A stretch of DNA of 64,000 nucleotides from an uncultured Prevotellaceae bacterium (GTDB lineage: Bacteria; Bacteroidota; Bacteroidia; Bacteroidales; Bacteroidaceae). The notes under the pieces are model-generated. The model did no database searches, was not told the origin of the DNA, and saw nothing but the letters and a program-made list of their open reading frames with translations. Positions 1 through 64,000 of the stretch are shown here, one piece after another (position 1 is the first letter of the stretch; each line of letters starts with the position of its first letter). The stretch is taken from positions 62,001-126,000 of the forward strand of contig CACZBS010000001.1 in the NCBI GenBank assembly GCA_902779455.1, given 5' to 3'. The position numbers were made by a program, and so were the translations under genes.

Positions 1-65
1 ATGTTTTGCGTAAAAAGTGAAAATTGTGGCGTAATTTGTGAAACCGGCGTATGGGATAATTATCG

Positions 66-73
66 TAACTTTG
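66..73 (+). promoter_or_regulatory. -7 promoter box for the flavodoxin gene
   Basis: TAACTTTG matches the Bacteroidetes -7 consensus TAnnTTTG. Transcription would begin about 5-8 bases downstream, which makes the GTG at 78 too close to the start of the RNA and favours the ATG at 102. Confidence 0.7.
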
Positions 74-101
74 CAGCGTGAAACTCAAACGACAAACGGT
101 T

Positions 102-701
102 ATGAAAATCAAAAGTATCATCGCTGTTGCCATGGCATTGCTCGTCTCGACCGCATGCAATGGCGGCGCAAAACAGGAAAAAGTCATGAATAAAAACGGA
201 AAGTCAATCGTAGTGTTCTTCTCGCATGCGGGAGACAACTACGCAGTAGGCAACATCGAGGTCGGCAACACGAAGATCGTGGCCGACTACATCACGGAGC
301 TCACGGGGGCCGCGCAGTTCGAAATCGTCACCCACAAGTACGACGGCATGGCCTACAACCCCCTCATCAAGTTGGCCAAGGAGGAGGCGAAGAACGGCGA
401 ACTGCCTGAGTATGAGGGCGACGTGGACCTGGCCCCCTACGACACGGTGTTCATCGGCGGTCCCGTCTGGTGGGGCACTTATCCGCAAGTGATGTTCACC
501 TTCTTCAAGAAGCATGCTGGCGACCTGAAGTGCAAGACCGTCATTCCTTTCACCACTCATGAGGGCTCCGGTCTGGCCAACTGCGTGGAGGACGTGAAGG
601 ACGCCTTCCCTGGTGCCAACGTCCAGAAAGGCTTCAGCATCTATGGCCACGAGGTGCGTACGGAGAAGGCCAAGGTAGAGGCATGGCTGAAAGGGCTTTA
701 A
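102..701 (+). CDS. Flavodoxin-family lipoprotein
   Basis: This is a small flavodoxin-like protein, predicted to bind FMN and carry electrons. It begins with a lipoprotein signal peptide ending in VSTAC, with the lipid-modified cysteine at residue 19, so it is probably anchored in an envelope membrane. After the signal comes the flavodoxin start IVVFFSHAGDN and an FMN-loop-like segment (GNIEVGNT), then GGPVWWGTYP, typical of the long-chain flavodoxin_4 group. The ATG at 102 was chosen over GTG 78 because of the promoter box at 66-73. It is followed 34 bases later by an aldo/keto reductase and then an SDR, so it may serve the same redox pathway. The partner enzyme is unknown. Confidence 0.85.
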   Translation: MKIKSIIAVAMALLVSTACNGGAKQEKVMNKNGKSIVVFFSHAGDNYAVGNIEVGNTKIVADYITELTGAAQFEIVTHKYDGMAYNPLIKLAKEEAKNGELPEYEGDVDLAPYDTVFIGGPVWWGTYPQVMFTFFKKHAGDLKCKTVIPFTTHEGSGLANCVEDVKDAFPGANVQKGFSIYGHEVRTEKAKVEAWLKGL

Positions 702-735
702 AGTTCATAGTTTATAATTCATAAGTTTTTTATTT

Positions 736-1581
736 ATGGAGTACATCAAGTTATATAATGGCGTAGAGATGCCGACCTTGGGCTACGGCGTGTTTCTGGT
801 CAGCCCAGACGAGTGTGAACGTTGCGTGACGGATGCCTTGAGCGTGGGCTATCGGTTGATAGACACTGCCCAGGCCTATCAGAACGAGGAGGGCGTGGGC
901 CATGCCTGGCGCAAGAGCGGCATCAGGCGCGAGGACCTGTTCCTCGTGACGAAAGTGTGGATATCGAATAATGGTGAGGAGAAGGCTGCCAAGAGCATCG
1001 ACGAGAGCCTGCGCAAGTTGCAGACGGACTATGTCGACCTGCTGCTCATCCATCAGGCCTACGGCGACGTCTTCGGCACGTGGCGGGCCATGGAGAAGGC
1101 CTATCGTGCAGGCAAGGTGCGGGCCATCGGCGTGAGCAACTTCCAGGCTGGCCGCTTCTTCGACTTCGCCCACTATGCTGAGCTGAAGCCGATGGTGAAC
1201 CAGCTGGAGTGCAACACACTCTCACAGCAGAAAGACATCGAGCCGATTCTCGACGAGTTCGACACGAAGATGATGGCCTGGTATCCTCTCGGCGGCCAGG
1301 GCACGGACAGCATCGTCAAGAGCAACCTGCTGATGGCTATCGGCGCAAAATATCAGAAGACCGCTGCCCAGGTGGCCCTCCGTTGGCTCACCCAGCGCGG
1401 CATCGTGGCGATTCCCAAGTCGAGTCATAAGGAGCGCATGGCGCAGAACATCGACATCTTCGACTTCACGCTGAGTGACGAAGACATGGCCCAGATTGCC
1501 CACATGAACCAGCACGACGCCGGCACCAGGAATTTCGGCGATCCGCAATTCGTGAAGTATCTCATTGAAACATACGGCTAA
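736..1581 (+). CDS. Aldo/keto reductase (2,5-diketo-D-gluconate reductase type)
   Basis: NADPH-dependent reductase of carbonyl substrates, cytosolic. The full AKR catalytic tetrad is visible: Asp43 and Tyr48 in LIDTAQAY, Lys73 in LVTKVW and His106 in LLIHQAY. The cofactor signature IPKSS lies near the C-terminus. The length of 281 residues is normal for the diketogluconate or methylglyoxal reductase branch. It sits between the flavodoxin and an SDR, 12 bases before the SDR start, so the three are probably co-transcribed. The physiological substrate cannot be read from sequence. Confidence 0.9.
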   Translation: MEYIKLYNGVEMPTLGYGVFLVSPDECERCVTDALSVGYRLIDTAQAYQNEEGVGHAWRKSGIRREDLFLVTKVWISNNGEEKAAKSIDESLRKLQTDYVDLLLIHQAYGDVFGTWRAMEKAYRAGKVRAIGVSNFQAGRFFDFAHYAELKPMVNQLECNTLSQQKDIEPILDEFDTKMMAWYPLGGQGTDSIVKSNLLMAIGAKYQKTAAQVALRWLTQRGIVAIPKSSHKERMAQNIDIFDFTLSDEDMAQIAHMNQHDAGTRNFGDPQFVKYLIETYG

Positions 1582-1593
1582 GGAGAACAGATT

Positions 1594-2439
1594 ATGATAT
1601 TCGACAGAAACGAACAGAAAGCAGTAGTGGCACTCTTGGGTGCCGGTAGTATGGGAACAGCCATCGTGCGCCGCATCGGCGCTGGCAAGAAAATCCTGCT
1701 GGGCGACATCAGCGAGCAGGCACTGGAGCGCGTCGGCGAGGACTTCCGTCGCTGTGGCTACGATGTGGAGACGATCCGAGTGAACGCCCTGCAGAAAGAG
1801 AGCGTGGAGGCCTTCGCGCGGAAGGCCGCCGAGCTGGGCCCCGTGATGTACTTCATCGACACGGCCGGCGCATCGCCCAATCAGGCAAATCCCGCCCACC
1901 TCGTCGACCTCGACATGGTGGGCACGGGCTATGCCGTCGATGCTTTCGGCGAGGTGATGGCCGAGGGTGGGGCAGGACTCATCATCTCGAGTCAGGCCGC
2001 CTATATGTATCCCATCCCCAACGACATCGAGCTGCAGCTGGTCACCACGCCCACCGAGGGGCTGAAGGACGTGAAGTTCATCCAGGACGTAGCCATGCAG
2101 AACTCCGGCTTGGCCTATATGATAGCCAAGCGCATGAACCACCTGCAGGCGCAGCGTGCCGCTGCCACCTCATGGCGCAAGCGTCGTGCCCGCATCAACA
2201 CTATCTCGCCGGGTGTCATCGTCACCCCGCTGGCTTACGACGAGTTCAATGCCAACGGCGAGGGCTACCAGCGCATGATAGATGCTTCTGCCGCTCAGCG
2301 CACAGGGACGAGCGACGAGATAGCCGAAGCGGCCGCCTTCCTGCTGGGCGAACATGCCCGCTTCATCACTGGCACCGACCTGCTCATCGACGGTGGCGTC
2401 ATCGCCGCCATCCGCACGGGAGAATACAAATTGGGATAA
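1594..2439 (+). CDS. Short-chain dehydrogenase/reductase
   Basis: NAD(P)-dependent oxidoreductase of the SDR family. The N-terminal Rossmann motif is GAGSMG (residues 16-21), the catalytic pair is Tyr175 and Lys179 in YMIAK, and a serine at 132-133 (ISSQAAY) fits the third position. The C-terminal DLLIDGG is the usual SDR closing motif. At 281 residues it is slightly long, with extra sequence between the serine and tyrosine (about 135-170). It follows the aldo/keto reductase by 12 bases and is probably the last gene of the unit. The substrate is unknown. Confidence 0.88.
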   Translation: MIFDRNEQKAVVALLGAGSMGTAIVRRIGAGKKILLGDISEQALERVGEDFRRCGYDVETIRVNALQKESVEAFARKAAELGPVMYFIDTAGASPNQANPAHLVDLDMVGTGYAVDAFGEVMAEGGAGLIISSQAAYMYPIPNDIELQLVTTPTEGLKDVKFIQDVAMQNSGLAYMIAKRMNHLQAQRAAATSWRKRRARINTISPGVIVTPLAYDEFNANGEGYQRMIDASAAQRTGTSDEIAEAAAFLLGEHARFITGTDLLIDGGVIAAIRTGEYKLG

Positions 2440-2446
2440 ATCCCGA

Positions 2447-2481
2447 GATTGAAGATTGAGGATTGAAAATTGAAGATTGAG
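2447..2481. repeat. Heptad satellite after the SDR gene
   Basis: Five consecutive 7-base units of the form GATTGAR begin eight bases after the SDR stop codon. They mark the boundary between the SDR gene and the decayed GH97 gene. Similar short-period satellites occur at other gene ends in this window. Confidence 0.8.
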
Positions 2482-2521
2482 GATTATTCTGCGCAGCAGA
2501 GTTATCAGTCTTCCTTTTCCC

Positions 2522-2931
2522 TTTTTCAATATCGATGGCGAAGCGATAGGCCACGCCGTTGTCATAGGCACGCAGGTCGAGGCGGATGCCGCCACGGAAG
2601 GTCACGCTGAGCTGGTCGGCCCGATTGCGTAGCTCGGCCTGCTTCAGGGGCACGACGGGCCTGACGACCTCGTCGATCCGCGTGCGTCGACGACTGACGA
2701 TCGACCACTGGGCGTCCCCCGTCCGTTCCCCTGACGGGGTGGCGACCTCGAGGCTTAGGGGCAGTCCTTCAGGATGAGCTCCTCGCCGCGTGTGACGCTC
2801 AGCGTGAGCTGCTTGCCTGCCGTCACAGTCATCTTGATGTTCCCGTCAGGTGACGTAATCGTCTCCGTCTTTGCGGCAAAGGCTGCCAGTGTGAGGCTCA
2901 GCAGTGCGCAGATGATGCTTGTTCGCTTCAT
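2522..2931 (-). pseudogene. Remnant of a GH97 glycoside hydrolase (SusB-like), frameshifted and truncated
   Basis: Read on the minus strand from ATG 2931 there is a signal peptide (MKRTSIICALLSLTLA), then KTETITSPDGNIKMTV, the start expected of GH97 alpha-glucosidases and alpha-galactosidases. The frame hits a stop at 2757-2755, just after a run of four C. Adding one C restores PLSLEVATPSG, and the +1 frame then runs on through EVVRPVVPLKQ and LRAYDNGVAYRF, which is characteristic of the GH97 N-terminal domain. Homology ends near 2522, where low-complexity sequence begins, so the catalytic barrel is gone. About 135 of roughly 650-700 residues remain. The original promoter (TATCTTTG at 2993-2986) is still present. 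Confidence 0.8.
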
Positions 2932-2985
2932 TTCTTCTGTTCCTGTTAATAAGTTGTTCAGTTTCCTGAAAGATTATTGACAGGG

Positions 2986-2993
2986 CAAAGATA
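2986..2993 (-). promoter_or_regulatory. -7 box upstream of the GH97 remnant
   Basis: The minus strand reads TATCTTTG, a full match to TAnnTTTG, about 55 bases before the remnant's ATG. The decayed gene may therefore still be transcribed. Confidence 0.6.
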
Positions 2994-3055
2994 AGCATAA
3001 ATTCTGAAAAAACGCTCTCTTTGGGAAAAATATTCGCGTGCGAGGCGCGTTTTTC

Positions 3056-3679
3056 TCATTCGCTGAGCAGATAGACCTTGGCGCTGCGCCGTCCCTGGGC
3101 GACGATGCCCGTCGAAGGGTCGAGGCTCAGACGGCGCAGCTCGCGCGTGGCCGTCGTGAGCGACAGGCCGGTCAGGGCCGCATAGTCGGCCGTGCGCATC
3201 AGCGCGTGCTCCCTCAGGTAGTCCTTGGCCAGGCGGATGCGCTCCTCAGGCGCATACTTCGAGCGCCTCAGCCGGCTGGCCTCGCCCCGCTCCAGCGAGC
3301 AGTAGCCGTCAGTCTCGGCTATCAGTTCCTTGTCGGCCCTGTAGCTCACGCCGCTGACGCCGATGCTGACGACGTTGCGCTGCGACTCGCCTGCCTCGAA
3401 GGCATCCTGCTCCTTGTCGGGGCGGACGCCCAGTCGTGGCTTGAACGTGCCCAGCCCGTCGATGGTGACGCTGTAGCCGTCGGCCATCTGCAGGGCCAGC
3501 TCATGACACACGTGGGTCAGCACGCCGACGACGGCGCTGCGCTGCATGCCGCCGTGGCGGGTGCACCGCTCGACGAACTCGTCGAACCCCATGTTGCGGT
3601 AGATCTGCATGCGGTAGTAGGCCTGCGTCGTGCCCTTGCCGTGCAGGTCGGTCATCTCCTGTTTGATATACTTTGCCAT
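3056..3679 (-). CDS. HU-like DNA-binding protein with C-terminal extension
   Basis: The protein belongs to the Bacteroidetes HU-like family, a histone-like DNA-binding fold followed by an extra domain. Residues 1-125 carry the HU-like part (MAKYIKQEMTDLHGKG, then GVLTHVCHELALQM and VTIDGLGTFKPRLG). Residues 140-207 are basic and look like a helix-turn-helix domain (ALMRTADYAALTGLSLTTATREL). Its likely role is nucleoid organisation or local regulation. It is a single-gene unit with its own promoter at 3730-3723 and an array of four operator-like sites just upstream, so autoregulation is plausible but unproven. Confidence 0.82.
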   Translation of the reverse strand: MAKYIKQEMTDLHGKGTTQAYYRMQIYRNMGFDEFVERCTRHGGMQRSAVVGVLTHVCHELALQMADGYSVTIDGLGTFKPRLGVRPDKEQDAFEAGESQRNVVSIGVSGVSYRADKELIAETDGYCSLERGEASRLRRSKYAPEERIRLAKDYLREHALMRTADYAALTGLSLTTATRELRRLSLDPSTGIVAQGRRSAKVYLLSE

Positions 3680-3722
3680 TATCTTTCCTCCTCTTGTCTT
3701 TAAAGGTTAATAGAATCGCATA

Positions 3723-3730
3723 CAAAGGTA
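3723..3730 (-). promoter_or_regulatory. -7 box for the HU-like gene
   Basis: The minus strand reads TACCTTTG, 43 bases before the HU-like ATG. The four-site repeat array lies directly behind it. Confidence 0.65.
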
Positions 3731-3756
3731 CGAAAAATATCGGATAAAACAAAAAT

Positions 3757-3829
3757 CTCAGTGTGATTTTATTTCGTCACACTGAGATTTATTAAAATCA
3801 CACTGAGATTTTAATTCGTCACAGTGTGA
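3757..3829. promoter_or_regulatory. Four phased inverted/direct operator-like sites
   Basis: A 10-base unit CTCAGTGTGA occurs at 3757-3766. Its reverse complement TCACACTGAG occurs at 3777-3786 and 3798-3807, and a hybrid palindrome TCACAGTGTGA at 3819-3829. Start-to-start distances are 20, 21 and 21 bases, two helical turns, so all sites face the same side of the DNA. The array sits about 27-100 bases upstream of the HU-like -7 box and about 150 bases before the divergent aldo/keto reductase promoter box. It reads as a cooperative binding array for a dimeric regulator. The regulator is not identified. Confidence 0.65.
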
Positions 3830-3976
3830 TTTTAGTTTTCCGTGCCCCTTGAAATGGTCATTGGGACCTGCCGGCTGACGAATGTCTGGGGCCGCGCTGC
3901 ACTTGTTCCGTGCATTATCCGTAAATATGGTAGAAGAATCAGTTTTTTGATTAACGGCAGGACGGAGAATTCTGCG

Positions 3977-3984
3977 TAACTTTG
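3977..3984 (+). promoter_or_regulatory. -7 box for the second aldo/keto reductase
   Basis: TAACTTTG lies 31 bases before the ATG at 4016, a normal leader length. Confidence 0.7.
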
Positions 3985-4015
3985 CACCGTCAAAACAATT
4001 AAAACGGAAATCATT

Positions 4016-4951
4016 ATGGCAAAGATTGCATTAGGTACCTGGGCTTGGGGCGCAGGCGCATTCGGTGGCGACACCGTGTTTGGGAGTAAGACCGACGTGG
4101 ACAACCTGAAGCCCGTGTTCGACGCGGCGATGAAGGCAGGACTGACGCTCTGGGACACGGCCACGGCCTACGGCATGGGCGAATCGGAGCGCATACTGGG
4201 ACAGCTGGCCAAGGACTATCGTCGCACGGACGTGGAGATGTCCACGAAGTTCACACCGCAGATAGCCGAGGTGTTCGAAAACTCCGTCGAGAAGATGGCC
4301 GACGCGTCGATCGAGCGCATGGGCTGCGACTATATCGACGTCTACTGGATCCACAACCCGATGGACGTGGAGCGCTGGACGCCCGGGCTGATACCCCTGC
4401 TGAAGTCGGGCAAGGTGAAGCGCGTGGGCGTGTCGAACCACAACATCGCCGAGATTCGCCGCGCCAACGAGATCCTGGGCGAGGCCGGCTTCAAGGTGAC
4501 GGCCGTGCAGAACCACTTCTCGCTGCTCTATCGCTCGTCGGAGAAGGGTGGGGTGCTCGACTATTGCAAGGAGAACGGCATCGAGTTCTGGGCCTACATG
4601 GTGCTGGAGCAGGGCGCCCTCTCAGGTAAATATAATAAGGAGAACCCGCTGCCCGCAGAGAGCGACCGCGGCAAGAAGTACAACCCCGTGCTGCCGCAGC
4701 TGGAGGCCCTGACGGGCGAGATGACGGCCATCGGACAGAAGTATGGGGCCTCGTGCTCGCAGATCGGCATCGCCTGGGCCATCGCCAAGGGTACGATGCC
4801 CATCATCGGCGCCACGAAGGAGCGCCACGTCGTCGAGGCTGCCGAGGCCGCCATGATCGTGTTGACGGCTGAGGAGGTCGCGCGGCTGGAGCAGCTGGCC
4901 GACGCCACTGGCATCGACACGCGCGGCGGATGGGAGCACTCGATGGAGTGA
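4016..4951 (+). CDS. Aldo/keto reductase (second paralogue)
   Basis: Cytosolic NADPH-dependent carbonyl reductase. The tetrad is complete: Asp47 and Tyr52 (WDTATAY), Lys78 (MSTKF) and His113 (VYWIHNP). The C-terminal half has AWAIAKGTMPIIGATK, the cofactor-binding signature of the YajO or Tas-like branch rather than the diketogluconate branch, so it is not a recent duplicate of the gene at 736. Length is 311 residues. The amidohydrolase starts only a few bases after its stop, suggesting co-transcription from the box at 3977. Substrate unknown. Confidence 0.9.
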   Translation: MAKIALGTWAWGAGAFGGDTVFGSKTDVDNLKPVFDAAMKAGLTLWDTATAYGMGESERILGQLAKDYRRTDVEMSTKFTPQIAEVFENSVEKMADASIERMGCDYIDVYWIHNPMDVERWTPGLIPLLKSGKVKRVGVSNHNIAEIRRANEILGEAGFKVTAVQNHFSLLYRSSEKGGVLDYCKENGIEFWAYMVLEQGALSGKYNKENPLPAESDRGKKYNPVLPQLEALTGEMTAIGQKYGASCSQIGIAWAIAKGTMPIIGATKERHVVEAAEAAMIVLTAEEVARLEQLADATGIDTRGGWEHSME

Positions 4952-4957
4952 AAAGTG

Positions 4958-5995
4958 ATGAGTGAAAAGTTAAGAGTGAATAAATTATTATTGCTGACTT
5001 TATTGTCTTTGATGCTTACTGCTAAGACAATGGCTCAGGGCGTGATTGATGTGCACAGCCACATCATCACCCCTGAGTTCCTGACGGCCCTCGAGACTGA
5101 GGGACGGCTGATGGACGAGGGATTCCCCCTGCCGAAGTATGACGCCGGGGCGCATCTGCGATGGATGGACGAGGCGGGCATCCGGACTTCTGTGCTGACG
5201 CTGGCAGCTCCGCAGCCCGCAGCCCAGGCAGGGGAGGCGGGATGCGCTGTCATCCGCCAGTGCAACGAGACGGCTGCCCGACTGAAACGGCAGCATCCTG
5301 GACGCTTCCTCTTCTGTGCGGCCCTGCCGCTGCCCGATGTCGACGCCGCCATCCGCGAGGCGCGCTATGCCCTCGACACGCTGAAGGCTGACGGCATCAA
5401 GCTTGCGACCAACGTGGAGGGACAGTATCTCGGAGCATCCGAGCTGGACACGCTCTTCGCCGTGCTGAACGAGCGGCGGGCCGTCGTCATCCTCCATCCC
5501 CATCGCCCTGAGCCCGTCAACCGCCAGGTGATGCAGCAGACGCCACTGGCCATGCAGGAATATCTCTCGGAGACCACACGCGCCGTGGCGAACATGATCA
5601 GCCGCAACGTGCTGGCCCGCTATCCAGATGTGAAGGTGGTGGTGCCCCACCTGGGGGCCTACCTGCCGCTGGCCATCCCGCGCATGAAGTCGCTGACGCC
5701 CGTGATGCAGAAGAACCGCATGGTGGGCGAGATCGACTACGAGGCCAATCTGGCAGCCCTCTACTACGACCTCGCTGGCGCTCATTCGCCTGAAGCCATC
5801 CGCATGCTGCTCACCATCACCTCGCCCGACCATCTGCTCTACGGCTCCGACTATCCCTACGTGGCGCCGCAGGTGCTCACGCAGAGCCTGCAGCGCATGA
5901 AGGACTATCTGGCGTCAGAGCCTGACCTCGCGCCCTTCCGCGAGATGATCCTTCGCGAGAATGCGGAGCGGCTGTTATATAACAAACAAAGATGA
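4958..5995 (+). CDS. Exported amidohydrolase (amidohydrolase_2, ACMSD-like)
   Basis: A metal-dependent hydrolase or decarboxylase of the amidohydrolase_2 fold. After a signal peptide (LLLLTLLSLMLTAKTMA, cleaved near residue 27) comes the metal-binding start VIDVHSHI. Further metal or catalytic positions are visible in ILHPHRP, VVVPHLGAYLP and LLYGSDYPY. The active domain fills the rest of the 345 residues. The start is either GTG 4955 or ATG 4958. Both lie inside a GTGAAAAGT-type intergenic repeat, which therefore encodes the first residues (MSEKLRVNK). The signal peptide suggests periplasmic action. The substrate is not predictable. Confidence 0.82.
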   Translation: MSEKLRVNKLLLLTLLSLMLTAKTMAQGVIDVHSHIITPEFLTALETEGRLMDEGFPLPKYDAGAHLRWMDEAGIRTSVLTLAAPQPAAQAGEAGCAVIRQCNETAARLKRQHPGRFLFCAALPLPDVDAAIREARYALDTLKADGIKLATNVEGQYLGASELDTLFAVLNERRAVVILHPHRPEPVNRQVMQQTPLAMQEYLSETTRAVANMISRNVLARYPDVKVVVPHLGAYLPLAIPRMKSLTPVMQKNRMVGEIDYEANLAALYYDLAGAHSPEAIRMLLTITSPDHLLYGSDYPYVAPQVLTQSLQRMKDYLASEPDLAPFREMILRENAERLLYNKQR

Positions 5996-6056
5996 AAAAT
6001 GCGACTTCGGGGCGAACTATTGTTGGCCCGGATACACGGAAATGACAAAAATAGTG

Positions 6057-6064
6057 TATCTTTG
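6057..6064 (+). promoter_or_regulatory. -7 box for the AraC-type regulator
   Basis: TATCTTTG lies 8 bases before the ATG at 6073, which would leave a very short leader or a leaderless mRNA. Confidence 0.6.
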
Positions 6065-6072
6065 CAGTCGCG

Positions 6073-7068
6073 ATGAAGAAAAATGAGATAAAGAGAGAAG
6101 ATCATGAGGCTGGCATCAGCGCTGCAGAACATGAACGACAGCGGGCAGGCCAGCAGAGCCCGGGGCGGGCGAAGGCCACGATCTTGAAAGTGCACAGCGT
6201 CAACGACTACGCCCGATATATCGGAGCGCCCGTGCTGCATCCGCTCGTCTCTGTCATTCACTACGACGAGCTGGAGCACTGCCGCCACTCGCTCAACAAC
6301 TATGACGTGTATGCCATCTTCATCGGCGACGAGACGCTGGAGGACCTGACCTACGGACTCACCACCTACGACCTCCACCGCCACGCCCTGATGTGCGTGG
6401 CGCCAGGGCAGATTGGCGGCAAGGCCGATACGGGGGAGGAGATTCAGACCAAAGGATGGGCGCTGCTCTTCGACCCGGAACTCCTTCACGCGACGGACCT
6501 GGAGCGGCGGATGTCGGCTTACACCTTCTTCTCATACAACACCAACGAGGCCTTGCTGATGACCGCCGAACAGCGGCAGACCATTGTCTGCCAGATGGAG
6601 GCCATTCGTCAGGAGCTCATGGGGCCGGCCGACGACCATACGCCGCATGTCGTCTTGTCTTACCTGCAGCTGATACTGGAATATATTTCGAGATACTACA
6701 CGCGTCAGCTTTCATTGCAGACGCAGGCGTCGAGCGACCTGCTCACCCGCTTCGAGAACCTGCTCAAGCGCTATTATGCAGACGGCCTGCAGCGCACACA
6801 CGGGCTCCCAACGGTGAAGTACTGTGCGCAGGAGCTGTTCCTGTCGCCCAACTATTTCGGCGACCTGATCCGCCAGATGACAGGCGACACGGCCAGCAAC
6901 ATCATTCGCCGCTTTGTCATGCAACAGGCTCAAAAAATGCTCATCGGCGGCGTGGGAGTCACGGCCGCCGCTGAGCAATTAGGGTTTGAGTATCCGCAGC
7001 ACTTCACGCGGATGTTCAAGAAGCATTTCGGCGAGTCGCCGAGCCAATATCTGAACCGTAAGCGATAG
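6073..7068 (+). CDS. AraC-family transcriptional regulator
   Basis: A DNA-binding regulator of 331 residues. The C-terminal 100 residues form the AraC double helix-turn-helix: LFLSPNYFGDLIRQMTG is the first recognition unit and EQLGFEYPQHFTRMFKKH the second, closing with GESPSQYLNRKR. The first 200 residues are a cupin-like sensing domain with no recognisable ligand motif. It lies directly after the redox gene group and reads in the same direction from its own promoter box, so it probably controls those genes, as is common for AraC regulators beside aldo/keto reductases. The inducer is unknown. Confidence 0.88.
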   Translation: MKKNEIKREDHEAGISAAEHERQRAGQQSPGRAKATILKVHSVNDYARYIGAPVLHPLVSVIHYDELEHCRHSLNNYDVYAIFIGDETLEDLTYGLTTYDLHRHALMCVAPGQIGGKADTGEEIQTKGWALLFDPELLHATDLERRMSAYTFFSYNTNEALLMTAEQRQTIVCQMEAIRQELMGPADDHTPHVVLSYLQLILEYISRYYTRQLSLQTQASSDLLTRFENLLKRYYADGLQRTHGLPTVKYCAQELFLSPNYFGDLIRQMTGDTASNIIRRFVMQQAQKMLIGGVGVTAAAEQLGFEYPQHFTRMFKKHFGESPSQYLNRKR

Positions 7069-7082
7069 GCTTTATAAGACTG

Positions 7083-8495
7083 CTATCGACGGCCGCCGCG
7101 ACGGCCCTGACGGCCATCATGGCGCTGGTCGGGCATCTGGTCGGGCAACTCGAGAATCTTGATGTTCTTGAAGCTGACGGCGTCGCCGTGGTCCTGCAGG
7201 AGGATGTAGCCCTCTGCCTGGTTGCCGAAGTTGGGCCAGTCGCGATATTTGCTGTAGGCCACGAGGGCGTCCCACTGCTGCGTGTTGCGCTCATATTCGA
7301 GCAGCTTTTCGCCGTTGAGCCAGTGCTCGACGTGGTTGCCGCGGACGATGACCATGGCCGTGTTGAACTTATCGAAGACGAACGGCTTGTCCTCGCTGAC
7401 GGGGATGAGGTCGTAGAGGGCCCCGAGCTTGCGGTTGCCCTTGACGCCGAGTTTGGCGTCAGGATGGCGCTGGTCGTCGAGGATCTGGAATTCGCAGCCG
7501 ATGGCCGAGCCGGCTCCCTTGTTGAGGGTGGGGTCGACGAAGTACTTGATGCCGCTGTTGGCCCCCTCGGTGATCTTGAAGTCGACCTTGAGGATGAAGT
7601 TGCGCCAGGTGCGCGTGGTGACGATGTCGCCGCCGTTGGCGCTCTCGGCACCGTCGCTGGCGTGCACCTTCAGCTGGCCGTCGCTGACGGTCCATCCCTT
7701 CTCGGGGAAGGCGTCGAGCTTGGCGCCGCGCCATCCGTTGCTGGTCTGTCCGTCGAAGAGCAGGCGCCAGCCCTGGGCCTCCTCGGTGGGCGAGAGCGTA
7801 TTGTCGACGAGGTTGACCTCGGGGGTGTGGTCGCGGTCGGGCTTCAGCAGATACTGCGCGACGTCCTGGGTGCAGATGCGCAGCTGGCGCCAGCTGACCG
7901 CCTTCTGCTCGTCAGCCTTGGCGCCCACCTGATGAACCTGCAGGGCGATGAACCCGCTGGGGCGGTAGTTGTCCCACAGGCGGGCGCAGGGCTGTCCGTT
8001 GACGTAGGTGCGGATCATGTTGCCGCAGCACTCGATGCGCGCCTTGTTCCACTCGTCGTGGCGGAAGGCTTTCTGGGCCTGCGGATTCTTCGTCAGAGGA
8101 TAGAGCCAGAGGCGGTCGGCCTCGTCGTAGATGCCGCCCGTCCAGGCGCGGTCGCTGGGGTCGATCTCGAACTGATAGCCATGGACTCGCCCGTTCTGAT
8201 AGTCCTTGGTCGAGGCGCTGCGGAACTGTACGCCGGAGTTGAGGCCGTCGCTGACGCGGAACTCGAATTCGAGGATGAAGTCGCCGTAGGCTTTCTTCGT
8301 GGTGAGGAAGGAATTAGGCTGTCCTAAGACGGGCTGTCCGACGATGGTGCCCTCCTTGACGAGGTATTTGGCTTTGCCGCCAAGCTGCTTCCAGCCGCTG
8401 AGGTTCTTGCCGTTGAACAGCGGTTCCCACTGCTGTGCATGGGTGGTCAGGCTGATGGCGGCCATGAAGGATATAATTGCGATGATTCTTTTCAT
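7083..8495 (-). CDS. Exported protein with two DUF1080 (3-keto-disaccharide hydrolase-like) domains
   Basis: A signal peptide ([20 protein letters not shown]) is followed by two tandem DUF1080 domains, about residues 22-212 and 240-452. Each opens with the same pattern ([13 protein letters not shown] and [13 protein letters not shown]) and has a matching core (LNSGVQFRS and [10 protein letters not shown]). Members of this jelly-roll family are linked to hydrolysis of 3-keto-glycosides. The C-terminus ends in a basic tail ([12 protein letters not shown]). It is 110 bases downstream of a Tat-exported Gfo/Idh oxidoreductase, a pairing that fits oxidation of a sugar at C3 followed by cleavage. 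That pathway assignment is an inference. Confidence 0.82.
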
Positions 8496-8512
8496 TTTTC
8501 TTTCTTTTTTTT

Positions 8513-8600
8513 TTCGTTATGTCGTTATTTCGTTATAACGATATTTCGTTATCTCGTTATAACGACATTTCGATATTTCGATATTCCGTTATCTCGAAAT
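8513..8600. repeat. Eleven-unit octad satellite (CGTTAT/CGATAT)
   Basis: Eleven consecutive 8-base units (TTCGTTAT, AACGATAT, CTCGTTAT and variants) fill nearly the whole gap between the Gfo/Idh stop and the DUF1080 start. Units occur in both orientations, so palindromes such as CGTTATAACG arise. The block forms the 5' leader of the DUF1080 gene if the two are co-transcribed. Confidence 0.85.
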
Positions 8601-8605
8601 AATAA

Positions 8606-10027
8606 TCATTTTATTTTATAGAAATCCTCCCATCCCTTGCGTGGGGGCATGCCGGTGAGCAGGGCGTTGGCGAAGGCGTTGTTGGTGAACTGCTTGGTGC
8701 GCGGGTCGAAGAAGAGCTGGGCGTTGAGGCGCTGGGCGATGACGCCGAGGCAGAACACCTGGCTCAGGACTCCGTTGATCTCGAAGGGCGAGCGCGTCTT
8801 CTCGCGGCCCTGACAGGCCAGCAGGAAATTCTCGAAGTGGTTCGACGGACTCTTGGGCACCTCGGGCAGTTTAGACTTGATGGCTTCGGCCTTGGCTGAG
8901 GGCAGGATGGAGAGGGTGCTACCGTGGCTGCCGCCCTTGAAGGTGAGGTCGCCGCCGTAGATGATCTTGCCGGGGTTCAGTTCGGCCACAGGTGTGTTAC
9001 CTTGGTTGGTGGCGGGGATGTCGGGGTTATACTCTGACTGGCCGTAGTTGTCGGGCAGCGGGGGCAGATTGTCGATGCCGTCATACCAGGTGATGTCGCA
9101 GGGCGGCATGCCCTGACGGGCGCCGAAGCGGAAGAGGATGGTCGACGAGAAGGGATAGAAGAAGTCGTTGTGGCCCTTGGCATACTTCATCGTCACCTCA
9201 TAGGGCAGGCCCAGGTCGAGGAACTCATGGACGGTGTCGAGAATATGAGCCCCCCAGTCGCCCAGTGCGCCCATGCCGAAGTCGTACCAGCAGCGCCATT
9301 CGCCCTGATGATACTTTTCAGAGTAGTCGTGCCACTGGCAGGCACCGAGCCATGCATCCCAGTTCATGCCCTGTGGCATCGGGTCGGCCGAGGGGAGACG
9401 GGTGATGTTGGCATCGAACTTGTGCCATCGGCGGCTGTTGTTCATGTGGGCCGTGACGGCGGTGACGTCGCGGATGATGCCGGCCTCCTTCCATGCCTTG
9501 AACTGGAAGTAGTTGGCCTCCGAGTGGCCCTGGTTGCCCACCTGGGTGACCACCTGCGGGTGGCGGCGGGCGCTCTCCATCATCAGTTCGGCCTCGTGGA
9601 ACGTGCGGCACATGGGCTTCTCGAGATAGATGTGCTTGCCATAGTCGAGAGCCATCATGGCGATGGGGAAGTGGATGTGGTCAGGCACGGCGGCCACGAC
9701 GGCGTCGAAGTGCGAGCTGTACTTCTCGAACAGTTCGCGGAAGTCGGTGAAGCGCTTGGCCTGGGGGAAGAGGCTGCGCACCTTCTGCGTGTGGCGTCCG
9801 TCCATGTCGACATCGCAGAGGGCCACCACGTCGACCATGCCGGTGCGCACGAAGTCGTCGACGTCCTGTTCGCCGCGGTTGCCGATGCCGATGAAGGCCA
9901 CTTTCACCTTGTCGCCTTTGGGGGCGGCTTTCTTCTCTGCGGCATTGATGACGTCGCTGACAGAGCCCAGCGCCAGTGCTCCGGCTGCCAGGCTCATCTC
10001 TTTGAGGAATTGTCGTCTAGTTGTCAT
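8606..10027 (-). CDS. Tat-exported Gfo/Idh/MocA-family oxidoreductase
   Basis: NAD(P)-dependent sugar or inositol dehydrogenase-type protein. It starts with a twin-arginine signal (TTRRQFLKEM, then a hydrophobic segment to about residue 30), so it is probably folded with its cofactor and exported to the periplasm. The Rossmann motif is FIGIGNRGEQ and the family motif EKP is present (IYLEKPMCRTFHEA). The C-terminal half is the substrate-binding fold. Length of 473 residues is typical of the exported Bacteroidetes subgroup. It lies upstream of the DUF1080 gene and 17 bases downstream of an esterase gene. The substrate is inferred to be a glycoside or keto-sugar. Confidence 0.87.
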   Translation of the reverse strand: MTTRRQFLKEMSLAAGALALGSVSDVINAAEKKAAPKGDKVKVAFIGIGNRGEQDVDDFVRTGMVDVVALCDVDMDGRHTQKVRSLFPQAKRFTDFRELFEKYSSHFDAVVAAVPDHIHFPIAMMALDYGKHIYLEKPMCRTFHEAELMMESARRHPQVVTQVGNQGHSEANYFQFKAWKEAGIIRDVTAVTAHMNNSRRWHKFDANITRLPSADPMPQGMNWDAWLGACQWHDYSEKYHQGEWRCWYDFGMGALGDWGAHILDTVHEFLDLGLPYEVTMKYAKGHNDFFYPFSSTILFRFGARQGMPPCDITWYDGIDNLPPLPDNYGQSEYNPDIPATNQGNTPVAELNPGKIIYGGDLTFKGGSHGSTLSILPSAKAEAIKSKLPEVPKSPSNHFENFLLACQGREKTRSPFEINGVLSQVFCLGVIAQRLNAQLFFDPRTKQFTNNAFANALLTGMPPRKGWEDFYKIK

Positions 10028-10044
10028 AAGGATTATATCAATTA

Positions 10045-10902
10045 TTACTTACTGAAGTTGCGTGAAGCAAAGGGCAGGGCCATGCGGATGGCCTGATGCC
10101 AATATTCCCAGTTGTGCTGTCCGTTGCGGATGCGGAGTTCGCTCTTGATGCGCTTCTGGCGCATCAGCTTGTGGAGCTCGACGCTGAGGTCGAAGAGAAA
10201 GTCGTCGTCGCCGCAGTCGATGAACCACTTGACTGAACGGAGCCGCTCAACGGTGGACTCGTCGGCCTGACGGACGAAATCGAGGGCGGAGTGCTGGCGG
10301 ACGGCCTGCTTGACGAGATAGACCTTGTCGTCGACACCCTCCTGGCGCCGCTGGCCTCCGTCGTCGTCGAGCCATGCACTCATGGCATAGACGGACGAGA
10401 ACAGGTCGGTGTGGCGCTGGCCGTAGACGGTGCTGCCGCCGCCGCCCATCGAGAGGCCCATGACGGCGCGAAGTCCCTTTGCGCCGCCTGCGCGATATTT
10501 CTGTTCGGCCTGTGGCATGAGCTCCTGGAAGAAGAAGTCCTCGTAGGCCCAGCCAGGCATGTTGAAGTAGCCGTTCCAGGTCTCATAGGTCCTGGGTCCG
10601 CCCGCATTGGGCATGATAACGACCATGGGACAGGCCTCGCCGGTCTCGATGAGCTCGTCGGCGACGGTCTGCATCTGACCTTTGTCGCGCCAAGCCGTGT
10701 AGTCGTCGGTGAAGCCGTGGAGCAGGTAGACCACGGGATAGTGCTGCGTGGGATTCTTGTCGAATCCGCTGGGCAGATAGACGTTAAACTTGACCCACTT
10801 GCCGAGCACGTTGCTATGGAGGCTGTCGGTCAGGATGCGTCCGGCATGGACGCCAAGGCACAGCAGCAATGCTGCGCCCATCACGGTCATTCGGTGTTTC
10901 AT
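10045..10902 (-). CDS. Exported esterase, alpha/beta hydrolase fold
   Basis: A secreted serine hydrolase of the putative-esterase group (feruloyl-esterase or S-formylglutathione hydrolase-like). The signal peptide is MTVMGAALLLCLGVHA. The oxyanion strand is YPVVYLLHGFTDD and the nucleophile elbow is MGLSMGGGGS. A likely acid lies in FIDCGDDDFLF and the histidine in RNGQHNWEYW, completing the triad. I chose ATG 10902 because it starts the signal peptide; a longer frame to 10947 adds residues with no signal character. It is followed by the Gfo/Idh gene after 17 bases, so it may remove acyl groups from the same carbohydrate. Confidence 0.85.
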   Translation of the reverse strand: MKHRMTVMGAALLLCLGVHAGRILTDSLHSNVLGKWVKFNVYLPSGFDKNPTQHYPVVYLLHGFTDDYTAWRDKGQMQTVADELIETGEACPMVVIMPNAGGPRTYETWNGYFNMPGWAYEDFFFQELMPQAEQKYRAGGAKGLRAVMGLSMGGGGSTVYGQRHTDLFSSVYAMSAWLDDDGGQRRQEGVDDKVYLVKQAVRQHSALDFVRQADESTVERLRSVKWFIDCGDDDFLFDLSVELHKLMRQKRIKSELRIRNGQHNWEYWHQAIRMALPFASRNFSK

Positions 10903-10946
10903 TTTTATTAGGTTTTTGTTATGGTCGTAGGGGGGTAGGGGCGACA

Positions 10947-11420
10947 TCAGAACTCCGTGAACGAGAGGGGCATGAGGTTCTTGATGCCGTCCATGACATA
11001 GATGCGGCGGCGCCCGTAGAGCAGGATGCGGATGGGCTGGCTGAAGCGAGTCTCGGTCTCGATCATGACCTGACGGCAGGTACCGCAGGGCGAGACAGGC
11101 TCCTCGGTCAGCTCGCCGTTGGTGTCGCGTGCGGCGATGGCCAACGTCTTGACGGGCACGTCGGGATACTGGGCGCCGGCGGCGAAGATGGCCGACCGCT
11201 CAGCACAGAGCCCGGCCGGGAAGGCCGCGTTCTCCTGATTGCAGCCGGGCAGCACCTGTCCGTTCTCAAGCTGCAGGGCCGCACCGACATGGAAGTGCGA
11301 GTACTTGGCATAGCTGTTGTTGGTCGACTCGATGGCTTTCTCAATGAGGAACTGCTCGTCCTGCGTGAGTTCGTCCATCTGGCACTCCTTGATCTGGATT
11401 TTCAGTTTCAGGTCTTTCAT
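10947..11420 (-). CDS. cdd: Cytidine deaminase
   Basis: Hydrolyses cytidine and deoxycytidine to uridine and deoxyuridine in pyrimidine salvage, cytosolic. The zinc site is clear: HVGAALQ precedes CAERSAIF, with the catalytic Cys-Ala-Glu, and PCGTCRQVM supplies the other two cysteines. At 157 residues it is slightly longer than the 130-residue homotetrameric form because of an N-terminal extension. The ATG at 11420 is two bases past the uvrA stop, so the two are co-transcribed. A longer open frame to 11495 only overlaps uvrA and is not needed. Confidence 0.92.
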   Translation of the reverse strand: MKDLKLKIQIKECQMDELTQDEQFLIEKAIESTNNSYAKYSHFHVGAALQLENGQVLPGCNQENAAFPAGLCAERSAIFAAGAQYPDVPVKTLAIAARDTNGELTEEPVSPCGTCRQVMIETETRFSQPIRILLYGRRRIYVMDGIKNLMPLSFTEF

Positions 11421-11422
11421 AA

Positions 11423-14338
11423 TTATAGTTTTTGTTTCAGGTACTGGCCAGTGATGCTCTGGGCACATTGGGCCACCTCCTCGGGGGTGCCGCATGCGAC
11501 GAGCTGTCCGCCGCGGTCGCCGCCGTCAGGTCCCAGGTCGATGACGTGGTCGGCCTGTCGGATGACATCCATGTTGTGCTCAATAATTAATATGGTGTGA
11601 CCGCGCTCGATGAGGGCGTTCATCGACTGCATCAGCCGGGCGATGTCGTGGAAGTGCAGACCCGTGGTGGGCTCGTCGAAGATGAAGAGCGTGGGCTCCT
11701 GCCGTTCCTGTCCGATGAAGTAGGCCAGCTTCACGCGCTGGTTCTCACCGCCCGAGAGGGTCGACGAGCTCTGCCCGAGCTTGATATATCCCAGTCCGAC
11801 GTCGTACAGCGGGCGCAGGCGACTGACGATGGTCTTCTGTCCTTCAAAGAAGTCGAGGGCCTCCTCGATGGTCATGTTGAGCACGTCGTCGATGTTCTTG
11901 CCCTTATAGCGCACGTCGAGGATGTCGTGCTTGAATCGATGGCCGTGGCATGCCTCGCACTCCAGGACGAGGTCGGCCATGAACTGCATCTCGACGGTGA
12001 TGGTGCCTGCACCCTTGCACTCGTCGCATCGTCCGCCGTCGGCATTGAATGAGAAGTATTGCGACGTGAAGCCCATCTGCTGGGCCAAAGGCTGGTCAGC
12101 AAAGAGGTCGCGGATGGCGTCGTAGGCCTTGACGTAGGTGGCGGGGTTTGATCGGGTCGACTTGCCGATGGGGTTCTGGTCGACGAACTCGATGTGGCGT
12201 ATGGCGTCGATGTCGCCGCCCAGTCCGCTGTATTCGCCCGGTGCGTCCATCACTTCACCCAGATGGCGCTTCAGCGCAGGATAGAGGATGCCCTTCACGA
12301 GGCTTGACTTTCCTGATCCGGAGACGCCCGTGACGACGGTCATGACGTTGAGCGGGAAGCGGACGTCGATGCCTTTCAGGTTGTTCATGCGGGCACCGCG
12401 CACTTCGATGAATCGGTTCCAGGGGCGGCGGGTCGAGGAAAGAGCCCCCCCTACGGCCCCCGAGGGGGCTTCTATAGTGTCGAGGCCGAGAAGGTAGCGG
12501 ATGGTGTAAGAGCGAGTGTCTGGGTCTATAGTAGCTCCCTCGGGGGCTGAAGGGGAGGCCGTTGGTACAGGTCCCTGATAGACAATCTCGCCGCCGAGGC
12601 GTCCGGCGTCGGGACCTACGTCGACGAGATAGTCGGCGGCGCGGATGATCTCCTCGTCGTGCTCGACGACTACGACGGTGTTGCCAAGCGCCTGCAGCTC
12701 CTTGAGCACCTTGATGAGGCGGGCCGTATCGCGTGAGTGTAGGCCGATGCTTGGCTCGTCGAGGATGTAGAGCGAGCCGACCAGGCTGGAGCCGAGCGAT
12801 GTGCAGAGGTTGATGCGCTGGCTCTCGCCGCCGGAGAGCGAGTTGCTCATGCGGTTGAGCGTCAGGTAGCCCAGCCCCACGTCGAGCAGGAAGGTGAGCC
12901 GTGAGCGAATCTCGGTGAGCAGGCGTCGGCCCACCTCGGCGTCGTGCTCGTCGAGCTCGAGCCGCTCGAACCATTGAGCCAAGCGCGTGATGGGCATCTC
13001 GACGAGGTCGCTGATGCTACGGCCGCCAATCTTCACGTAGTCGGCCTCTGGCTTCAGCCGGGTGCCATGGCAGGTGGGACAGACGGTCTTGCCGCGATAG
13101 CGGCTCATCATGACGCGATACTGTATCTTGTATTGGTTCTCCTTCACCATCTGGAAGAAGGCATCGATGCAGGGCTTTTCGTGCAGGTCCTTATGGCGGT
13201 CGCTGGGCAGTCCGTGCCACAGCTGGTCCTTCTGTCGCTGGGTGAGGTTGTAATAAGGTTCAAAGATGGGGAAGTCGTCCTTGGCGGCATGCTGGATGAA
13301 CCAGTCCTTCCACTGGCCCATCTTCTCGCCGTGCCAGCAGACGACGCAGCCGTCGTAGACGGAGAGGTTGGTGTCAGGTATGACGAGATGCTCGTCGATG
13401 CCGATGATGCGTCCGAATCCCTGACATTCCGGACAGGCGCCGACGGGCGAATTGAACGAGAAGAGCTGGTCGGTGGGCTCCTCAAACGTGATGCCGTCGG
13501 CCTCAAAGCGGGTGGAGAAGTCGTAGGTCAGTCCTGACGGCATGACCATGAGGCGCATCTGGCCCTGTCCCTCATAGAAGGCCGTCTCGGCAGAGTCGAC
13601 CAGGCGGGCGATGGTGTCCTTCGAGTCGTCGGCTGACAGACGATCGATGACGAGGAATAAGCCCCCCCCTCCGGTTCCCGACGGCGTGGCCCCCCCTACT
13701 GCCCCCGAGGGGGCTTCTATAGACTTGTTGGCAGAGAGCTGTTCAAGATAGTCTTCGATGCGGATGATTTCGCTGCCATCATGGGCCTTTACTGGTGCCA
13801 TCATCCTGCTGTAGCCCTGCAGGATGCAGGCCTTCAGCTGTTGCTCGAGGGTGCGCCCTTCAGGGACGACGACGGGTGCCATGACGACAAACTTTGTGCC
13901 GCGTGAGAACTCCAGCATCTTCTGCACGACGTCCTCCGTCGAATGCTTCTTCACCTCCTCGCCGCTGACGGGTGAAAAGGTATGGCCGATTCGGGCGAAA
14001 AGCAGTCGCAGGTATTCATAGATCTCGGTCGACGTGCCGACGGTGGAGCGTGGGTTGCGGGCGATGACCTTCTGCTCGATGGCGATGGCGGGCGGAATGC
14101 CGCGTATGAAGTCGCACTCGGGCTTGTTCATGCGCCCGAGAAACTGTCGGGCATAGCTCGAGAGGCTCTCGACATAACGTCGCTGACCCTCGGCATAAAG
14201 CGTGTCGAAGGCCAGCGACGACTTGCCACTGCCGCTGACGCCGGCAATGACGATGAATTGGTTGCGGGGCAGGCGCACGTCGACATTCTTCAGGTTGTTG
14301 ACGCGCGCCCCTTTGATTTCGATATAGTCTTTACTCAT
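11423..14338 (-). CDS. uvrA: Excinuclease ABC subunit A
   Basis: DNA-damage recognition ATPase of nucleotide excision repair, which loads UvrB at lesions. Both ABC modules are present: Walker A GVSGSGKSS at 33-41 and again in the C-terminal half, signatures LSGGESQRINL and LSGGENQRVKL, and a C-terminal zinc finger (CDECKGAG to CEACHGHRF). At 971 residues it is about 30 longer than E. coli UvrA. The excess maps to loops containing translated palindromic elements at 12444-12477, 12526-12559 and 13688-13722 (EAPSGAVGG twice, SPSAPEGA once). All keep the frame and lie outside the ATPase motifs, so function is probably retained. It follows pepD by 10 bases. Confidence 0.96.
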   Translation of the reverse strand: MSKDYIEIKGARVNNLKNVDVRLPRNQFIVIAGVSGSGKSSLAFDTLYAEGQRRYVESLSSYARQFLGRMNKPECDFIRGIPPAIAIEQKVIARNPRSTVGTSTEIYEYLRLLFARIGHTFSPVSGEEVKKHSTEDVVQKMLEFSRGTKFVVMAPVVVPEGRTLEQQLKACILQGYSRMMAPVKAHDGSEIIRIEDYLEQLSANKSIEAPSGAVGGATPSGTGGGGLFLVIDRLSADDSKDTIARLVDSAETAFYEGQGQMRLMVMPSGLTYDFSTRFEADGITFEEPTDQLFSFNSPVGACPECQGFGRIIGIDEHLVIPDTNLSVYDGCVVCWHGEKMGQWKDWFIQHAAKDDFPIFEPYYNLTQRQKDQLWHGLPSDRHKDLHEKPCIDAFFQMVKENQYKIQYRVMMSRYRGKTVCPTCHGTRLKPEADYVKIGGRSISDLVEMPITRLAQWFERLELDEHDAEVGRRLLTEIRSRLTFLLDVGLGYLTLNRMSNSLSGGESQRINLCTSLGSSLVGSLYILDEPSIGLHSRDTARLIKVLKELQALGNTVVVVEHDEEIIRAADYLVDVGPDAGRLGGEIVYQGPVPTASPSAPEGATIDPDTRSYTIRYLLGLDTIEAPSGAVGGALSSTRRPWNRFIEVRGARMNNLKGIDVRFPLNVMTVVTGVSGSGKSSLVKGILYPALKRHLGEVMDAPGEYSGLGGDIDAIRHIEFVDQNPIGKSTRSNPATYVKAYDAIRDLFADQPLAQQMGFTSQYFSFNADGGRCDECKGAGTITVEMQFMADLVLECEACHGHRFKHDILDVRYKGKNIDDVLNMTIEEALDFFEGQKTIVSRLRPLYDVGLGYIKLGQSSSTLSGGENQRVKLAYFIGQERQEPTLFIFDEPTTGLHFHDIARLMQSMNALIERGHTILIIEHNMDVIRQADHVIDLGPDGGDRGGQLVACGTPEEVAQCAQSITGQYLKQKL
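12444..12477 (-). repeat. Palindromic element A inside uvrA
   Basis: A GC-rich 34-base element with the core GCCCCCGAGGGGGC and the tail TTCTATAG. In the uvrA frame it encodes TIEAPSGAVGGA. It shares about 30 bases with element C and, in inverted orientation, with element B. Confidence 0.8.
12526..12559 (+). repeat. Palindromic element B inside uvrA (inverted relative to A)
   Basis: CTATAGTAGCTCCCTCGGGG and the following bases are an imperfect reverse complement of element A, 48 bases away. In the uvrA frame it encodes PSAPEGATID. Elements A and B flank the short conserved stretch SYTIRYLLGLD. Confidence 0.75.
13688..13722 (-). repeat. Palindromic element C inside uvrA
   Basis: Same orientation as element A and nearly identical over 33 bases (core GCCCCCGAGGGGGC, tail TTCTATAG). 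It encodes SIEAPSGAVGGA in the N-terminal half of UvrA. Flanking G/C runs (13660-13687) encode PSGTGGGG and may be part of the same insertion. Confidence 0.8.
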
Positions 14339-14348
14339 TAACTAAGGA

Positions 14349-15800
14349 TTACAGGCGCTTGAGCACCAACAGGAGGTGATCCCACACCATCTGGACCGTG
14401 GGGATAAGCAGTCGCTCATCAGGCGTGTGAACATCGCGCAGGGTGGGGCCGAAGGAGATCATGTCGAGCTCGGGATAGCGCTCGGAGAAGAGTCCGCACT
14501 CCAGTCCGGCGTGGATGCCGCGTACGATGGGCTCGTGGCCGAACAGTTCCTTATAGGTCTCGACGACCGTGTCGCGCAGCTTGCTCTCGGCGCGCATCTT
14601 CCATGCGGGATAGCCATCGCTGGAGCATGTCTCGGCACCGGCCAGCTCGAAGGTGGCGCGGAAGGTGGCACACATGTTGTCGAGGTTCGACATGACGTTC
14701 GACCGCTGCGACGAGAGGATGTTGATCTCGTCCTCCGTGGTGTGTACGGCAGCGATGTTCGACGAAGTCTCGACGAGTCCGTTCAGTTCGGGGTCCTGCG
14801 TGATGGCATAGACGCCGTTGTCGACAGCCTGCAGGGCGCGGATGAAGTTAGCAGCCACCTGGGGCTCGATGACCTTCTGGGCGTCGGCACTCTCCATGGT
14901 CCATACCATCTGGGTGTCAGTGACGTGGAACTCGTCCTCGACCAGCGTCTGGAAAACGTTCCAGTCTGCCTTCACTTGCTCCTTCACGGCGCTGGGTACG
15001 GCGATGACGAACTCACCGTCGCGGGGAATGGCGTTGTGCAGCTTGCCCGAGTGGAACTGAGCCAGTCGGAGCCCCTCATATTGCGTCATCGACTGATAGA
15101 GGAAGCGGCCGAGCAGCTTGATGGCGTTGGCCCGCTTCTTGTTGATGTCGTCGCCCGAGTGGCCGCCCGTCAGTCCTTTCAGCTGGGCCCGCAGGAAGAA
15201 GTAGCCCTCAGGGGCCTCTTCGCGCTTGAAGGTGAAGCGGGCCTGCGTGTTGCGGCCGCCGGCACACGAGACGAACATCTCACCCTCGTCCTCCGAGTCG
15301 AGGTTGATCAGGTAGTCGCCCGTCATGAATCCGGCTTTCATGCCCTCGGCGCCGCTGAGGCCTGTCTCCTCATCGCGGGTGAAGACGCACTCCAGCGGTC
15401 CGTGCTCAATGTCGTCAGCCTCGAGGATGGCCAGCTCGATGGCACATCCGATGCCGTCGTCGGCGCCCAGCGTGGTGCCCTTGGCGCGGAGCCACTCCCC
15501 GTCGACGTAGGTCTGGATGGCGTCAGTGTCGAAGTTGAAGTCGACGTCGACCAGTTTGTCGCACACCATGTCCATGTGGCTCTGCAGGATGATCGTCTTG
15601 CGCTGCTCGTAGCCTTTGGTGGCGGGCTTGCGGATGATGACGTTGCCCGTCTCGTCGACACGCGTGTCAAGTCCATGGCTTTCGCCCCATTGTTTCAGGT
15701 ACTCAATCATCTTCTCCTCGCGCTTCGAAGGGCGTGGAATTTCGTTAATCTTTGCAAACTGCTCGAACACCGAAGCAGGTTTTAACTCGTTTTTATTCAT
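14349..15800 (-). CDS. pepD: Aminoacyl-histidine dipeptidase (M20C peptidase)
   Basis: Zinc-dependent cytosolic dipeptidase that cleaves Xaa-His and other dipeptides. Metal and catalytic positions are visible in order: QSHMDMV, LGADDGIG, TRDEETGLSGA, INLDSEDEGE, and a late histidine in GIHAGLECG. The insertion between catalytic residues is the M20 lid domain, with the conserved GLTGGHSGDDI. The length of 483 residues matches E. coli PepD. It has its own promoter box at 15883-15876 and is followed by uvrA after 10 bases, so it probably leads that transcription unit. Confidence 0.94.
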   Translation of the reverse strand: MNKNELKPASVFEQFAKINEIPRPSKREEKMIEYLKQWGESHGLDTRVDETGNVIIRKPATKGYEQRKTIILQSHMDMVCDKLVDVDFNFDTDAIQTYVDGEWLRAKGTTLGADDGIGCAIELAILEADDIEHGPLECVFTRDEETGLSGAEGMKAGFMTGDYLINLDSEDEGEMFVSCAGGRNTQARFTFKREEAPEGYFFLRAQLKGLTGGHSGDDINKKRANAIKLLGRFLYQSMTQYEGLRLAQFHSGKLHNAIPRDGEFVIAVPSAVKEQVKADWNVFQTLVEDEFHVTDTQMVWTMESADAQKVIEPQVAANFIRALQAVDNGVYAITQDPELNGLVETSSNIAAVHTTEDEINILSSQRSNVMSNLDNMCATFRATFELAGAETCSSDGYPAWKMRAESKLRDTVVETYKELFGHEPIVRGIHAGLECGLFSERYPELDMISFGPTLRDVHTPDERLLIPTVQMVWDHLLLVLKRL

Positions 15801-15840
15801 TTTTAATGTTTGAGATGTTAAGGTTTCAACATTTATTCAT

Positions 15841-15883
15841 TAACTTTGCACCCGAAATCGGGTCGAATGACTCCGCAAAAGTA
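15841..15883. promoter_or_regulatory. Divergent promoter pair between pepD and the small membrane protein
   Basis: TAACTTTG at 15841-15848 points right toward 15890. TACTTTTG read on the minus strand at 15883-15876 points left toward pepD. The transcripts would overlap at their 5' ends. Confidence 0.55.
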
Positions 15884-15889
15884 ACAAAA

Positions 15890-16114
15890 ATGTTTGAATT
15901 ATCCGTCATTAGTGCGTTAATAATTGCTATCGGAGTGGCTTTTTTATGCGTAAAAGTCATTTTTCGCAAGAACGGGAGCTTCACTTCGCAGCATATCCAC
16001 GACTCCGAGGCCATGCGAGAGCGCGGCATCCACTGCGTGCTCGATCAGGATCGCGAGATGCGCCGGCGCAGCTCTCTGGCGGTTGATGAAAAGATAAAAG
16101 ATAATAATAGATAA
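15890..16114 (+). CDS. Small membrane protein of unknown function
   Basis: A 74-residue protein with one N-terminal membrane helix (ISALIIAIGVAFLCVKVIF) and a soluble tail containing SEAMRERGIHCVLDQDREMRR. The tail resembles that of a conserved small Bacteroidales membrane protein of unknown role. I chose ATG 15890 because it lies 42 bases after the TAACTTTG box; the frame stays open further upstream but would overlap the promoters. It ends 12 bases before the OmpH-like gene, so the two are likely co-transcribed. No function can be assigned. Confidence 0.7.
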   Translation: MFELSVISALIIAIGVAFLCVKVIFRKNGSFTSQHIHDSEAMRERGIHCVLDQDREMRRRSSLAVDEKIKDNNR

Positions 16115-16126
16115 ACATTAAAAAAA

Positions 16127-16759
16127 ATGAAAAAGAATTTTCGTGTTCTCTCATTGATGGCCGTGGCTGCGCTCATGGCATCGTGCAACAATCAGGCTCC
16201 CAAGATGGATGAGCCCGTGGCTAACAGCGAGGAGGCTCTCGAGGGCCTTCGCATCGCCTATATCGAGCTCGACTCGCTGACGGCTCAGTATGAGTTTGCC
16301 AAGACAACCTCCGCCGAGCTTGAGAAGAAAGGCACCAACGCCCGCAACACCATTGCCCAGAAGAGCAAGCAGTTGGAGAACAACGTCAACAACTTCCAGT
16401 CGAAGCTCCAGAACAACGGCTTCACCAGCCGCGAGCAGGCCGAGAATGCCCAGGCCGCCCTGCAGCGTGAGCAGAATAACCTCGTCGCCCTGCAGCAGCG
16501 TCTGGAGAGCGAGCTGGCCAACGAGCAGGCCAAGTTCCTCGAGGCCTTCCAGGACAGCCTTGACAGCTTCCTGGCCGACTATAACAAGGACAAGCAGTAC
16601 GACCTGATTCTCAACAAGGCCGCCATCCTGCATGCCTCGACGAAGTGGGACATCACGCAGGACGTCATCAACGGCATGAACAAGCGTTACAAGAAGACCG
16701 CCGCCGTTCCTGCCAAGAAGGTTGAGCCTGCTAAGAAAGCTGCAGAGCAGAAGAAGTGA
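16127..16759 (+). CDS. OmpH/Skp-like lipoprotein
   Basis: A periplasmic chaperone-like protein of the OmpH family. The signal peptide ends in LMASC, with the lipidated cysteine at residue 20. Residues 42-150 begin with IAYIELDSL, the typical OmpH start, and continue as a long coiled coil. The folded end is YDLILNKAAILHASTKWDIT. A lysine- and alanine-rich tail (PAKKVEPAKKAAEQKK) closes the protein. Skp itself is soluble, so the lipid anchor is a Bacteroidetes variation. It lies 25 bases upstream of the antiporter gene. Confidence 0.85.
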   Translation: MKKNFRVLSLMAVAALMASCNNQAPKMDEPVANSEEALEGLRIAYIELDSLTAQYEFAKTTSAELEKKGTNARNTIAQKSKQLENNVNNFQSKLQNNGFTSREQAENAQAALQREQNNLVALQQRLESELANEQAKFLEAFQDSLDSFLADYNKDKQYDLILNKAAILHASTKWDITQDVINGMNKRYKKTAAVPAKKVEPAKKAAEQKK

Positions 16760-16784
16760 AGCTCGAAATAAAGGAGGAAGCGGA

Positions 16785-18080
16785 ATGACACTGATCATTG
16801 TATTGATGCTGCTCTTCAGCTATGTGCTCATCGCGACGGGCCATCTGACGGGTGTGAACAAGGCGGCCATCGCCATGTTCCTGGGCACCATTGGATGGGT
16901 GGTCTATGTCATCTGGGGGCACGACTTCTCTGAGAGTGTCTTCCTCGAGTATGTGGGCCATGCGGCCAGCATCGTCATGTTCCTGCTGGCCACGATGAGC
17001 ATCATCGAGATTCTCAACAACAACGGATGCTTCGACTTCATCAGCGAGTGGATTCGCACCCGCAACCCGAAGCGGCTGCTATGGACCATCACCCTGGCCA
17101 CATTCCTCCTTTCAGCCAATCTCGACAACCTGACCACGACGATGCTCATGCTCATCATGATGCATCAGATCGTCAAGTCGCGCCCACAGCGCATGCTCAT
17201 CGGCTCGGCCATCGTCCTGGCGGCCACGTGTGGCGGATGCTTCACGGTCATCGGCGACCCTACGGGGCTCATCCTCTGGGACGGTGAGGCCGTGACGGCC
17301 ACCCACCTGTCGGCCTATTTGGCCCTGCCTGCCATTATCGCTTGGGTCGTTCCCACCATATTAATAAATAGACAGCTGCCGTCGCGCCTCGACATCGAGT
17401 GGGTGGCGGCACCCTATCGTGGCGACGACACCCGGCTGAACCGCTGGCAACGCCTGCTGATGTTCCTCGTCGGCATCGGCGGCCTGTGGTTCATCCCCAC
17501 GTTCCGCAACCTCACCCACCTCTCGCCGTTCCTCGGTGCGCTGTGCGTGCTGAGCGTGCTATGGGTGGTCAACGAGGCCTTCAACCGCAAGCTTATGACG
17601 GCCGACCAGATGTCGCAGCGGCGCGTGCCTCGCGTGCTGCAGTATGGCGCCATCCAGCAGATGCTCTTCGTCATGGGCATCATGCTCGGCATGGGCGTCG
17701 TCAGTGAGTCGGGCGTGCTGCGCGATGTGGCCCAATGGATCGATGTCGCCATCGGCAATATCTGGGTCGTTGGCTTCCTCATGGGACTGCTCTCCAGCCT
17801 TGTCGACTCGTTCACCATTGCCATCTCCGGCATCTCTCTCTATCAGGTCGACCCGTCGTCGGCCGACCTCGCCCTTAATGGTGCCTACTGGAAGGTCGTG
17901 GCCTATTCGACGGCCGTCGGCGGATGCCTGCTCTCCGTAGGCAGCACCAGCGGTATGGCTCTCATGCAGATGGAGCACATCCGCCTGGGCTGGTATTTCC
18001 GCAATGTGGCTCCCAAGGTGCTGATTGGCTTCCTGCTCGGTTTCGCCGTGCTCTACGCCGAAATCGCGCTTTTCTCTTAA
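16785..18080 (+). CDS. NhaD-type sodium:proton antiporter
   Basis: An inner-membrane protein of about 431 residues with roughly 11-12 hydrophobic segments, of the NhaD or ion-transporter superfamily. Recognisable conserved parts are LSANLDNLTTTMLML, GGCFTVIGDPTGLILW and LSSLVDSFTIAISG, the last two being substrate-binding loops of this fold. It should exchange Na+ or Li+ for H+. ATG 16785 was chosen because AAGGAGG at 16771-16777 sits at ideal spacing and the first residues form a membrane helix. Such a strong Shine-Dalgarno sequence is uncommon in Bacteroidetes. A longer frame to 16722 overlaps the OmpH-like gene and lacks hydrophobic character. Confidence 0.88.
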   Translation: MTLIIVLMLLFSYVLIATGHLTGVNKAAIAMFLGTIGWVVYVIWGHDFSESVFLEYVGHAASIVMFLLATMSIIEILNNNGCFDFISEWIRTRNPKRLLWTITLATFLLSANLDNLTTTMLMLIMMHQIVKSRPQRMLIGSAIVLAATCGGCFTVIGDPTGLILWDGEAVTATHLSAYLALPAIIAWVVPTILINRQLPSRLDIEWVAAPYRGDDTRLNRWQRLLMFLVGIGGLWFIPTFRNLTHLSPFLGALCVLSVLWVVNEAFNRKLMTADQMSQRRVPRVLQYGAIQQMLFVMGIMLGMGVVSESGVLRDVAQWIDVAIGNIWVVGFLMGLLSSLVDSFTIAISGISLYQVDPSSADLALNGAYWKVVAYSTAVGGCLLSVGSTSGMALMQMEHIRLGWYFRNVAPKVLIGFLLGFAVLYAEIALFS

Positions 18081-18107
18081 ATCAAACTCCTAAACTCCCA
18101 GACTGCT

Positions 18108-19085
18108 ATGACCAAGATTAAAACCATTGGCATACTCACCTCGGGCGGCGACGCCCCAGGCATGAACGCTGCCATCCGTGCCGTCACCCGCGCCGGCATC
18201 TACAACGGATTCAACATCAAAGGCATCTATCGTGGCTACGACGGCCTCATCAAGGGTGAGGTCAAGGCCTTCACTACAGAGAACGTCTCAGGCATCATCA
18301 CTCGTGGCGGCACCATCCTCAAGACGGCCCGCTCCAAGGAGTTCATGACCCCTGAGGGCATGCAGAAGGCCTATGAGACCTGCCAGCGTGAGGAGATCGA
18401 CGCCCTCGTCGTCATCGGCGGCAACGGCTCGCTGACCGGTGCCCGCAACTTCGGCATGGAGTTCGACTTCCCCGTCATCGGTCTGCCCGGCACGATCGAC
18501 AACGACCTCTACGGCACCGACTCGACCATCGGCTACGACACGACGATGAACACCATCATGGAGTGTGTCGACCGCATCCGCGACACGGCCAACTCCCACG
18601 AGCGCATCTTCTTCGTCGAGGTGATGGGGCGCGACGCCGGCTTCCTGGCCCAGAACTCGGCCATCGCCTGCGGTGCTGAGGCGGCCATCATACCGGAGGA
18701 CATGACAGACGTCGACCAGCTGGCCCAGTTCATGGGGCGCGGCATCCGCAAGTCGAAGAAGTCGTGCATCGTCATCGTCTCGGAGAGTCCCAAGTGCGGC
18801 GCACTCTACTATGCCGACCGTGTCAAGAAGGAGTTCCCGGAGTTCGATGTGCGCGTCTCCATCCTTGGCCATCTGCAGCGCGGCGGCTCGCCATCGGCCC
18901 ACGACCGCATCCTCGCCTCGCGTACGGGTGTCGGTGCCATCGAAGCCATCAAGCAAGGCCAGCGCAACGTCATGGTGGGCGTGCGCAACAACGAGGTTGT
19001 CTACGTGCCCTTCTCCGAGTGCATCCGCACGGACAAGCCCTTCGACAAGAAACTCATAAAGGTGCTCGACGAGCTGAGCATCTGA
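18108..19085 (+). CDS. pfkA: ATP-dependent 6-phosphofructokinase
   Basis: Phosphorylates fructose 6-phosphate to fructose 1,6-bisphosphate in glycolysis, cytosolic tetramer. Motifs run in order: [10 protein letters not shown] (ATP), GYDGL, GGNGS at 104-108, PGTIDNDL at 127-134 with catalytic Asp131, MGRDAG and [14 protein letters not shown]. The glycines at 107 and 128 are those of ATP-type rather than pyrophosphate-type enzymes. One oddity is Asn106, where E. coli PfkA has Asp103, a magnesium ligand. The length of 325 residues is standard. It follows the antiporter by 27 bases. Confidence 0.93.
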
Positions 19086-19160
19086 TGACGTAAATCACTA
19101 TTTTTAGGTATTATCGTTCAAAAACGGGACAGCCCTTGTCGGCGTCTCGTTTTTTTTTCG

Positions 19161-19168
19161 TAATTTTG
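19161..19168 (+). promoter_or_regulatory. -7 box for feoAB
   Basis: TAATTTTG lies 27 bases before the feoAB ATG at 19196. I did not recognise a Fur or DtxR operator around it by eye. Confidence 0.65.
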
Positions 19169-19195
19169 CCGTTTGAAAGAATAAGAACGGACACT

Positions 19196-21577
19196 ATGAA
19201 ACTCTCCGAACTGAAGACAGGCGAACAGGGCATCATCGTCAAGGTGCACGGCCACGGCGGTTTCCGCAAGCGCATCATCGAGATGGGGTTCATCCGGGGC
19301 AAGCGCGTCGAGGTGCTCCTCAACGCTCCGCTGCAGGACCCCGTCAAGTATCGTCTTATGGGCTATGAGGTCAGCCTGCGCCACGACGAGGCTGCGCTCA
19401 TCGAGGTCGTCTCTGCCGACACGGCCATCGAGCAGACACCCTATGCCGGCAGCACCGACGTCGGCACCGCCGACCATCAGACTGACTACCTGCAGCACGA
19501 GGCCCTCCGCGGCCACCGCACCATCAGCGTCGCCCTCATCGGCAACCCCAATTGCGGCAAGACATCGCTCTTCAACTATGCCTCGGGCGCTCATGGCCAT
19601 GTGGGCAACTACTCCGGTGTCACCGTCGACTCCAGTGAAGCCCACGCCAGCTTCTTTGGCTACGACTTCGAGCTGGTCGACCTGCCCGGCACTTACTCCC
19701 TTTCGTGCTATTCGCCCGAGGAGCTCTACGTGCGCCGCCACCTGGCCGAGCAGATGCCTGACGTCGTGATCAACGTCATCGACGCCTCCAACCTCGAGCG
19801 CAACCTCTACCTGACCACCCAGCTTGTCGACATGAACCTCCGCGTCGTCTGCGCCCTCAATATGTACGACGAGTTCGAACGCCGTGGCGATCACGTCGAC
19901 CTGCAGGTGCTGTCCACTCTCTTCGGCACCCCCATGGTGCCCACCTCGTTCCGCTCGGGCATGGGCGTCAAGGATCTCTTCCGCGCCGTCATCCAGGTCT
20001 ATGAGGGCGCCAGCCGCCACCACCGCCATATCCACATCAACTACGGCCACGAGATTGAGGACGGCATCCTTCACATCCAGCGCTACCTCAAGGCCGACGA
20101 GCACATCCGTCAGCGCTATTCCACCCGCTATCTCGCCCTGAAACTGCTTGAGCACGACAACGACGTGGAGCGCTATGTCAGCCAGCATCTGGCCGACGAG
20201 CAGCGCTCGGCCGACACGCGTCAGCTCTTCGCCGTCCGCGACCGCGCAGCCGCCCGTGTCTTTGAGGAGACCGCCACCGACGCCGAGACGGCCATCATGG
20301 ACGCCAAGTACGGCTTCATCAACGGCGCCCTGCAGGAGGCCGGCTATCAGACTGGTACGAAGGAGGACACCTATCGCATGACCCATCGTATCGACGCCGT
20401 CCTCTCCAACCGCTATCTCGGGTTCCCCATCTTCTTCCTCATCCTCTTTATTATGTTCCACACGACGTTCACCCTCGGCCAGTATCCCATGGACTGGATC
20501 GAGGCCGGCGTCGAATGGCTCGGCCAGTGGGTCGGCAACGCGCTGCCCGAAGGCCCGCTGCGCTCGCTGCTCGTCGACGGAGCCATCGCGGGCGTGGGCG
20601 CCGTCATCGTCTTCCTGCCACAGATTCTCATCCTCTATTTCTTCATCTCACTGATGGAGGACTCGGGCTATATGTCGCGTGCCGCCTTTATCATGGACCG
20701 GCTGATGCATCGCATGGGACTTCACGGCAAGTCGTTCATACCACTCATCATGGGCTTCGGCTGCAATGTGCCCGCCGTCATGGCCACAAGGACCATCGAG
20801 AGCCGCCGCTCGCGACTCATCACGATGCTCGTCCTGCCCTTCATGTCGTGCTCGGCCCGGCTGCCCATCTACATCATGATCATCGGCATGTTCTTCGCCG
20901 TGCGCTGGCAGTCGCTCGTCATGATCTCGCTCTACGCCGTCGGCATCCTCATGGCCGTCGTCATGAGCAAGCTCTTCTCGCGCTTCCTCCTGCGTGGCGA
21001 GGACACACCGTTCGTCATGGAACTGCCCCCTTACCGCTGGCCCACGGCTAAGGCGATATGCCGCCACACGTGGGAGAAAGGTCGTGAATACCTCAAGAAG
21101 ATGGGCGGCATCATCCTCGTCGCCTCCGTCCTGGTGTGGGCCCTCGGCTATTTCCCGCACGACGACACACTCACGCCCGAGGCCCAGCAGGAGCAGTCCT
21201 ACATCGGCCGCATGGGCCGCGTCGTCGAGCCCGTCTTCCGTCCTCAGGGCTTCAACTGGAAACTCGACGTCTCGCTCATTGCCGGCGTGGGCGCCAAGGA
21301 GATCGTCGCATCCACCATCGGCGTGCTCTACAACTCCCCGGCTGACGACGCCACCGAGCCGTCTGAGGGCCTGGCCGCACGGATGACAGCCGACGGCGTC
21401 ACCCCCGTCGTGGCCTATGCCTACCTGATCTTTGTGCTGCTCTATTTCCCCTGCATCGCCACGATCGTGGCCATCCGCAACGAGACGGGCTCATGGCGCT
21501 GGGCGCTGTTCGCCGCCGCTTACACCACGGCGGTGGCATGGTGCGCTTCAGCCTTGTTGAAGTTGCTCTTTGGTTAG
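19196..21577 (+). CDS. feoB: Fused FeoA-FeoB ferrous iron transporter
   Basis: Inner-membrane Fe2+ importer. Residues 1-75 are a FeoA (SH3-like) domain (MKLSELKTGEQGII, then GFIRGKRVEVL), joined by a linker to FeoB. The G domain shows G1 GNPNCGKTS at 116-124, G2 GVTV, G3 DLPGTYS and G4 NMYD. The membrane part has two gate regions, including MGFGCNVPAVMATRTIES and LPFMSCSARLPIY with the conserved cysteines. The FeoA-FeoB fusion is characteristic of Bacteroidetes. ATG 19196 fits the promoter box and starts the FeoA domain exactly. A TonB receptor follows, suggesting an iron-acquisition locus. Confidence 0.95.
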   Translation: MKLSELKTGEQGIIVKVHGHGGFRKRIIEMGFIRGKRVEVLLNAPLQDPVKYRLMGYEVSLRHDEAALIEVVSADTAIEQTPYAGSTDVGTADHQTDYLQHEALRGHRTISVALIGNPNCGKTSLFNYASGAHGHVGNYSGVTVDSSEAHASFFGYDFELVDLPGTYSLSCYSPEELYVRRHLAEQMPDVVINVIDASNLERNLYLTTQLVDMNLRVVCALNMYDEFERRGDHVDLQVLSTLFGTPMVPTSFRSGMGVKDLFRAVIQVYEGASRHHRHIHINYGHEIEDGILHIQRYLKADEHIRQRYSTRYLALKLLEHDNDVERYVSQHLADEQRSADTRQLFAVRDRAAARVFEETATDAETAIMDAKYGFINGALQEAGYQTGTKEDTYRMTHRIDAVLSNRYLGFPIFFLILFIMFHTTFTLGQYPMDWIEAGVEWLGQWVGNALPEGPLRSLLVDGAIAGVGAVIVFLPQILILYFFISLMEDSGYMSRAAFIMDRLMHRMGLHGKSFIPLIMGFGCNVPAVMATRTIESRRSRLITMLVLPFMSCSARLPIYIMIIGMFFAVRWQSLVMISLYAVGILMAVVMSKLFSRFLLRGEDTPFVMELPPYRWPTAKAICRHTWEKGREYLKKMGGIILVASVLVWALGYFPHDDTLTPEAQQEQSYIGRMGRVVEPVFRPQGFNWKLDVSLIAGVGAKEIVASTIGVLYNSPADDATEPSEGLAARMTADGVTPVVAYAYLIFVLLYFPCIATIVAIRNETGSWRWALFAAAYTTAVAWCASALLKLLFG

Positions 21578-21581
21578 TCTG

Positions 21582-21614
21582 AAGGACCGCTTCCCCCGTC
21601 GCGAAGCGGTCCTT
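21582..21614 (+). terminator. Intrinsic terminator after feoAB
   Basis: A 12-base perfect stem, AAGGACCGCTTC pairing with GAAGCGGTCCTT, encloses a 9-base loop and is followed by TT then AAAA. It starts five bases after the feoAB stop and separates it from the TonB receptor promoter. Confidence 0.75.
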
Positions 21615-21659
21615 TTAAAATCCATAAAAATATGGATTGCGGGAGTGAACGAAAAGTCG

Positions 21660-21667
21660 TACCTTTG
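21660..21667 (+). promoter_or_regulatory. -7 box for the TonB receptor at 21696
   Basis: TACCTTTG is five bases before the first possible ATG (21672). Because that ATG would be at the transcript start, a downstream start at 21696 or 21702 is preferred. Confidence 0.65.
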
Positions 21668-21695
21668 CACCATGAAATTTCTTATAAAGTATACA

Positions 21696-24056
21696 ATGAC
21701 AATGAAACCATTCATCATCTTCTGCCTGACATGCGTGTCGGCAGTGGCTTCGGCCGAAACCGTAGAACTTGGAGATACGTCGCGCGTGGTCGACCTCGAC
21801 GAGGTCGTCGTCGTGAAGGACCTGACCCCGCTGCGCCGCCAGCCCGTCAGCAGCACCATCATTGGGGCTGAGGACATCCGGCAGCTCGGCCTGCGCGACC
21901 TGCGCGACGCTTCGCTCTACGTCCCCAACTTCGCCATGCCTAACTACGGTTCGCGCTACACCTCGTCGATGTACGTCCGTGGCATCGGCTCGCGCGTGAA
22001 CAGCCCCGCCGTAGGCATCTATATGGATGGCATACCCGTGATCAACAAGTCGATGTTCAATGCCCATAGCTACGGAGTGGAGCGCGTCGACGTGATGCGC
22101 GGCGCACAGGGCACCCTCTACGGCCAGAACACCGAGGGCGGACTCATCCGCATCAACACGCGCCAGCCCCTGCGCTATCAGGGCACCGACGTGACCCTCT
22201 CGGGCGGGACGGGCCTCTGGCGCAACGCCGAGGTGGCCCATTATGCCAAGCTCAACGAGCAGCTGGGACTCTCCGTGGCCGGGTTCTACAACGGTCAGCA
22301 GGGCTTCTTCGAGAACCAGACGACGGGCGACCATGCCGACGAGTCTAACGAGGCCGGCGGAAGGCTGCGGCTGCAGTGGCAGGCCACCGACCGACTGATG
22401 GTCGACCTCATCGGCGACTACCAGTGGGTCCGTCAGAACGGATTCCCCTACGGCGAGATGGATGCAGAGGGCCACACGCAGGACCCCGCCACCAACCGTC
22501 AGGGTACCTACAGCCGCCACATGCTCACCACGGGCCTGGGGCTCAACTATCGCGGCGACTGGGCCGACCTGAACTACACGGCTTCATGGCAATACCTCAA
22601 CGACGACATGATGATGGACATCGACTATCGTCCGCTCGACTATATGCACCTGGATCAGGCCCAGCTGCAGAACGCCCTCACGCAGGAGCTCTCGCTGAAG
22701 AGCCGCACCGAGGGACCCTGGCAGTGGACGACCGGCGCCTTCTTCTCCTATCAGGCTCTGAAGACGACGGCCCCCGTCTACTTCGACGAGGAGATGAACA
22801 ACTTCCTCTCGAAGACCATCGAGGACTATGCCTACTACGGCATGCTCAACTCCATGGCCGCACGCATGGGCATGGATGCCGCCAAGGCCTTGATAGAGCG
22901 CATGGGCGGATGCCACATCCGTCTCGACATGGAGACCATCCCCGGCGTGTTCCGCACCCCGCAGAACAACTACGGCCTGTTCCATGAATCCAACATCGAC
23001 ATCACACCGCGACTGACGGCCACCGTCGGACTGCGCTACGATCTCAGCCAGACCTCCATCGACTATGCCACCCGCGGAGCCATGCACCTCGACGAGAGCG
23101 TCATGGGCACCACCGTCAAGGCCAACGTCGTCTCCGACCTGGCCCACAAGGAGGACAACGCCTTCGCACAGTGGCTGCCCAAGTTCGGACTGACCTATCG
23201 CATCGGCCACAGCGGCAGCAACGTCTATGCACTCGTCTCCAAGGGCTACCGTGCCGGCGGATTCAACATCCAGATGTTCAGCGACATCCTGCAGACCGAG
23301 CTGCAGGGCATCGCCCAGAGGGCACGCGGCGACATGGAGATCGCCCACGACGCCAGCGCCTATCGCAACATCCGCGAGACCATCGCCTATAAGCCCGAGG
23401 AGTCGTGGAACTACGAGTTCGGCGCCCACCTCAACCTCTTCGGCTCGAAGGTGCAGGCCGACCTGACCGGCTACTTCATGCAGATCCGCAACCAGCAGCT
23501 CTCCGTCATGGCCGGCAACTACGGCTTCGGACGCATGATGGTCAATGCCGGACGGAGCTACAGCTGCGGCGTCGAGGCTTCACTGCGCGGACAGGCGCTC
23601 GACAACCACCTCCGCTGGAGTCTTAACTACGGATACACCCGGGCCGTCTTCAAGGAGTACGTCGACAGCACCACCGTCGGCGGACAGACCGTCGCCCTCG
23701 ACTATAAGGACAAGCGCGTACCCTTCATTCCCGAGCACACCTTCGCCGCTACGGCCGACTATCGCATCGACTTCGGATCCCTTCTCCGCTCGCTCACCCT
23801 GGGCGCCAACCTGACGGCGCAGGGCAAGACCTACTGGGACGAGGCCAACACGTATGAGCAGAAGCTCTACGCCGTCCTCGGAGCTCACGCCGATGCCGAC
23901 TTCGGTAACCTCGTGGTCAGCCTCTGGGGCCGCAACCTCACCGACACGAAGTACAACACCTTCGCCACGCCAAGCTCCATGGCCGGATCGCTCAACTATT
24001 ACGCTCATAGGGGCAATCCCCTCCAGTTGGGCGTCGATGTCCGTTTGCACTTCTGA
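21696..24056 (+). CDS. TonB-dependent outer-membrane receptor
   Basis: A 22-strand barrel receptor for active uptake across the outer membrane, about 786 residues. After the signal peptide (MKPFIIFCLTCVSAVASA) comes a TonB-box-like stretch (VVDLDEVVVV) and the plug domain (residues 45-165, with MYVRGIGSRVNSPAVGIYMDG and VDVMRGAQGTLYGQN). The barrel ends in a C-terminal phenylalanine (VDVRLHF), the signal for BAM assembly. There is no carboxypeptidase-like N-terminal domain and no SusD partner, so it is not a polysaccharide receptor. Its position after feoAB suggests a siderophore or other iron complex, but that is inference. Confidence 0.9.
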   Translation: MTMKPFIIFCLTCVSAVASAETVELGDTSRVVDLDEVVVVKDLTPLRRQPVSSTIIGAEDIRQLGLRDLRDASLYVPNFAMPNYGSRYTSSMYVRGIGSRVNSPAVGIYMDGIPVINKSMFNAHSYGVERVDVMRGAQGTLYGQNTEGGLIRINTRQPLRYQGTDVTLSGGTGLWRNAEVAHYAKLNEQLGLSVAGFYNGQQGFFENQTTGDHADESNEAGGRLRLQWQATDRLMVDLIGDYQWVRQNGFPYGEMDAEGHTQDPATNRQGTYSRHMLTTGLGLNYRGDWADLNYTASWQYLNDDMMMDIDYRPLDYMHLDQAQLQNALTQELSLKSRTEGPWQWTTGAFFSYQALKTTAPVYFDEEMNNFLSKTIEDYAYYGMLNSMAARMGMDAAKALIERMGGCHIRLDMETIPGVFRTPQNNYGLFHESNIDITPRLTATVGLRYDLSQTSIDYATRGAMHLDESVMGTTVKANVVSDLAHKEDNAFAQWLPKFGLTYRIGHSGSNVYALVSKGYRAGGFNIQMFSDILQTELQGIAQRARGDMEIAHDASAYRNIRETIAYKPEESWNYEFGAHLNLFGSKVQADLTGYFMQIRNQQLSVMAGNYGFGRMMVNAGRSYSCGVEASLRGQALDNHLRWSLNYGYTRAVFKEYVDSTTVGGQTVALDYKDKRVPFIPEHTFAATADYRIDFGSLLRSLTLGANLTAQGKTYWDEANTYEQKLYAVLGAHADADFGNLVVSLWGRNLTDTKYNTFATPSSMAGSLNYYAHRGNPLQLGVDVRLHF

Positions 24057-24102
24057 TGTTGCTTTTTTCGGCCTTTTTCTTGCGTATATCGGCAGAATTG
24101 CT

Positions 24103-24110
24103 TATATTTG
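24103..24110 (+). promoter_or_regulatory. -7 box for the Ala/Lys-rich protein
   Basis: TATATTTG lies 41 bases before the ATG at 24152. Confidence 0.65.
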
Positions 24111-24151
24111 CAGGCAGAAACGTATTTATTTAACTAAAAGAAAGAAAAGCA

Positions 24152-24538
24152 ATGAAGAAACTGATGATGATTGCCATGATGACCATGGCATGCATGGGCA
24201 TTCAGGCCCAGAACACGGTGACCGTTCAGGATGCTACCAACATGACCGCCAAGGAACTGAAGGCCGCTGCCAAGGAGCAGGCCAAGAAGGAGGCTGCCGT
24301 GAAGGATTACGAGAAGGCCAAGGCCGCCATCGTCAAGGCTGAGAAGGCTCAGGCCAATGCTGAGAAGGCTGCCCAGAAGGCTGCCCAGAAGGTGGAGGCT
24401 GCCCAGAAGGCTGCCGATAAGGCTGCGAGCAAGGCTCAGGACGCTGCCAAGGAGCTGGAGAAGGCCCGCGACAAGGCTAAGGCTGCCAAGGAGAAGGCCG
24501 AGAAGATGCTCGGCACGCCGCTGGCGGAAGAAAAGTAA
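24152..24538 (+). CDS. Exported Ala/Lys-rich coiled-coil protein
   Basis: A 128-residue protein with a clear signal peptide (MKKLMMIAMMTMACMGIQA). The mature part, residues 33-118, is almost entirely Ala, Lys, Glu and Gln in repeats such as EKAQANAEKAAQKAAQK, predicted to form one uninterrupted amphipathic helix. It ends in LGTPLAEEK. No cysteine is in lipobox position, so it is soluble in the periplasm or secreted. It could play a structural role comparable to other abundant helical envelope proteins, but no family is recognised. It is a single-gene unit with its own promoter and a very large terminator hairpin. Confidence 0.78.
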   Translation: MKKLMMIAMMTMACMGIQAQNTVTVQDATNMTAKELKAAAKEQAKKEAAVKDYEKAKAAIVKAEKAQANAEKAAQKAAQKVEAAQKAADKAASKAQDAAKELEKARDKAKAAKEKAEKMLGTPLAEEK

Positions 24539-24540
24539 GG

Positions 24541-24646
24541 TAAAGTAAAAAGGAAAAGTGAAAAGTGAAAAATTTGCTACCGCTGCATGAATGAAATTTC
24601 AGCGCGGTAGCAAATTTTTCACTTTTCACTTTTCCTTTTTACTTTA
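24541..24646. terminator. Bidirectional terminator with perfect 43-base arms
   Basis: Bases 24541-24583 are the exact reverse complement of 24604-24646, with a 20-base loop. The outer part of the arms is a GTGAAAA-type satellite and the inner part is TTTGCTACCGC. It fills the space between two convergent genes (the Ala/Lys-rich protein and pgk) and offers A/T tracts on both sides, so it can stop transcription from either direction. Confidence 0.85.
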
Positions 24647-24649
24647 GAT

Positions 24650-25918
24650 TCATCCCTTGATGGCTGCCACGCCGGGGAGCACCTTGCCCTCAATGGCCTC
24701 AAGCAGAGCGCCGCCGCCAGTCGAGATGTAGCTCACCTGGTCAGCCAGGCCGAACTTGTTGACGCAGGCCACGGAGTCGCCACCGCCGATGAGCGAGAAG
24801 GCGCCCTCCTTCGTGGCCTTGGCAATGGCCTCGCCGATAGCGCGGCTGCCAGCGGTGAAGTTGTCGCACTCGAACACGCCGGCAGGACCGTTCCACAGGA
24901 TGGTCTTGGCGCCCTCGATGGCCTTCTGGAAGGCCTTCTGGCTCTCAGGACCGGCATCGACGCCCTCGAAGCCCTCGGGCACCTTCGTGGCGGGGCAGGT
25001 GATGATCTCGGCACCCTCCTTGACGGTCATCGTCGAGAAGTCGAGGCCGTTGGTGGCGGTGCAGTCGCTTCCGAGCACGAGCTCCACGCCGTTCTTCTTG
25101 GCCAGCTCCTCGACGCCCAGTGCCACGTCGAGCTTGTCGAGCTCCACGATCGAGTTGCCGATCTCGCCGTCGTGAGCCTTAGCGAACGTGTAGGTCATGC
25201 CGCCGCAGAGGATCAGCTTGTCGACCTTGCCCAGCAGGTTCTCGATGATGCCGATCTTAGAGCTGACCTTCGAGCCGCCCATGATGGCGACGAAGGGGCG
25301 CTTGATGTTCGACAGCACGTTGTCGACAGCCTGCACCTCTTTCTCCATCAGCAGACCCAGCATCTTCTTGTCCTGGTCGAAGTAGTCGGCGATGACGGCC
25401 GTCGAGGCGTGCTTGCGGTGAGCCGTGCCGAAGGCGTCCATCACGTAGACGTCAGCATAGGAGGCCAGCGTCTTGGCGAACTCCTTCTGGCGGGCCTTCA
25501 TCTCCTTCTTGGCGTCCTCATAGGCGGGGTCGGTCTTCTCGATGCCGACGGGCTTGCCCTCCTCCTCGGGATAGTAGCGCAGGTTCTCAAGCAGCAGGGC
25601 CTCGCCCATCTTCAGGGCTGCAGCGGCCTCCTGAGCCTTGGCGCAGTCGGGAGCAAAGCTGACGGGCACGCCGAGAGCCTTCTCCACGGCCTCGCGGATC
25701 TGTCCGAGCGACAGCTTGGGGTTCACCTTGCCCTTGGGCTTGCCCATGTGGCTCATGATGATCACTGCGCCGCCGTCGCTGAGGATCTTCTTCAGCGTGG
25801 GCAGGGCGCCGCGGATGCGGGTGTCGTCCGTGATCTTACCATTCTCGTCGAGGGGCACGTTGAAGTCAACGCGCACGATTGCCTTCTTGCCGGCAAAGTT
25901 CATTTCGTTGATTGTCAT
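24650..25918 (-). CDS. pgk: Phosphoglycerate kinase
   Basis: Converts 1,3-bisphosphoglycerate and ADP to 3-phosphoglycerate and ATP in glycolysis, cytosolic monomer. Motifs include RVDFNVPL (substrate arginine and aspartate), [31 protein letters not shown], and the nucleotide-binding loop GGGDSVACV near the C-terminus. The 422 residues include a small insertion near residue 125-145, common in Bacteroidetes. It is transcribed alone, from a box at 25984-25977 that lies inside an inverted repeat, and ends at the large shared terminator. Confidence 0.96.
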
Positions 25919-25949
25919 AATCTTGTTTACCTTTATTTATTGAATTAAA

Positions 25950-25993
25950 AAAATGTAGTATCTCTGCTATCGCTTGCAAAGTTACTACATTTT
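25950..25993 (-). promoter_or_regulatory. pgk promoter region with 11-base inverted repeat
   Basis: The minus strand reads TAACTTTG at 25984-25977, the pgk -7 box. A perfect inverted repeat, AAAATGTAGTA at 25950-25960 and TACTACATTTT at 25983-25993, flanks the presumed transcription start and overlaps the box by two bases. It could be an operator or an RNA hairpin at the 5' end of the mRNA. Confidence 0.5.
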
Positions 25994-26086
25994 CTTGGTT
26001 TTCCGACAAACGTCGGCTATTATTTAAAACTTTTTAGAACGGAAGCATCAAGAGATGATATAAATCACTTTCTCCGCATAAAGAAT

Positions 26087-26240
26087 ATACAGACCCCACC
26101 CCCAACCCCTCCCCTTGAGGGGAGGGGAGTGGCTGCGCCGTCATTCCCTGCGAGCAGTGCGCCAGCCCCCCTCCTTCGGAGGGGTCGGGGGAGGCTACTC
26201 CCCTCCCCTCAAGGGGAGGGGTTGGGGGTGGGGTCTGTAT
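26087..26240. repeat. Composite palindromic element with perfect 44-base inverted arms
   Basis: Bases 26087-26130 are the exact reverse complement of 26197-26240. Each arm contains a nested palindrome (CCCCTCCCCTTGAGGGGAGG and on), and the 66-base centre holds a third hairpin, CCCCTCC-TTC-GGAGGGG at 26168-26184. The element lies in the gene-free stretch 25985-26380 between pgk and the BtuB-like gene. No protein is encoded. The centre hairpin is the same class as one inside the BtuB-like gene at 27796-27812. Confidence 0.85.
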
Positions 26241-26278
26241 CTTTATCATACCAAGTTGTTCTTTAGAGTTTAGCAAAG

Positions 26279-26369
26279 AACTTACGACACGTCGTGACGG
26301 CATGCCGTCACGTCGTGGTTTCATGCCGTCACACCGTGCCGTCATGGCGTCACGTCGTGACGAGAGTTT
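26279..26369 (-). repeat. Dispersed CACGTCGTGACGGCATG element, copy 1
   Basis: A block of tandem palindromic units (CGTCGTGACGGCATGCCG and variants) bounded by AACTTACG on the left and GAGAGTTT on the right. A second copy with the same bounding words, in the opposite orientation and with fewer units, lies at 58844-58913. No coding potential is apparent. Confidence 0.75.
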
Positions 26370-26380
26370 CAGGGAACCGT

Positions 26381-28519
26381 TCAGAACGGAATCCGCAGCT
26401 TGCCGCCTATGACGAACCAGGCGCCGGGCTGCGGCACGTTGCCGTAGTCGACGTAGGAGCGGTTGTCGAGCACGTTGTTCACCTCGGCATAGAGCTCATA
26501 GCGGGGCTGGGTCCATTGCAGGCGCGCGTCCATGAGGGCGAAGGGCCGATAGTCGAGGACGTCGCCGCCGAACGTGGTGTACTGGCCCGTGCGGTCCTGC
26601 CAGCGGAGGTTCAGTCCCAGCGACAGGGCCCGCCAGAGCGATGTGTTGAGCCGTGCCACGAACTTATGGCGCAGATACTCGAGGGCATACTGCGAGACGA
26701 GTCCCTCCTCGAGGTCCTTGTCCTGCGTGATGTAGCTGTAGGACAGGTCGAGCGTCGTGTGGCTGGTGGGGAGGGCGAGGAGCTGCTTCAGGTCGAGCCC
26801 CATAGCGGCCTCCACGCCCGTGGCGTTGATGCGCGTGTGGTTGACGCTCTGCCACTTGGCCTCGTCGCCCAGGCGGGTGTCCATGATCCAGTCGATCATG
26901 TTGGTGCCGTGGTGATGCCATAGCGTCAGCTTCGCCTGCAGGGTGGGGGAGACGTAGCGTGCGCCGGCCTCGAGGGCGTGCATCTCCTCAGGCTTCAGGT
27001 GAGGGTCGGCAGCGTAGCCCTGCAGCTTATAGTACATCTCGGTGAACGAGGGTAGGCGCATCGACGAGTTATATCCGGCGAAGAGTTTCCAGCTGTCGCC
27101 GAGGCGATAGCTCAGGTCGATGCCGGGATAGACGTGCCATCCGGCGGCGCTCTGCGAGCTCTTCATGGCGACGAAGCCTGCCGAGACGGTCAGCCGGCGG
27201 AGCAGAAGGTTGTGCTCCAGGTGGGCCGACGTGTTGGTGCGGTTGAGCCCCAGGGTGTAGTCGCGGTCGGTGCCGCTGATGTGCTGTGGCGCGAAGAGCG
27301 GTTCGCCGAGGTTGCCGCTGACGAGGTCCTCGTTGCGTATCTCGGCGCCAAAGGCGGTGCGGCCCGCAGCCCAGTCGAAGTAGCTGTTGAGGTTGACGCC
27401 GTAGACGTTACACCTATTATAATTAAACTTCATCACGTCGGGCTTGTCGCGGTAGCCCTCATAGCGGTCGCGGCTCTGGTTCCAGTAGATGGCGGGGCGG
27501 AAGTGGATGGCTCCACGCTTCGTCTCGGCCTGCAGGGCCGTGTAGAACTTCGTCGTGTGCTCATACTGTTCGTCGGCCTGCCAGCGGGGCGTGGCATAGA
27601 ACGTGCTGGAGCCCCAGCCCTTGTCGGCCAGTCCGGCATGCCATGAGATGCGGACGTTGTCGTCGTCGTAGCTGCCCTGATAGAAGGCCTTCGAGCCCGA
27701 GTAGTCGGTGTTCAGGTGGTCCGCCTTCGAGCGGCTGAAGCCGTCGCTGCGCTGATAGGAGGCGCTGAGTCCGCCACCAAAGAAGCCTCTCTCAACCCCT
27801 CCGAAGGAGGGGAGCATGGTGGAAAAGCCAACCTTCGCATATCCGAACGACCCTGCCTCACTAAATAGCTCCCCTCCCTTTGGGAGAGGGTGGGGGTAGG
27901 CTTTCTCCCCCTCGGGATGGGGCAGGGCCCCTGTGTTCGTCACAATGTTGATGGCGCCCACGAGCGACGACGTGCCATAGGCGCGTCCGGCCGGCCCCTC
28001 GAGCACCTCGATGCGGACGATGTCGCTGAGCTGGCAGGGCAGGTCCATCACGTTGTGGCCCGTCTGTGCATCACAGATGTTGATACCGTTGAGCAGAAGG
28101 GTGATTTGCTCCTGTGTGCCGCCCCGGATGGAGATGTCGGTCTGGGAGCCAAGCGCTCCCCGCTGGCGCACGTCGACGCCCACGGCATACTTCAGCAAAT
28201 CGTTGACACTTTGTACTGGCGCCGCCTGAATGTCCTCGCGGCTCAGTACAGTTACCATTCTCGCAGCCTGACTCTGCGTCAGGGGGGCGCGGGAGCCGGT
28301 GACGCCCACGTCGCCCAGCCATACCTCCTTGACAGCCTGGGCCGAGTCGGCACGCCACGTCTCGTCGCTGATGGAGGCCGCCTTCGTCGCCGAAAGCGTA
28401 GCCACGCTCAGGACCGAGATGACCACCTCGCGTCCCAGACAAGCAAAGAGCGACCATCCCTTCCGCTTAAACTGTCGGAAGACGATGACCTCGCGCTTGT
28501 TGAAAATTGGTTTGTACAT
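26381..28519 (-). CDS. TonB-dependent receptor, BtuB-like
   Basis: An outer-membrane receptor of about 712 residues. The N-terminus (RKGWSLFACLGREV followed by a hydrophobic ISVLSVATLSA) is the unusual leader of Bacteroidetes BtuB-type receptors. The plug reads VNDLLKYAVGVDVRQRG, SIRGGTQEQITLLLNG and EVLEGPAGRAYGTSSLVGAI, as in BtuB, so cobalamin or a related corrinoid is the best substrate guess. The barrel ends in LRIPF. Between about residues 205 and 250 it carries extra sequence (HPEGEKAYPHPLPKGGEL and MLPSFGGVERG) produced by palindromic elements at 27796-27812 and 27869-27896, still in frame. I chose ATG 28519; the upstream frame crosses the promoter. No cobalamin riboswitch fits in the short leader. 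Confidence 0.85.
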   Translation of the reverse strand: MYKPIFNKREVIVFRQFKRKGWSLFACLGREVVISVLSVATLSATKAASISDETWRADSAQAVKEVWLGDVGVTGSRAPLTQSQAARMVTVLSREDIQAAPVQSVNDLLKYAVGVDVRQRGALGSQTDISIRGGTQEQITLLLNGINICDAQTGHNVMDLPCQLSDIVRIEVLEGPAGRAYGTSSLVGAINIVTNTGALPHPEGEKAYPHPLPKGGELFSEAGSFGYAKVGFSTMLPSFGGVERGFFGGGLSASYQRSDGFSRSKADHLNTDYSGSKAFYQGSYDDDNVRISWHAGLADKGWGSSTFYATPRWQADEQYEHTTKFYTALQAETKRGAIHFRPAIYWNQSRDRYEGYRDKPDVMKFNYNRCNVYGVNLNSYFDWAAGRTAFGAEIRNEDLVSGNLGEPLFAPQHISGTDRDYTLGLNRTNTSAHLEHNLLLRRLTVSAGFVAMKSSQSAAGWHVYPGIDLSYRLGDSWKLFAGYNSSMRLPSFTEMYYKLQGYAADPHLKPEEMHALEAGARYVSPTLQAKLTLWHHHGTNMIDWIMDTRLGDEAKWQSVNHTRINATGVEAAMGLDLKQLLALPTSHTTLDLSYSYITQDKDLEEGLVSQYALEYLRHKFVARLNTSLWRALSLGLNLRWQDRTGQYTTFGGDVLDYRPFALMDARLQWTQPRYELYAEVNNVLDNRSYVDYGNVPQPGAWFVIGGKLRIPF
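27796..27812. repeat. Palindromic element inside the BtuB-like gene (first)
   Basis: CCCCTCC-GAA-GGAGGGG forms a 7-base-pair hairpin and encodes LPSFGG in the receptor frame. The same stem with the complementary loop occurs in the intergenic element at 26168-26184. Confidence 0.75.
27869..27896. repeat. Palindromic element inside the BtuB-like gene (second)
   Basis: CTCCCCTCCC-TTT-GGGAGAGGG and the G-rich bases that follow make an imperfect hairpin. In the receptor frame it encodes PHPLPKGGEL. A further C/G-rich stretch at 27905-27922 encodes LPHPEGEK. Confidence 0.7.
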
Positions 28520-28555
28520 AATGTTAATAAAGATGTGTTTTACAAAAAAACGGTG

Positions 28556-28563
28556 CAAAGGTA
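28556..28563 (-). promoter_or_regulatory. -7 box for the BtuB-like gene
   Basis: The minus strand reads TACCTTTG, 36 bases before ATG 28519. The leader is too short for a B12 riboswitch. Confidence 0.65.
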
Positions 28564-28606
28564 CAAAAAAGTTTCCAAATCCTTGTGCTGTGTCATGTTT
28601 TTTTAG

Positions 28607-28614
28607 TATCTTTG
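28607..28614 (+). promoter_or_regulatory. -7 box for rubrerythrin
   Basis: TATCTTTG lies 46 bases before the ATG at 28661, divergent from the BtuB-like promoter. Confidence 0.7.
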
Positions 28615-28660
28615 CCCTCACATTGATTGTCTAATCCTAATAAATGAGTACAAAAACGTT

Positions 28661-29212
28661 ATGAAGAAAAAGTTTATCTGCGCCGTTTGTGGATATATCT
28701 ACGAAGGCGATGCTGCTCCCGAGAAGTGCCCCATCTGCAAGGCTCCCGCCTCGAAGTTCTCAGAACTGAAGGAAGAAATGAAGTATGCCACCGAGCATAA
28801 GATTGGCGACGGTAAGCCCGAGGGTGTCTCTGAGGAGATGATTGAGGATCTGCGCTGCCACTTTAACGGTGAGTGTGGCGAGGTCGGTATGTATCTGGCT
28901 ATGGCCCGTCAGGCCGACCGCGAGGGCTATCCCGAGATTGCTGAGGCCTTCAAGCGCTATGCCTTCGAGGAGGCCGACCATGCCAGCCGCTTCGCCGAAC
29001 TGTTGGGCGAGTGCGTCTGGGACACGAAGACCAACCTGGAGAAGCGTGCTGCCGCTGAGGCTGGTGCCTGCGAGGACAAGTTCCGCATCGCTAAGAACGC
29101 CAAGGCTGCCGGTTTCGACGCCATCCACGACACCGTTCATGAGATGGCTAAGGACGAGGCTCGCCACGGTGCAGGCTTCGCTGGCCTGCTGAAGCGCTAC
29201 TTTGGGGAATGA
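28661..29212 (+). CDS. Reverse rubrerythrin (rubredoxin domain first)
   Basis: A peroxide-scavenging non-haem iron protein. The rubredoxin-like domain is at the N-terminus (Cys7, Cys10, Cys23, Cys26 in [10 protein letters not shown] and CPICKAP), followed by a four-helix diiron domain ([19 protein letters not shown], then [15 protein letters not shown] and DEARHGAGF). This is the reverse order to classical rubrerythrin. The family reduces hydrogen peroxide to water with electrons from NADH through a reductase, protecting anaerobes during oxygen exposure. It has its own promoter and is followed by a heptad satellite that can pair with its inverted copy downstream. Confidence 0.92.
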
Positions 29213-29213
29213 G

Positions 29214-29308
29214 CAATGTACAATGAACAATGTACAATGAACAATGTACAATGAACAATGTACAATGAACAATGTACAATGTACAATGTATAATGAACAA
29301 TGTACAAT
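29214..29308. repeat. Heptad satellite (ACAATGA/ACAATGT) after rubrerythrin
   Basis: About 13 units of 7 bases, alternating GAACAAT and GTACAAT, start right after the rubrerythrin stop. The reverse complement of the same satellite occurs at 29383-29430, so a long imperfect hairpin can form across the intergenic region. Confidence 0.85.
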
Positions 29309-29320
29309 AAATTAGAGGAA

Positions 29321-29354
29321 AATCCGTTTTATCATTGTTATGGTAAAACGGATT
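29321..29354 (+). terminator. 11-base hairpin containing the next gene's start codon in its loop
   Basis: AATCCGTTTTA (29321-29331) pairs exactly with TAAAACGGATT (29344-29354). The 12-base loop contains the ATG at 29340. It may terminate rubrerythrin transcription, or control access to the lipoprotein start codon. There is no long U tract. Confidence 0.5.
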
Positions 29355-30746
29355 CTTCATTATAAAGGCCTCCATTGTGCAGCATTGTACATTCTTCATT
29401 GTACATTGTTCATTGTTCATTGTACATTGTTTACGGCCTGCTCGGACAACGACTCGTTCACCACGAGCCCTACGGCCACGCTCTCGTTCTCAACCGACTC
29501 GGTGCTGATGGACACCATCTTCTCCACCGTCGGGTCGCGAACCTACGACTTCTGGGTCTACAACCGCTCGCGCGACGGACTGCGGCTGAGCAGCGTCCGC
29601 CTGCGACAGGGCAACCAGACGGGATTCCGCGTCAACGTCGACGGCTCCTATCTCGACAACACGCTGGGCTCCGTCGTCACTGACCTCGAGGTGCGCAAGG
29701 GCGACAGCATCCGCGTCTTCGTGGAGCTGACGGCCCCGGAGAACAATCAGCCCGAGCCGCAGATGATCGAGGACGACCTCCTGTTCACCCTCGAGAGCGG
29801 CGTGCAGCAGCGTGTCGCGTTGCGTGGCTGGTCGTGGGACGCGCTGTTGCTGCGCGACGTCGTCGTCAGCCATGACTCGCTCATAGAGAGCAGCAAGCCC
29901 ATCGTCGTCTATGGCGGACTGCGCGTCGACTCGGCTGCCACGCTGACCTTGCGCAATACGACGCTCTATTTCCACGACCAGGCCGGCATCGACGTCTATG
30001 GCACGTTGCTCGCTGACGGCGCGACGCTGCGTGGCGACCGCCTGGACCACATGTTCGACTATCTGCCCTACGACCGCGTGAGCGGCCAGTGGCGGGGCGT
30101 CACCCTGCATGCGTCGTCCTACGGCAACCAGATCGTCAACACTGAGATACGCAACGCCTGCGACGGCCTGGTGTGCGACTCGGCCGCTTTCCTCGGACCC
30201 GACGTGCAGCGGCTCTACATGGAGCGCAGCATCATCCACAACTGCAAGGGGGCGGGCCTGCTCACCTACAACAGCTACGTGGGACTCTCGCGCTGCCAGT
30301 TCACCAACACGCTGGGCGACTGCGTGGCCATCATCGGCGGAGCGGCCGTCATCGACCGCTGCACGCTGGCCCAGTTCTATCCCCTGTCGGCTGACCGCGG
30401 TGCCGCCTTGCGCTTCGCCAACTTTGCGGGCGACTATGCCTATCCGCTCGAGACGATGCAAATGACGGGCTGCATCGTCACGGGCTACGCCGACGATGTC
30501 GTCATGGGCGAGACGCGCGACGACGACTCCACCACCTTATTTAATTATCACTTCGAGAATTCCCTGCTCCGTACGCCAAAGGTCGAGGACGACTCGGTCA
30601 ACTTTGTCAATATTCATTGGGAGACAAAGGACGACTCCATACAGGGCAAGCAGCACTTCCGTCAGATTGACGAGGAGAACCTCATCTACGACTTCCGCCT
30701 CGACTCGCTCTCGACGGCTCACGGACTGGGCTGCTACGACGACTAA
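29340..30746 (+). CDS. Beta-helix surface or periplasmic lipoprotein with repeat-derived signal peptide
   Basis: A 468-residue lipoprotein. From about residue 150 onward it contains repeated short strands with pectate-lyase-like turns (LRVDSAATLTLRNTTLYFHDQAGIDV in pieces, then NTEIRNACDG, RSIIHNCKGAG, CQFTNTLGDC), consistent with a right-handed parallel beta-helix. No catalytic residues are recognised. The signal peptide is striking: LYILHCTLFIVHCTLF is the translation of the intergenic heptad satellite at 29383-29430, followed by TACSDNDSF with the lipobox cysteine. The mature N-terminus (DSFTTSP) looks like that of related Bacteroidales lipoproteins. It has no obvious promoter of its own. 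Confidence 0.8.
   Translation: MVKRILHYKGLHCAALYILHCTLFIVHCTLFTACSDNDSFTTSPTATLSFSTDSVLMDTIFSTVGSRTYDFWVYNRSRDGLRLSSVRLRQGNQTGFRVNVDGSYLDNTLGSVVTDLEVRKGDSIRVFVELTAPENNQPEPQMIEDDLLFTLESGVQQRVALRGWSWDALLLRDVVVSHDSLIESSKPIVVYGGLRVDSAATLTLRNTTLYFHDQAGIDVYGTLLADGATLRGDRLDHMFDYLPYDRVSGQWRGVTLHASSYGNQIVNTEIRNACDGLVCDSAAFLGPDVQRLYMERSIIHNCKGAGLLTYNSYVGLSRCQFTNTLGDCVAIIGGAAVIDRCTLAQFYPLSADRGAALRFANFAGDYAYPLETMQMTGCIVTGYADDVVMGETRDDDSTTLFNYHFENSLLRTPKVEDDSVNFVNIHWETKDDSIQGKQHFRQIDEENLIYDFRLDSLSTAHGLGCYDD
29383..29430. repeat. Inverted copy of the heptad satellite, within coding sequence
   Basis: Units of CATTGTA and CATTGTT, the reverse complement of the 29214-29308 satellite, fall inside the start of the beta-helix lipoprotein gene and encode its hydrophobic signal segment. 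Confidence 0.85.
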
Positions 30747-30766
30747 GATCGGGATGATGTTTTAAA

Positions 30767-30843
30767 CACGAATTATACGAATTAAACGAATTAGAAGCGT
30801 GTAGGTTGCGCGCAGCTAATTCGTTTAATTCGTATAATTCGTG
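30767..30843. terminator. Bidirectional terminator with perfect 27-base arms
   Basis: Bases 30767-30793 are the exact reverse complement of 30817-30843, with a 23-base loop. Each arm is built from CGAATT-containing 9-base units (ACGAATTAT, ACGAATTAA). It separates the convergent beta-helix and S41 peptidase genes. Confidence 0.8.
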
Positions 30844-30875
30844 GTTAAGAAATAATGATAACCAAGTTGTTTTAA

Positions 30876-31913
30876 CTAATTGTTGGCAATCAGCTGGCGG
30901 GCGAACTCGATGAGCGTGTCGCGACCGCGGCGGAAGTCGTCGTCAGTCAGGTCGACGCGATAGTCGGGGGCTATGCCGAACTCCGTCGGCTGGCGCTCCG
31001 TGTCGTACATCGGCACAGCAGAGAAGCGCACCGTCCACCCGCAGGGCAGCGACGAACTGAAGGGCATGCCTGAGCCGCCGCCCGTCTGGTCGCCCACAAT
31101 CTTGACGTTGGGCAGCGACTTCATGTAGAGCGTGAACTCGTTGGCGGCTGAGAAGACTTGGCGGTTGGTCAGCACGACGACGGGCTTCTGCCAGCGGATG
31201 TTGGCCGAGGGCTCTAGATAGCGGGGCTCCATGGGCGAGAAGTCGCTGTGGCCGGTTCCCCTTTTATGCTGCCTGTAGCCGACGAGCGTCTTCTCGTTGC
31301 AGAAGCGGGCGGCCATCTTCTCGGCATTGGTCAGGTCGCCGCCGCCGTTGCCACGGATGTCGATGATGAGTCCGCGACAGAGGATCATGTGGAGCAGTGC
31401 TTCGTCGAGATTGCCCTCGCCGACGCCCTGCGTGAACGACTCGTAGCGCACGTAGCCGATGTTGTCGTCGAGGATGCAGTAGTCGATGCCCGCGGCAATC
31501 TTATAATCGGTGCCCATGTAGCGGCGCAGGAGCGTGTCGCTCACGTTGGACGGATAGTCCTCCGACCAGGCCCAGTAGCGTCCGAAGTCGTGGGGCGCCG
31601 AGAGGTTGACGTGGCCGTCGCGCAGTTCGGCCAGCATGTTGCACAGCACCTCGAAGAGCTGTTTCTGCGACATGCCGTCGTTGACCTGCGCAGCGTAGCG
31701 TGCGTGGACCTCCTGCCAGTCGAGCCCATAGACGTGCTGCTTGTAGTCGAAGAAGCAGTAGTGCTCGTCGATGATGCGCCAGAGGGCCTCGAGGTTGCCC
31801 TGTGGCGTGTCGTCGAATTCCTCTTCGTTGACGCAGGCCGACGTGGCGAAGCACATCATCAGGCAGATCAGCCCGACGAGACGATGGAATGGTCTTATGG
31901 CGGGATGTTTCAT
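30876..31913 (-). CDS. S41-family peptidase lipoprotein
   Basis: A tail-specific-protease-like serine peptidase of 345 residues. The signal peptide ends in ATSAC with the lipidated cysteine at residue 27. The S41 core begins around residue 145 (IGYVRYESF), with GLIIDIRGNGGGD and the catalytic serine region VLTNRQVFSAANEF. The downstream GDQTGGGSG replaces the lysine-bearing loop of CtpA, as often seen in Bacteroidetes members. No PDZ domain is obvious. Its start overlaps the end of the barrel-protein gene by four bases, so translation is probably coupled. Substrates are unknown. Confidence 0.85.
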   Translation of the reverse strand: MKHPAIRPFHRLVGLICLMMCFATSACVNEEEFDDTPQGNLEALWRIIDEHYCFFDYKQHVYGLDWQEVHARYAAQVNDGMSQKQLFEVLCNMLAELRDGHVNLSAPHDFGRYWAWSEDYPSNVSDTLLRRYMGTDYKIAAGIDYCILDDNIGYVRYESFTQGVGEGNLDEALLHMILCRGLIIDIRGNGGGDLTNAEKMAARFCNEKTLVGYRQHKRGTGHSDFSPMEPRYLEPSANIRWQKPVVVLTNRQVFSAANEFTLYMKSLPNVKIVGDQTGGGSGMPFSSSLPCGWTVRFSAVPMYDTERQPTEFGIAPDYRVDLTDDDFRRGRDTLIEFARQLIANN

Positions 31914-32758
31914 TTCTTTGACTTGAGAGGTTTGGTGTGGGTGAGGCTGCGCACGTAGCCCACCATGAAGCGATGGTGAATCACGTGCGACTTCAGGTTG
32001 TTGACCCTCAGCTGCTGATAGTCGCCCAGGTAGCCGATGCGCAGGCTGGCGTTTCGCCAGAGCCGATAGTCGACGGTGAGCTGCTGACGGAAGTTGGGGG
32101 CGGAGACGAAGGTGGTCGGCACGACGTTGTGGTCGTAGTTGCCAAGCGAGAAGATCTCGTAGTAGGACTGCCCGTAGTTGGGACTGAAGGCCACTCCGAC
32201 GAGCGGCAGGGCAAGCTCGTAGCGCATCTCCAGGCTGTGCTTGAAGAGGTCAACGTGGGCACGGGCTGCTGCCACGGGCATGAGGTTGAGCGCGAGGCGA
32301 GCCTGGGCGGGGTTGTTGGAATTGCTGGTGTTGTAGATGAAGCCGATGTTGCCCGCCAGCATGGCACCTGCCTCCAGATAGATGGCGTTGTGATAGTTGT
32401 GCCAGGTGCAGGCCTGCCAGTTGCGGATGCGTCCGACGTAGAGGGAGTAGTCGCCCTGTAGCTCGTCGCGCGAGCCGGAGCGGTCGTCGGCCGTCGAGAG
32501 CGTCAGCTGGTGGCGGATGTGGGTGTGCCAGTTGTCAGCCGTCACGTAGGAGCCGTAGCGCTCAGTGGCTGACAGGAAGGTGAAGCCGGTGCCGCGGAAC
32601 TTCTCTTGCGACAGATAGGTGTCGAGCAGCTGTGTCGGACCGAAGCCCAGCTGATACGACTGGCGCGTGTGGGTGGCGGGCAGCACGGGGTTGGCCTGTG
32701 CTGTCCATGCCATCACGAGCATGACAAACGTCAGCAGACAACATTTAGAATTCTTCAT
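31910..32758 (-). CDS. DUF3316-like outer-membrane barrel protein
   Basis: A 282-residue exported protein with signal peptide CCLLTFVMLVMAWTAQA. The rest alternates polar and aromatic residues in strand-like segments (YQLGFGPTQLLDTYLS, RYELALPLVGVAFSPNYG, RIGYLGDYQQLRVNNL) and ends near HHRFMVGYVRSL, consistent with a small outer-membrane beta-barrel. The pattern resembles DUF3316 proteins of Bacteroidales. It overlaps the end of parC by 14 bases and the start of the S41 peptidase by four, so all three form one unit. Function unknown. Confidence 0.7.
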   Translation of the reverse strand: MKNSKCCLLTFVMLVMAWTAQANPVLPATHTRQSYQLGFGPTQLLDTYLSQEKFRGTGFTFLSATERYGSYVTADNWHTHIRHQLTLSTADDRSGSRDELQGDYSLYVGRIRNWQACTWHNYHNAIYLEAGAMLAGNIGFIYNTSNSNNPAQARLALNLMPVAAARAHVDLFKHSLEMRYELALPLVGVAFSPNYGQSYYEIFSLGNYDHNVVPTTFVSAPNFRQQLTVDYRLWRNASLRIGYLGDYQQLRVNNLKSHVIHHRFMVGYVRSLTHTKPLKSKK

Positions 32759-35492
32759 CGGAGAATAAGTTGAGTTGACCGGTCATCTCGTCAATCACCT
32801 GCTGCTGGCTCTTGCCTGCGTCGGGGTCGACGTCAATAGGTTCATCCAAGGATGGGGTGGGAGGATTGCCCTCCGTGTCCTCCGTCGTCGTTTCCTCCTC
32901 CGGGAACCTCACGGGCTCCTGCTCCTCGATGCTCTCAATCTGCCATGTGGAGATGCGTTTGCCCTTGGCCTTGAAGCCCTTGACGGCGATGAACTGCTCG
33001 GCATCGATGTCCTCAGAACCGCGATATTCGTCGGCCCCGCCGTAGGTGACGCGGATCAAGGGATAGACCTCGTCGCTGAGCAGCACGAGTTTCGACGTCT
33101 GGTTGTCGCCCAGGAAGTTCTGCTTGCGCTTCGTGGCCTCCATGAGGAATCGCTTGAGGTAGGGATAGCCCTGGTTGTCGGCATCGAAGAGCACGGCCGT
33201 CCACACCTTGTCGGGCAGGAACTTCTCGATGCGCAGGATGTTCTCCTCGTAGTGGTTGTTGGCGTCGAAGTTGGTCAGATAGAAGTCGCCGTTCTTCAGG
33301 ACAACGAGAATCTGGTCGTCGTCGAAGAATTCGCCCAGCAAGCGTCCGTGCTCGTCGTAGTTCAGACGGTTGACGTCGGGGTCGAACCACACCTTGCGGC
33401 CGCCCAGCGTGGAGTGGCCCTGCGACTTGAGGGTGATGCGGTGTACGGGCTTCTTGGTCAGCAGGTTGCCCTTCGAAGCGCGTCCCTTGATGATGATGTC
33501 GGCAAAGGAGCGCTCGAGGAAGATGCTGGCGCGCGGGTTCTGGGCCTGGACGGAGGCGTCGAGGGTCACCTTGATGACTTCGGCCTCGCCGTTGGGGTTG
33601 ACGGTGAAGTACATCACCTTGGAGCCCGGCGTGCCCTGCGTCAGGTCGTTCTCGCGGTCGCGTGTGATGCCCGTGATGTTGAATCGCTTGATGTAGTAGG
33701 GGCCCTGACGGCCGTCGCGATAGACGACATTATATATCGTGCGCTTGTCGTTCTTCTTGAACACGCCGAGCCACAGCACGTTCTTGCCCACGAAGAGTTT
33801 CTCGGCCACGCGTACCACTTTATATTTGCCGTCCTTATAGAAGAGGATGACGTCGTCGATGTCGGAGCAGTTGCAGACGTATTCGTCCTTCTTCAGCCCT
33901 GTGCCGATGAATCCCTCCTGGCGGTTGATGTAGAGTTTCTGGTTGGCCTCGGCCACCTTCGTGGCCTCGATGGTGTCGAAGTTGCGCAGCTCCGTGAGCC
34001 GCGGGTGGTCCTTGCCGTACTTGTCCTTGAGGAACTGGAACCAGTCGGCCGTCACCTCTGTGAGGTTGGCCAGGTCGCGCTCTATCTGGTCGATCTCGTC
34101 CTGCAGCCGCGCCATCAGCTCGTCGGCCTTGTCCTTGTTGAACTTCAGGATGCGCTGCATCTTGATCTCGAGCAGCCGCAGGATGTCGTCCTTGGTCACC
34201 TCGCGCACCAGTTGCGGGTAGTAGGGCGTCAGGCGCTCGTCGATGTGCTCGCAGACGGCGTCGATGGTGGGGGCCTGTTCGAACTTCTTGTCTTTATAGA
34301 TGCGCTCCTCGATGAAGATCTTCTCGAGCGAACAGAAGTGGAGCTGCTCCAGGAGCTCGCCGCGGCGGATCTCCAATTCCTGGCGGATGAGGTCCTTGGT
34401 GCGGTCGACGGAGTGGCGCAGCACGTCGCTGATGGTGAGGAACTGGGGCTTTTGGTCGGCAATGACGCAGCAGTTGGGCGAGATGTTGATCTCGCAGTCA
34501 GTGAAGGCATAGAGGGCGTCGATGGTCTTGTCGCTCGACACGCCGGGGGCCAGGTGCACCTGGATCTCCACCTCGGCCGAGGTCAGGTCGGTGACGTTGC
34601 GGGCCTTGATCTTGCCCTTCTCGATGGCCTTGGTGATGCTTTCGATGAGGGTGCCCACGGTCTTCGAGAAGGGGAGCTCGCGGATGACGAGCGTCTTCTG
34701 GTCGAGCTTCTCGATCTTGGCGCGCACCTTCAGCACGCCGCCCCGCTGGCCGTCGTTATATTTCGACACGTCGATGGAGCCGCCCGTCTGGAAATCGGGG
34801 TAGAGATGGAACTCCTCGTCGTGCAGATAGCTGATGGCGGCGTCGCAGATCTCGTTGAAGTTGTGGGGCAGAATCTTCGAAGACAGACCCACGGCGATGC
34901 CCTCGGCGCCCTGCGAGAGGAGCAGGGGGAACTTGACTGGCAGCGTGATGGGCTCCTTGTTGCGCCCGTCGTAGGATAGCTGCCACTCCGTCGTCTTGGG
35001 ATTAAACACCGTGTCGAGAGCGAACTTCGACAATCGGGCCTCAATATATCGGGGCGCAGCGGCACGGTCGCCCGTGAGGATGTTGCCCCAGTTGCCCTGC
35101 GTGTCGACGAGCAGGTCCTTCTGTCCCAGCTGCACCAGGGCGTCGCCGATGGAGGCGTCGCCGTGGGGATGGAACTGCATGGTGTGGCCCACGATGTTGG
35201 CCACCTTGTTATATCGTCCGTCGTCCATGCGCTTCATCGAGTGCAGGATGCGCCGCTGCACGGGCTTCAGGCCGTCCTCGATGTGGGGGACGGCGCGCTC
35301 GAGAATGACGTAGGAGGCATAGTCGAGGAACCAGTTCTGATACATGCCGCTCAGGTGGTGGACGGCTGATGCGTCGAATCGGTTGACGGGCTTATAGTCG
35401 GAGTGGCCTTCAGTGGTGTCGGCGTTCTCGTCGTTATCTGTTGTTCCTGACATTAGCTCTTCGCCAATGTCGTCTCTTATTTCATCGTCCAT
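32745..35492 (-). CDS. parC: DNA topoisomerase IV subunit A
   Basis: The breakage-reunion subunit of a type IIA topoisomerase, which decatenates chromosomes with ParE. The core begins at LSGMYQNWFLDYASYVILERA, split by DGLKPVQRRILHSM, and carries the catalytic tyrosine in AAAPRYIEARLS and the quinolone region HPHGDASIGDALV. The C-terminal beta-pinwheel runs to about residue 840, followed by an acidic tail. At about 915 residues it has the size and sequence style of the Bacteroidetes ParC-like protein rather than GyrA. ATG 35492 was chosen because the upstream extension crosses the promoter at 35526-35519. parE is not in the window. Confidence 0.92.
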   Translation of the reverse strand: MDDEIRDDIGEELMSGTTDNDENADTTEGHSDYKPVNRFDASAVHHLSGMYQNWFLDYASYVILERAVPHIEDGLKPVQRRILHSMKRMDDGRYNKVANIVGHTMQFHPHGDASIGDALVQLGQKDLLVDTQGNWGNILTGDRAAAPRYIEARLSKFALDTVFNPKTTEWQLSYDGRNKEPITLPVKFPLLLSQGAEGIAVGLSSKILPHNFNEICDAAISYLHDEEFHLYPDFQTGGSIDVSKYNDGQRGGVLKVRAKIEKLDQKTLVIRELPFSKTVGTLIESITKAIEKGKIKARNVTDLTSAEVEIQVHLAPGVSSDKTIDALYAFTDCEINISPNCCVIADQKPQFLTISDVLRHSVDRTKDLIRQELEIRRGELLEQLHFCSLEKIFIEERIYKDKKFEQAPTIDAVCEHIDERLTPYYPQLVREVTKDDILRLLEIKMQRILKFNKDKADELMARLQDEIDQIERDLANLTEVTADWFQFLKDKYGKDHPRLTELRNFDTIEATKVAEANQKLYINRQEGFIGTGLKKDEYVCNCSDIDDVILFYKDGKYKVVRVAEKLFVGKNVLWLGVFKKNDKRTIYNVVYRDGRQGPYYIKRFNITGITRDRENDLTQGTPGSKVMYFTVNPNGEAEVIKVTLDASVQAQNPRASIFLERSFADIIIKGRASKGNLLTKKPVHRITLKSQGHSTLGGRKVWFDPDVNRLNYDEHGRLLGEFFDDDQILVVLKNGDFYLTNFDANNHYEENILRIEKFLPDKVWTAVLFDADNQGYPYLKRFLMEATKRKQNFLGDNQTSKLVLLSDEVYPLIRVTYGGADEYRGSEDIDAEQFIAVKGFKAKGKRISTWQIESIEEQEPVRFPEEETTTEDTEGNPPTPSLDEPIDVDPDAGKSQQQVIDEMTGQLNLFSDEEF

Positions 35493-35518
35493 TGTGCAAT
35501 GGTTTATAGTTTTGCGCA

Positions 35519-35577
35519 CAAAATTACAAAAAAAAAATGAAATAATGCCTTTCCTGTCAGTTTTTTTTGTACCTTTG
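35519..35577. promoter_or_regulatory. Divergent promoters for parC and the DUF554 gene
   Basis: The minus strand reads TAATTTTG at 35526-35519, 26 bases before the parC ATG. The plus strand reads TACCTTTG at 35570-35577, five bases before the DUF554 ATG, which implies a nearly leaderless mRNA. Confidence 0.6.
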
Positions 35578-35582
35578 CGCCT

Positions 35583-36266
35583 ATGATTGGAACAATCGTC
35601 AACACAATAGCTATCATCGTAGGCACCTTGCTGGGCAGCTTTCTGCACCGAGGCATCAGGGAGCAATACAAGACGGCCCTCTACGATGTCCTCGGACTAG
35701 CCTCGCTGGCCATCGGACTGAACGCATGCATCAGCAACCTGCCCAAGAGCCAGTATCCCGTGCTCTTCATCGTCGCCATGGCCCTGGGCACCGTCGTGGG
35801 CACGTGGCTCGACATCGACGGACGCTTCCATCGCCTCGTCGACAGCCGTTCGAAGGGCGGCAGCCGGCTGGCCGACGGCCTCTCGACGGCCACGCTGCTC
35901 TATTGCATCGGCCCCCTGTCGATGCTGGGGCCCGTCATTGCGGCCCTAAAGGGCGACCACACGTTTCTCTTCACCAACGCGACGCTCGACTTCGTGTCTT
36001 CCACCATCTTCGCCTCGACCTACGGCCTGGGCATGCTCCTGGCCGCTCCCGTGCTGTTCCTCTGGCAGGGCATGTTCTTCATGGTGGCGCGGCTGTCGAG
36101 CCAGGCCGTCAGCGACCAGCTCATGGCCGAACTGCTCATCGTGGGCGGACTGATGATCACGGCCAGCGGACTGAACCTTCTGGCTGTCAAGCGGTTGAAG
36201 ACGCTCGACATGCTGCCGGCGCTGCTGGTGCCGATCGCGTGGTTTTTGCTGAAAAGTTTTGTCTAA
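35583..36266 (+). CDS. DUF554 membrane protein (YdfK-like)
   Basis: A polytopic inner-membrane protein of 227 residues with about six hydrophobic segments. The start MIGTIVNTIAIIVGTLLGS and the segment SASLLYCIGP-like STATLLYCIGPLSMLGP are characteristic of DUF554. The family has been discussed as possible small-molecule transporters, but no substrate is established. It is followed 17 bases later by a GlsB-like gene. The promoter box lies only five bases from the ATG. Confidence 0.87.
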   Translation: MIGTIVNTIAIIVGTLLGSFLHRGIREQYKTALYDVLGLASLAIGLNACISNLPKSQYPVLFIVAMALGTVVGTWLDIDGRFHRLVDSRSKGGSRLADGLSTATLLYCIGPLSMLGPVIAALKGDHTFLFTNATLDFVSSTIFASTYGLGMLLAAPVLFLWQGMFFMVARLSSQAVSDQLMAELLIVGGLMITASGLNLLAVKRLKTLDMLPALLVPIAWFLLKSFV

Positions 36267-36283
36267 TTTAAATATTAAAAGTT

Positions 36284-36526
36284 ATGACTGGTATTATTGG
36301 TTCTATTATCATTGGATGTCTGGCTGGCTTCTGCGCCGGCAAGTTGATGAAGGGCGGCGGCTTCGGATTCCTGATGAATCTGCTGCTCGGACTGTTCGGC
36401 GGTGTGCTCGGAGGCTGGCTCTTCAGCATGCTCGGCATTGAGTGGGGCGGCCTCCTCGGCCAGCTCGGCACGGCCATCATCGGCGCTGTCGCCATCCTCT
36501 GGATTGCATCGCTGCTGAAGAAGTGA
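36284..36526 (+). CDS. GlsB/YeaQ/YmgE-family small membrane protein
   Basis: An 80-residue protein with three hydrophobic, glycine-rich helices (GIIGSIIIGCLAGFCAG, GFLMNLLLGLFGGVLGGW and IIGAVAILWIASLL). This is the family often annotated transglycosylase-associated protein and linked to general stress responses in other bacteria. The sequence is complete at both ends. It probably shares a transcript with the DUF554 gene and is followed by two hairpins. Confidence 0.85.
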   Translation: MTGIIGSIIIGCLAGFCAGKLMKGGGFGFLMNLLLGLFGGVLGGWLFSMLGIEWGGLLGQLGTAIIGAVAILWIASLLKK

Positions 36527-36544
36527 TCGGCCCATGCGACCGTC

Positions 36545-36618
36545 GGACCGCATCGCTGATAACGAAGCGGTCCTTTGAGCATGTTAAAGCGGTCCTGTGT
36601 CTGACGCACAGGACCGCT
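36545..36618 (+). terminator. Two tandem hairpins after the GlsB-like gene
   Basis: The first stem is GGACCGC (36545-36551) with GCGGTCC (36567-36573), followed by TTT. The second is AGCGGTCCTGTG (36588-36599) with CACAGGACCGCT (36607-36618), 12 perfect pairs and a 7-base loop. The bases CGAAGCGGTCCTTT are shared with the feoAB terminator. The rest of the stretch to 36740 shows nothing recognisable. Confidence 0.65.
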
Positions 36619-36751
36619 GTGCTTGAGACACAGCGGCACTTCGCCAACCCTCAGGCCCTCCGTCGCCGCAAGCGTCGGGGGGCTTCATCGTTTAAGATGT
36701 ATGGGGCGTCGTGTCCGATTGCTTTACATCACGTGCTGACACGATAGTGAT

Positions 36752-36840
36752 AAAACAAAAGCGACGAGCTTCACAGCCGGCCGCTTCTATCTTCAATAGG
36801 TATTAGTTCTTTTAAGGTAAAAAGATTGTTTTCAGGATAA
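36752..36840 (-). ncRNA. Candidate small RNA with own promoter and terminator
   Basis: On the minus strand a complete Bacteroidetes promoter is visible: TTTG at 36877-36874, a 20-base spacer, and TATCTTTG at 36853-36846. A transcript would start near 36840. It contains a small hairpin (CTTTT-TACCTT-AAAAG) and ends with the stem GCGGCCGGC/GCTCGTCGC (36784-36776 and 36769-36761, with wobble pairs and one mismatch) followed by TTTTGTTTT. The RNA would be about 90 nt, with no open frame of note. It lies in the gap between convergent genes. I cannot assign it to a known family. Confidence 0.55.
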
Positions 36841-36845
36841 CGCTG

Positions 36846-36877
36846 CAAAGATAGGACTTTTTTCCAAACCGACCAAA
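36846..36877 (-). promoter_or_regulatory. Full -33/-7 promoter of the candidate small RNA
   Basis: TTTG at 36877-36874 and TATCTTTG at 36853-36846, separated by 20 bases, match the Bacteroidetes -33/-7 architecture. No gene starts downstream of it on this strand. Confidence 0.65.
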
Positions 36878-36963
36878 TGTTTTTGATACTTTTTTTCAAT
36901 ATTTTTGGTGTGTGGGCACACAATTTCTTGATTTGTGCTAAATTCGCACAGTTTTGTGTGTGC

Positions 36964-38682
36964 TCAGCTTCGCTTATTAAGCTTTTTTAGTCGACGTTTG
37001 GCCTCATTTGCCTCAGGATAGAGCTCAAGAGCCTTCTCATAGTTGCGGATGGCAGCATCGGGCATGTGCTCCTGTTCGCACTCCTTGCCGAGCAGCGTGT
37101 ATTCGGCAGCCAGCCGCTTGAGGGTCTTCTCGCGCTCATGCTTCTCCTTGCGGAGCGCTTCGATCTCACGCTTCTGGCGGTTGATGATTTCAAGCTTGCG
37201 GCGGATGAAACGCCGGATGGTGGGCTTCTCGATGTCGTAGCGGCTGTGGATAGCCTTGAAGAAGTTGTCGAGAAACAATTGGAAGTCGCCCTGGTCGAAG
37301 GCCTTGACGGCATCGTGGTATTCGCGGTCGGCGCGGCCTTCCTGCATGGCCTGCGAGATGAGCAGCTGGTCGTTGTAGCGGCGGGCAAACTGGACGACCT
37401 CGCTGCGCACGAAGATGTCCTGTTGACGGATGGGGGCGACGAGGGAGATGCCCTCGAGGGAGGTGCAGCGCGACAGTGCGACGTAGGTCTGGCCGCCAGC
37501 GAAGGCGCCTCCCGTGAAATCGATCCTGACCTGGCTGAACGTCAGGCCCTGGCTCTTGTGCACGGTGATGGCCCAGGCCAGCCGTAGGGGGAACTGTGTG
37601 TAGGTGCCGAGCAGCTGCTCCTCGATCTTCTGCTCCTTCTCGTTGAACGTATAGCGCATGTTCTCCCACACCTCGGGCTCGACGCTGACGTCGCGTCCGT
37701 CCTCGAGCATGACGGTCATGTTGCCTTCGCTGGCGTCGATCTCTGTGATCGTGCCGAGGGTGCCGTTGACCCATCGCTTCTCCTTATCGTTCTTGATGAA
37801 GATGACCTGGGCGCCGAGCTTGACGCGCAACTCCATCGGCGTGGGCAGCGACGTCTCAGGGAAGTCGCCCTCAATGGCGCCATGGAAGACGGTGGGGCTG
37901 CCCTCAAGCTCTGCAAGCCGCTGCTCGTTGACGTAGTCGACGGTGTCGCGGCGTGTGGCCAGTATGATCTGAAGCTTGTCGCCCGTGGTGTCGAGACTGG
38001 CGTTGAGGCGTGCGTTGAGCGTGGTCAGGTCAGCCTGTGTGGCGGCATTCTGGCGGATGCGGTCGAGCATGGCGATGAAGCGGTCGTCGCGCTGGCGATA
38101 GACCTTGCGCAGCTCGATGGAGACGAGCTGCATCTGCTGCCACACCTTCGCGTTGAAGAAATAGGCCGACTGGTAGAAGGGGCGCAGCAGCTGGCGATCC
38201 TCCTCCTTGACGACAGGTTCGAGCTGATAGATGTCGCCCACAAGAAGGAGCTGCTTGCCGCCGAAGGGCTCGTAGGAACGTGTGTAGATGCGCAGCACCT
38301 TGTCGATGAAGTCGATGATGTCGGCGCGCACCATCGAGATCTCGTCGATGATGATGAGCTCCACCTCGCGCAGCAGCTTGCGCTGGGCGCTGGTGTACTT
38401 GAGCGATTCCTTGATGTGGCGGCGGTCGTAGCGCGAGTCGTTGGGCAGAAGGGGATGGAAGGGGAGGCGGAAGAAGCTGTGGAGGGTTGAGCCGCCCGCA
38501 TTGATGGCCGCGATGCCTGTGGGGGCCAGTATGACGTGCTTCTTCTTGGTGTTGGCTGCCACGTATCTGAGGAAGGTCGACTTGCCCGTGCCGGCCTTTC
38601 CCGTGAGGAAAAGCGAGCGACGGGTGAAGTTGACGATCTGCAGGGCGTCCTGCCACTCCTTGTTCTCGAGGTCCAGTTCCAT
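36964..38682 (-). CDS. PIF1/RecD-like helicase with C-terminal coiled coil and TPR-like end
   Basis: A superfamily 1B DNA helicase of 572 residues. Walker A is FLTGKAGTGKST near residue 30, Walker B LIIIDEISMVRADI, followed by LLVGDIYQLEPV (motif III) and the late motifs WAITVHKSQGLTF and YVALSRCTSLEGI. The C-terminal 120 residues are a basic coiled coil (EIINRQKREIEALRKEKHE) and a single TPR-like unit (IRNYEKALELYPEANEAK). The ATG at 38682 is five bases past the PBP1A stop; the frame stays open far upstream but only as an overlap with PBP1A. Likely role is DNA repair or replication-fork processing. Confidence 0.88.
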   Translation of the reverse strand: MELDLENKEWQDALQIVNFTRRSLFLTGKAGTGKSTFLRYVAANTKKKHVILAPTGIAAINAGGSTLHSFFRLPFHPLLPNDSRYDRRHIKESLKYTSAQRKLLREVELIIIDEISMVRADIIDFIDKVLRIYTRSYEPFGGKQLLLVGDIYQLEPVVKEEDRQLLRPFYQSAYFFNAKVWQQMQLVSIELRKVYRQRDDRFIAMLDRIRQNAATQADLTTLNARLNASLDTTGDKLQIILATRRDTVDYVNEQRLAELEGSPTVFHGAIEGDFPETSLPTPMELRVKLGAQVIFIKNDKEKRWVNGTLGTITEIDASEGNMTVMLEDGRDVSVEPEVWENMRYTFNEKEQKIEEQLLGTYTQFPLRLAWAITVHKSQGLTFSQVRIDFTGGAFAGGQTYVALSRCTSLEGISLVAPIRQQDIFVRSEVVQFARRYNDQLLISQAMQEGRADREYHDAVKAFDQGDFQLFLDNFFKAIHSRYDIEKPTIRRFIRRKLEIINRQKREIEALRKEKHEREKTLKRLAAEYTLLGKECEQEHMPDAAIRNYEKALELYPEANEAKRRLKKLNKRS

Positions 38683-38686
38683 GGCT

Positions 38687-41215
38687 TTACTCCTCCTCGG
38701 CGGGCGTGGCTTCCGTGTTCTTCGTATCGATGCTGACGGGCAGGTCGGGGATGTCAGGCTCGTCGAGGGGTGCGGTGCTCTCGCGCTCGGGATAGTTGAC
38801 GGCAGCGGGGAAGTAGACGACGCTGTCGTTCGACGTGGTGTCAGGCTGATAGTAGGTGTAGGTGCACTGCTTGTACATCTCGTCGGTGATGTTCGGATCG
38901 CGCGGGGGGGCGAACTTGGCGTGATACTTCTTGAAATGCTTGTCAGCAAGAACCTTCTCGAGGAACGCGCCGCAGATGGGCATGGCGGCACGGCTGCCCT
39001 GGCCCAATGCGCCCGTGCGGAAGTGGATGGCGCGATACTCTCCGCCAACCCATGAGCCACAGACGAGGCGCGGGGTGACGCCCATGAACCAGGCGTCGCT
39101 GTGGTTGTTGGTCGTGCCTGTCTTGCCGCCGAAGTCGGTGTCGTCAGCAAAGGGGCGCACGAATCGCCACAGACCCTGGCTGGTGCCGCCGGGCTCCTGC
39201 AAGCCGCCCTGCAGGAGCTGCTGCATGAAGAATGCCGTGCGATAGCTGATGGCCTGCTCCTGTGGCTCGTCTTCGTGATAGATCTCATTGCCGTCGCGGT
39301 CGAGGATGCGGGTGACGAGGACGGGCGCCTTCATCTTTCCGTCGTTGGCGACGGTGGCATAGGCGTTGACCAGCTCCTCCAGACAGACGTCGCCAGCTCC
39401 GAGAGCGAGTGAGGGCGTCTCCTCGAGCTTGGTGCGGATGCCCATGCGGTAGGCCGTCTTGGCCACGCGGTCGATGCCCATCTCCTGTCCGAGCTTGACG
39501 GCCACGGAGTTGATGCTGCGTGCGAAGGCGCGCTTGAGCGTCATGTTGGCATAGGTGAAGTAGCCGTTGGCGTTGCTTGGCGACCAGTAGACCTCTTTCT
39601 TATATACCGGGCTCCAGACCTTCATGCCCAGCGGCGCGTCGGTGCGTCGGTCGCAGGGCGTGAGCCCCTGGTTCATAGCCTCGGTGTAGACGAAGAGCTT
39701 GAATGTGGAGCCGGGCTGACGGGTGGCCGTCACCTTGTCGTATTTCCATGTGGTGAAGTCGATGTCGCCCACCCAAGCCTTGACGTGCCGGGTGTCGGGT
39801 TCGATGGCGACGAATCCGCAGTGGAGGAAGTGCTCCATGTAGCGGATGGAGTCGAGGGTGCTCATCTCCGTCTCATAGGGTCCGTCGTCGTAGCTGAAGA
39901 GCTTGACGTGATGCGGCTTGTTGAGGTATTTCCAGACGGAGTCGGGCTGTTCGGGGAACAGCTTGTTGTAGTATTTGTAGGCCGATGTGCGCTTGGCGAT
40001 GTTCTCGATGAAGTTGGGGATGTCGCGTCCGCGCTCGTCCTGCCAGGGGTTCTGGCCGGCCCAGTGTTCGTCGAACCGGCGCTGGAGGGTGCGCATCTGG
40101 TTCATGGCGGCTGCCTCGGCGTAGCGCTGCAGACGCATGTCGATCGTGGTGTAGATCTTCAGTCCGCTGGTGTAGATGTCGACGCCGTTATCGCGACACC
40201 ACTCCTTGACGTCGTTGGCGACGGCCTCGCGGAAGTAGTGGGCCTGGCCGTCGTAGGCCTTCTCGACGTAGTAGTCGAGTTCGATGGGGTTGGCCTTGAG
40301 CGTGTCGCAGGCCTGGCGTGTCAGGTGGCCGTGGGTGCGCATGTTGTCGAGCACGACGTTGCGGCGCTCGCGGCTCTGGTCGGGATGGAGCCGGGGGTTG
40401 TAGGTGGTGGTGGCCTTGAGCATGCCGACGAGAACGGCGGCCTGTTCCGGGCGCAGCTCAGCGGGCGTGATGCCGAAGTAGGTCTTGCATGCCGTCTTGA
40501 TGCCGTAGGCGTTCGATCCGAAGTCGACGGTGTTGGCATACATCGTGAGGATCTCCTGCTTGGTGAAGTTCCATTCGAGCTTGATGGCCGTCACCCACTC
40601 CTTGCTTTTCTGTATCAGCAGCTTCAGTCCCGGCACGTGGCCGAGCAGCCCCGTGGAATATTCGGTGCGGACGCGGAAGAGGTTCTTGGCCAGCTGCTGG
40701 GTGATGGTGGATGCGCCTCGGGCCTCGTCGTTCATGACGTAGTCCTTGAGTGCTGCGAAGAAGGCGGTGAAGTCGATGCCGAAGTGGCGATAGAAGCGTT
40801 CGTCCTCAGTGTCGACGAGTGCGTGCCAGAAGACGGGGTTGACCTCATCGTAGGTCACGGGCGTGCGGTTCTCGCTGAAGAACTTGCCGATCATGACGCC
40901 GTCGGCGCTATAGATCTCGGAGGCCTGAGCGGGCCGCGTGTTCATGATGGTCTTCATGCTGGGCGACTTGCCGAACAGTCCGAGGAAATTGACGTCGACA
41001 GCTCCCAGATAGAGGATGAAGGCGACGACGAGCGATGCCAGGGCCGCCAGCGTCTTGACGTACCAGGGGCGTTGCCTGTACAGTCCGACATACCATCTTA
41101 CGGCCTTCATGAGAGCCTTGCCGACGGGCGCCCAGAGGCGTCGGGCCGTCTGCAGGGCGCGCTCGGTGACGGTGGGCGTCAGTTGTTCTTCCTCTTCGTA
41201 GTTGTCGTTGCTCAT
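38687..41215 (-). CDS. Bifunctional penicillin-binding protein 1A
   Basis: A class A PBP of 842 residues that polymerises and cross-links peptidoglycan. One membrane helix lies at about 55-73. The GT51 domain has its catalytic Glu137 in EDERFYRHFG and the motif ASTITQQLAKNLF. The transpeptidase domain shows the active serine in GSTFK, the second motif SIN in ARSINSVAVKLG and the third motif KTGTT in FGGKTGTTNN. The C-terminal tail is acidic. Its gene ends one base before the miaA stop region on the upstream side and just before the helicase, so it is part of the lpx-miaA transcript. Confidence 0.95.
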   Translation of the reverse strand: MSNDNYEEEEQLTPTVTERALQTARRLWAPVGKALMKAVRWYVGLYRQRPWYVKTLAALASLVVAFILYLGAVDVNFLGLFGKSPSMKTIMNTRPAQASEIYSADGVMIGKFFSENRTPVTYDEVNPVFWHALVDTEDERFYRHFGIDFTAFFAALKDYVMNDEARGASTITQQLAKNLFRVRTEYSTGLLGHVPGLKLLIQKSKEWVTAIKLEWNFTKQEILTMYANTVDFGSNAYGIKTACKTYFGITPAELRPEQAAVLVGMLKATTTYNPRLHPDQSRERRNVVLDNMRTHGHLTRQACDTLKANPIELDYYVEKAYDGQAHYFREAVANDVKEWCRDNGVDIYTSGLKIYTTIDMRLQRYAEAAAMNQMRTLQRRFDEHWAGQNPWQDERGRDIPNFIENIAKRTSAYKYYNKLFPEQPDSVWKYLNKPHHVKLFSYDDGPYETEMSTLDSIRYMEHFLHCGFVAIEPDTRHVKAWVGDIDFTTWKYDKVTATRQPGSTFKLFVYTEAMNQGLTPCDRRTDAPLGMKVWSPVYKKEVYWSPSNANGYFTYANMTLKRAFARSINSVAVKLGQEMGIDRVAKTAYRMGIRTKLEETPSLALGAGDVCLEELVNAYATVANDGKMKAPVLVTRILDRDGNEIYHEDEPQEQAISYRTAFFMQQLLQGGLQEPGGTSQGLWRFVRPFADDTDFGGKTGTTNNHSDAWFMGVTPRLVCGSWVGGEYRAIHFRTGALGQGSRAAMPICGAFLEKVLADKHFKKYHAKFAPPRDPNITDEMYKQCTYTYYQPDTTSNDSVVYFPAAVNYPERESTAPLDEPDIPDLPVSIDTKNTEATPAEEE

Positions 41216-42109
41216 TTAGCGTTGTAGGTGGTTGATGATTTGTTGGTAGTCGCCGGGTGCGAACCAGCTGACGTCTGGGTCCTTCTTGAACCACGTCAGC
41301 TGCTTGCGGGCATAGCGGCGGGTGTTGCCCTTCATGCGCTCGACGGCCTCCTCAAGCGTCCAAGTGCCGTCGAGATAGGCGAACATCTCCTTATAGCCTA
41401 CCGTGTTGAGGGCGTTCAGCTGTCGGCGGGGATAGAGCCTCCGGGCCTCGTCGAGCAGTCCGTCGGCCATCATGCGGTCGACGCGCATGTTGATGCGCTC
41501 GTAGAGTTCCTCGCGGGGACGGTTAAGCGCTATCTTGACGATGCGGAAGGGCCGCTGGCGCCGCTCGTTGCGACGGAAGGAGGTGTAGGTGCGGCCCGTC
41601 ATGTGGCATATCTCGAGGGCATGTACGACGCGACGCGGGTTCTGGCGGTCTACGATCTCGTAGTGTTCCGGGTCGAGCCTCCGCAGCTCTTCGACGAGGC
41701 TTTCGAGGCCCTCGTCGGCCAGTCGCTGCTTGAGCACGCGCCGCGTCTCGTCGTCGACGGTGGGTATGTCGTCAATGCCGTTGCACACGGCATCGATGTA
41801 CATCATCGACCCGCCGGCCATCAGGGCGTAGTCGCTCTCGCGGAAGAGCTCCGGGAGCAGGCTGATGACCTGCTGCTCATAGAGCGATGCGCTGTAGTAG
41901 TCGTCGAGCTGCAGCTGGCCGACGAAGTAGTGTCTGGCCTGCCGCAGCTGTTCGTCGGTGGGTGCGGCCGTCCCGATTTTCATCTCACGGTAGATCTGGC
42001 GCGAGTCGGCGTTGATGACGGGGATGCCGAAGTGGCTTGCCAGCCGAAGGCACAGCTCGGTCTTGCCGACGGCCGTGGGGCCTGTGAGGACGATGAGGGT
42101 CTTATCCAA
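41216..42109 (-). CDS. miaA: tRNA dimethylallyltransferase
   Basis: Adds a dimethylallyl group to A37 of tRNAs that read UNN codons. The P-loop GPTAVGKT is at residues 10-17, followed by [12 protein letters not shown], the conserved [10 protein letters not shown], and [10 protein letters not shown]. The tRNA-contact region PRREELYER-like [12 protein letters not shown] and QLTWFKKD close the fold. At 297 residues it is normal. It stops directly before the PBP1A ATG and follows lpxA after a 63-base satellite, consistent with the same transcript. Confidence 0.95.
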
Positions 42110-42110
42110 A

Positions 42111-42172
42111 GTGAGAGGTGAGAAGTGAGAGGTGAGAAGTCTGAGAACTCTGAGAACTCTGAGAACTCAGAA
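42111..42172. repeat. Purine-rich satellite between lpxA and miaA
   Basis: The gap is filled by two short-period repeats on the plus strand: GTGAGAGGTGAGAA units, then GAGAACTCT units (three copies of CTGAGAACT). Nothing else is recognised in the gap. Confidence 0.75.
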
Positions 42173-42943
42173 CTACCTGATGATGCCTCGCTTCGATGTC
42201 TCGATGAACGAGCAGATATATTCCACCTCCTTCGAGTCGGGATACTTCTCGCGGGCCTCGGCGATGCCGTCGCGGAGGATGCCGTGGCCGTAGATGGTGC
42301 GATAGGTGTCGTGGATCTGCTCGATGGTCTCGTTGGAGAATCCGCGCCGCCGCAGTCCGATGAGGTTGACGCCGGCATAGCGGATGGGCTCCTTGCCCGC
42401 GATGATGTAGGGCGGGATGTCCTGGCTGGTGCGGCTGCCGCCCTGAATCATGACGTAGCTACCGATGCGTATGAACTGATGGAAGAGCACCTCGGCGGAG
42501 ATGATGGCGCAGTCGTCGACCTCCACCTCGCCTGCGAACTTGGTGGAGTTGCCGATGATGCATCCGTTGCCGATGACGCAGTCGTGGGCGATGTGCATGT
42601 TCTCCATGAGCAGGTTGCCCGAGCCGACGACGGTCTTGCCGCGCGAGGCGGTGCCGCGGCTGATGGTGACGTTCTCGCGGATGGAGTTGTTGTCGCCGAT
42701 GATGCATAGTGTCTCCTCGCCCTGGAACTTCAGGTCCTGGGGCTTGGTGGAGATGCTGGCTCCGGGGAAGAACTCGTTGCCCGAGCCGATGCGGGCTCCA
42801 GTGTGGATGGTGACGCTGTTGAGCAGGCGGTTGTTGTCGCCCATCTCCACGTTGGCATCGACGACGCAGAAGGGTCCGATGACGTTGTTGTCGCCCAGCT
42901 TGGCTTCAGGCGAGACGACGGCTAGGGGGTGTATTTGGTTCAT
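42173..42943 (-). CDS. lpxA: UDP-N-acetylglucosamine acyltransferase
   Basis: First committed acylation of lipid A synthesis, transferring a 3-hydroxyacyl chain from ACP to UDP-GlcNAc. The protein (256 residues) starts NQIHPLAVVSPEAKLGDNN and continues with left-handed beta-helix hexapeptides (VIGPFCVV, VTIHTGARIG). The catalytic histidine is in MENMHIAHDCVIG, and the C-terminal helices include VNLIGLRRRGF. It follows lpxC-fabZ by six bases, forming the classical lpxD-lpxC/fabZ-lpxA order. Confidence 0.96.
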   Translation of the reverse strand: MNQIHPLAVVSPEAKLGDNNVIGPFCVVDANVEMGDNNRLLNSVTIHTGARIGSGNEFFPGASISTKPQDLKFQGEETLCIIGDNNSIRENVTISRGTASRGKTVVGSGNLLMENMHIAHDCVIGNGCIIGNSTKFAGEVEVDDCAIISAEVLFHQFIRIGSYVMIQGGSRTSQDIPPYIIAGKEPIRYAGVNLIGLRRRGFSNETIEQIHDTYRTIYGHGILRDGIAEAREKYPDSKEVEYICSFIETSKRGIIR

Positions 42944-42949
42944 GCTGTT

Positions 42950-44332
42950 TTATTTGTTCTTGACGATTTGGGCGGTGAAGGTGCATTCGGAGACGACGTG
43001 GTCGCCGACGAAGCAGTAGCCGTGCATCGTTGAGATGCCGTGGCGCAGGGGTGCGAGGAGCTCGACCTTGAAGAGGAGCGTGTCGCCGGGTACGACCTTC
43101 TGGCGGAACTTGACGCCGTCGATCTTCATGAAGTAGGTCGACCATCGTTCCGGCTCTTCCACCGAGTTGAGCACCAGCAGTCCGCCCACCTGGGCCATGG
43201 CCTCGATCTGCAGGACGCCGGGCATGACGGGCTCCTGGGGGAAGTGACCCTGGAAGAAGGGCTCGTTGGAGGTGATGTTCTTCACGCCGACGATGCTCGT
43301 GGGGCCGATGGCGATGACCTTGTCGACGAGCTGCATAGGATAGCGGTGGGGCAGGAGCTCGCGGATGCGGTTGACGTCCATGATGGGTGCCTCGTTGGGA
43401 TCGTAGAAGGGTGCCTGCACCTCGTGCTTGCGGATCTCCTTACGCATCTCGCGTGCGAAGCGGTTGTTGATGGTGTGGCCGGGGCGGGTGGCGACGATGC
43501 GTCCCTTGATGGGGCGCCCGATGAGGGCCATGTCGCCGATAATGTCGAGCAGCTTGTGGCGGGTGCACTCGTTCTCCCATTGCAGGGGCTTGTGCTGTAT
43601 GTAGCCCAGCTCGTTGGCGTCGCGGTGCTCCACGTGGAGCAGGTCGGCCAGCATGTCGAGGCGCTCCTGAGTGGTCTGCCGCTCATAGATGACGATGGCG
43701 TTGTCCATGTCGCCGCCCTTGATGAGGTTGGCCTGGAGCAGGGGCTCGATGTCGCGCACGAAGACGAAGGTCCGTGCGGGTGCTATCTCGCGCTCGTAGT
43801 CGGCTGGCGATGAGAGTGTTGCAAACTGCGAGTTGATGAACTTCGACTCGAAGGAGCACATGGCCGTGATGGAGAACTCGTCGTCGGGCAGCAGCGTGAT
43901 GCACGAGCCCGTCGCCTCGTCCCTGACCTCGATCTTCTTGCGGATGACGTACCAGTCCTTCGGGGCTGTCTGCTCCTCGGTGCCTATCTCGCGGATCTTC
44001 TCGACGTATTTGATGGCCGAGCCGTCGAGGATGGGGAACTCGGGACCGTTGACCTGTATCAGACAGTTGTCGACGCCCAGGGCATAGAGGGCCGACAGGG
44101 CGTGCTCGACGGTCGAGACGCGCACCTCGCCGCGGCCCAGTACGGTGCCGCGCTGCGTGTCGACGACGTTTTCGGCCACGGCGTCGATAGTGGGCATGCC
44201 CTCCAGGTCGATGCGCTGGATCTTGTAGCCGTGGTTTTCAGGTGCGGGGTTGAACGTGACGGTCAGGCTCAGCCCCGTGTGCAGGCCCTTGCCGCAGAGC
44301 GAGAAGCTGCCTTTCAATGTCTTTTGTTTCAT
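42950..44332 (-). CDS. lpxC: Bifunctional LpxC deacetylase / FabZ dehydratase
   Basis: The N-terminal half (residues 1-300) is LpxC, the zinc deacetylase of lipid A synthesis: His77 in STVEHALSAL, then HKLLDIIGDMALIG and GHTINNRF carry the remaining zinc and catalytic residues. The C-terminal half (about 320-460) is FabZ, the 3-hydroxyacyl-ACP dehydratase, with ELLPHRYPM (catalytic His) and GHFPQEPVMPGVLQIEAMAQ (catalytic Glu). The fusion is typical of Bacteroidetes and links fatty-acid supply to lipid A. It lies 22 bases after lpxD and six before lpxA. Confidence 0.97.
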   Translation of the reverse strand: MKQKTLKGSFSLCGKGLHTGLSLTVTFNPAPENHGYKIQRIDLEGMPTIDAVAENVVDTQRGTVLGRGEVRVSTVEHALSALYALGVDNCLIQVNGPEFPILDGSAIKYVEKIREIGTEEQTAPKDWYVIRKKIEVRDEATGSCITLLPDDEFSITAMCSFESKFINSQFATLSSPADYEREIAPARTFVFVRDIEPLLQANLIKGGDMDNAIVIYERQTTQERLDMLADLLHVEHRDANELGYIQHKPLQWENECTRHKLLDIIGDMALIGRPIKGRIVATRPGHTINNRFAREMRKEIRKHEVQAPFYDPNEAPIMDVNRIRELLPHRYPMQLVDKVIAIGPTSIVGVKNITSNEPFFQGHFPQEPVMPGVLQIEAMAQVGGLLVLNSVEEPERWSTYFMKIDGVKFRQKVVPGDTLLFKVELLAPLRHGISTMHGYCFVGDHVVSECTFTAQIVKNK

Positions 44333-44354
44333 ATGATTCTTGATTTATAAGCCC

Positions 44355-45398
<1,044 letters not shown>

Positions 45399-45423
45399 TC
45401 CTAAAAATGTATGATTTAGGGTG

Positions 45424-45431
45424 CAAAGATA
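45424..45431 (-). promoter_or_regulatory. -7 box for the lpxD transcript
   Basis: The minus strand reads TATCTTTG, 26 bases before the lpxD ATG. It suggests that the lipid A genes have their own promoter despite the upstream HD gene. Confidence 0.7.
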
Positions 45432-45612
45432 CGAAATAAATGCGAAACGGCGGCATACTGGCACTACTTTTTGTGTTTTTTTATTGATAAAGGGGCGGAC
45501 AGCACGGTTGTAGGGACCTGTTTTGAGGGTTGTCTTGTCATTATTTTTCCGAATTGTTTTGGCCGTAATGACAAAACGTTGGTTTTCAGGCGGGTAGCGG
45601 GGTGCGAAAAAT

Positions 45613-45694
45613 GAAGCGGTGCTTTTTGATGAGAGAAGCGGTGCTTTTCGGGTTGAGAAGCGGTGCTTTTTGGGCCGAAAAGCGGCGCTTTTCT
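45613..45694. repeat. 22-base tandem repeat, four units
   Basis: AGCGGTGCTTTT begins at 45615, 45637 and 45659, and AGCGGCGCTTTT at 45681: exact 22-base spacing. The ten bases between cores vary. The block lies in the gene-free stretch 45432-45871 between the HD gene and lpxD, in the presumed lpxD upstream region. No other structure was found there apart from G-rich sequence at 45815-45870. Confidence 0.85.
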
Positions 45695-45871
45695 TTCGCC
45701 GGGAGGGGATTTGTCAATAAAAGTGACAGTGGGCGGTTGGTGATTATGGATGCAAATGAGGGCGGATCCCTGCGGCTGAACCGCAGGGCACACTTAAAGC
45801 GCCGCGAGGGGCGCAGGGGGGCGGCGCAGCGAGGGGGGCGGCGCGATTTGCGGGGTGGGGGTGGGGGAGGG

Positions 45872-47095
45872 TCAGATGCGCTGGTAGCAGAGGTAGTACT
45901 TGCGGACCTTCTTGGAGAGGAGCTCGACGTTGAGGATCTCGGAGACCTCGGCGATGGGGCGGGTGGTGCCGTCCTTGAGGAGGATGTCGATGGAGTCGTC
46001 GTCGACGCTGTACATGTCCTTCTCGATGGGGGCGACGTAGGTGAGGTAGCGGGCGTCGGACTCGGCGATGCCGAGGGAGCGGGCTATCTGGGCGCGGAGG
46101 TCGGCGAGGCGCTCCTCGGTGGGCGGCTGCTCGAGCACTTCGACGCGGAAGATGCGGCGGTCGAGCATGTCGGCGGCGAGGGTGGCGAGGATGACGTCGG
46201 ATGAGTGTCGCCAGGCTTTCATGGCTGACCAGATGTCGCTGTCGTCGAGCTCGCCGTAGCGGGTGAGGGCCTCGGGGTGGTCGGCGAACCACTGGCGGTC
46301 GACGTCGTTCTGTAGGAAGTAGCTGAGGGCGGGCGGGGCGAAGACGTCGTGGCCCTGGCGGGCGAGATGCTTGGCGCGTAGGAGCATGTTGACGAGCACT
46401 TTTTCGCAGGCGACGGCCGTCTTGTGCAGATAGACTTGCCAGTACATGAGGCGGCGTGTGGTGAGGTAGTTCTCGAGCGAGTAGATGCCTTTCTGCTCGA
46501 CGACGAGGCGGTCGTCGACGACGTTGAGCATCTTGATGATGCGTGCGGAGCCGATGTTGCCCTCGGTGACGCCGGTGTAGAAGGAGTCGCGACGGAGATA
46601 GTCGAGGCGGTCCATGTCGAGCTGCGAGGAGATCATCTGGTGGAGGAAGCGCTTGGGGTATTGGTCGCGGAAGATGGCGATGGCGAGGTTGAGCTGGCCA
46701 CCGCCGAGGTCGCGGTTGATCTGCTCCATCATCATGAGCGAGATGTCCTCGTGGGAGATGCCGCGGATGAGGGTGTTCTCCAGGACGTGCGAGAAGGGCC
46801 CGTGGCCGATGTCGTGCATGAGGATGGCGGCCTGGACGGCTTCGGCTTCGGCGTCGAAGATGAAGATGCCTTTCTGCTGGAGCGACTGTATGGCTTCCGA
46901 CATGAGGTGGAAGGCGCCGAGTGAGTGCTGGAAACGGGTGTGGCGTGCGCCGGGGTAGACGACGTAGGCCAGCCCGAGCTGGTTGATGCGTCCGAGGCGC
47001 TGCAGGAGGGGGTGGCTGACAATGTCGTAGAGCAGTCCGCGGGGCACTTTGATGAATCCGAAGACGGGGTCGTTGATGATCTTTGTTGAGTTCAT
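45872..47095 (-). CDS. HD-domain phosphohydrolase (dGTPase/SAMHD1-like)
   Basis: A metal-dependent phosphohydrolase of 407 residues. The HD signature is spread over TRFQHSLGAFHLM, ILMHDIGHGPFSH and SSQLDMDRLDYLRRDSFYTG, the order seen in dNTP triphosphohydrolases of the YdhJ or SAMHD1 group. The C-terminal third (from about 300) is a family-specific domain. It lies between purU and lpxD in the same direction, an arrangement seen in other Bacteroidetes. Substrate is probably a nucleotide, but not certain. Confidence 0.88.
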   Translation of the reverse strand: MNSTKIINDPVFGFIKVPRGLLYDIVSHPLLQRLGRINQLGLAYVVYPGARHTRFQHSLGAFHLMSEAIQSLQQKGIFIFDAEAEAVQAAILMHDIGHGPFSHVLENTLIRGISHEDISLMMMEQINRDLGGGQLNLAIAIFRDQYPKRFLHQMISSQLDMDRLDYLRRDSFYTGVTEGNIGSARIIKMLNVVDDRLVVEQKGIYSLENYLTTRRLMYWQVYLHKTAVACEKVLVNMLLRAKHLARQGHDVFAPPALSYFLQNDVDRQWFADHPEALTRYGELDDSDIWSAMKAWRHSSDVILATLAADMLDRRIFRVEVLEQPPTEERLADLRAQIARSLGIAESDARYLTYVAPIEKDMYSVDDDSIDILLKDGTTRPIAEVSEILNVELLSKKVRKYYLCYQRI

Positions 47096-47118
47096 TCCGT
47101 GGTGTGGAGGCGTGGGGC

Positions 47119-47982
47119 TTAGCTGAAGATGATGGTCTTGTTCTTATAGGTCAGGATCTTGCGCTCGATGTGCTTGGTGACGGCGCGCGAGAGGACGATC
47201 TTCTCCAGGTCGCGGCCCTTGAGGACGAGGCTGTCGGGGGTGTCCTTGTGGGTGACGCGCACGACGTCCTGCTCGATGATGGGGCCGGCGTCGAGGTCGG
47301 TGGTGACGTAGTGGCTGGTGGCGCCGACGATCTTGACGCCGCGCTCCCAGGCCTGATGGTAGGGGCGCGCGCCGATGAAGGCGGGCAGGAAGGAGTGGTG
47401 GATGTTGATGATGTGGTGGGGATAGGCCTCGATCATCTCGGGGCTGATGATCTGCATGTAGCGGGCCAGGACGATGAACGTGACGCCCTTCTGGCGGAGC
47501 AGCTCCATCTCGGCTGCCTCCACTTCGGCCTTGTTGCTATGGTCCTTTCGGATGGACCATACGTAGTAGGGGATGTCGAACTGCTCGGCGACGTAGCGCA
47601 GGTCGTCGTGGTTGCTGATGATGCAGGGAATGTCGACGGCCCACTCGCCGGCCTTGTAGCGGGCGAGCAGGTCGTAGAGGCAGTGACTCATGCGGCTGAC
47701 GAAGATGGCCATGCGGGGGCGTACGTCGTTGAAGTAGAGGCTGAAGGTCATGTCGTAGCGTGGGGCGTAGAGTGTGGCGATGTACTCGCTGATCTTGTCG
47801 CGCGGGATGAGGAATGTGTCGAGCTCCCATTCTATTCGCATGAAGAAGATGCCGTCTTGGCGGTCGACGTGCTGGTCGAGGTAGACGATGTTGCCCTGGT
47901 TGTCCGTAATGAACTTGGTGATGTCGGATATGATGCCCTGCCTGTCGGGGCAGTGGAGCAGCAGGATGGCCGTCGGTTTCAT
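47119..47982 (-). CDS. purU: Formyltetrahydrofolate deformylase
   Basis: Hydrolyses 10-formyl-tetrahydrofolate to formate and tetrahydrofolate, balancing one-carbon pools. Residues 1-85 are an ACT domain (LLHCPDRQGIISDITKF). The catalytic formyl-transferase-like domain carries the Asn-His-Asp set in INIHHSFLPAF and TTDLDAGPIIEQD. The length of 287 residues matches E. coli PurU. It is placed among purine and pyrimidine genes (pyrF, purM, purC) in the long minus-strand run. Confidence 0.94.
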   Translation of the reverse strand: MKPTAILLLHCPDRQGIISDITKFITDNQGNIVYLDQHVDRQDGIFFMRIEWELDTFLIPRDKISEYIATLYAPRYDMTFSLYFNDVRPRMAIFVSRMSHCLYDLLARYKAGEWAVDIPCIISNHDDLRYVAEQFDIPYYVWSIRKDHSNKAEVEAAEMELLRQKGVTFIVLARYMQIISPEMIEAYPHHIINIHHSFLPAFIGARPYHQAWERGVKIVGATSHYVTTDLDAGPIIEQDVVRVTHKDTPDSLVLKGRDLEKIVLSRAVTKHIERKILTYKNKTIIFS

Positions 47983-48047
47983 GTCGTATGTGTCTCTTTT
48001 TGTCTGTGTCTGTTGTCCTGAAAAGTAAGTGTTGGCGCCATGGGGGC

Positions 48048-48875
48048 TCAGAGTCCGTGGCGCTTAAGCTCGAGGTCCATTTGCTGCTGCAGCTCGCGGG
48101 CCTTGTTGCCAGCGATCTCGGCGAAGTGGTCGTCCGGAGATGCGTAGATGATGCCGCGCGAGGAGTTGACCAGCAGGCCGCAGTCGGCGTTCATGCCGTA
48201 GCGGCACACCTCTTCGAGCGAACCGCCCTGGGCGCCAACGCCCGGGACGAGCAGGAAGTGGCGGGGGGCCACGCGGCGCACGTCCTCGAACATGCGGCCC
48301 TGGGTGGCGCCGACGACGTACATCATGTTGTCCTCCGTGCCCCATTGCTGGCTGGTGCGCAGCACGCGCTCGAAGAGGCGTTCGCCCTGTGCATCGGCCG
48401 TCAGCTGGAAGTCGTGGCTGCCCTTGTTGCTCGTCAGCGCCAGCAGGACGACCCAGCGGCCTTCATACTCGAGGAAAGGCGTGACGGAGTCCTCGCCCAT
48501 GTAGGGGGCGACGGTCAGCGCGTCGACGTCGTACTCTTCGAAGAACGTGCGGGCGTACATCTTCGACGTGTTGCCGATGTCGCCCCGCTTGGCGTCGGCG
48601 ATGATGAGGTGGTGGGGATGGTGCTCTTTCAGATAGCGGATGGTCTTGACGAAGGTCTCCATGCCGCTGAGCCCGTAGGCTTCGTAGAAGGCCAGGTTGG
48701 GCTTGTAGGCCACGCAGTAGGGGGCCGTGGCGTCGATGATGGCTCGGTTGAACTCGAAGACGGGGTCATAGAGGTCGAGCACGCACTGGGGTATCTTGCG
48801 CGGGTCGGTGTCGAGGCCCACGCAGAGGAAGCTTCGCTTCTGCTTAATCTGTTCAATCAGTTCTTGTCGTGTCAT
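48048..48875 (-). CDS. pyrF: Orotidine 5'-phosphate decarboxylase
   Basis: Last step of UMP synthesis. This is the longer type-2 form (275 residues): it begins with [14 protein letters not shown] and has the catalytic Lys-Asp set in [13 protein letters not shown]. The phosphate-binding end is [13 protein letters not shown] followed by [12 protein letters not shown]. It follows prfA after a pyrimidine-rich satellite of about 35 bases and precedes purU by 65 bases. Confidence 0.95.
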
Positions 48876-48925
48876 ATCTGTTCACAGTTCTTAGTTGACG
48901 GGTCATCGTTCAGGGTCCTGAACGC

Positions 48926-48960
48926 TCACTTCTCACTTCTCCCTTCTCCCTTCTCCCTTC
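48926..48960. repeat. Pyrimidine-rich CTTCTCC satellite between prfA and pyrF
   Basis: Consecutive CTTCTCAC and CTTCTCC units end exactly at the prfA stop codon. On the coding strand this is a GGGAGAA satellite. It is another member of the gene-end repeats. Confidence 0.75.
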
Positions 48961-50070
48961 TCACAGCTCCGTCTCCTTCATGCGCTCGGCATTCTCGGCC
49001 ACGGTGAGGGCGTCGATCATGGGCTGGATGTCACCGGCGAGGAAGCCCTGCAGGTCGTGGGTGGTGTAGCCGATGCGATGGTCGGTGACGCGCCCTTGGG
49101 GGAAGTTGTAGGTGCGTATCTTGGCCGAGCGGTCGCCCGTGGAGACGAGGGTCTTGCGGCGCGAGGCGATGTCGTCGACGTACTTCTGGTGCTCCTTGTC
49201 GTAGATGAAGGTGTAAAGTCTCGAGAGGGCGCGCTCCTTGTTCTTAGGCTGGTCGCGCGTCTCGGTGCACTCGATGAGGATCTCTTCCGTCTCGCCCGTG
49301 TTGGGGTTGCGCCACATGTAGCGCAGACGGACGCCCGACTCCACCTTGTTGACGTTCTGGCCGCCGGCTCCTGAGGAGCGGAAAGTGTCCCACTTGATCT
49401 CGCCTTCGTTGATGTGGACCTCGAACTTGTCGGCCTCGGGCAGCACGGCCACGGTGGCGGCACTGGTGTGCATGCGGCCCTGCGTCTCCGTGGCAGGCAC
49501 GCGCTGGACGCGGTGGACGCCTGACTCGTATTTCAGCGTGCCGTAGACGTCGGCGCCTGAGACGGCGAAGTCGATCTCCTTATATCCTCCCACGGCGCCC
49601 TCTGAAACGTCGGTCACACTGAGCTGCCAGCCCTTCGACTCGCAGTACGACTTGTACATCTTGAACAGGTCGCCGGCAAAGAGGCACGCCTCGTCGCCGC
49701 CAGTGCCCGCGCGGATCTCCATCTGCACGTTCTTGGCGTCCTCGGGGTCCTTGGGGATGAGGGCCAGCTTGATCTCCTCCTCAATCTGAGGCTGGAGGGC
49801 CTCGTTGGCGGCGAGCTCCTCGCGGGCCATCTCCTTCATCTCGGGGTCGTCCTCATGGGCGAGGATGTCCTTGGCCTCGCGGATGCCGTTGAGGCAAGCG
49901 ACGTAGCGGCGGCGGGCGTCCATGATGTCGGAGAGATCCTTATATTCCTTGGTCAGACGGACGAACCGCTGCTGGTCAGCGATGACGTCGGGGTCGGTGA
50001 TGAGCGTCGACACCTCTTCGAAGCGGCTCTCCAGTCCGTCGAGCTTCTGTAGTATGCTGTTGTTATCCAT
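48961..50070 (-). CDS. prfA: Peptide chain release factor 1
   Basis: Recognises UAA and UAG stop codons and triggers peptide release. The stop-codon reading loop is in RVPATETQGRMHTS (PxT motif) and the GGQ catalytic motif is in SSGAGGQNVNK. The N-terminal coiled region and the C-terminal ATHDLQGF-like TTHDLQGFLAG are present. Length is 369 residues. The ATG overlaps the purM stop by eight bases, so translation of the two is probably coupled. Confidence 0.96.
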   Translation of the reverse strand: MDNNSILQKLDGLESRFEEVSTLITDPDVIADQQRFVRLTKEYKDLSDIMDARRRYVACLNGIREAKDILAHEDDPEMKEMAREELAANEALQPQIEEEIKLALIPKDPEDAKNVQMEIRAGTGGDEACLFAGDLFKMYKSYCESKGWQLSVTDVSEGAVGGYKEIDFAVSGADVYGTLKYESGVHRVQRVPATETQGRMHTSAATVAVLPEADKFEVHINEGEIKWDTFRSSGAGGQNVNKVESGVRLRYMWRNPNTGETEEILIECTETRDQPKNKERALSRLYTFIYDKEHQKYVDDIASRRKTLVSTGDRSAKIRTYNFPQGRVTDHRIGYTTHDLQGFLAGDIQPMIDALTVAENAERMKETEL

Positions 50071-51310
50071 AGTTGAACGTTCCGTATTCCGAGGTGATGG
50101 TCAGCGAGCGCGGTCCCTCCTCGATGTGGCCGACGACCTGGGCGTCGATGTTGAAGCTGCGGCTGATCTCGATGACCTTTGCGGCCATCTCCGGGCGAAC
50201 GTAGATCTCCATGCGATGGCCCATGTTGAAGACCTGATACATCTCGCGCCAGTCGGTGCCCGAGCAGTCGTGGATGATCTGGAACAGGGGCGGCACGGGG
50301 AACATGTTGTCCTTGATCACGCGGCAGTTGTCGCCCACAAAATGCAACACCTTCGTCTGGGCACCGCCCGTACAGTGGACCATGCCATGGATCTCTTCAT
50401 GCGGCAGGGCGTCGATGATCTGCTTGATGACGGGGGCATAGGTACGGGTAGGCGAGAGCACAAGCTGGCCGACGGTCAGCCCAGGGCCTTCCGTCCGTCC
50501 CTCCTTCTCGTCCTGTCGTCCCTGCTGCCCGTCCTGTCGGGTGCTCTGCGACATTGTCGCAGAGAACGGAACGGGATCAGTCAGCTCATATTTCCCGCTA
50601 TATACGAGCTCCTCGGGCACCTGGTGGTCGTAGCTCTCGGGATAGCGCTCGGCCAGGTACTTGGCGAAGACGTCGTGGCGGGCGGAGGTCAGGCCGTTGC
50701 TGCCCATGCCGCCGTTGTAGCGGTCCTCGTAGGTGGCCTGTCCCGTCGAAGAGAGGCCGACGATGACGTCGCCCGGACGGATGTTGGCATTGTCTATGAC
50801 GTCGCTGCGGCGCATGCGGCACGTGACGGTGGAGTCGACGATGATGGTGCGCACCAGGTCGCCCACGTCGGCCGTCTCGCCGCCGGTGGGCCAGATGCCG
50901 ATGCCCATGCGTCGCATGCTGGCAAGGAGGTCGTCGGTGCCCTGAATGATGGCCGAAATGACCTCGCCGGGGACGAGCAGCTTGTTGCGCCCGATGGTCG
51001 ACGAAACGAGGATGTTGTCCGTCGCTCCGACGCAGAGCAGGTCGTCGGTGTTCATCACGATGGCGTCCTGTGCGATGCCGCGCCATACGGAGAGGTCGCC
51101 CGTCTCGCGCCAGTACATGTAGGCGAGGCTTGACTTCGTGCCGGCTCCGTCGGCGTGCATGATGTTACAATAGTTGGGGTCGCCGCCCAGGATGTCGGGC
51201 GTGATCTTGCAGAAGGCCTGCGGGAAGAGACCCTTGTCGATGTTCTTGATGGCGGCGTGGACGTCCTCCTTGGCGGCCGAGACGCCCCGCTGCATGTATC
51301 TGTTGTCCAT
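50063..51310 (-). CDS. purM: Phosphoribosylformylglycinamidine cyclo-ligase-like protein with insertion
   Basis: AIR synthase, step five of purine synthesis, which closes the imidazole ring. Typical PurM parts are MHADGAGTKSSLAYMYW, AIVMNTDDLLCVGA, GIGIWPTGGETADV and the C-terminal FNMGHRMEIYV. The 415 residues are about 25 more than usual for the Bacteroidetes form. The excess is a hydrophilic stretch (SATMSQSTRQDGQQ, then RQDEKEGRTEG) encoded by repetitive DNA at 50491-50564, in a surface position between KYELTDPV and GLTVGQLVL. The frame is intact. It lies between lemA and prfA. Confidence 0.9.
   Translation of the reverse strand: MDNRYMQRGVSAAKEDVHAAIKNIDKGLFPQAFCKITPDILGGDPNYCNIMHADGAGTKSSLAYMYWRETGDLSVWRGIAQDAIVMNTDDLLCVGATDNILVSSTIGRNKLLVPGEVISAIIQGTDDLLASMRRMGIGIWPTGGETADVGDLVRTIIVDSTVTCRMRRSDVIDNANIRPGDVIVGLSSTGQATYEDRYNGGMGSNGLTSARHDVFAKYLAERYPESYDHQVPEELVYSGKYELTDPVPFSATMSQSTRQDGQQGRQDEKEGRTEGPGLTVGQLVLSPTRTYAPVIKQIIDALPHEEIHGMVHCTGGAQTKVLHFVGDNCRVIKDNMFPVPPLFQIIHDCSGTDWREMYQVFNMGHRMEIYVRPEMAAKVIEISRSFNIDAQVVGHIEEGPRSLTITSEYGTFNYG
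50491..50564. repeat. Repetitive in-frame insertion in purM
   Basis: GTCCTGTCG-type words recur three times (about 50508-50540), followed by a 21-base palindrome, CTCTGCGACA-T-TGTCGCAGAG at 50544-50564. Together they encode the extra hydrophilic loop of PurM. Confidence 0.7.
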
Positions 51311-51319
51311 TATGATCGT

Positions 51320-51910
51320 TTAGAATTTCACTTCGGGAGCCTTCTCGGCACCTGCCTCGGCCTCAAACTTGGTCATCTTGTCGAATCCGAACATGCCGGC
51401 GAAGATGTTCTTCGGGAAGCGGCGGATCGTCACGTTGTAGTCCTGGACGGCCGTGTTATACTTGTTGCGGGCCTCGTTGATGCGGTTCTCGGTGCCTTCC
51501 AGTTGCACCTGCAGCTCGCGGAAGTTCTCGTTGGCCTTCAGGTCGGGATAGGCCTCGCCGACGGCGATGAGGCGTCCCAGTGCGCTGGAGAGCTCGCCCT
51601 GTGCGGCCTGGAACTGCTGCAGCTTCTCTGGTGTGAGCTCACCGGCCTCGAGGTTGATGCTGGTGGCCTTGGCGCGGGCGTTGACGACGCCCTCGAGGGT
51701 CTCTTTCTCGTGGGCGGCATAGCCTTTGACCGTTTCCACGAGGTTAGGGATGAGGTCGGCCCGTCGCTGATAGGCCGACTGGACGTTGGCCAGCGAGGTG
51801 GTGGCTTTCTCCTGCATCTCTACCATTGAATTGTAGGCTCCTGTTGCCCAGCTGAACAGTCCGAGGGCAACGACGGCGATCACGATGATCGTAATCAGTG
51901 ATTTCTTCAT
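51320..51910 (-). CDS. LemA-family protein
   Basis: A 196-residue protein with one N-terminal membrane anchor (ITIIVIAVVALGLFSWA) and a three-helix bundle outside. The conserved LemA core is VQSAYQRRADLIPNLVETVKGY, split by the family's RR motif, then ENFRELQVQLEGTENRI and YNVTIRRFPKNIFAGMFGF. The family's function is uncertain; in some bacteria it accompanies TPM proteins, as it does here with the next gene 51 bases upstream. The two probably act together in the envelope. Confidence 0.92.
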   Translation of the reverse strand: MKKSLITIIVIAVVALGLFSWATGAYNSMVEMQEKATTSLANVQSAYQRRADLIPNLVETVKGYAAHEKETLEGVVNARAKATSINLEAGELTPEKLQQFQAAQGELSSALGRLIAVGEAYPDLKANENFRELQVQLEGTENRINEARNKYNTAVQDYNVTIRRFPKNIFAGMFGFDKMTKFEAEAGAEKAPEVKF

Positions 51911-51961
51911 AAGGCTTTTACTTTTAATGGTTTATATTCGTTTTGTTTGCTTAATTCATTA

Positions 51962-53332
51962 CTACCAGCTCGACGTCGCACCGCCACCGCCAGAGCTGCC
52001 GCCACTGAAGCCGCCGCCAAAGCCGCCGCCACCGCCGAAGCCGCCGCCACCGAAGCCGCCGCGCGACGAGCCGCCGCCGACGTAGATGCCCGTAGACTGG
52101 GGCTGGACGTAGAAGGGATTGGGGTAGAAGTAGTGGCTGCCGTAGCTGTCGCTATGCCATCCGTGGCGCTTGGCAACGAAGGCGTAAAGTCCGAGCCATC
52201 CGAGACCCATGAGCATGTAGAGCATGAGCAGGGGGAACGACTCGTCGGTGTCGTTGGCAGTCAGTTGCATGACGGGCATCTCCTTGCCCTTGAGCAGGTT
52301 GTAGGTGGCCTCGACCATGTAGATCATGCCGCTGTCGGGCATCTCGGCCTTCATCGAGGGCACGAGGTAGTTCTCCTGAAGCCTGAAGCTCTCGACGTCG
52401 GTCAGGTCGGCTTCGAGGGAGCGACCCGTGTGGGTGCGGAAGAGATGGTCGCCGTAGGCCAGCACCATGACCAGTCCGCGGTCGTCCTTGCCCACCTTGT
52501 AGATGTCGAAGATGTCCTGTGCGAACTGGAAGATGTCCTGTCCGGCTACGTGGTTGACGACGATGACGGCTGACTCAATGCCCAGCGAGTCGTCCATCTC
52601 CTTCAGTCGGGCGTCGAGGCGGCTGACCGTCGCGTCGCTGATGATGCCGTCGGGGTTGGAGACGTAGCGCCGGCCGTCGGTCAGGTGGGGCATGGGCACG
52701 CTCTGTGCCGTCCACTCCGTCGTGGCTTCGTCCGCGACGACGACCCTCTGCGGCTCAGGCTGCTCCTCTGTCGAGGCGCCGAAGGAATAGCCGCAGGCCA
52801 CGACCTGAGCGAGCAGTCCGCCGCCTATCAGCCATTGCCACATGCGGCTGCGCTTGGAGGGCTTCTCCGTCTTGGCCCATTCCTCGAGGAACTGCCGGCG
52901 CTCCTGCGTGTAGGCCGCCTTGTTCTTATAGTATTTCTTCTCGTACTGGCGGCGCAGTTCGCGCTTCGTGACGTTCTGCGACGTGAAGCTGCCATAGCTG
53001 GTCAGCTTGTTGGATTTGACGTCGTCCTTGTAGCTGTCCTCAAGCAGCCTGGTGACGGCGTTGTAGCGGAAGACGATGTCGAGCAGCTTCTGGCGCTTCG
53101 TCTCGAGGCGCTTCTTCTCCTCGGCATTGTTGCGGTCGGCAATGAGTCCTGCGGCTACGGCCCCCACGGCGGCTATGGCGTAGCCCCAGAGGGCCGACCA
53201 TGCGGTGCTGACCGTGCCGTAGTGCAGTCCGTGCTGGAAGGCAAAGACGACGCCGACGATGGCCACCAGGGTGGCGACCATGACGCCAGTGACGCTGAAG
53301 AGCCGATGTTGCTGCTTGCTGTCGTTAGCCAT
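51962..53332 (-). CDS. TPM-domain membrane protein with Gly-rich tail (YgcG-like)
   Basis: A 456-residue protein. Two hydrophobic segments lie near the N-terminus (GVMVATLVAIVGVVFAF and YAIAAVGAVAAGLIA), a third near 170-185. The TPM domain is at about 215-345 (YVSNPDGIISDATVSRLDARL, then GLVMVLAYGD). The C-terminal 45 residues are almost all Gly and Ser (FGGGGFGGGGGFGGG) and end in ATSSW, typical of YgcG-type proteins. The extra N-terminal cytosolic region (60-150, basic) is unusual for this family. Pairing with LemA suggests a shared envelope role. Confidence 0.85.
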   Translation of the reverse strand: MANDSKQQHRLFSVTGVMVATLVAIVGVVFAFQHGLHYGTVSTAWSALWGYAIAAVGAVAAGLIADRNNAEEKKRLETKRQKLLDIVFRYNAVTRLLEDSYKDDVKSNKLTSYGSFTSQNVTKRELRRQYEKKYYKNKAAYTQERRQFLEEWAKTEKPSKRSRMWQWLIGGGLLAQVVACGYSFGASTEEQPEPQRVVVADEATTEWTAQSVPMPHLTDGRRYVSNPDGIISDATVSRLDARLKEMDDSLGIESAVIVVNHVAGQDIFQFAQDIFDIYKVGKDDRGLVMVLAYGDHLFRTHTGRSLEADLTDVESFRLQENYLVPSMKAEMPDSGMIYMVEATYNLLKGKEMPVMQLTANDTDESFPLLMLYMLMGLGWLGLYAFVAKRHGWHSDSYGSHYFYPNPFYVQPQSTGIYVGGGSSRGGFGGGGFGGGGGFGGGFSGGSSGGGGATSSW

Positions 53333-53350
53333 CTGTTGCGGTTTTTGTGG

Positions 53351-54100
53351 TTAAGTCTCTTTCCCCTGCCAGAATTCCCATGAGGCGAAGGCCTGCAGCA
53401 GGAGCATCTCGAGGCCGTTCTTGACCGTGGCTCCCCGCTCGGCTCCCCGTTTCATGAAGAGCGTCTCGTCGGGATTATAGAGCAGGTCGTAGAGGATGTT
53501 GCGCTCGTCGAGGGCCTCGTAGGGCAGCTGCGGGCACTCCTCGGTGTGGGGGAACATGCCGACGGGGGTGCAGTTGACGATGACGTTGTACTCATGGACG
53601 ACGTCGGGCGTGATGCTGGCATACTGGATGGTGCCCGACTTCTCGTAGCGGCTGACGTGGACGCACTCCAGTCCGAGGGACTTCAGTCCGTATTCGACGG
53701 CCTTCGAGGCGCCACCCGTGCCCAGGATGAGGGCCTTCTTGTGGTAGTCCTCGAGCATGGGCTCTATGCTCTGTGTGAATCCGATGACGTCGGAGTTGTA
53801 GCCCCTGAGGCTGATCTTCTTGCCCCCGTGCACCACCCGGATGACGTTGACAGCCCCGATGGCGCGTGCCTCAGGACTGATGTAGTCGAGGAATGGCAGC
53901 ACCTTCTCCTTGTAGGGGATGGTCACGTTGAGCCCCTTCAGGTTAGGGTTGGAGCCGAGCACCTGTGGCAGCTCGTCAATGGAGGGTATCTCGAAGTTCA
54001 GATACTTGGCGTTGATGCCTTCGTCGGCAAAGCGCTGGTTGTGGTAGCTGATGGAGAAGGAGTGGCCCAGGGGATAGCCTATAAGTCCGTATATATCCAT
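53351..54100 (-). CDS. aroE: Shikimate dehydrogenase
   Basis: Reduces 3-dehydroshikimate to shikimate with NADPH in aromatic amino acid synthesis. The shikimate site is GYPLGHSFSISYHN and LNVTIPYKEKVLPFL, with the catalytic lysine in PYK. The dinucleotide motif is ILGTGGASKAV. The usual NTD motif reads YNSDVIGF. At 249 residues it is the compact form common in Bacteroidetes. It follows menG by nine bases and so is co-transcribed. Confidence 0.94.
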   Translation of the reverse strand: MDIYGLIGYPLGHSFSISYHNQRFADEGINAKYLNFEIPSIDELPQVLGSNPNLKGLNVTIPYKEKVLPFLDYISPEARAIGAVNVIRVVHGGKKISLRGYNSDVIGFTQSIEPMLEDYHKKALILGTGGASKAVEYGLKSLGLECVHVSRYEKSGTIQYASITPDVVHEYNVIVNCTPVGMFPHTEECPQLPYEALDERNILYDLLYNPDETLFMKRGAERGATVKNGLEMLLLQAFASWEFWQGKET

Positions 54101-54109
54101 GAGTCGTGG

Positions 54110-54844
54110 TTATTTGGTTGCGAAATACATGGTGCAGATGCCGAAGGTCAGACGGCGGAACGAAGCTTCGCGGAAGCCCGCCTTGCGGAGGATGCCGACC
54201 ATCTGCTCGCCTTGTGGGAAGGCCTCGATGGTCGCGGTGAGGTAGGAGTAGGCCTGATGGTCGCGCGAGATGAGTCGTCCGTAGAGGGGCAGCACCGTGT
54301 GGGAGTAGACCCAGAAGAGCTGGCGCATGGGGAAGGCTACGGGTCGGGTCAGCTCGACGATGCTCAGGTGACCGCCCGGGCGCAGCACGCGCTGCATCTC
54401 GCTGAGTCCGCGGTCGAGGTCGGAGAAGTTGCGGATGCCGAAGGCGGCGGTGACGGCGTCGAACGTGTCGTCGGCATAGCTCAGCGCCATGCAGTCCTCC
54501 TTTTCGAACGAGACGATGCTTTCGAGTCCCTGAAGCGCTGCTTTGCGCCGGCCGAAGGACATCATTCCCTCGCTGATGTCGGCTCCTATGAGCCGCTCGG
54601 GGCGCAGCATCTGGGCGGCCATGATGGCGAAGTCGCCCGTGCCGGTGGCGATGTCGAGCATCGTCTTCGGGCGGTAGGGCTCGAGCTGGTGGATGGCCTT
54701 GCGCCGCCATCCGCGGTCGATGTTCCACGACAGGCGGTGGTTCAACTTGTCGTAGTTGTCGGCGATGTGGTCGAACATCTGTTCCACCTGCTGCGTCTTC
54801 CCGCCGTCGGCGTCGTAGGGTTTAATCTCCTCCTGTCGGTACAT
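54110..54844 (-). CDS. menG: Demethylmenaquinone methyltransferase
   Basis: SAM-dependent methyltransferase for the last step of menaquinone synthesis, needed for anaerobic respiration. The UbiE/MenG signature is seen in [16 protein letters not shown], the SAM loop [16 protein letters not shown] and [17 protein letters not shown]. The length of 244 residues is standard. As Bacteroidetes use menaquinone, menG is preferred over ubiE as a name. It lies between purC and aroE. Confidence 0.94.
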
Positions 54845-54868
54845 CCTGTGTCTCCGTTTTTCCCGTCC

Positions 54869-55822
54869 TCACTTTCTCAACTCTTTCAGGCACTGGCTGA
54901 CGTTGCGCTCGATGCGGGCGGCGATGTCGCCCTCCTCGGCAGCGCGGTCGAAGCGGCGGCCCGTGATGTGCTCGTAGAGCTCGATGTAGCGCTCTGAGAC
55001 GCTCTCGGCATATTCGTCGGTGATCTCAGGCATCACCTGTCCGGGCTCGTTCATGAAGTTGTGCTCGATGAGCCACTGGCGCACGAACTCCTTCGACAGC
55101 TGGCGCTGGGGCTCGCCCTTGCGGAGCTTCTCCTCGTAGCCGTCGGCATAGAAGTAGCGTGAGGAGTCAGGCGTGTGGATCTCGTCGATAAGGTAGACCT
55201 TGCCGTCCCGCTTGCCGAACTCATACTTCGTGTCGACGAGGATGAGCCCGCGCTGGGCGGCTATCTCCTGTCCGCGCTTGAAGATCTTGCGCGTGTAGTC
55301 CTCCATGATGGCGTAGTCCTCGGCCGAGACGATGCCCTGGGCGATGATTTCCTCGCGCGAGATGTTCATGTCGTGACCCTCGTCGGCCTTCGTCGTCGGC
55401 GTGATGATGGGCTCGGGGAAGCGCTCGTTCTCCTTCATGCCGTCGGGCAGCCGCACGCCGCAGAGCTCGCGGCAGCCGTTCTTGTATTCACGCCAGGCCG
55501 AGCCGGTGAGAATCGAGCGGATGATCATCTCCACGCGGAAGCCCTCGCACTTCAGTCCCACGGTGACCATGGGGTCGGGCGTGGCCAGCTTCCAGTTGGG
55601 GCAGATGTCGGCCGTGGCGTCCAGGAACTGGGCGGCAATCTGGTTGAGCACCTGGCCCTTGAAGGGGATGCCCTTGGGCAGCACCACGTCGAAGGCCGAG
55701 ATGCGGTCGGTGGCTACCATGACCATGAGGTCGTCGTCGATGTTGTACACGTCGCGTACCTTACCGTGGTACACGCTTTTCTGTCCCTCGAAGTGGAACT
55801 CAGTCTTTGTTAATGCGTTCAT
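54869..55822 (-). CDS. purC: Phosphoribosylaminoimidazole-succinocarboxamide synthase
   Basis: SAICAR synthase, an ATP-dependent ligase of purine synthesis. Motifs include [11 protein letters not shown] (ATP-binding), [30 protein letters not shown] and [21 protein letters not shown] (in two parts). The 317 residues correspond to the longer form found in eukaryotes and Bacteroidetes rather than the 240-residue E. coli form. Its start overlaps the end of phoH by 23 bases, implying coupling. Confidence 0.95.
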
Positions 55823-56753
55823 TGTCGTATGCTTCGTATGCGTTTACTATTCTGGTGACGAGCTTATGCCGGACGATGTCGCTTTGCGTGAGGTTCACTA
55901 CGCCGATGCCTTCCACATTATTTAATATATGCAGGGCCTCGATCAGTCCGCTGCGCTGCGAGTGGGGCAGGTCGATCTGCGACGTGTCGCCCGTGATGAT
56001 CATCTTCGTGTTCCATCCCATGCGGGTCAGGAACATGCGTATCTGTGCCGGCGTCGTGTTCTGAGCCTCGTCCAGGATGACGACGGCGTCGCTCAGCGTG
56101 CGGCCGCGCATGAAGGCCAGCGGGGCTATCTGGATCTGGTGCTTCTCCATCATGTCCTGCAGCTTCACCTGCGGCAGCATGTCCTCCAGCGCATCGTAGA
56201 GCGGCTGCAGGTAGGGGTCGATCTTGTCCTTCATGTCGCCCGGCAGGAATCCCAGCTTCTCGCCAGCCTCGACAGCGGGTCGGGAGAGGATGATCTTCTT
56301 GGCCGTCTTCTCCTTCAGGGCGCGCACGGCCAGCGCTATCGAGAGGTAGGTCTTGCCCGTGCCCGCAGGGCCTACGGCGAAGACCATGTCGTTGGCGTGG
56401 TAGGCCTCGACCAGCCGCTGCTGGTTCTCCGAGCGTGCGCGGATGGGCCGGCCGCCCGTGGTGTAGCAGATGACGCCGTCGGGCACCTCATCGCGTGTGC
56501 GCTTTCCGCCCACGATGTCGATGATGTCCTCCTCCTTCAGCGCATTGAATCTGACCACATGCATGCGCATCCGCTCGGCCGCCTCCTCGAATGCCGCCAT
56601 CTGCTCCTCGTCGCCGAGGATGCGCAGCACGTTGTCGCGTGCCATGATGCGCAGTTTAGGGAAGAGCGCCTTGAGCATCTGCAGGTGTGAATTGCCGACG
56701 CCATAGAACACGACGGGGTCGATGTCCTCCAGTACAATATGCTTTTCTGTCAA
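55800..56753 (-). CDS. PhoH-family ATPase
   Basis: A cytosolic P-loop protein of 317 residues. An N-terminal KH-like region (1-110) precedes the ATPase domain: Walker [13 protein letters not shown] and Walker [18 protein letters not shown], then [13 protein letters not shown]. Members of the PhoH/PhoL group are linked to RNA metabolism and ribosome maturation, often beside ybeY. Here it leads the long minus-strand run, directly before purC. Its promoter box is at 56802-56795. Confidence 0.93.
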
Positions 56754-56794
56754 AACTTTCTCAGTAAAAATACGTATTTTGTTGAATTTGTCGG

Positions 56795-56903
56795 CAAAGT
56801 TACAAAAAGTCGGGCGAAATGCAAAAGGAAATCGTGTTTTTCTTCTCCAAGGTCGAAAAAATCACGATTTGTTTTGCCGTCTCGCTGATTTGACGTAACT
56901 TTG
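56795..56903. promoter_or_regulatory. Divergent promoters for phoH and the DUF5715-like gene
   Basis: The minus strand reads TAACTTTG at 56802-56795, 42 bases before the phoH start. The plus strand reads TAACTTTG at 56896-56903, followed by a likely start near 56909. About 90 bases separate the two boxes. Confidence 0.65.
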
Positions 56904-56930
56904 CAGCGGAAAAAGAAAAATCAGACGATC

Positions 56931-57680
56931 TTGGCAACAAAGCGACTCAAGAACCGATACCTGCAGACCCTGGGTATAGCCACCATCGCGCTCGCACTCG
57001 TGCGCTGCGCCTTCCCCGGCGTGGCCGACAGCGGGCGCAAGCCCGTCGTCTGCGAGGTGATCACCGGGCCGCGGGCCGTCGCTGCCAGCCATCTGCCCGA
57101 CGGCGAGCTGCCGCACCGCATCTACAGCGTCCACAGCTATCGCGAGGCCTTCCCCGACAGCAACGCCGTCCAGCTCGTGGCGGCCCGCCGGTGGGGCGTC
57201 CGCCCCGTGCGCGACCGCCGTGATGCCGAGGACCGCCGCTCCGAGCTGGTCTTCATGGGCGCCTCGCCCTATTATCGCGTTGACCCGCTGCAGGCCAGCA
57301 TTCCCTATCTCGTGCCCCGCGCCTCGATTCTCCTGCAGGACATCGGACAGGCTTTCTTCGACTCGCTGCAGGTGAAGGGCGTCCCCCTCCATCGCTTCAT
57401 CGTCACGAGCGTGCTGCGCTCGCAGGCCGACGTCAGCCGCCTGCGCCGATATAACCCCAACGCCACGGAGCAGTCGTGCCATCTTTACGGCACGACTTTC
57501 GACATCGCCTACAACCGCTACGAGACGGTCAGCGACCCTGACGGCCCTCCGCGCCGCGAGGAGCGCAGCGACACCCTCAAGTTCGTCCTCAGCGAGGTGC
57601 TGCGCGACATGCGCGAACAGGGCCGCTGCTACATCAAGTATGAGGTCAAGCAGGGTTGCTTCCACATGACCGTCAGGTGA
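56931..57680 (+). CDS. DUF5715-like exported protein
   Basis: A protein of about 249 residues with an N-terminal hydrophobic segment (YLQTLGIATIALALVRCAF), so it is probably membrane-anchored or exported. The C-terminal part resembles D,D-peptidase-like folds: FIVTSVLRSQADVSRLRR, SCHLYGTTFDIAYNRY and CYIKYEVKQGCFHMTV, giving a His-x5-Asp and a late histidine like M15 zinc peptidases. DUF5715 of Bacteroidetes has this pattern. No ATG is available; TTG 56931 is preferred because TTG 56901 lies inside the promoter box. A cell-wall role is an inference. Confidence 0.72.
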   Translation: MATKRLKNRYLQTLGIATIALALVRCAFPGVADSGRKPVVCEVITGPRAVAASHLPDGELPHRIYSVHSYREAFPDSNAVQLVAARRWGVRPVRDRRDAEDRRSELVFMGASPYYRVDPLQASIPYLVPRASILLQDIGQAFFDSLQVKGVPLHRFIVTSVLRSQADVSRLRRYNPNATEQSCHLYGTTFDIAYNRYETVSDPDGPPRREERSDTLKFVLSEVLRDMREQGRCYIKYEVKQGCFHMTVR

Positions 57681-57704
57681 CACATAAACGCCCTTAAAGA
57701 AACC

Positions 57705-57809
57705 TCACAGCATTGTCATGACACAGTGGGGCTTGTTTTGAACAAAAGCCATATTGATAATCTCGTTCAGCAGGCTTTCGTCCATGCCGCGCTTGCGAGC
57801 CAGCTTCAT
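57705..57809 (-). CDS. Possible small ORF or remnant downstream of the HD gene
   Basis: A 34-codon frame on the minus strand (MKLARKRGMDESLLNEI, then NMAFVQNKPHC). Its composition looks coding, and the frame stays open further upstream into the end of the HD gene. It may be the remains of a longer gene cut off by the HD gene, or a short real peptide. I do not recognise the family, and there is no promoter box of its own. Confidence 0.3.
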   Translation of the reverse strand: MKLARKRGMDESLLNEIINMAFVQNKPHCVMTML

Positions 57810-57820
57810 TCTTGGCAATA

Positions 57821-58663
57821 TTACAGGTATCGTTTCAATTCTTCGCCCTCAACTCCTGCATACAACTCCAGCAGGCTCTTGGCTGGGCTTGACTGAATCT
57901 TGGGAATCAGGACTTCCTCGACTTGGAAGAAGCCTACCTCGGCCCTCATGTGTATCTCAATCTTCAAGGGGCGTTCATGCCCCTGTCCTATCTTAACCGC
58001 TTCGATAGAGTTTGCTGAATACTTGTGGATATCGCCTTCAGCCGGTTTTGACGGTATTTCCAGAGGAATGCGGGCACGGCCTTTTGTCATGTCGCAACCG
58101 TCTGCAATCAGAATAATGCCAGCCTCAACGGAATGGATGGGGTGTGTGGCCATGTGTCCGATGATGCCTTCCATCGCGATGGAGCGGATGATGGTCCGCC
58201 TTAGGATATCGTCGTCTTCTGGAAGGAGCTTCGACAACACCTTCTCGATAATAGAATAGGATATGATGCCAGAATACAGTTCATGCCCTTTCCGCCCTAT
58301 TGTCATTCCGCTGTCATGAAGAAGTGCGGCCAGCATCACCGCCGCTACGCTGTCAGCAAACGTCCCGATGTTTTCCTTTTCCAGGCTTGTCTGTATTCCC
58401 GCCGAATGTAATATGCTTAGCATCTTCAAGGCATTGCGGCATACGGTCTTCATGTGAACAGGCCCGTGGTCATTCAACCCCAGCCGGACGATTGACACCA
58501 TGTTGGCATAATCTTGTATGGCGCCTATTTCCTGGTCATTCCGAAGATTGTTCCACAGTCTTATAGGCAAGTCATCGCCAGATGTCTGCTCTTTTACAAT
58601 CTTTGTAACCAAATCAGTTATTTTCTCTTCGACTAGTATTTCTTTCGGTGATTTTGAATCCAT
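57821..58663 (-). CDS. HD-domain phosphohydrolase of an archaeal-like type
   Basis: A cytosolic HD-superfamily protein of about 280 residues. The metal site is read from NDHGPVHMKTV, VMLAALLHDSGMTIGRKGHE and later GHMATHPIHSVEAGIILIADGCDM. It also has KGRARIP and HKYSANSIEAVKIGQGHERP, a combination resembling HD proteins common in archaea. Base composition is lower in GC than the neighbours, which suggests transfer. ATG 58663 was chosen because the upstream frame start coincides with the -7 box at 58727-58720. Substrate unknown. Confidence 0.75.
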   Translation of the reverse strand: MDSKSPKEILVEEKITDLVTKIVKEQTSGDDLPIRLWNNLRNDQEIGAIQDYANMVSIVRLGLNDHGPVHMKTVCRNALKMLSILHSAGIQTSLEKENIGTFADSVAAVMLAALLHDSGMTIGRKGHELYSGIISYSIIEKVLSKLLPEDDDILRRTIIRSIAMEGIIGHMATHPIHSVEAGIILIADGCDMTKGRARIPLEIPSKPAEGDIHKYSANSIEAVKIGQGHERPLKIEIHMRAEVGFFQVEEVLIPKIQSSPAKSLLELYAGVEGEELKRYL

Positions 58664-58719
58664 ATTTTCTGCTTTTTCTTTATTCGTATGTGAATGAAGC
58701 CAATCATCCTTTTGGGGCA

Positions 58720-58727
58720 CAAAGATA
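58720..58727 (-). promoter_or_regulatory. -7 box for the HD-domain gene
   Basis: The minus strand reads TATCTTTG, 57 bases before ATG 58663. Confidence 0.65.
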
Positions 58728-58843
58728 GTGTTTTTATCTGAGAAGTCGGAATAATGCGTATTAAAATGTTATGAAATACTCCAAAATGCACCTTTTTCCG
58801 TGCTTCATGAACTATCTCGAGGAGTCGGACAGGCTTACGAATA

Positions 58844-58913
58844 AAACTCTCAGCACGTCGTGACGGCATGAAACCACGTCGTGACGGCATGCCGTCATGA
58901 CGTGACGTAAGTT
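58844..58913 (+). repeat. Dispersed CACGTCGTGACGGCATG element, copy 2
   Basis: Tandem units (CACGTCGTGACGGCATG twice, joined by AAAC) bounded by AAACTCTC and CGTAAGTT. Those bounding words match the reverse complement of copy 1 at 26279-26369. The stretch 58914-59081 that follows is A/T-rich with no feature I can name. Confidence 0.75.
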
Positions 58914-59081
58914 AACGGCAACGGCCTATATTCGTTTTTTTCATCAAAGCCAAGCAAAAATGTTCTTTCCCTATGTTTTCATCTCACTAATTTGTCAATC
59001 TGAGGCTAAGTATAGAAGACAGGCAACATCATAGAAATACAAAAAAAGTCTCTTTTATTTGGTGTTTCACTAGATTTACAC

Positions 59082-59089
59082 TATCTTTG
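59082..59089 (+). promoter_or_regulatory. -7 box for the structured leader and the Omp28-like gene
   Basis: TATCTTTG, with transcription expected near 59095, leaves a leader of about 300 nt before the ATG at 59394. That is far longer than other leaders in the window. Confidence 0.7.
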
Positions 59090-59197
59090 CACCGACGAAC
59101 CACAGAAGTATAACCCTTTAACCCCCAAGACCGAATGCCTATGGGCTAAGATTGAGAAGATAAAAACATATACGTTGAAGCGTCCGCTTTGATTCTT

Positions 59198-59347
59198 GTT
59201 CTTGAAAATCGCCAATTTACAAGAATGTCTCAAGAGTAAAGTAGATGGTTCACGCCTGATGGCGTGAGCTTTTACCCGTTTAGAGACATAAGGTGTTTGG
59301 CGATACCTCAAGAACGTAAGCGAAGTAATTGCTCACGTTTTTCTTTT
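59198..59347 (+). promoter_or_regulatory. Structured leader RNA, candidate riboswitch or attenuator
   Basis: Three nested helices can be drawn. P1: GTTCTTGA (59198-59205) with TCAAGAAC (59308-59315), then after a small internal loop ATCGCCA (59208-59214) with TGGCGAT (59298-59304). P2: ATGTCTC (59225-59231) with GAGACAT (59283-59289). P3: TTCACGCC (59249-59256) with GGCGTGAG (59261-59268). Directly after P1, ACGTAAGC (59314-59321) pairs with GCTCACGT (59331-59338), one mismatch, followed by TTTTCTTTT: an intrinsic-terminator shape. CGTGAGC of P3 can alternatively pair with GCTCACG of the terminator. The ligand is unknown and no known riboswitch consensus was recognised. Confidence 0.6.
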
Positions 59348-59393
59348 GTGCTTATCCAAATCGAACAAACAACAATAAACAATTTAAATCTTT

Positions 59394-61766
59394 ATGAAAA
59401 AGCAACTACTTTCCTTAATGCTGCTACTGCCGATGGTGGTGAATGCAGCTCAATTAGCAAAAGGTTCGCCTTCATTTAACTATTATTTGACAATGCCTGA
59501 GATTCAAAACTCAGATGGAGTGATGGGCTCTGATGGCACAAATGCGTGGTGGGGGTATGTGCAGGACAACAATTCCCGCTTTGGTATGGGAAACGGTAAT
59601 ACTGGTACCTTTAGCCAGTGTGTCATGATCTCGAAGAACAATTCGGCTGTTGTGGGAAAAAACATCAAGGCCGTGCGCTTCTATCTGCGTAGCACCAGCG
59701 ACATCAAGGATGTCAAGGTGTGGATGGCTACCAGCCTGCCCGCAAATGTCGACAGGGCTAACGTCCACGTGCAGAATGTCGACATCAGTACCCTTGTGGG
59801 TGGCGACGAGGGCGATACCAACAACGGCATGCTCAACGAGGTGGAGTTTACCACGCCTTACACCATGACTACTCACGACCTCTATGTGGGCTATACCTTC
59901 ACCGTCACCTCCACGGCAGCCAACTCAGGGAAGTATCCTATCGTGCTGGCCCACGAGGCGGCTGCGGCAGGAAGCCTTTACCTTAAGCTGGGAACCGATG
60001 CTTGGGAGAATGGCGAGAGCTTCGGACCGCTGGCCTTGAAGGTGCTGCTCGAGGGCGACTTCGAAGAGAATGCCGTACAGCCTAGTGCTCCTGGCGATGT
60101 GTATGCCGCTTTGGGCAGCACGACGACCTTCAGCTTGCCGTTGATCAGTCTGGGATCAGCAGCTATCAGTAGCATCGACTACACTATCACTGCTGCCGGC
60201 AATGTTGGTGCAGAGACACATCTCGACCTGCCGCAGCCATTGTCGGGCTTTGGCGTGTATGGTGCTGTTTCCATTCCGATGGATGCTGATGCAGTGGTCG
60301 GAACGGCTGAGCGCACGCTGACTATCACAAAGGTCAACGGACAGGCAAACGAAGCTGCTGCCAATAGCGTTACCTTCAGCCTGCTGACACTGTCGAAGAT
60401 CGTGACGCGTGGTATTGCTGTAGAAGAGTACACTGGAACAGGATGCCCTTGGTGCCCGCGTGGACTGGTCGGTATGGAGAAGATGCGTAAGGAGTTTGGC
60501 GATGCTTTCGTGGGTATTGCCATCCATAACTACAATAATACCGACCCCATGTACATCTCTGCCTACGACCAGGTGAGCTTCAGCGGCGCTCCTTCGTGCC
60601 GTATTAATCGCGGACCGCAGATGGATCCGTATTCTGGCAGTGGCATTGATATCTTCGACGACTTCAGGGCTGCTCAGGCCGTTCCTGCAAAAGCAGGACT
60701 TACTGTCAGCGGAGAGTGGAATGCCGACTCTACACAGGTTATTGCTAAGGCTGAGATCGCCCCTGTCATCGACAGCGAATATGCCATCGAGTACGTCCTC
60801 ATAGCCGATGGCCTTACGGGCACTACAAACGCTTGGAAGCAGACGAACAACTATGCATCCAATTCCGCTTCACAGCTACCCCCGGACATGCAGTTCCTCG
60901 CTTCAGTAGGATCAAGCTATTTCACCGTCTTCAACGATGTGGCCATCGCTGTGGCAAAGCAGACCCAGACAACGGCTCCTGGCAAGCTGACGGCAGACAA
61001 TGCTGTCCTCAATACCTACACCATCAGCATGCCGACCAACAAGACGCTGCTGAAAGCCGTAAAAAATGGAAAGGTAGCAGTAGTAGCCCTACTCATCGAC
61101 AAGAGCAACAATATGATTGCCAATGCTGCTAAATATTACCTGCTTCCTGTACCCTCTAAATGTGCTACTCCCACCATTGCGTTTGTCGATGGAAGGCTAG
61201 AGTTTGATTGTGAAACTGAGGGGGTAGAGTATGTGACTAGCATCAGCCTACCCGATGCTGATCTACAGAATAATAATCTGATGGAACTCTTGTCTTGCTA
61301 TAACATCAGTGTGTATGCCAAAAAGGATGGCTATTTTGATTCTGATGTGGTGTCAATGACCATTGATCTCAACCGACTGAAAGGTGACGTGAATCAAGAT
61401 GGGATTGTCAGCATCGCTGATGCTACTGCTATCGTTGACATCATCCTGAATGCCGAAACAGCTATCGACCCAGTACCGAAGTTCTATTATTCCGTTGGAA
61501 CGGAAGAAGTGACGGAATCTAATTACACTACTATAAATAATGCTCAATTCAAGTATTCATTGGCTGAGATACCCGAGACGCTGGATTTGAGAACTGTCAG
61601 CCAGCAGCGGGCCGTTATCCTGCTACCCGAAGGATGTATGCCCATCATCAGGGGCGCATCAGGCTTAGTAGGAACCACGAGTGTCTCGCTTGGTAATGGA
61701 TATATGGTGTACACTACGACCAGTGCCATTAATGGCGCTGAATGCACCTGCACGATTCTGAAATAG
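59394..61766 (+). CDS. Large exported Omp28-like protein with CxxC motif and dockerin-like repeat
   Basis: A 790-residue secreted protein. The signal peptide is MKKQLLSLMLLLPMVVNA. Residues 25-215 form a beta-rich domain (YVGYTFTVTSTAANSG). A middle domain opens with VEEYTGTGCPWCPRG, a thioredoxin-like CxxC at Cys351 and Cys354, as in Omp28-related proteins. Near residue 664 lies one dockerin/EF-hand-like calcium repeat (GDVNQDGIVSIADATAIVDI). The C-terminal 90 residues are beta-rich, without a clear secretion-sorting motif. Base composition is lower in GC than average here. The gene is preceded by the 300-nt structured leader. Its role may be in surface or secreted disulfide chemistry, which is inference. 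Confidence 0.8.
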   Translation: MKKQLLSLMLLLPMVVNAAQLAKGSPSFNYYLTMPEIQNSDGVMGSDGTNAWWGYVQDNNSRFGMGNGNTGTFSQCVMISKNNSAVVGKNIKAVRFYLRSTSDIKDVKVWMATSLPANVDRANVHVQNVDISTLVGGDEGDTNNGMLNEVEFTTPYTMTTHDLYVGYTFTVTSTAANSGKYPIVLAHEAAAAGSLYLKLGTDAWENGESFGPLALKVLLEGDFEENAVQPSAPGDVYAALGSTTTFSLPLISLGSAAISSIDYTITAAGNVGAETHLDLPQPLSGFGVYGAVSIPMDADAVVGTAERTLTITKVNGQANEAAANSVTFSLLTLSKIVTRGIAVEEYTGTGCPWCPRGLVGMEKMRKEFGDAFVGIAIHNYNNTDPMYISAYDQVSFSGAPSCRINRGPQMDPYSGSGIDIFDDFRAAQAVPAKAGLTVSGEWNADSTQVIAKAEIAPVIDSEYAIEYVLIADGLTGTTNAWKQTNNYASNSASQLPPDMQFLASVGSSYFTVFNDVAIAVAKQTQTTAPGKLTADNAVLNTYTISMPTNKTLLKAVKNGKVAVVALLIDKSNNMIANAAKYYLLPVPSKCATPTIAFVDGRLEFDCETEGVEYVTSISLPDADLQNNNLMELLSCYNISVYAKKDGYFDSDVVSMTIDLNRLKGDVNQDGIVSIADATAIVDIILNAETAIDPVPKFYYSVGTEEVTESNYTTINNAQFKYSLAEIPETLDLRTVSQQRAVILLPEGCMPIIRGASGLVGTTSVSLGNGYMVYTTTSAINGAECTCTILK

Positions 61767-61850
61767 GCTTTCCACCTTTGTAAGCACAAAATGCTGCAGG
61801 GGGGATTAAAAACTGAGGGAAGTGAAGGTGCTCTAAAAGCACTGATAGAA

Positions 61851-61879
61851 AAAAGGCCAGCGCTCAGCACTGGCCTTTT
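61851..61879. terminator. Intrinsic terminator overlapping the end of the desulfidase gene
   Basis: AAAAGGCCAG (61851-61860) pairs with CTGGCCTTTT (61870-61879), a 10-base stem and 9-base loop, with A/T tracts on both sides. The minus-strand gene's stop codon (61866-61864) lies in the loop, so its last codons form one arm. It can serve both convergent genes. Confidence 0.8.
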
Positions 61880-63156
61880 GATGTCATGATCCGAAGCACG
61901 AGGTCGTCGGTCTGGCACATGGCGTCGGCTCCGATGGCCGTCAGGTTGTGGATGGAGCGGTCGACGCAGTCGTCGACGATGCCCTCTGACGAGCTGACGC
62001 ACTTGCCCTCCATCGAGAGCAGGGCGGAGAGGACGGCGGTGGAGACGCCGCTGGTGATCTTCAGTGAGCAGGAGGGCTTGGCGCCGTCGCAGATCATGCC
62101 GGTCAGGTTGGCTATCATGTTCTTCACGGCGTGGCAGATGCGGGCGTAGTCGCCGCCCATGAGATAGGTGATGCCCACGCTGGAGCCGATGGACGCGACG
62201 ACGCATCCGCAGAGGGCCGACAGGCGTCCGAGCGACTGCTTGATGTAGATGGCCGTGAGGTGACTGAGCATGAGGGCGCGGATGAGCTCCTCCTCCGTGT
62301 TCTCGTTCTCCTTGGCATAGACGCAGACGGGGTTGGTCGCGCAGATGCCCTGGTTGCCTGAGCCCGAGTTCGACATGACGGGGATCATCGCTCCGCCCAT
62401 GCGGGCATCGCAGGCCGAGGCTGTGCGCGAGATGATGTGGCAGTAGATGCTGTCGCCGAAGATGCCTTTCGACATGGGGCGCTCGATGGTCTTGCCGAGG
62501 TTGTGGCCGTAGTTGCCCTTGAGGGCCTCGCGGGCGGCATTCATGTTGTAGGTGCGGGTCTCCTCGATGAAGCTGATCTCGTCGAGGGGTGCCGTCGTGG
62601 CGAAGTCATAGACGAGCCGCAGGTTGAGCTGGATGTCGCCGTTGTCGCCCTCGCCATGTCCGTCAGCGGCTTTTCCTGACGAGAGGGCCTCGGCCTCCGC
62701 CTCGCTGACGAAGCGTGTGTGGCCGCCAGCGATGTAGGCGGTCTGCTCGCGCTCGCCAGCCTTGGCGGTGATCTCGATGTAGAGCTTCTCGTGGTTATTC
62801 TCCTTGAGCCCAATCTCGATGTGGTTCCCGGCAATGTATTGCTTGCCTTCTTCGAGGGCTTCAGGCGTCAGGTCCTTGAGCACCTCCAATTGATATTCGC
62901 TGCGCCCGATGAGCGCGCCCAGGGCAATGGCGATGGGCAGGCCTATCATGCCCGTGCCCGGGATGCCGACGCCCATGGCGTTTTTCAGTATGTTGGCGCT
63001 CAGCCGGGCCGTGATGTGCTCAGGCCGACAGCCGAGCATCTCGGTGGCGCGGGCCGTGCAGAGGGCCACGGCCATCGGCTCTGTGCAGCCTATGGCGGGC
63101 ACCACCTCCTGATGCACCAGCGCGATGATGCGTTCGCGTGTCTGTTTGTCAATCAT
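61864..63156 (-). CDS. L-cysteine desulfidase-like protein (UPF0597 / CyuA-like)
   Basis: A 430-residue cytosolic protein of the UPF0597 or serine-dehydratase-alpha-like family, whose characterised members are iron-sulfur enzymes that break down L-cysteine to pyruvate, ammonia and sulfide. Typical segments are EVVPAIGCTEPMAVAL with the conserved cysteine near residue 24, MGVGIPGTGMIGLPIA, GSGNQGICATNPV and CDGAKPSCSLKI. The conserved cysteines fit a 4Fe-4S cluster. It is between the Omp28-like gene and a DsbD-like gene, two other thiol-related genes, which may be coincidence. Confidence 0.87.
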   Translation of the reverse strand: MIDKQTRERIIALVHQEVVPAIGCTEPMAVALCTARATEMLGCRPEHITARLSANILKNAMGVGIPGTGMIGLPIAIALGALIGRSEYQLEVLKDLTPEALEEGKQYIAGNHIEIGLKENNHEKLYIEITAKAGEREQTAYIAGGHTRFVSEAEAEALSSGKAADGHGEGDNGDIQLNLRLVYDFATTAPLDEISFIEETRTYNMNAAREALKGNYGHNLGKTIERPMSKGIFGDSIYCHIISRTASACDARMGGAMIPVMSNSGSGNQGICATNPVCVYAKENENTEEELIRALMLSHLTAIYIKQSLGRLSALCGCVVASIGSSVGITYLMGGDYARICHAVKNMIANLTGMICDGAKPSCSLKITSGVSTAVLSALLSMEGKCVSSSEGIVDDCVDRSIHNLTAIGADAMCQTDDLVLRIMTSKGQC

Positions 63157-63184
63157 AGCTTAGGGATTTGGGGTTTCTGGAAGG

Positions 63185-63207
63185 GTGGGGGCTCTGTTCG
63201 CCCCCAC
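63185..63207. repeat. Short palindromic element between the DsbD-like and desulfidase genes
   Basis: GTGGGGGC (63185-63192) pairs with GCCCCCAC (63200-63207), an 8-base stem and 7-base loop, with no T tract. It resembles the other GC-rich palindromes in the window more than a normal terminator. Confidence 0.55.
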
Positions 63208-63215
63208 GATCCGTT

Positions 63216-64000
63216 TTATTTCTTGTAATTCTTCAGGCCTTTCTGCAGGAAGTCGACATATTCAGAGATGTTCTCGTCGTAGGAACGCAGGCCGTTGAGC
63301 GGCTTGCCCTCGTTGTCGAGCAGCACGTAGTAAGGCTGCGTGTTGGCTCCGATCTTGGTGCGCTGCAGGTAGCTCCACTTGTCGCCGATGGTGCGCAGAC
63401 GGCGTGTCTGTCCGTTGACATCGGTTACCTCGATGGGCTCCGGCAGCGGCGTCTTGTCGTCGACGTAGAGCGAGATGAGCACGTACTTGTTGTTGAGGAT
63501 GTCCTGCACCTTGGCGTCAGTCCACACGGCGGCCTCCATCTTGCGGCAGTTGACGCAGCCGAAGCCGGTGAAGTCGACCATGACGGGCTTGCCTTCAGCG
63601 CGGGCGGCAGCCATGCCCAGGTCGTAGTCGGTGTACTTGGCCTCGACGGAGCCAGTGTAGAGATTGAAGTCCTGCGTGTACATGGGAGGAGCGAAGGCTG
63701 AGATGGCCTTCAGCGGAGCGCCCCACAGGCCCGGCACCATGTAGACGGCGAAGGCCAGCGAGATGAGTCCCATGAAGAACTGGGGCACGTTGGTGCGATG
63801 TCCCTCGTCGTCGTGGGGGAACTTGAGCCAGCCCAGCAGGTAGGCGCCGAGCAGTCCGAAGAGGGCAATCCAGAGGCAGATGAACACCTCGCGGTCGAGC
63901 AGTCGCCAGCCGTAAGCCAGGTCGGCCACGGAGAGGAACTTCAGGGCGAAGGCCAGCTCGATGAAGCCGAGCACCACCTTGACGGTGTTCATCCATCCGC
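63216..64000 (-). CDS. DsbD-like thiol:disulfide interchange protein (C-terminal part, cut by window edge)
   Basis: The gene runs off the right end of the window; about 261 codons of its 3' part are present. Three membrane helices are visible (VVLGFIELAFALKFL, FICLWIALFGLLGAYLLGW and FFMGLISLAFAVYMV), followed by a periplasmic thioredoxin-like domain with the active site GFGCVNCRKMEA. This is the layout of the end of DsbD, which passes electrons from cytosolic thioredoxin to periplasmic thiol proteins. The frame continues upstream of the internal methionine at 63992 (Gly-Trp before it), so that is not the true start. Confidence 0.88.
   Translation of the reverse strand, partial: GWMNTVKVVLGFIELAFALKFLSVADLAYGWRLLDREVFICLWIALFGLLGAYLLGWLKFPHDDEGHRTNVPQFFMGLISLAFAVYMVPGLWGAPLKAISAFAPPMYTQDFNLYTGSVEAKYTDYDLGMAAARAEGKPVMVDFTGFGCVNCRKMEAAVWTDAKVQDILNNKYVLISLYVDDKTPLPEPIEVTDVNGQTRRLRTIGDKWSYLQRTKIGANTQPYYVLLDNEGKPLNGLRSYDENISEYVDFLQKGLKNYKK

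Follow-up and report, generated by a model that had tools for sequence, protein, structure and literature searches.

What does the long, structured leader in front of a putative secreted-protein gene in an uncultured Prevotellaceae bacterium do, and what might it respond to? The leader occupies positions 59082-59393 of the window, as we call the whole 64-kb stretch of DNA that was analysed. An initial annotation had described it as a set of nested helices followed by a terminator-like hairpin, and had proposed control by premature termination. The leader is real and conserved. It belongs to an unnamed family in which two competing shapes probably decide whether the gene behind is transcribed. 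The reading that we prefer, with a probability of about 0.6, is that of a cis-acting transcription attenuator for which a very short open reading frame (mini-ORF), where present, would provide a translational input. This reading draws on covarying folds that exclude each other, on a last strand (strand b) with more than one partner, on a U run, on the early stops of the mini-ORF and on the signal-peptide genes that follow.

The leader, its copies and the genes behind them

The elements named in the initial annotation, namely the promoter box, the nested helices, the hairpin, the T tract and the ATG at 59394, are all present in the letters. The present analysis adds the mini-ORF, a small hairpin (H0) and a near partner (X) for the switching strand, together with a loop-bulge contact and a wide distribution.

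59082-59089, + strand: promoter box TATCTTTG (TAnnTTTG), letters read directly
59141-59149, + strand: mini-ORF ATG GGC TAA (Met-Gly-stop), letters read; start-stop kept in the main set
59178-59189, + strand: small hairpin H0 (AAGC GTCC GCTT); loop covaries with the bulge beside the apical hairpin in copies
59193-59198, + strand: strand 1 (TTCTTG), possible partner 1' at 59231-59236; by eye and from prefix folds
59198-59205, + strand: switching strand 2 (GTTCTTGA), partners near X or far 2'; pairing permutations and prefix folds
59208-59215, + strand: strand 3 (ATCGCCAA), partner 3' at 59297-59304; covariation on alignments
59220-59225, + strand: X (CAAGAA), near partner of strand 2; pairing permutations
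59225-59231, + strand: strand 4, partner 4' at 59283-59289; covariation, with a one-base overlap with X in the window
59248-59269, + strand: apical hairpin P3 (GTTCACGCC / GGCGTGAGC), 3' strand a' at 59263-59269; covariation
59283-59289, + strand: strand 4' (GAGACAT); covariation
59292-59307, + strand: hairpin III, GGT...ACC, with strand 3' (59297-59304) in its loop; paired changes between GGU/ACC and GGC/GCC
59308-59315, + strand: strand 2' (TCAAGAAC), far partner of strand 2; pairing permutations
59315-59337, + strand: terminator-like hairpin, b' CGTAAGC (59315-59321) and b GCTCACG (59331-59337); pairing of b with a' also possible
59338-59347, + strand: T tract (TTTTTCTTTT), U-rich in main-set copies too
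59394-61766, + strand: ORF of 790 aa from the ATG at 59394, with a signal-peptide-like start and an Omp28-like region

The description as a structured 5' leader is borne out by the folding of the 312-nt stretch at -78.9 kcal/mol (z -4.09), with none of 100 shuffles equally stable. A simple terminator scan of 58500-60500 found none, probably because the stem is interrupted by a mismatch. The protein had been called Omp28/dockerin; the first part survives as a sub-threshold match (28.3 bits, cut-off 34.9), and dockerin was not among the matches listed at E<=0.001. In the gap 5' of the leader (58855-58910), direct and inverted repeats around ACGTCGTGACGGCAT can be seen by eye and are possibly a terminator or a binding site. 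Divergent from the leader, the minus strand at 57821-58720 encodes a 299-aa protein with no Pfam match at E<=0.001.

The initial annotation had recognised no known riboswitch class, and no known RNA class was found over the leader at the gathering or at relaxed Rfam thresholds. Rfam 15 gave no match in the 64-kb window at the gathering threshold, a relaxed search of 58900-59500 gave six matches up to E 10, all far below threshold, and nine sub-threshold matches at E<=0.5 in 13 loci included none over the leader element. A DNA search matched 55 of 201 family genomes at E<=0.001, and a plasmid DNA search with the window leader gave no match. Two covariance models were used, R1 from 30 copies and the broader R2 from 79. 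R1 matched 237 of 399 family genomes at E<=1e-4 and, at E<=1e-10, 36 of 295 genomes of an order sample and 4 of 296 of a phylum sample; R2 matched 58 of 295 genomes of a class sample at E<=1e-7, the source genome being included in each of these counts. The source genome holds two strong copies, both found by each model; the second (L002) lies on another contig and precedes another signal-peptide-like ORF. Twelve chosen genomes held between 0 and 25 copies at E<=1e-6, and the copy counts of the many-genome searches, with 7-10 candidates scored each, are lower bounds. A pattern scan of named genomes found at least 119 stretches; the 80 listed come mostly from rumen or gut Prevotella, Bacteroidaceae and other Bacteroidales by title, and the phylum name used for the leader family rests on the record titles of these listed stretches.

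The leader also occurs on viral contigs, where the core letters occur in 39 stretches and R2 has 19 matches at E<=0.001. Ten proteins from three such contigs revealed clear phage genes (tail or tape measure, endolysin) on two and an integrase on the third. Copies may lie close together, with three in 8 kb in L142 and two within a few kilobases in each of L132, L254 and L266; the clustered copies in L142 and L254 stand in opposite orientations.

The counts that follow refer to three sets. The main set of 129 copies, mostly from Bacteroidaceae and Prevotella by record title with a few from other families, comprises 83 matches less one that is cut off (L179) and 86 less 10 at the same place and 20 weaker ones counted apart, nine further duplicates having been removed by script; L016, whose 3' end is replaced, was excluded from alignment A1. 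In the 20 weaker matches, which come from other families, the strands still follow one another in the same order. A second set holds 65 distant copies. The viral-contig set went from 19 matches to 17 on removal of two duplicates and to 15 on removal of L276, which is close to L302, and of L280; since it was chosen by exact 3' core letters, those letters are fixed by choice. In the interval from 30 to 130 nt upstream of the core, the TAnnTTTG pattern, which we take to be the Bacteroidota -7 box, occurs in 69 of 127 copies of the main set, where shuffles give 5.2; the corresponding figures are 45 of 64 against 4.6 for the distant copies and 15 of 15 against 1.2 for those on viral contigs. The distance from the end of the box to the mini-ORF is 23-33 nt in 37 of the 58 copies carrying both, and 51 nt in the window.

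A sense ORF starts within 400 nt of 120 of the 129 main-set copies, none being found for the other nine, and 101 of these 120 are signal-peptide-like by a crude script. With a floor of 120 aa, the same crude test counts 94 of 108, where other ORFs, taken as controls from L101-L180 only, give 99 of 314, and so repeated occurrence before secreted-protein genes, which had been proposed as a check, is indeed seen. The corresponding figures are 38 of 61 behind distant copies and 11 of 15 behind viral-contig copies. HTH-like and LytTR-like proteins, identified by reading of the sequences, are exceptions among the downstream genes. In one phage contig (L292) the leader stands 5' of an endonuclease-like gene, and a reverse transcriptase, a tail-like gene and an endolysin are also present. 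In L009 and L018, judged by eye, the core is followed by the start of a signal-peptide gene and then by a stop after 18 and 26 codons respectively, as if leader and signal peptide were left over from a lost or exchanged gene.

Two mutually exclusive folds and the 3' end

Comparison of the copies shows two predicted folds in the conserved leader which both covary and exclude each other. In the long nested fold 93.7% of cells are paired across 79 copies, 38 of 46 pairs have changed on both sides, and the covariation score is 0.458 against 0.154 for shuffles and 0.04-0.07 for slid structures, on an alignment fitted to the same fold. A plain MAFFT alignment of 30 copies gave 23 double-changed pairs of 47 and a score of 0.286 against 0.135, for a fold that had itself been drawn by eye on these 30 sequences. 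The compensatory changes for which the initial annotation had advised a search are thus present. The exclusivity it had suggested is also found, residing in one strand with a near or a far partner, both pairings of which covary. In the 125 of 129 main-set copies that were parsed, strand 2 pairs with its own 2' at -11.66 kcal/mol, against -3.85 for swapped partners, and with its own X at -4.74 against -3.03 (z -11.2); none of 2000 permutations was as good in either case, a count which overstates independence since the copies are related. The control pairings X-2' (z -1.1, 281 of 2000 permutations as good) and 2-4' (z -0.4, 659 of 2000) gave no such signal. Neither R1 nor R2 contains the pairing of strand 2 with X. 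Prefix folds of the window copy keep X paired until 59291 and have it replaced by 2' at 59316.

Other parts of the fold vary in concert. In hairpin III, GGU/ACC and GGC/GCC vary together across copies, and the H0 loop and the bulge beside the apical hairpin are among the top-scoring covarying columns. A UCC loop is accompanied by a GGA bulge in 34 of 35 parsed copies and a UUA loop by UGA or UAA in 32 of 38, so that the match (UCC-GGA, UUA-UAA/UGA) holds in 66 of 77 parsed copies overall.

As in intrinsic terminators and attenuators, a stem and then a U run stand upstream of the gene, and a competing antiterminator fold is present, the a'-b measures on alignment A2 being mixed. Strand b was found in 122 of 125 copies and a' in 116; in the 122 main-set copies the ten letters after strand b include 8.5 U on average. 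The initial annotation had pointed out that CGTGAGC (59263-59269) could pair with GCTCACG (59331-59337). The two are exact complements, and strand b is fully complementary to a', with G-U allowed, in 115 of 116 parsed copies. Against the local b', it is paired at six of seven places, the middle always missing, in 111 of 122 copies. This local hairpin, the terminator of the initial annotation, covaries in the main set (z -4.8, equalled by none of 2000 permutations). It does not do so in the distant and viral-contig sets, where 177 and 178 of 2000 permutations were as good, and as a general terminator it was dropped. Pairing of the apical 3' half with the segment before the U run gave z -8.1 in the main set (127 of 129 copies), -11.8 in the distant set (60 of 65) and -8.2 in the viral-contig set (15). 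In the distant and viral-contig copies the supported partner of strand b is thus the 3' half of the apical hairpin, a predicted pairing that lies outside the covariance models.

On A2, the a'-b fold has 89.1% of cells paired and 30 double-changed cells against 8.4 in shuffles; three of five measures beat every shuffle, and double-change pairs (217 of 500) and pair types (117 of 500) were not above shuffles. In the window copy the long hairpin (-73.1 kcal/mol) and the local hairpin (-72.6) are nearly equal. The a'-b fold (-62.9) falls short of the long hairpin by 10 kcal/mol, which counts against the attenuator reading; more than one stem is thus a candidate for ending transcription in this copy. 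Beyond the U run, a loose pattern detects a GGACU-like element (c) in 60 of 141 copies, the window copy not among them, 8 of 149 having been lost from this survey for want of a U run. Its pairing with strand b is stronger for own than for swapped partners (-7.27 against -6.22 kcal/mol, 0 of 2000 permutations as good). In some distant copies element c seemingly forms part of the loop of a hairpin close to the start codon.

The mini-ORF and a proposed mechanism

The mini-ORF was counted from an anchor which lies 49-68 nt upstream of the core in the main set. It is present in 110 of the 128 copies with enough upstream sequence, one copy being too short, and 101 of the 110 have an ATG. Every one of these 101 reaches an in-frame stop after 0 (35), 1 (52), 2 (12) or 3 (2) further codons; an equally early stop is found in the +1 frame of 8 and the +2 frame of 40. 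There are 36 different mini-ORF strings, with TAA (63), TAG (26) and TGA (12) as stops. Their lengths vary by whole codons and their letters change, features which point to translation rather than a fixed motif. In seven other anchored copies ATA stands in place of the ATG and an in-frame stop is reached after at most two further codons, and two have TTG or ATC with no early stop. The 18 copies without a good anchor were left uncounted, and some of them show a mini-ORF by eye. The source genome's second copy has ATC for ATG and no short frame, which counts against the preferred reading.

Amongst the distant copies an ATG stands at the corresponding place in 35 of 65 and is absent from 30, a further point against that reading. 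Its frames are all short (up to four further codons) in 26 copies, some are short in four and none in five, giving 37 short ATGs of 47 compared with 26.4 of 65.6 in shuffles. The 15 viral-contig copies have no consistent mini-ORF and five copies from one family (f124) have no ATG at its place; on these grounds the mini-ORF is a putative module on top of the attenuator. The idea of a universal mini-ORF was dropped on the evidence of the distant copies, the viral-contig copies and L002.

A mechanism can be proposed from these features. As the RNA emerges, hairpin I, formed by strand 2 and X, would fold first. Strand 2', on emerging, would displace X to give one long hairpin in which a' is locked up too, favouring antitermination. 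Were strand b to capture a terminator partner, either the apical 3' half or, in the main set, also the local b', RNA polymerase would stop at the U run; were it to fail, the gene would be read through. The mini-ORF of 101 of 128 main-set copies would let a ribosome begin and almost immediately finish translation some 50 nt before the switch, and where the mini-ORF is kept this event would be the likeliest main input to the decision, or its setting. Copies without one would need another input or a fixed setting. The window mini-ORF ends 43 nt before the switch, and the distance to strand 2 is too great for a ribosome on the mini-ORF to cover the switch, which counts against the attenuator reading. 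It is tempting to go further and to envisage a Bacteroidota-wide class of attenuators, shared with phages, which sets accessory surface and secreted proteins and whose input in Bacteroidales is starting and stopping at a mini-ORF of 1-4 codons rather than a peptide or a ligand; this wider proposal is tentative and, taken whole, more doubtful than not.

Alternative readings and known systems

A ligand riboswitch, in which the core of strands 3 and 3' with hairpin III would be the aptamer and the refolding the expression platform, would be consistent with the complex fold, the kept core, the loop-bulge contact, the exclusive folds and the U run. It is nevertheless unlikely, as no common pathway emerges from the genes behind the leader. 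Among 148 of 166 proteins compared with Pfam, BspA-type leucine-rich repeats (LRR_5) account for 29, dockerin for 9, outer-membrane barrels for 7 and the T9SS sorting tail for 3, within 102 families of which the best 25 were inspected, and the endonuclease-like gene of the phage contig fits no better. Furthermore, the core helix 3-3' is double-changed in some distant copies, which is unexpected for a ligand pocket.

The shared kind of downstream gene, encoding surface and secreted proteins, would also suit a leader bound by a hypothetical protein or antitermination factor, such as a NusG paralogue or a secretion-stress regulator, that sets readthrough. A GACAT motif upstream of H0, which 109 of the 128 main-set copies carry where shuffles would give 4.1, could be a target. 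The motif is, however, rare elsewhere (in 14 of the 65 distant copies and in 4 of the 15 from viral contigs), a rarity also counted against the attenuator reading, and we give the protein-binding reading little credence.

Distinctly improbable, too, is a 5' mRNA stabiliser or translation aid, with a ribosome on the mini-ORF or a 5' hairpin guarding the end and the U run not a terminator. Several viral-contig copies without a mini-ORF do have such a hairpin: -3 kcal/mol or lower is reached by 9 of 14 (mean z -1.42), compared with 29 of 54 mini-ORF copies (mean z 0.27). Element c, moreover, pairs with strand b in the readthrough RNA of part of the copies. Yet the average over seven distant copies that lack a mini-ORF gives no sign of a 5' hairpin (mean z -0.01), and the stabiliser reading does not explain why two covarying folds that exclude each other should lead into a U run (8.5 of ten letters). 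The expectation of a 5' hairpin in every copy without a mini-ORF failed on the same seven copies. Lastly, a mobile repeat or chance hairpin with no regulatory role is hardly credible, for although copies are multiple (up to 25 per genome at E<=1e-6) and signal-peptide starts end early in L009 and L018, pairs are kept whilst sequences differ, a sense ORF starts within 400 nt in 120 of 129 and promoter boxes are enriched.

The attenuator-type leader favoured here has clear relatives. In riboswitches and other leaders with intrinsic-terminator expression platforms, folds that exclude one another and then a U run lie 5' of the gene. The present family shares this position, the exclusive folds and the U run, and differs in its unrelated target genes, in the mini-ORF that most main-set copies carry 5' of the fold and in having no ligand assigned. 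The leader-peptide attenuators of the trp and his type open with a short ORF, after which come competing hairpins and a terminator, an order which is repeated here up to a terminator-like end. In the present family, by contrast, the ORF comprises 1-4 codons including the ATG, with no single kept sense codon and no regulatory codons overlapping the competing hairpins, and in the window it ends well before the switch (43 nt). In our judgement, RNA-based control in Bacteroidota is poorly known. A leader that occurs in up to 25 copies in one genome, mostly 5' of surface or secreted proteins, provides an RNA model with which the long 5' leaders of Prevotella and its relatives could be annotated, and a clean test case of whether a ribosome that merely starts and stops can steer transcription.

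No report of the family was recognised in the open-licence literature, including the available portions of PMC8040213, PMC9841429, PMC11955535, PMC7366714 and PMC9723704, and a literature search for the core letters returned, among the matches listed, only work on a mammalian gene. The Flavo-1 motif and the unnamed structured 5' regions described in the accessible part of the Flavobacterium psychrophilum study (PMC9723704) are likewise structured Bacteroidota RNAs to which no role is assigned; Flavo-1 had no match in the window stretch or the 13 loci scanned. Copies of the leader could stand unnamed among the candidates of PMC8040213 or the 64 structured 5' regions of PMC9723704. We regard the leader as a putative new class of a known kind, the RNA attenuator-type leader, unusual for its mini-ORF. 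Its closest parallel in this respect lies in start-stop ORFs, described from ribosome profiling in Campylobacter and reported in E. coli in the portion of PMC11955535 available. These have the same AUG followed by an immediate or near-immediate stop; here the predicted arrangement recurs in many copies of a single RNA family, where it goes with a structured leader.
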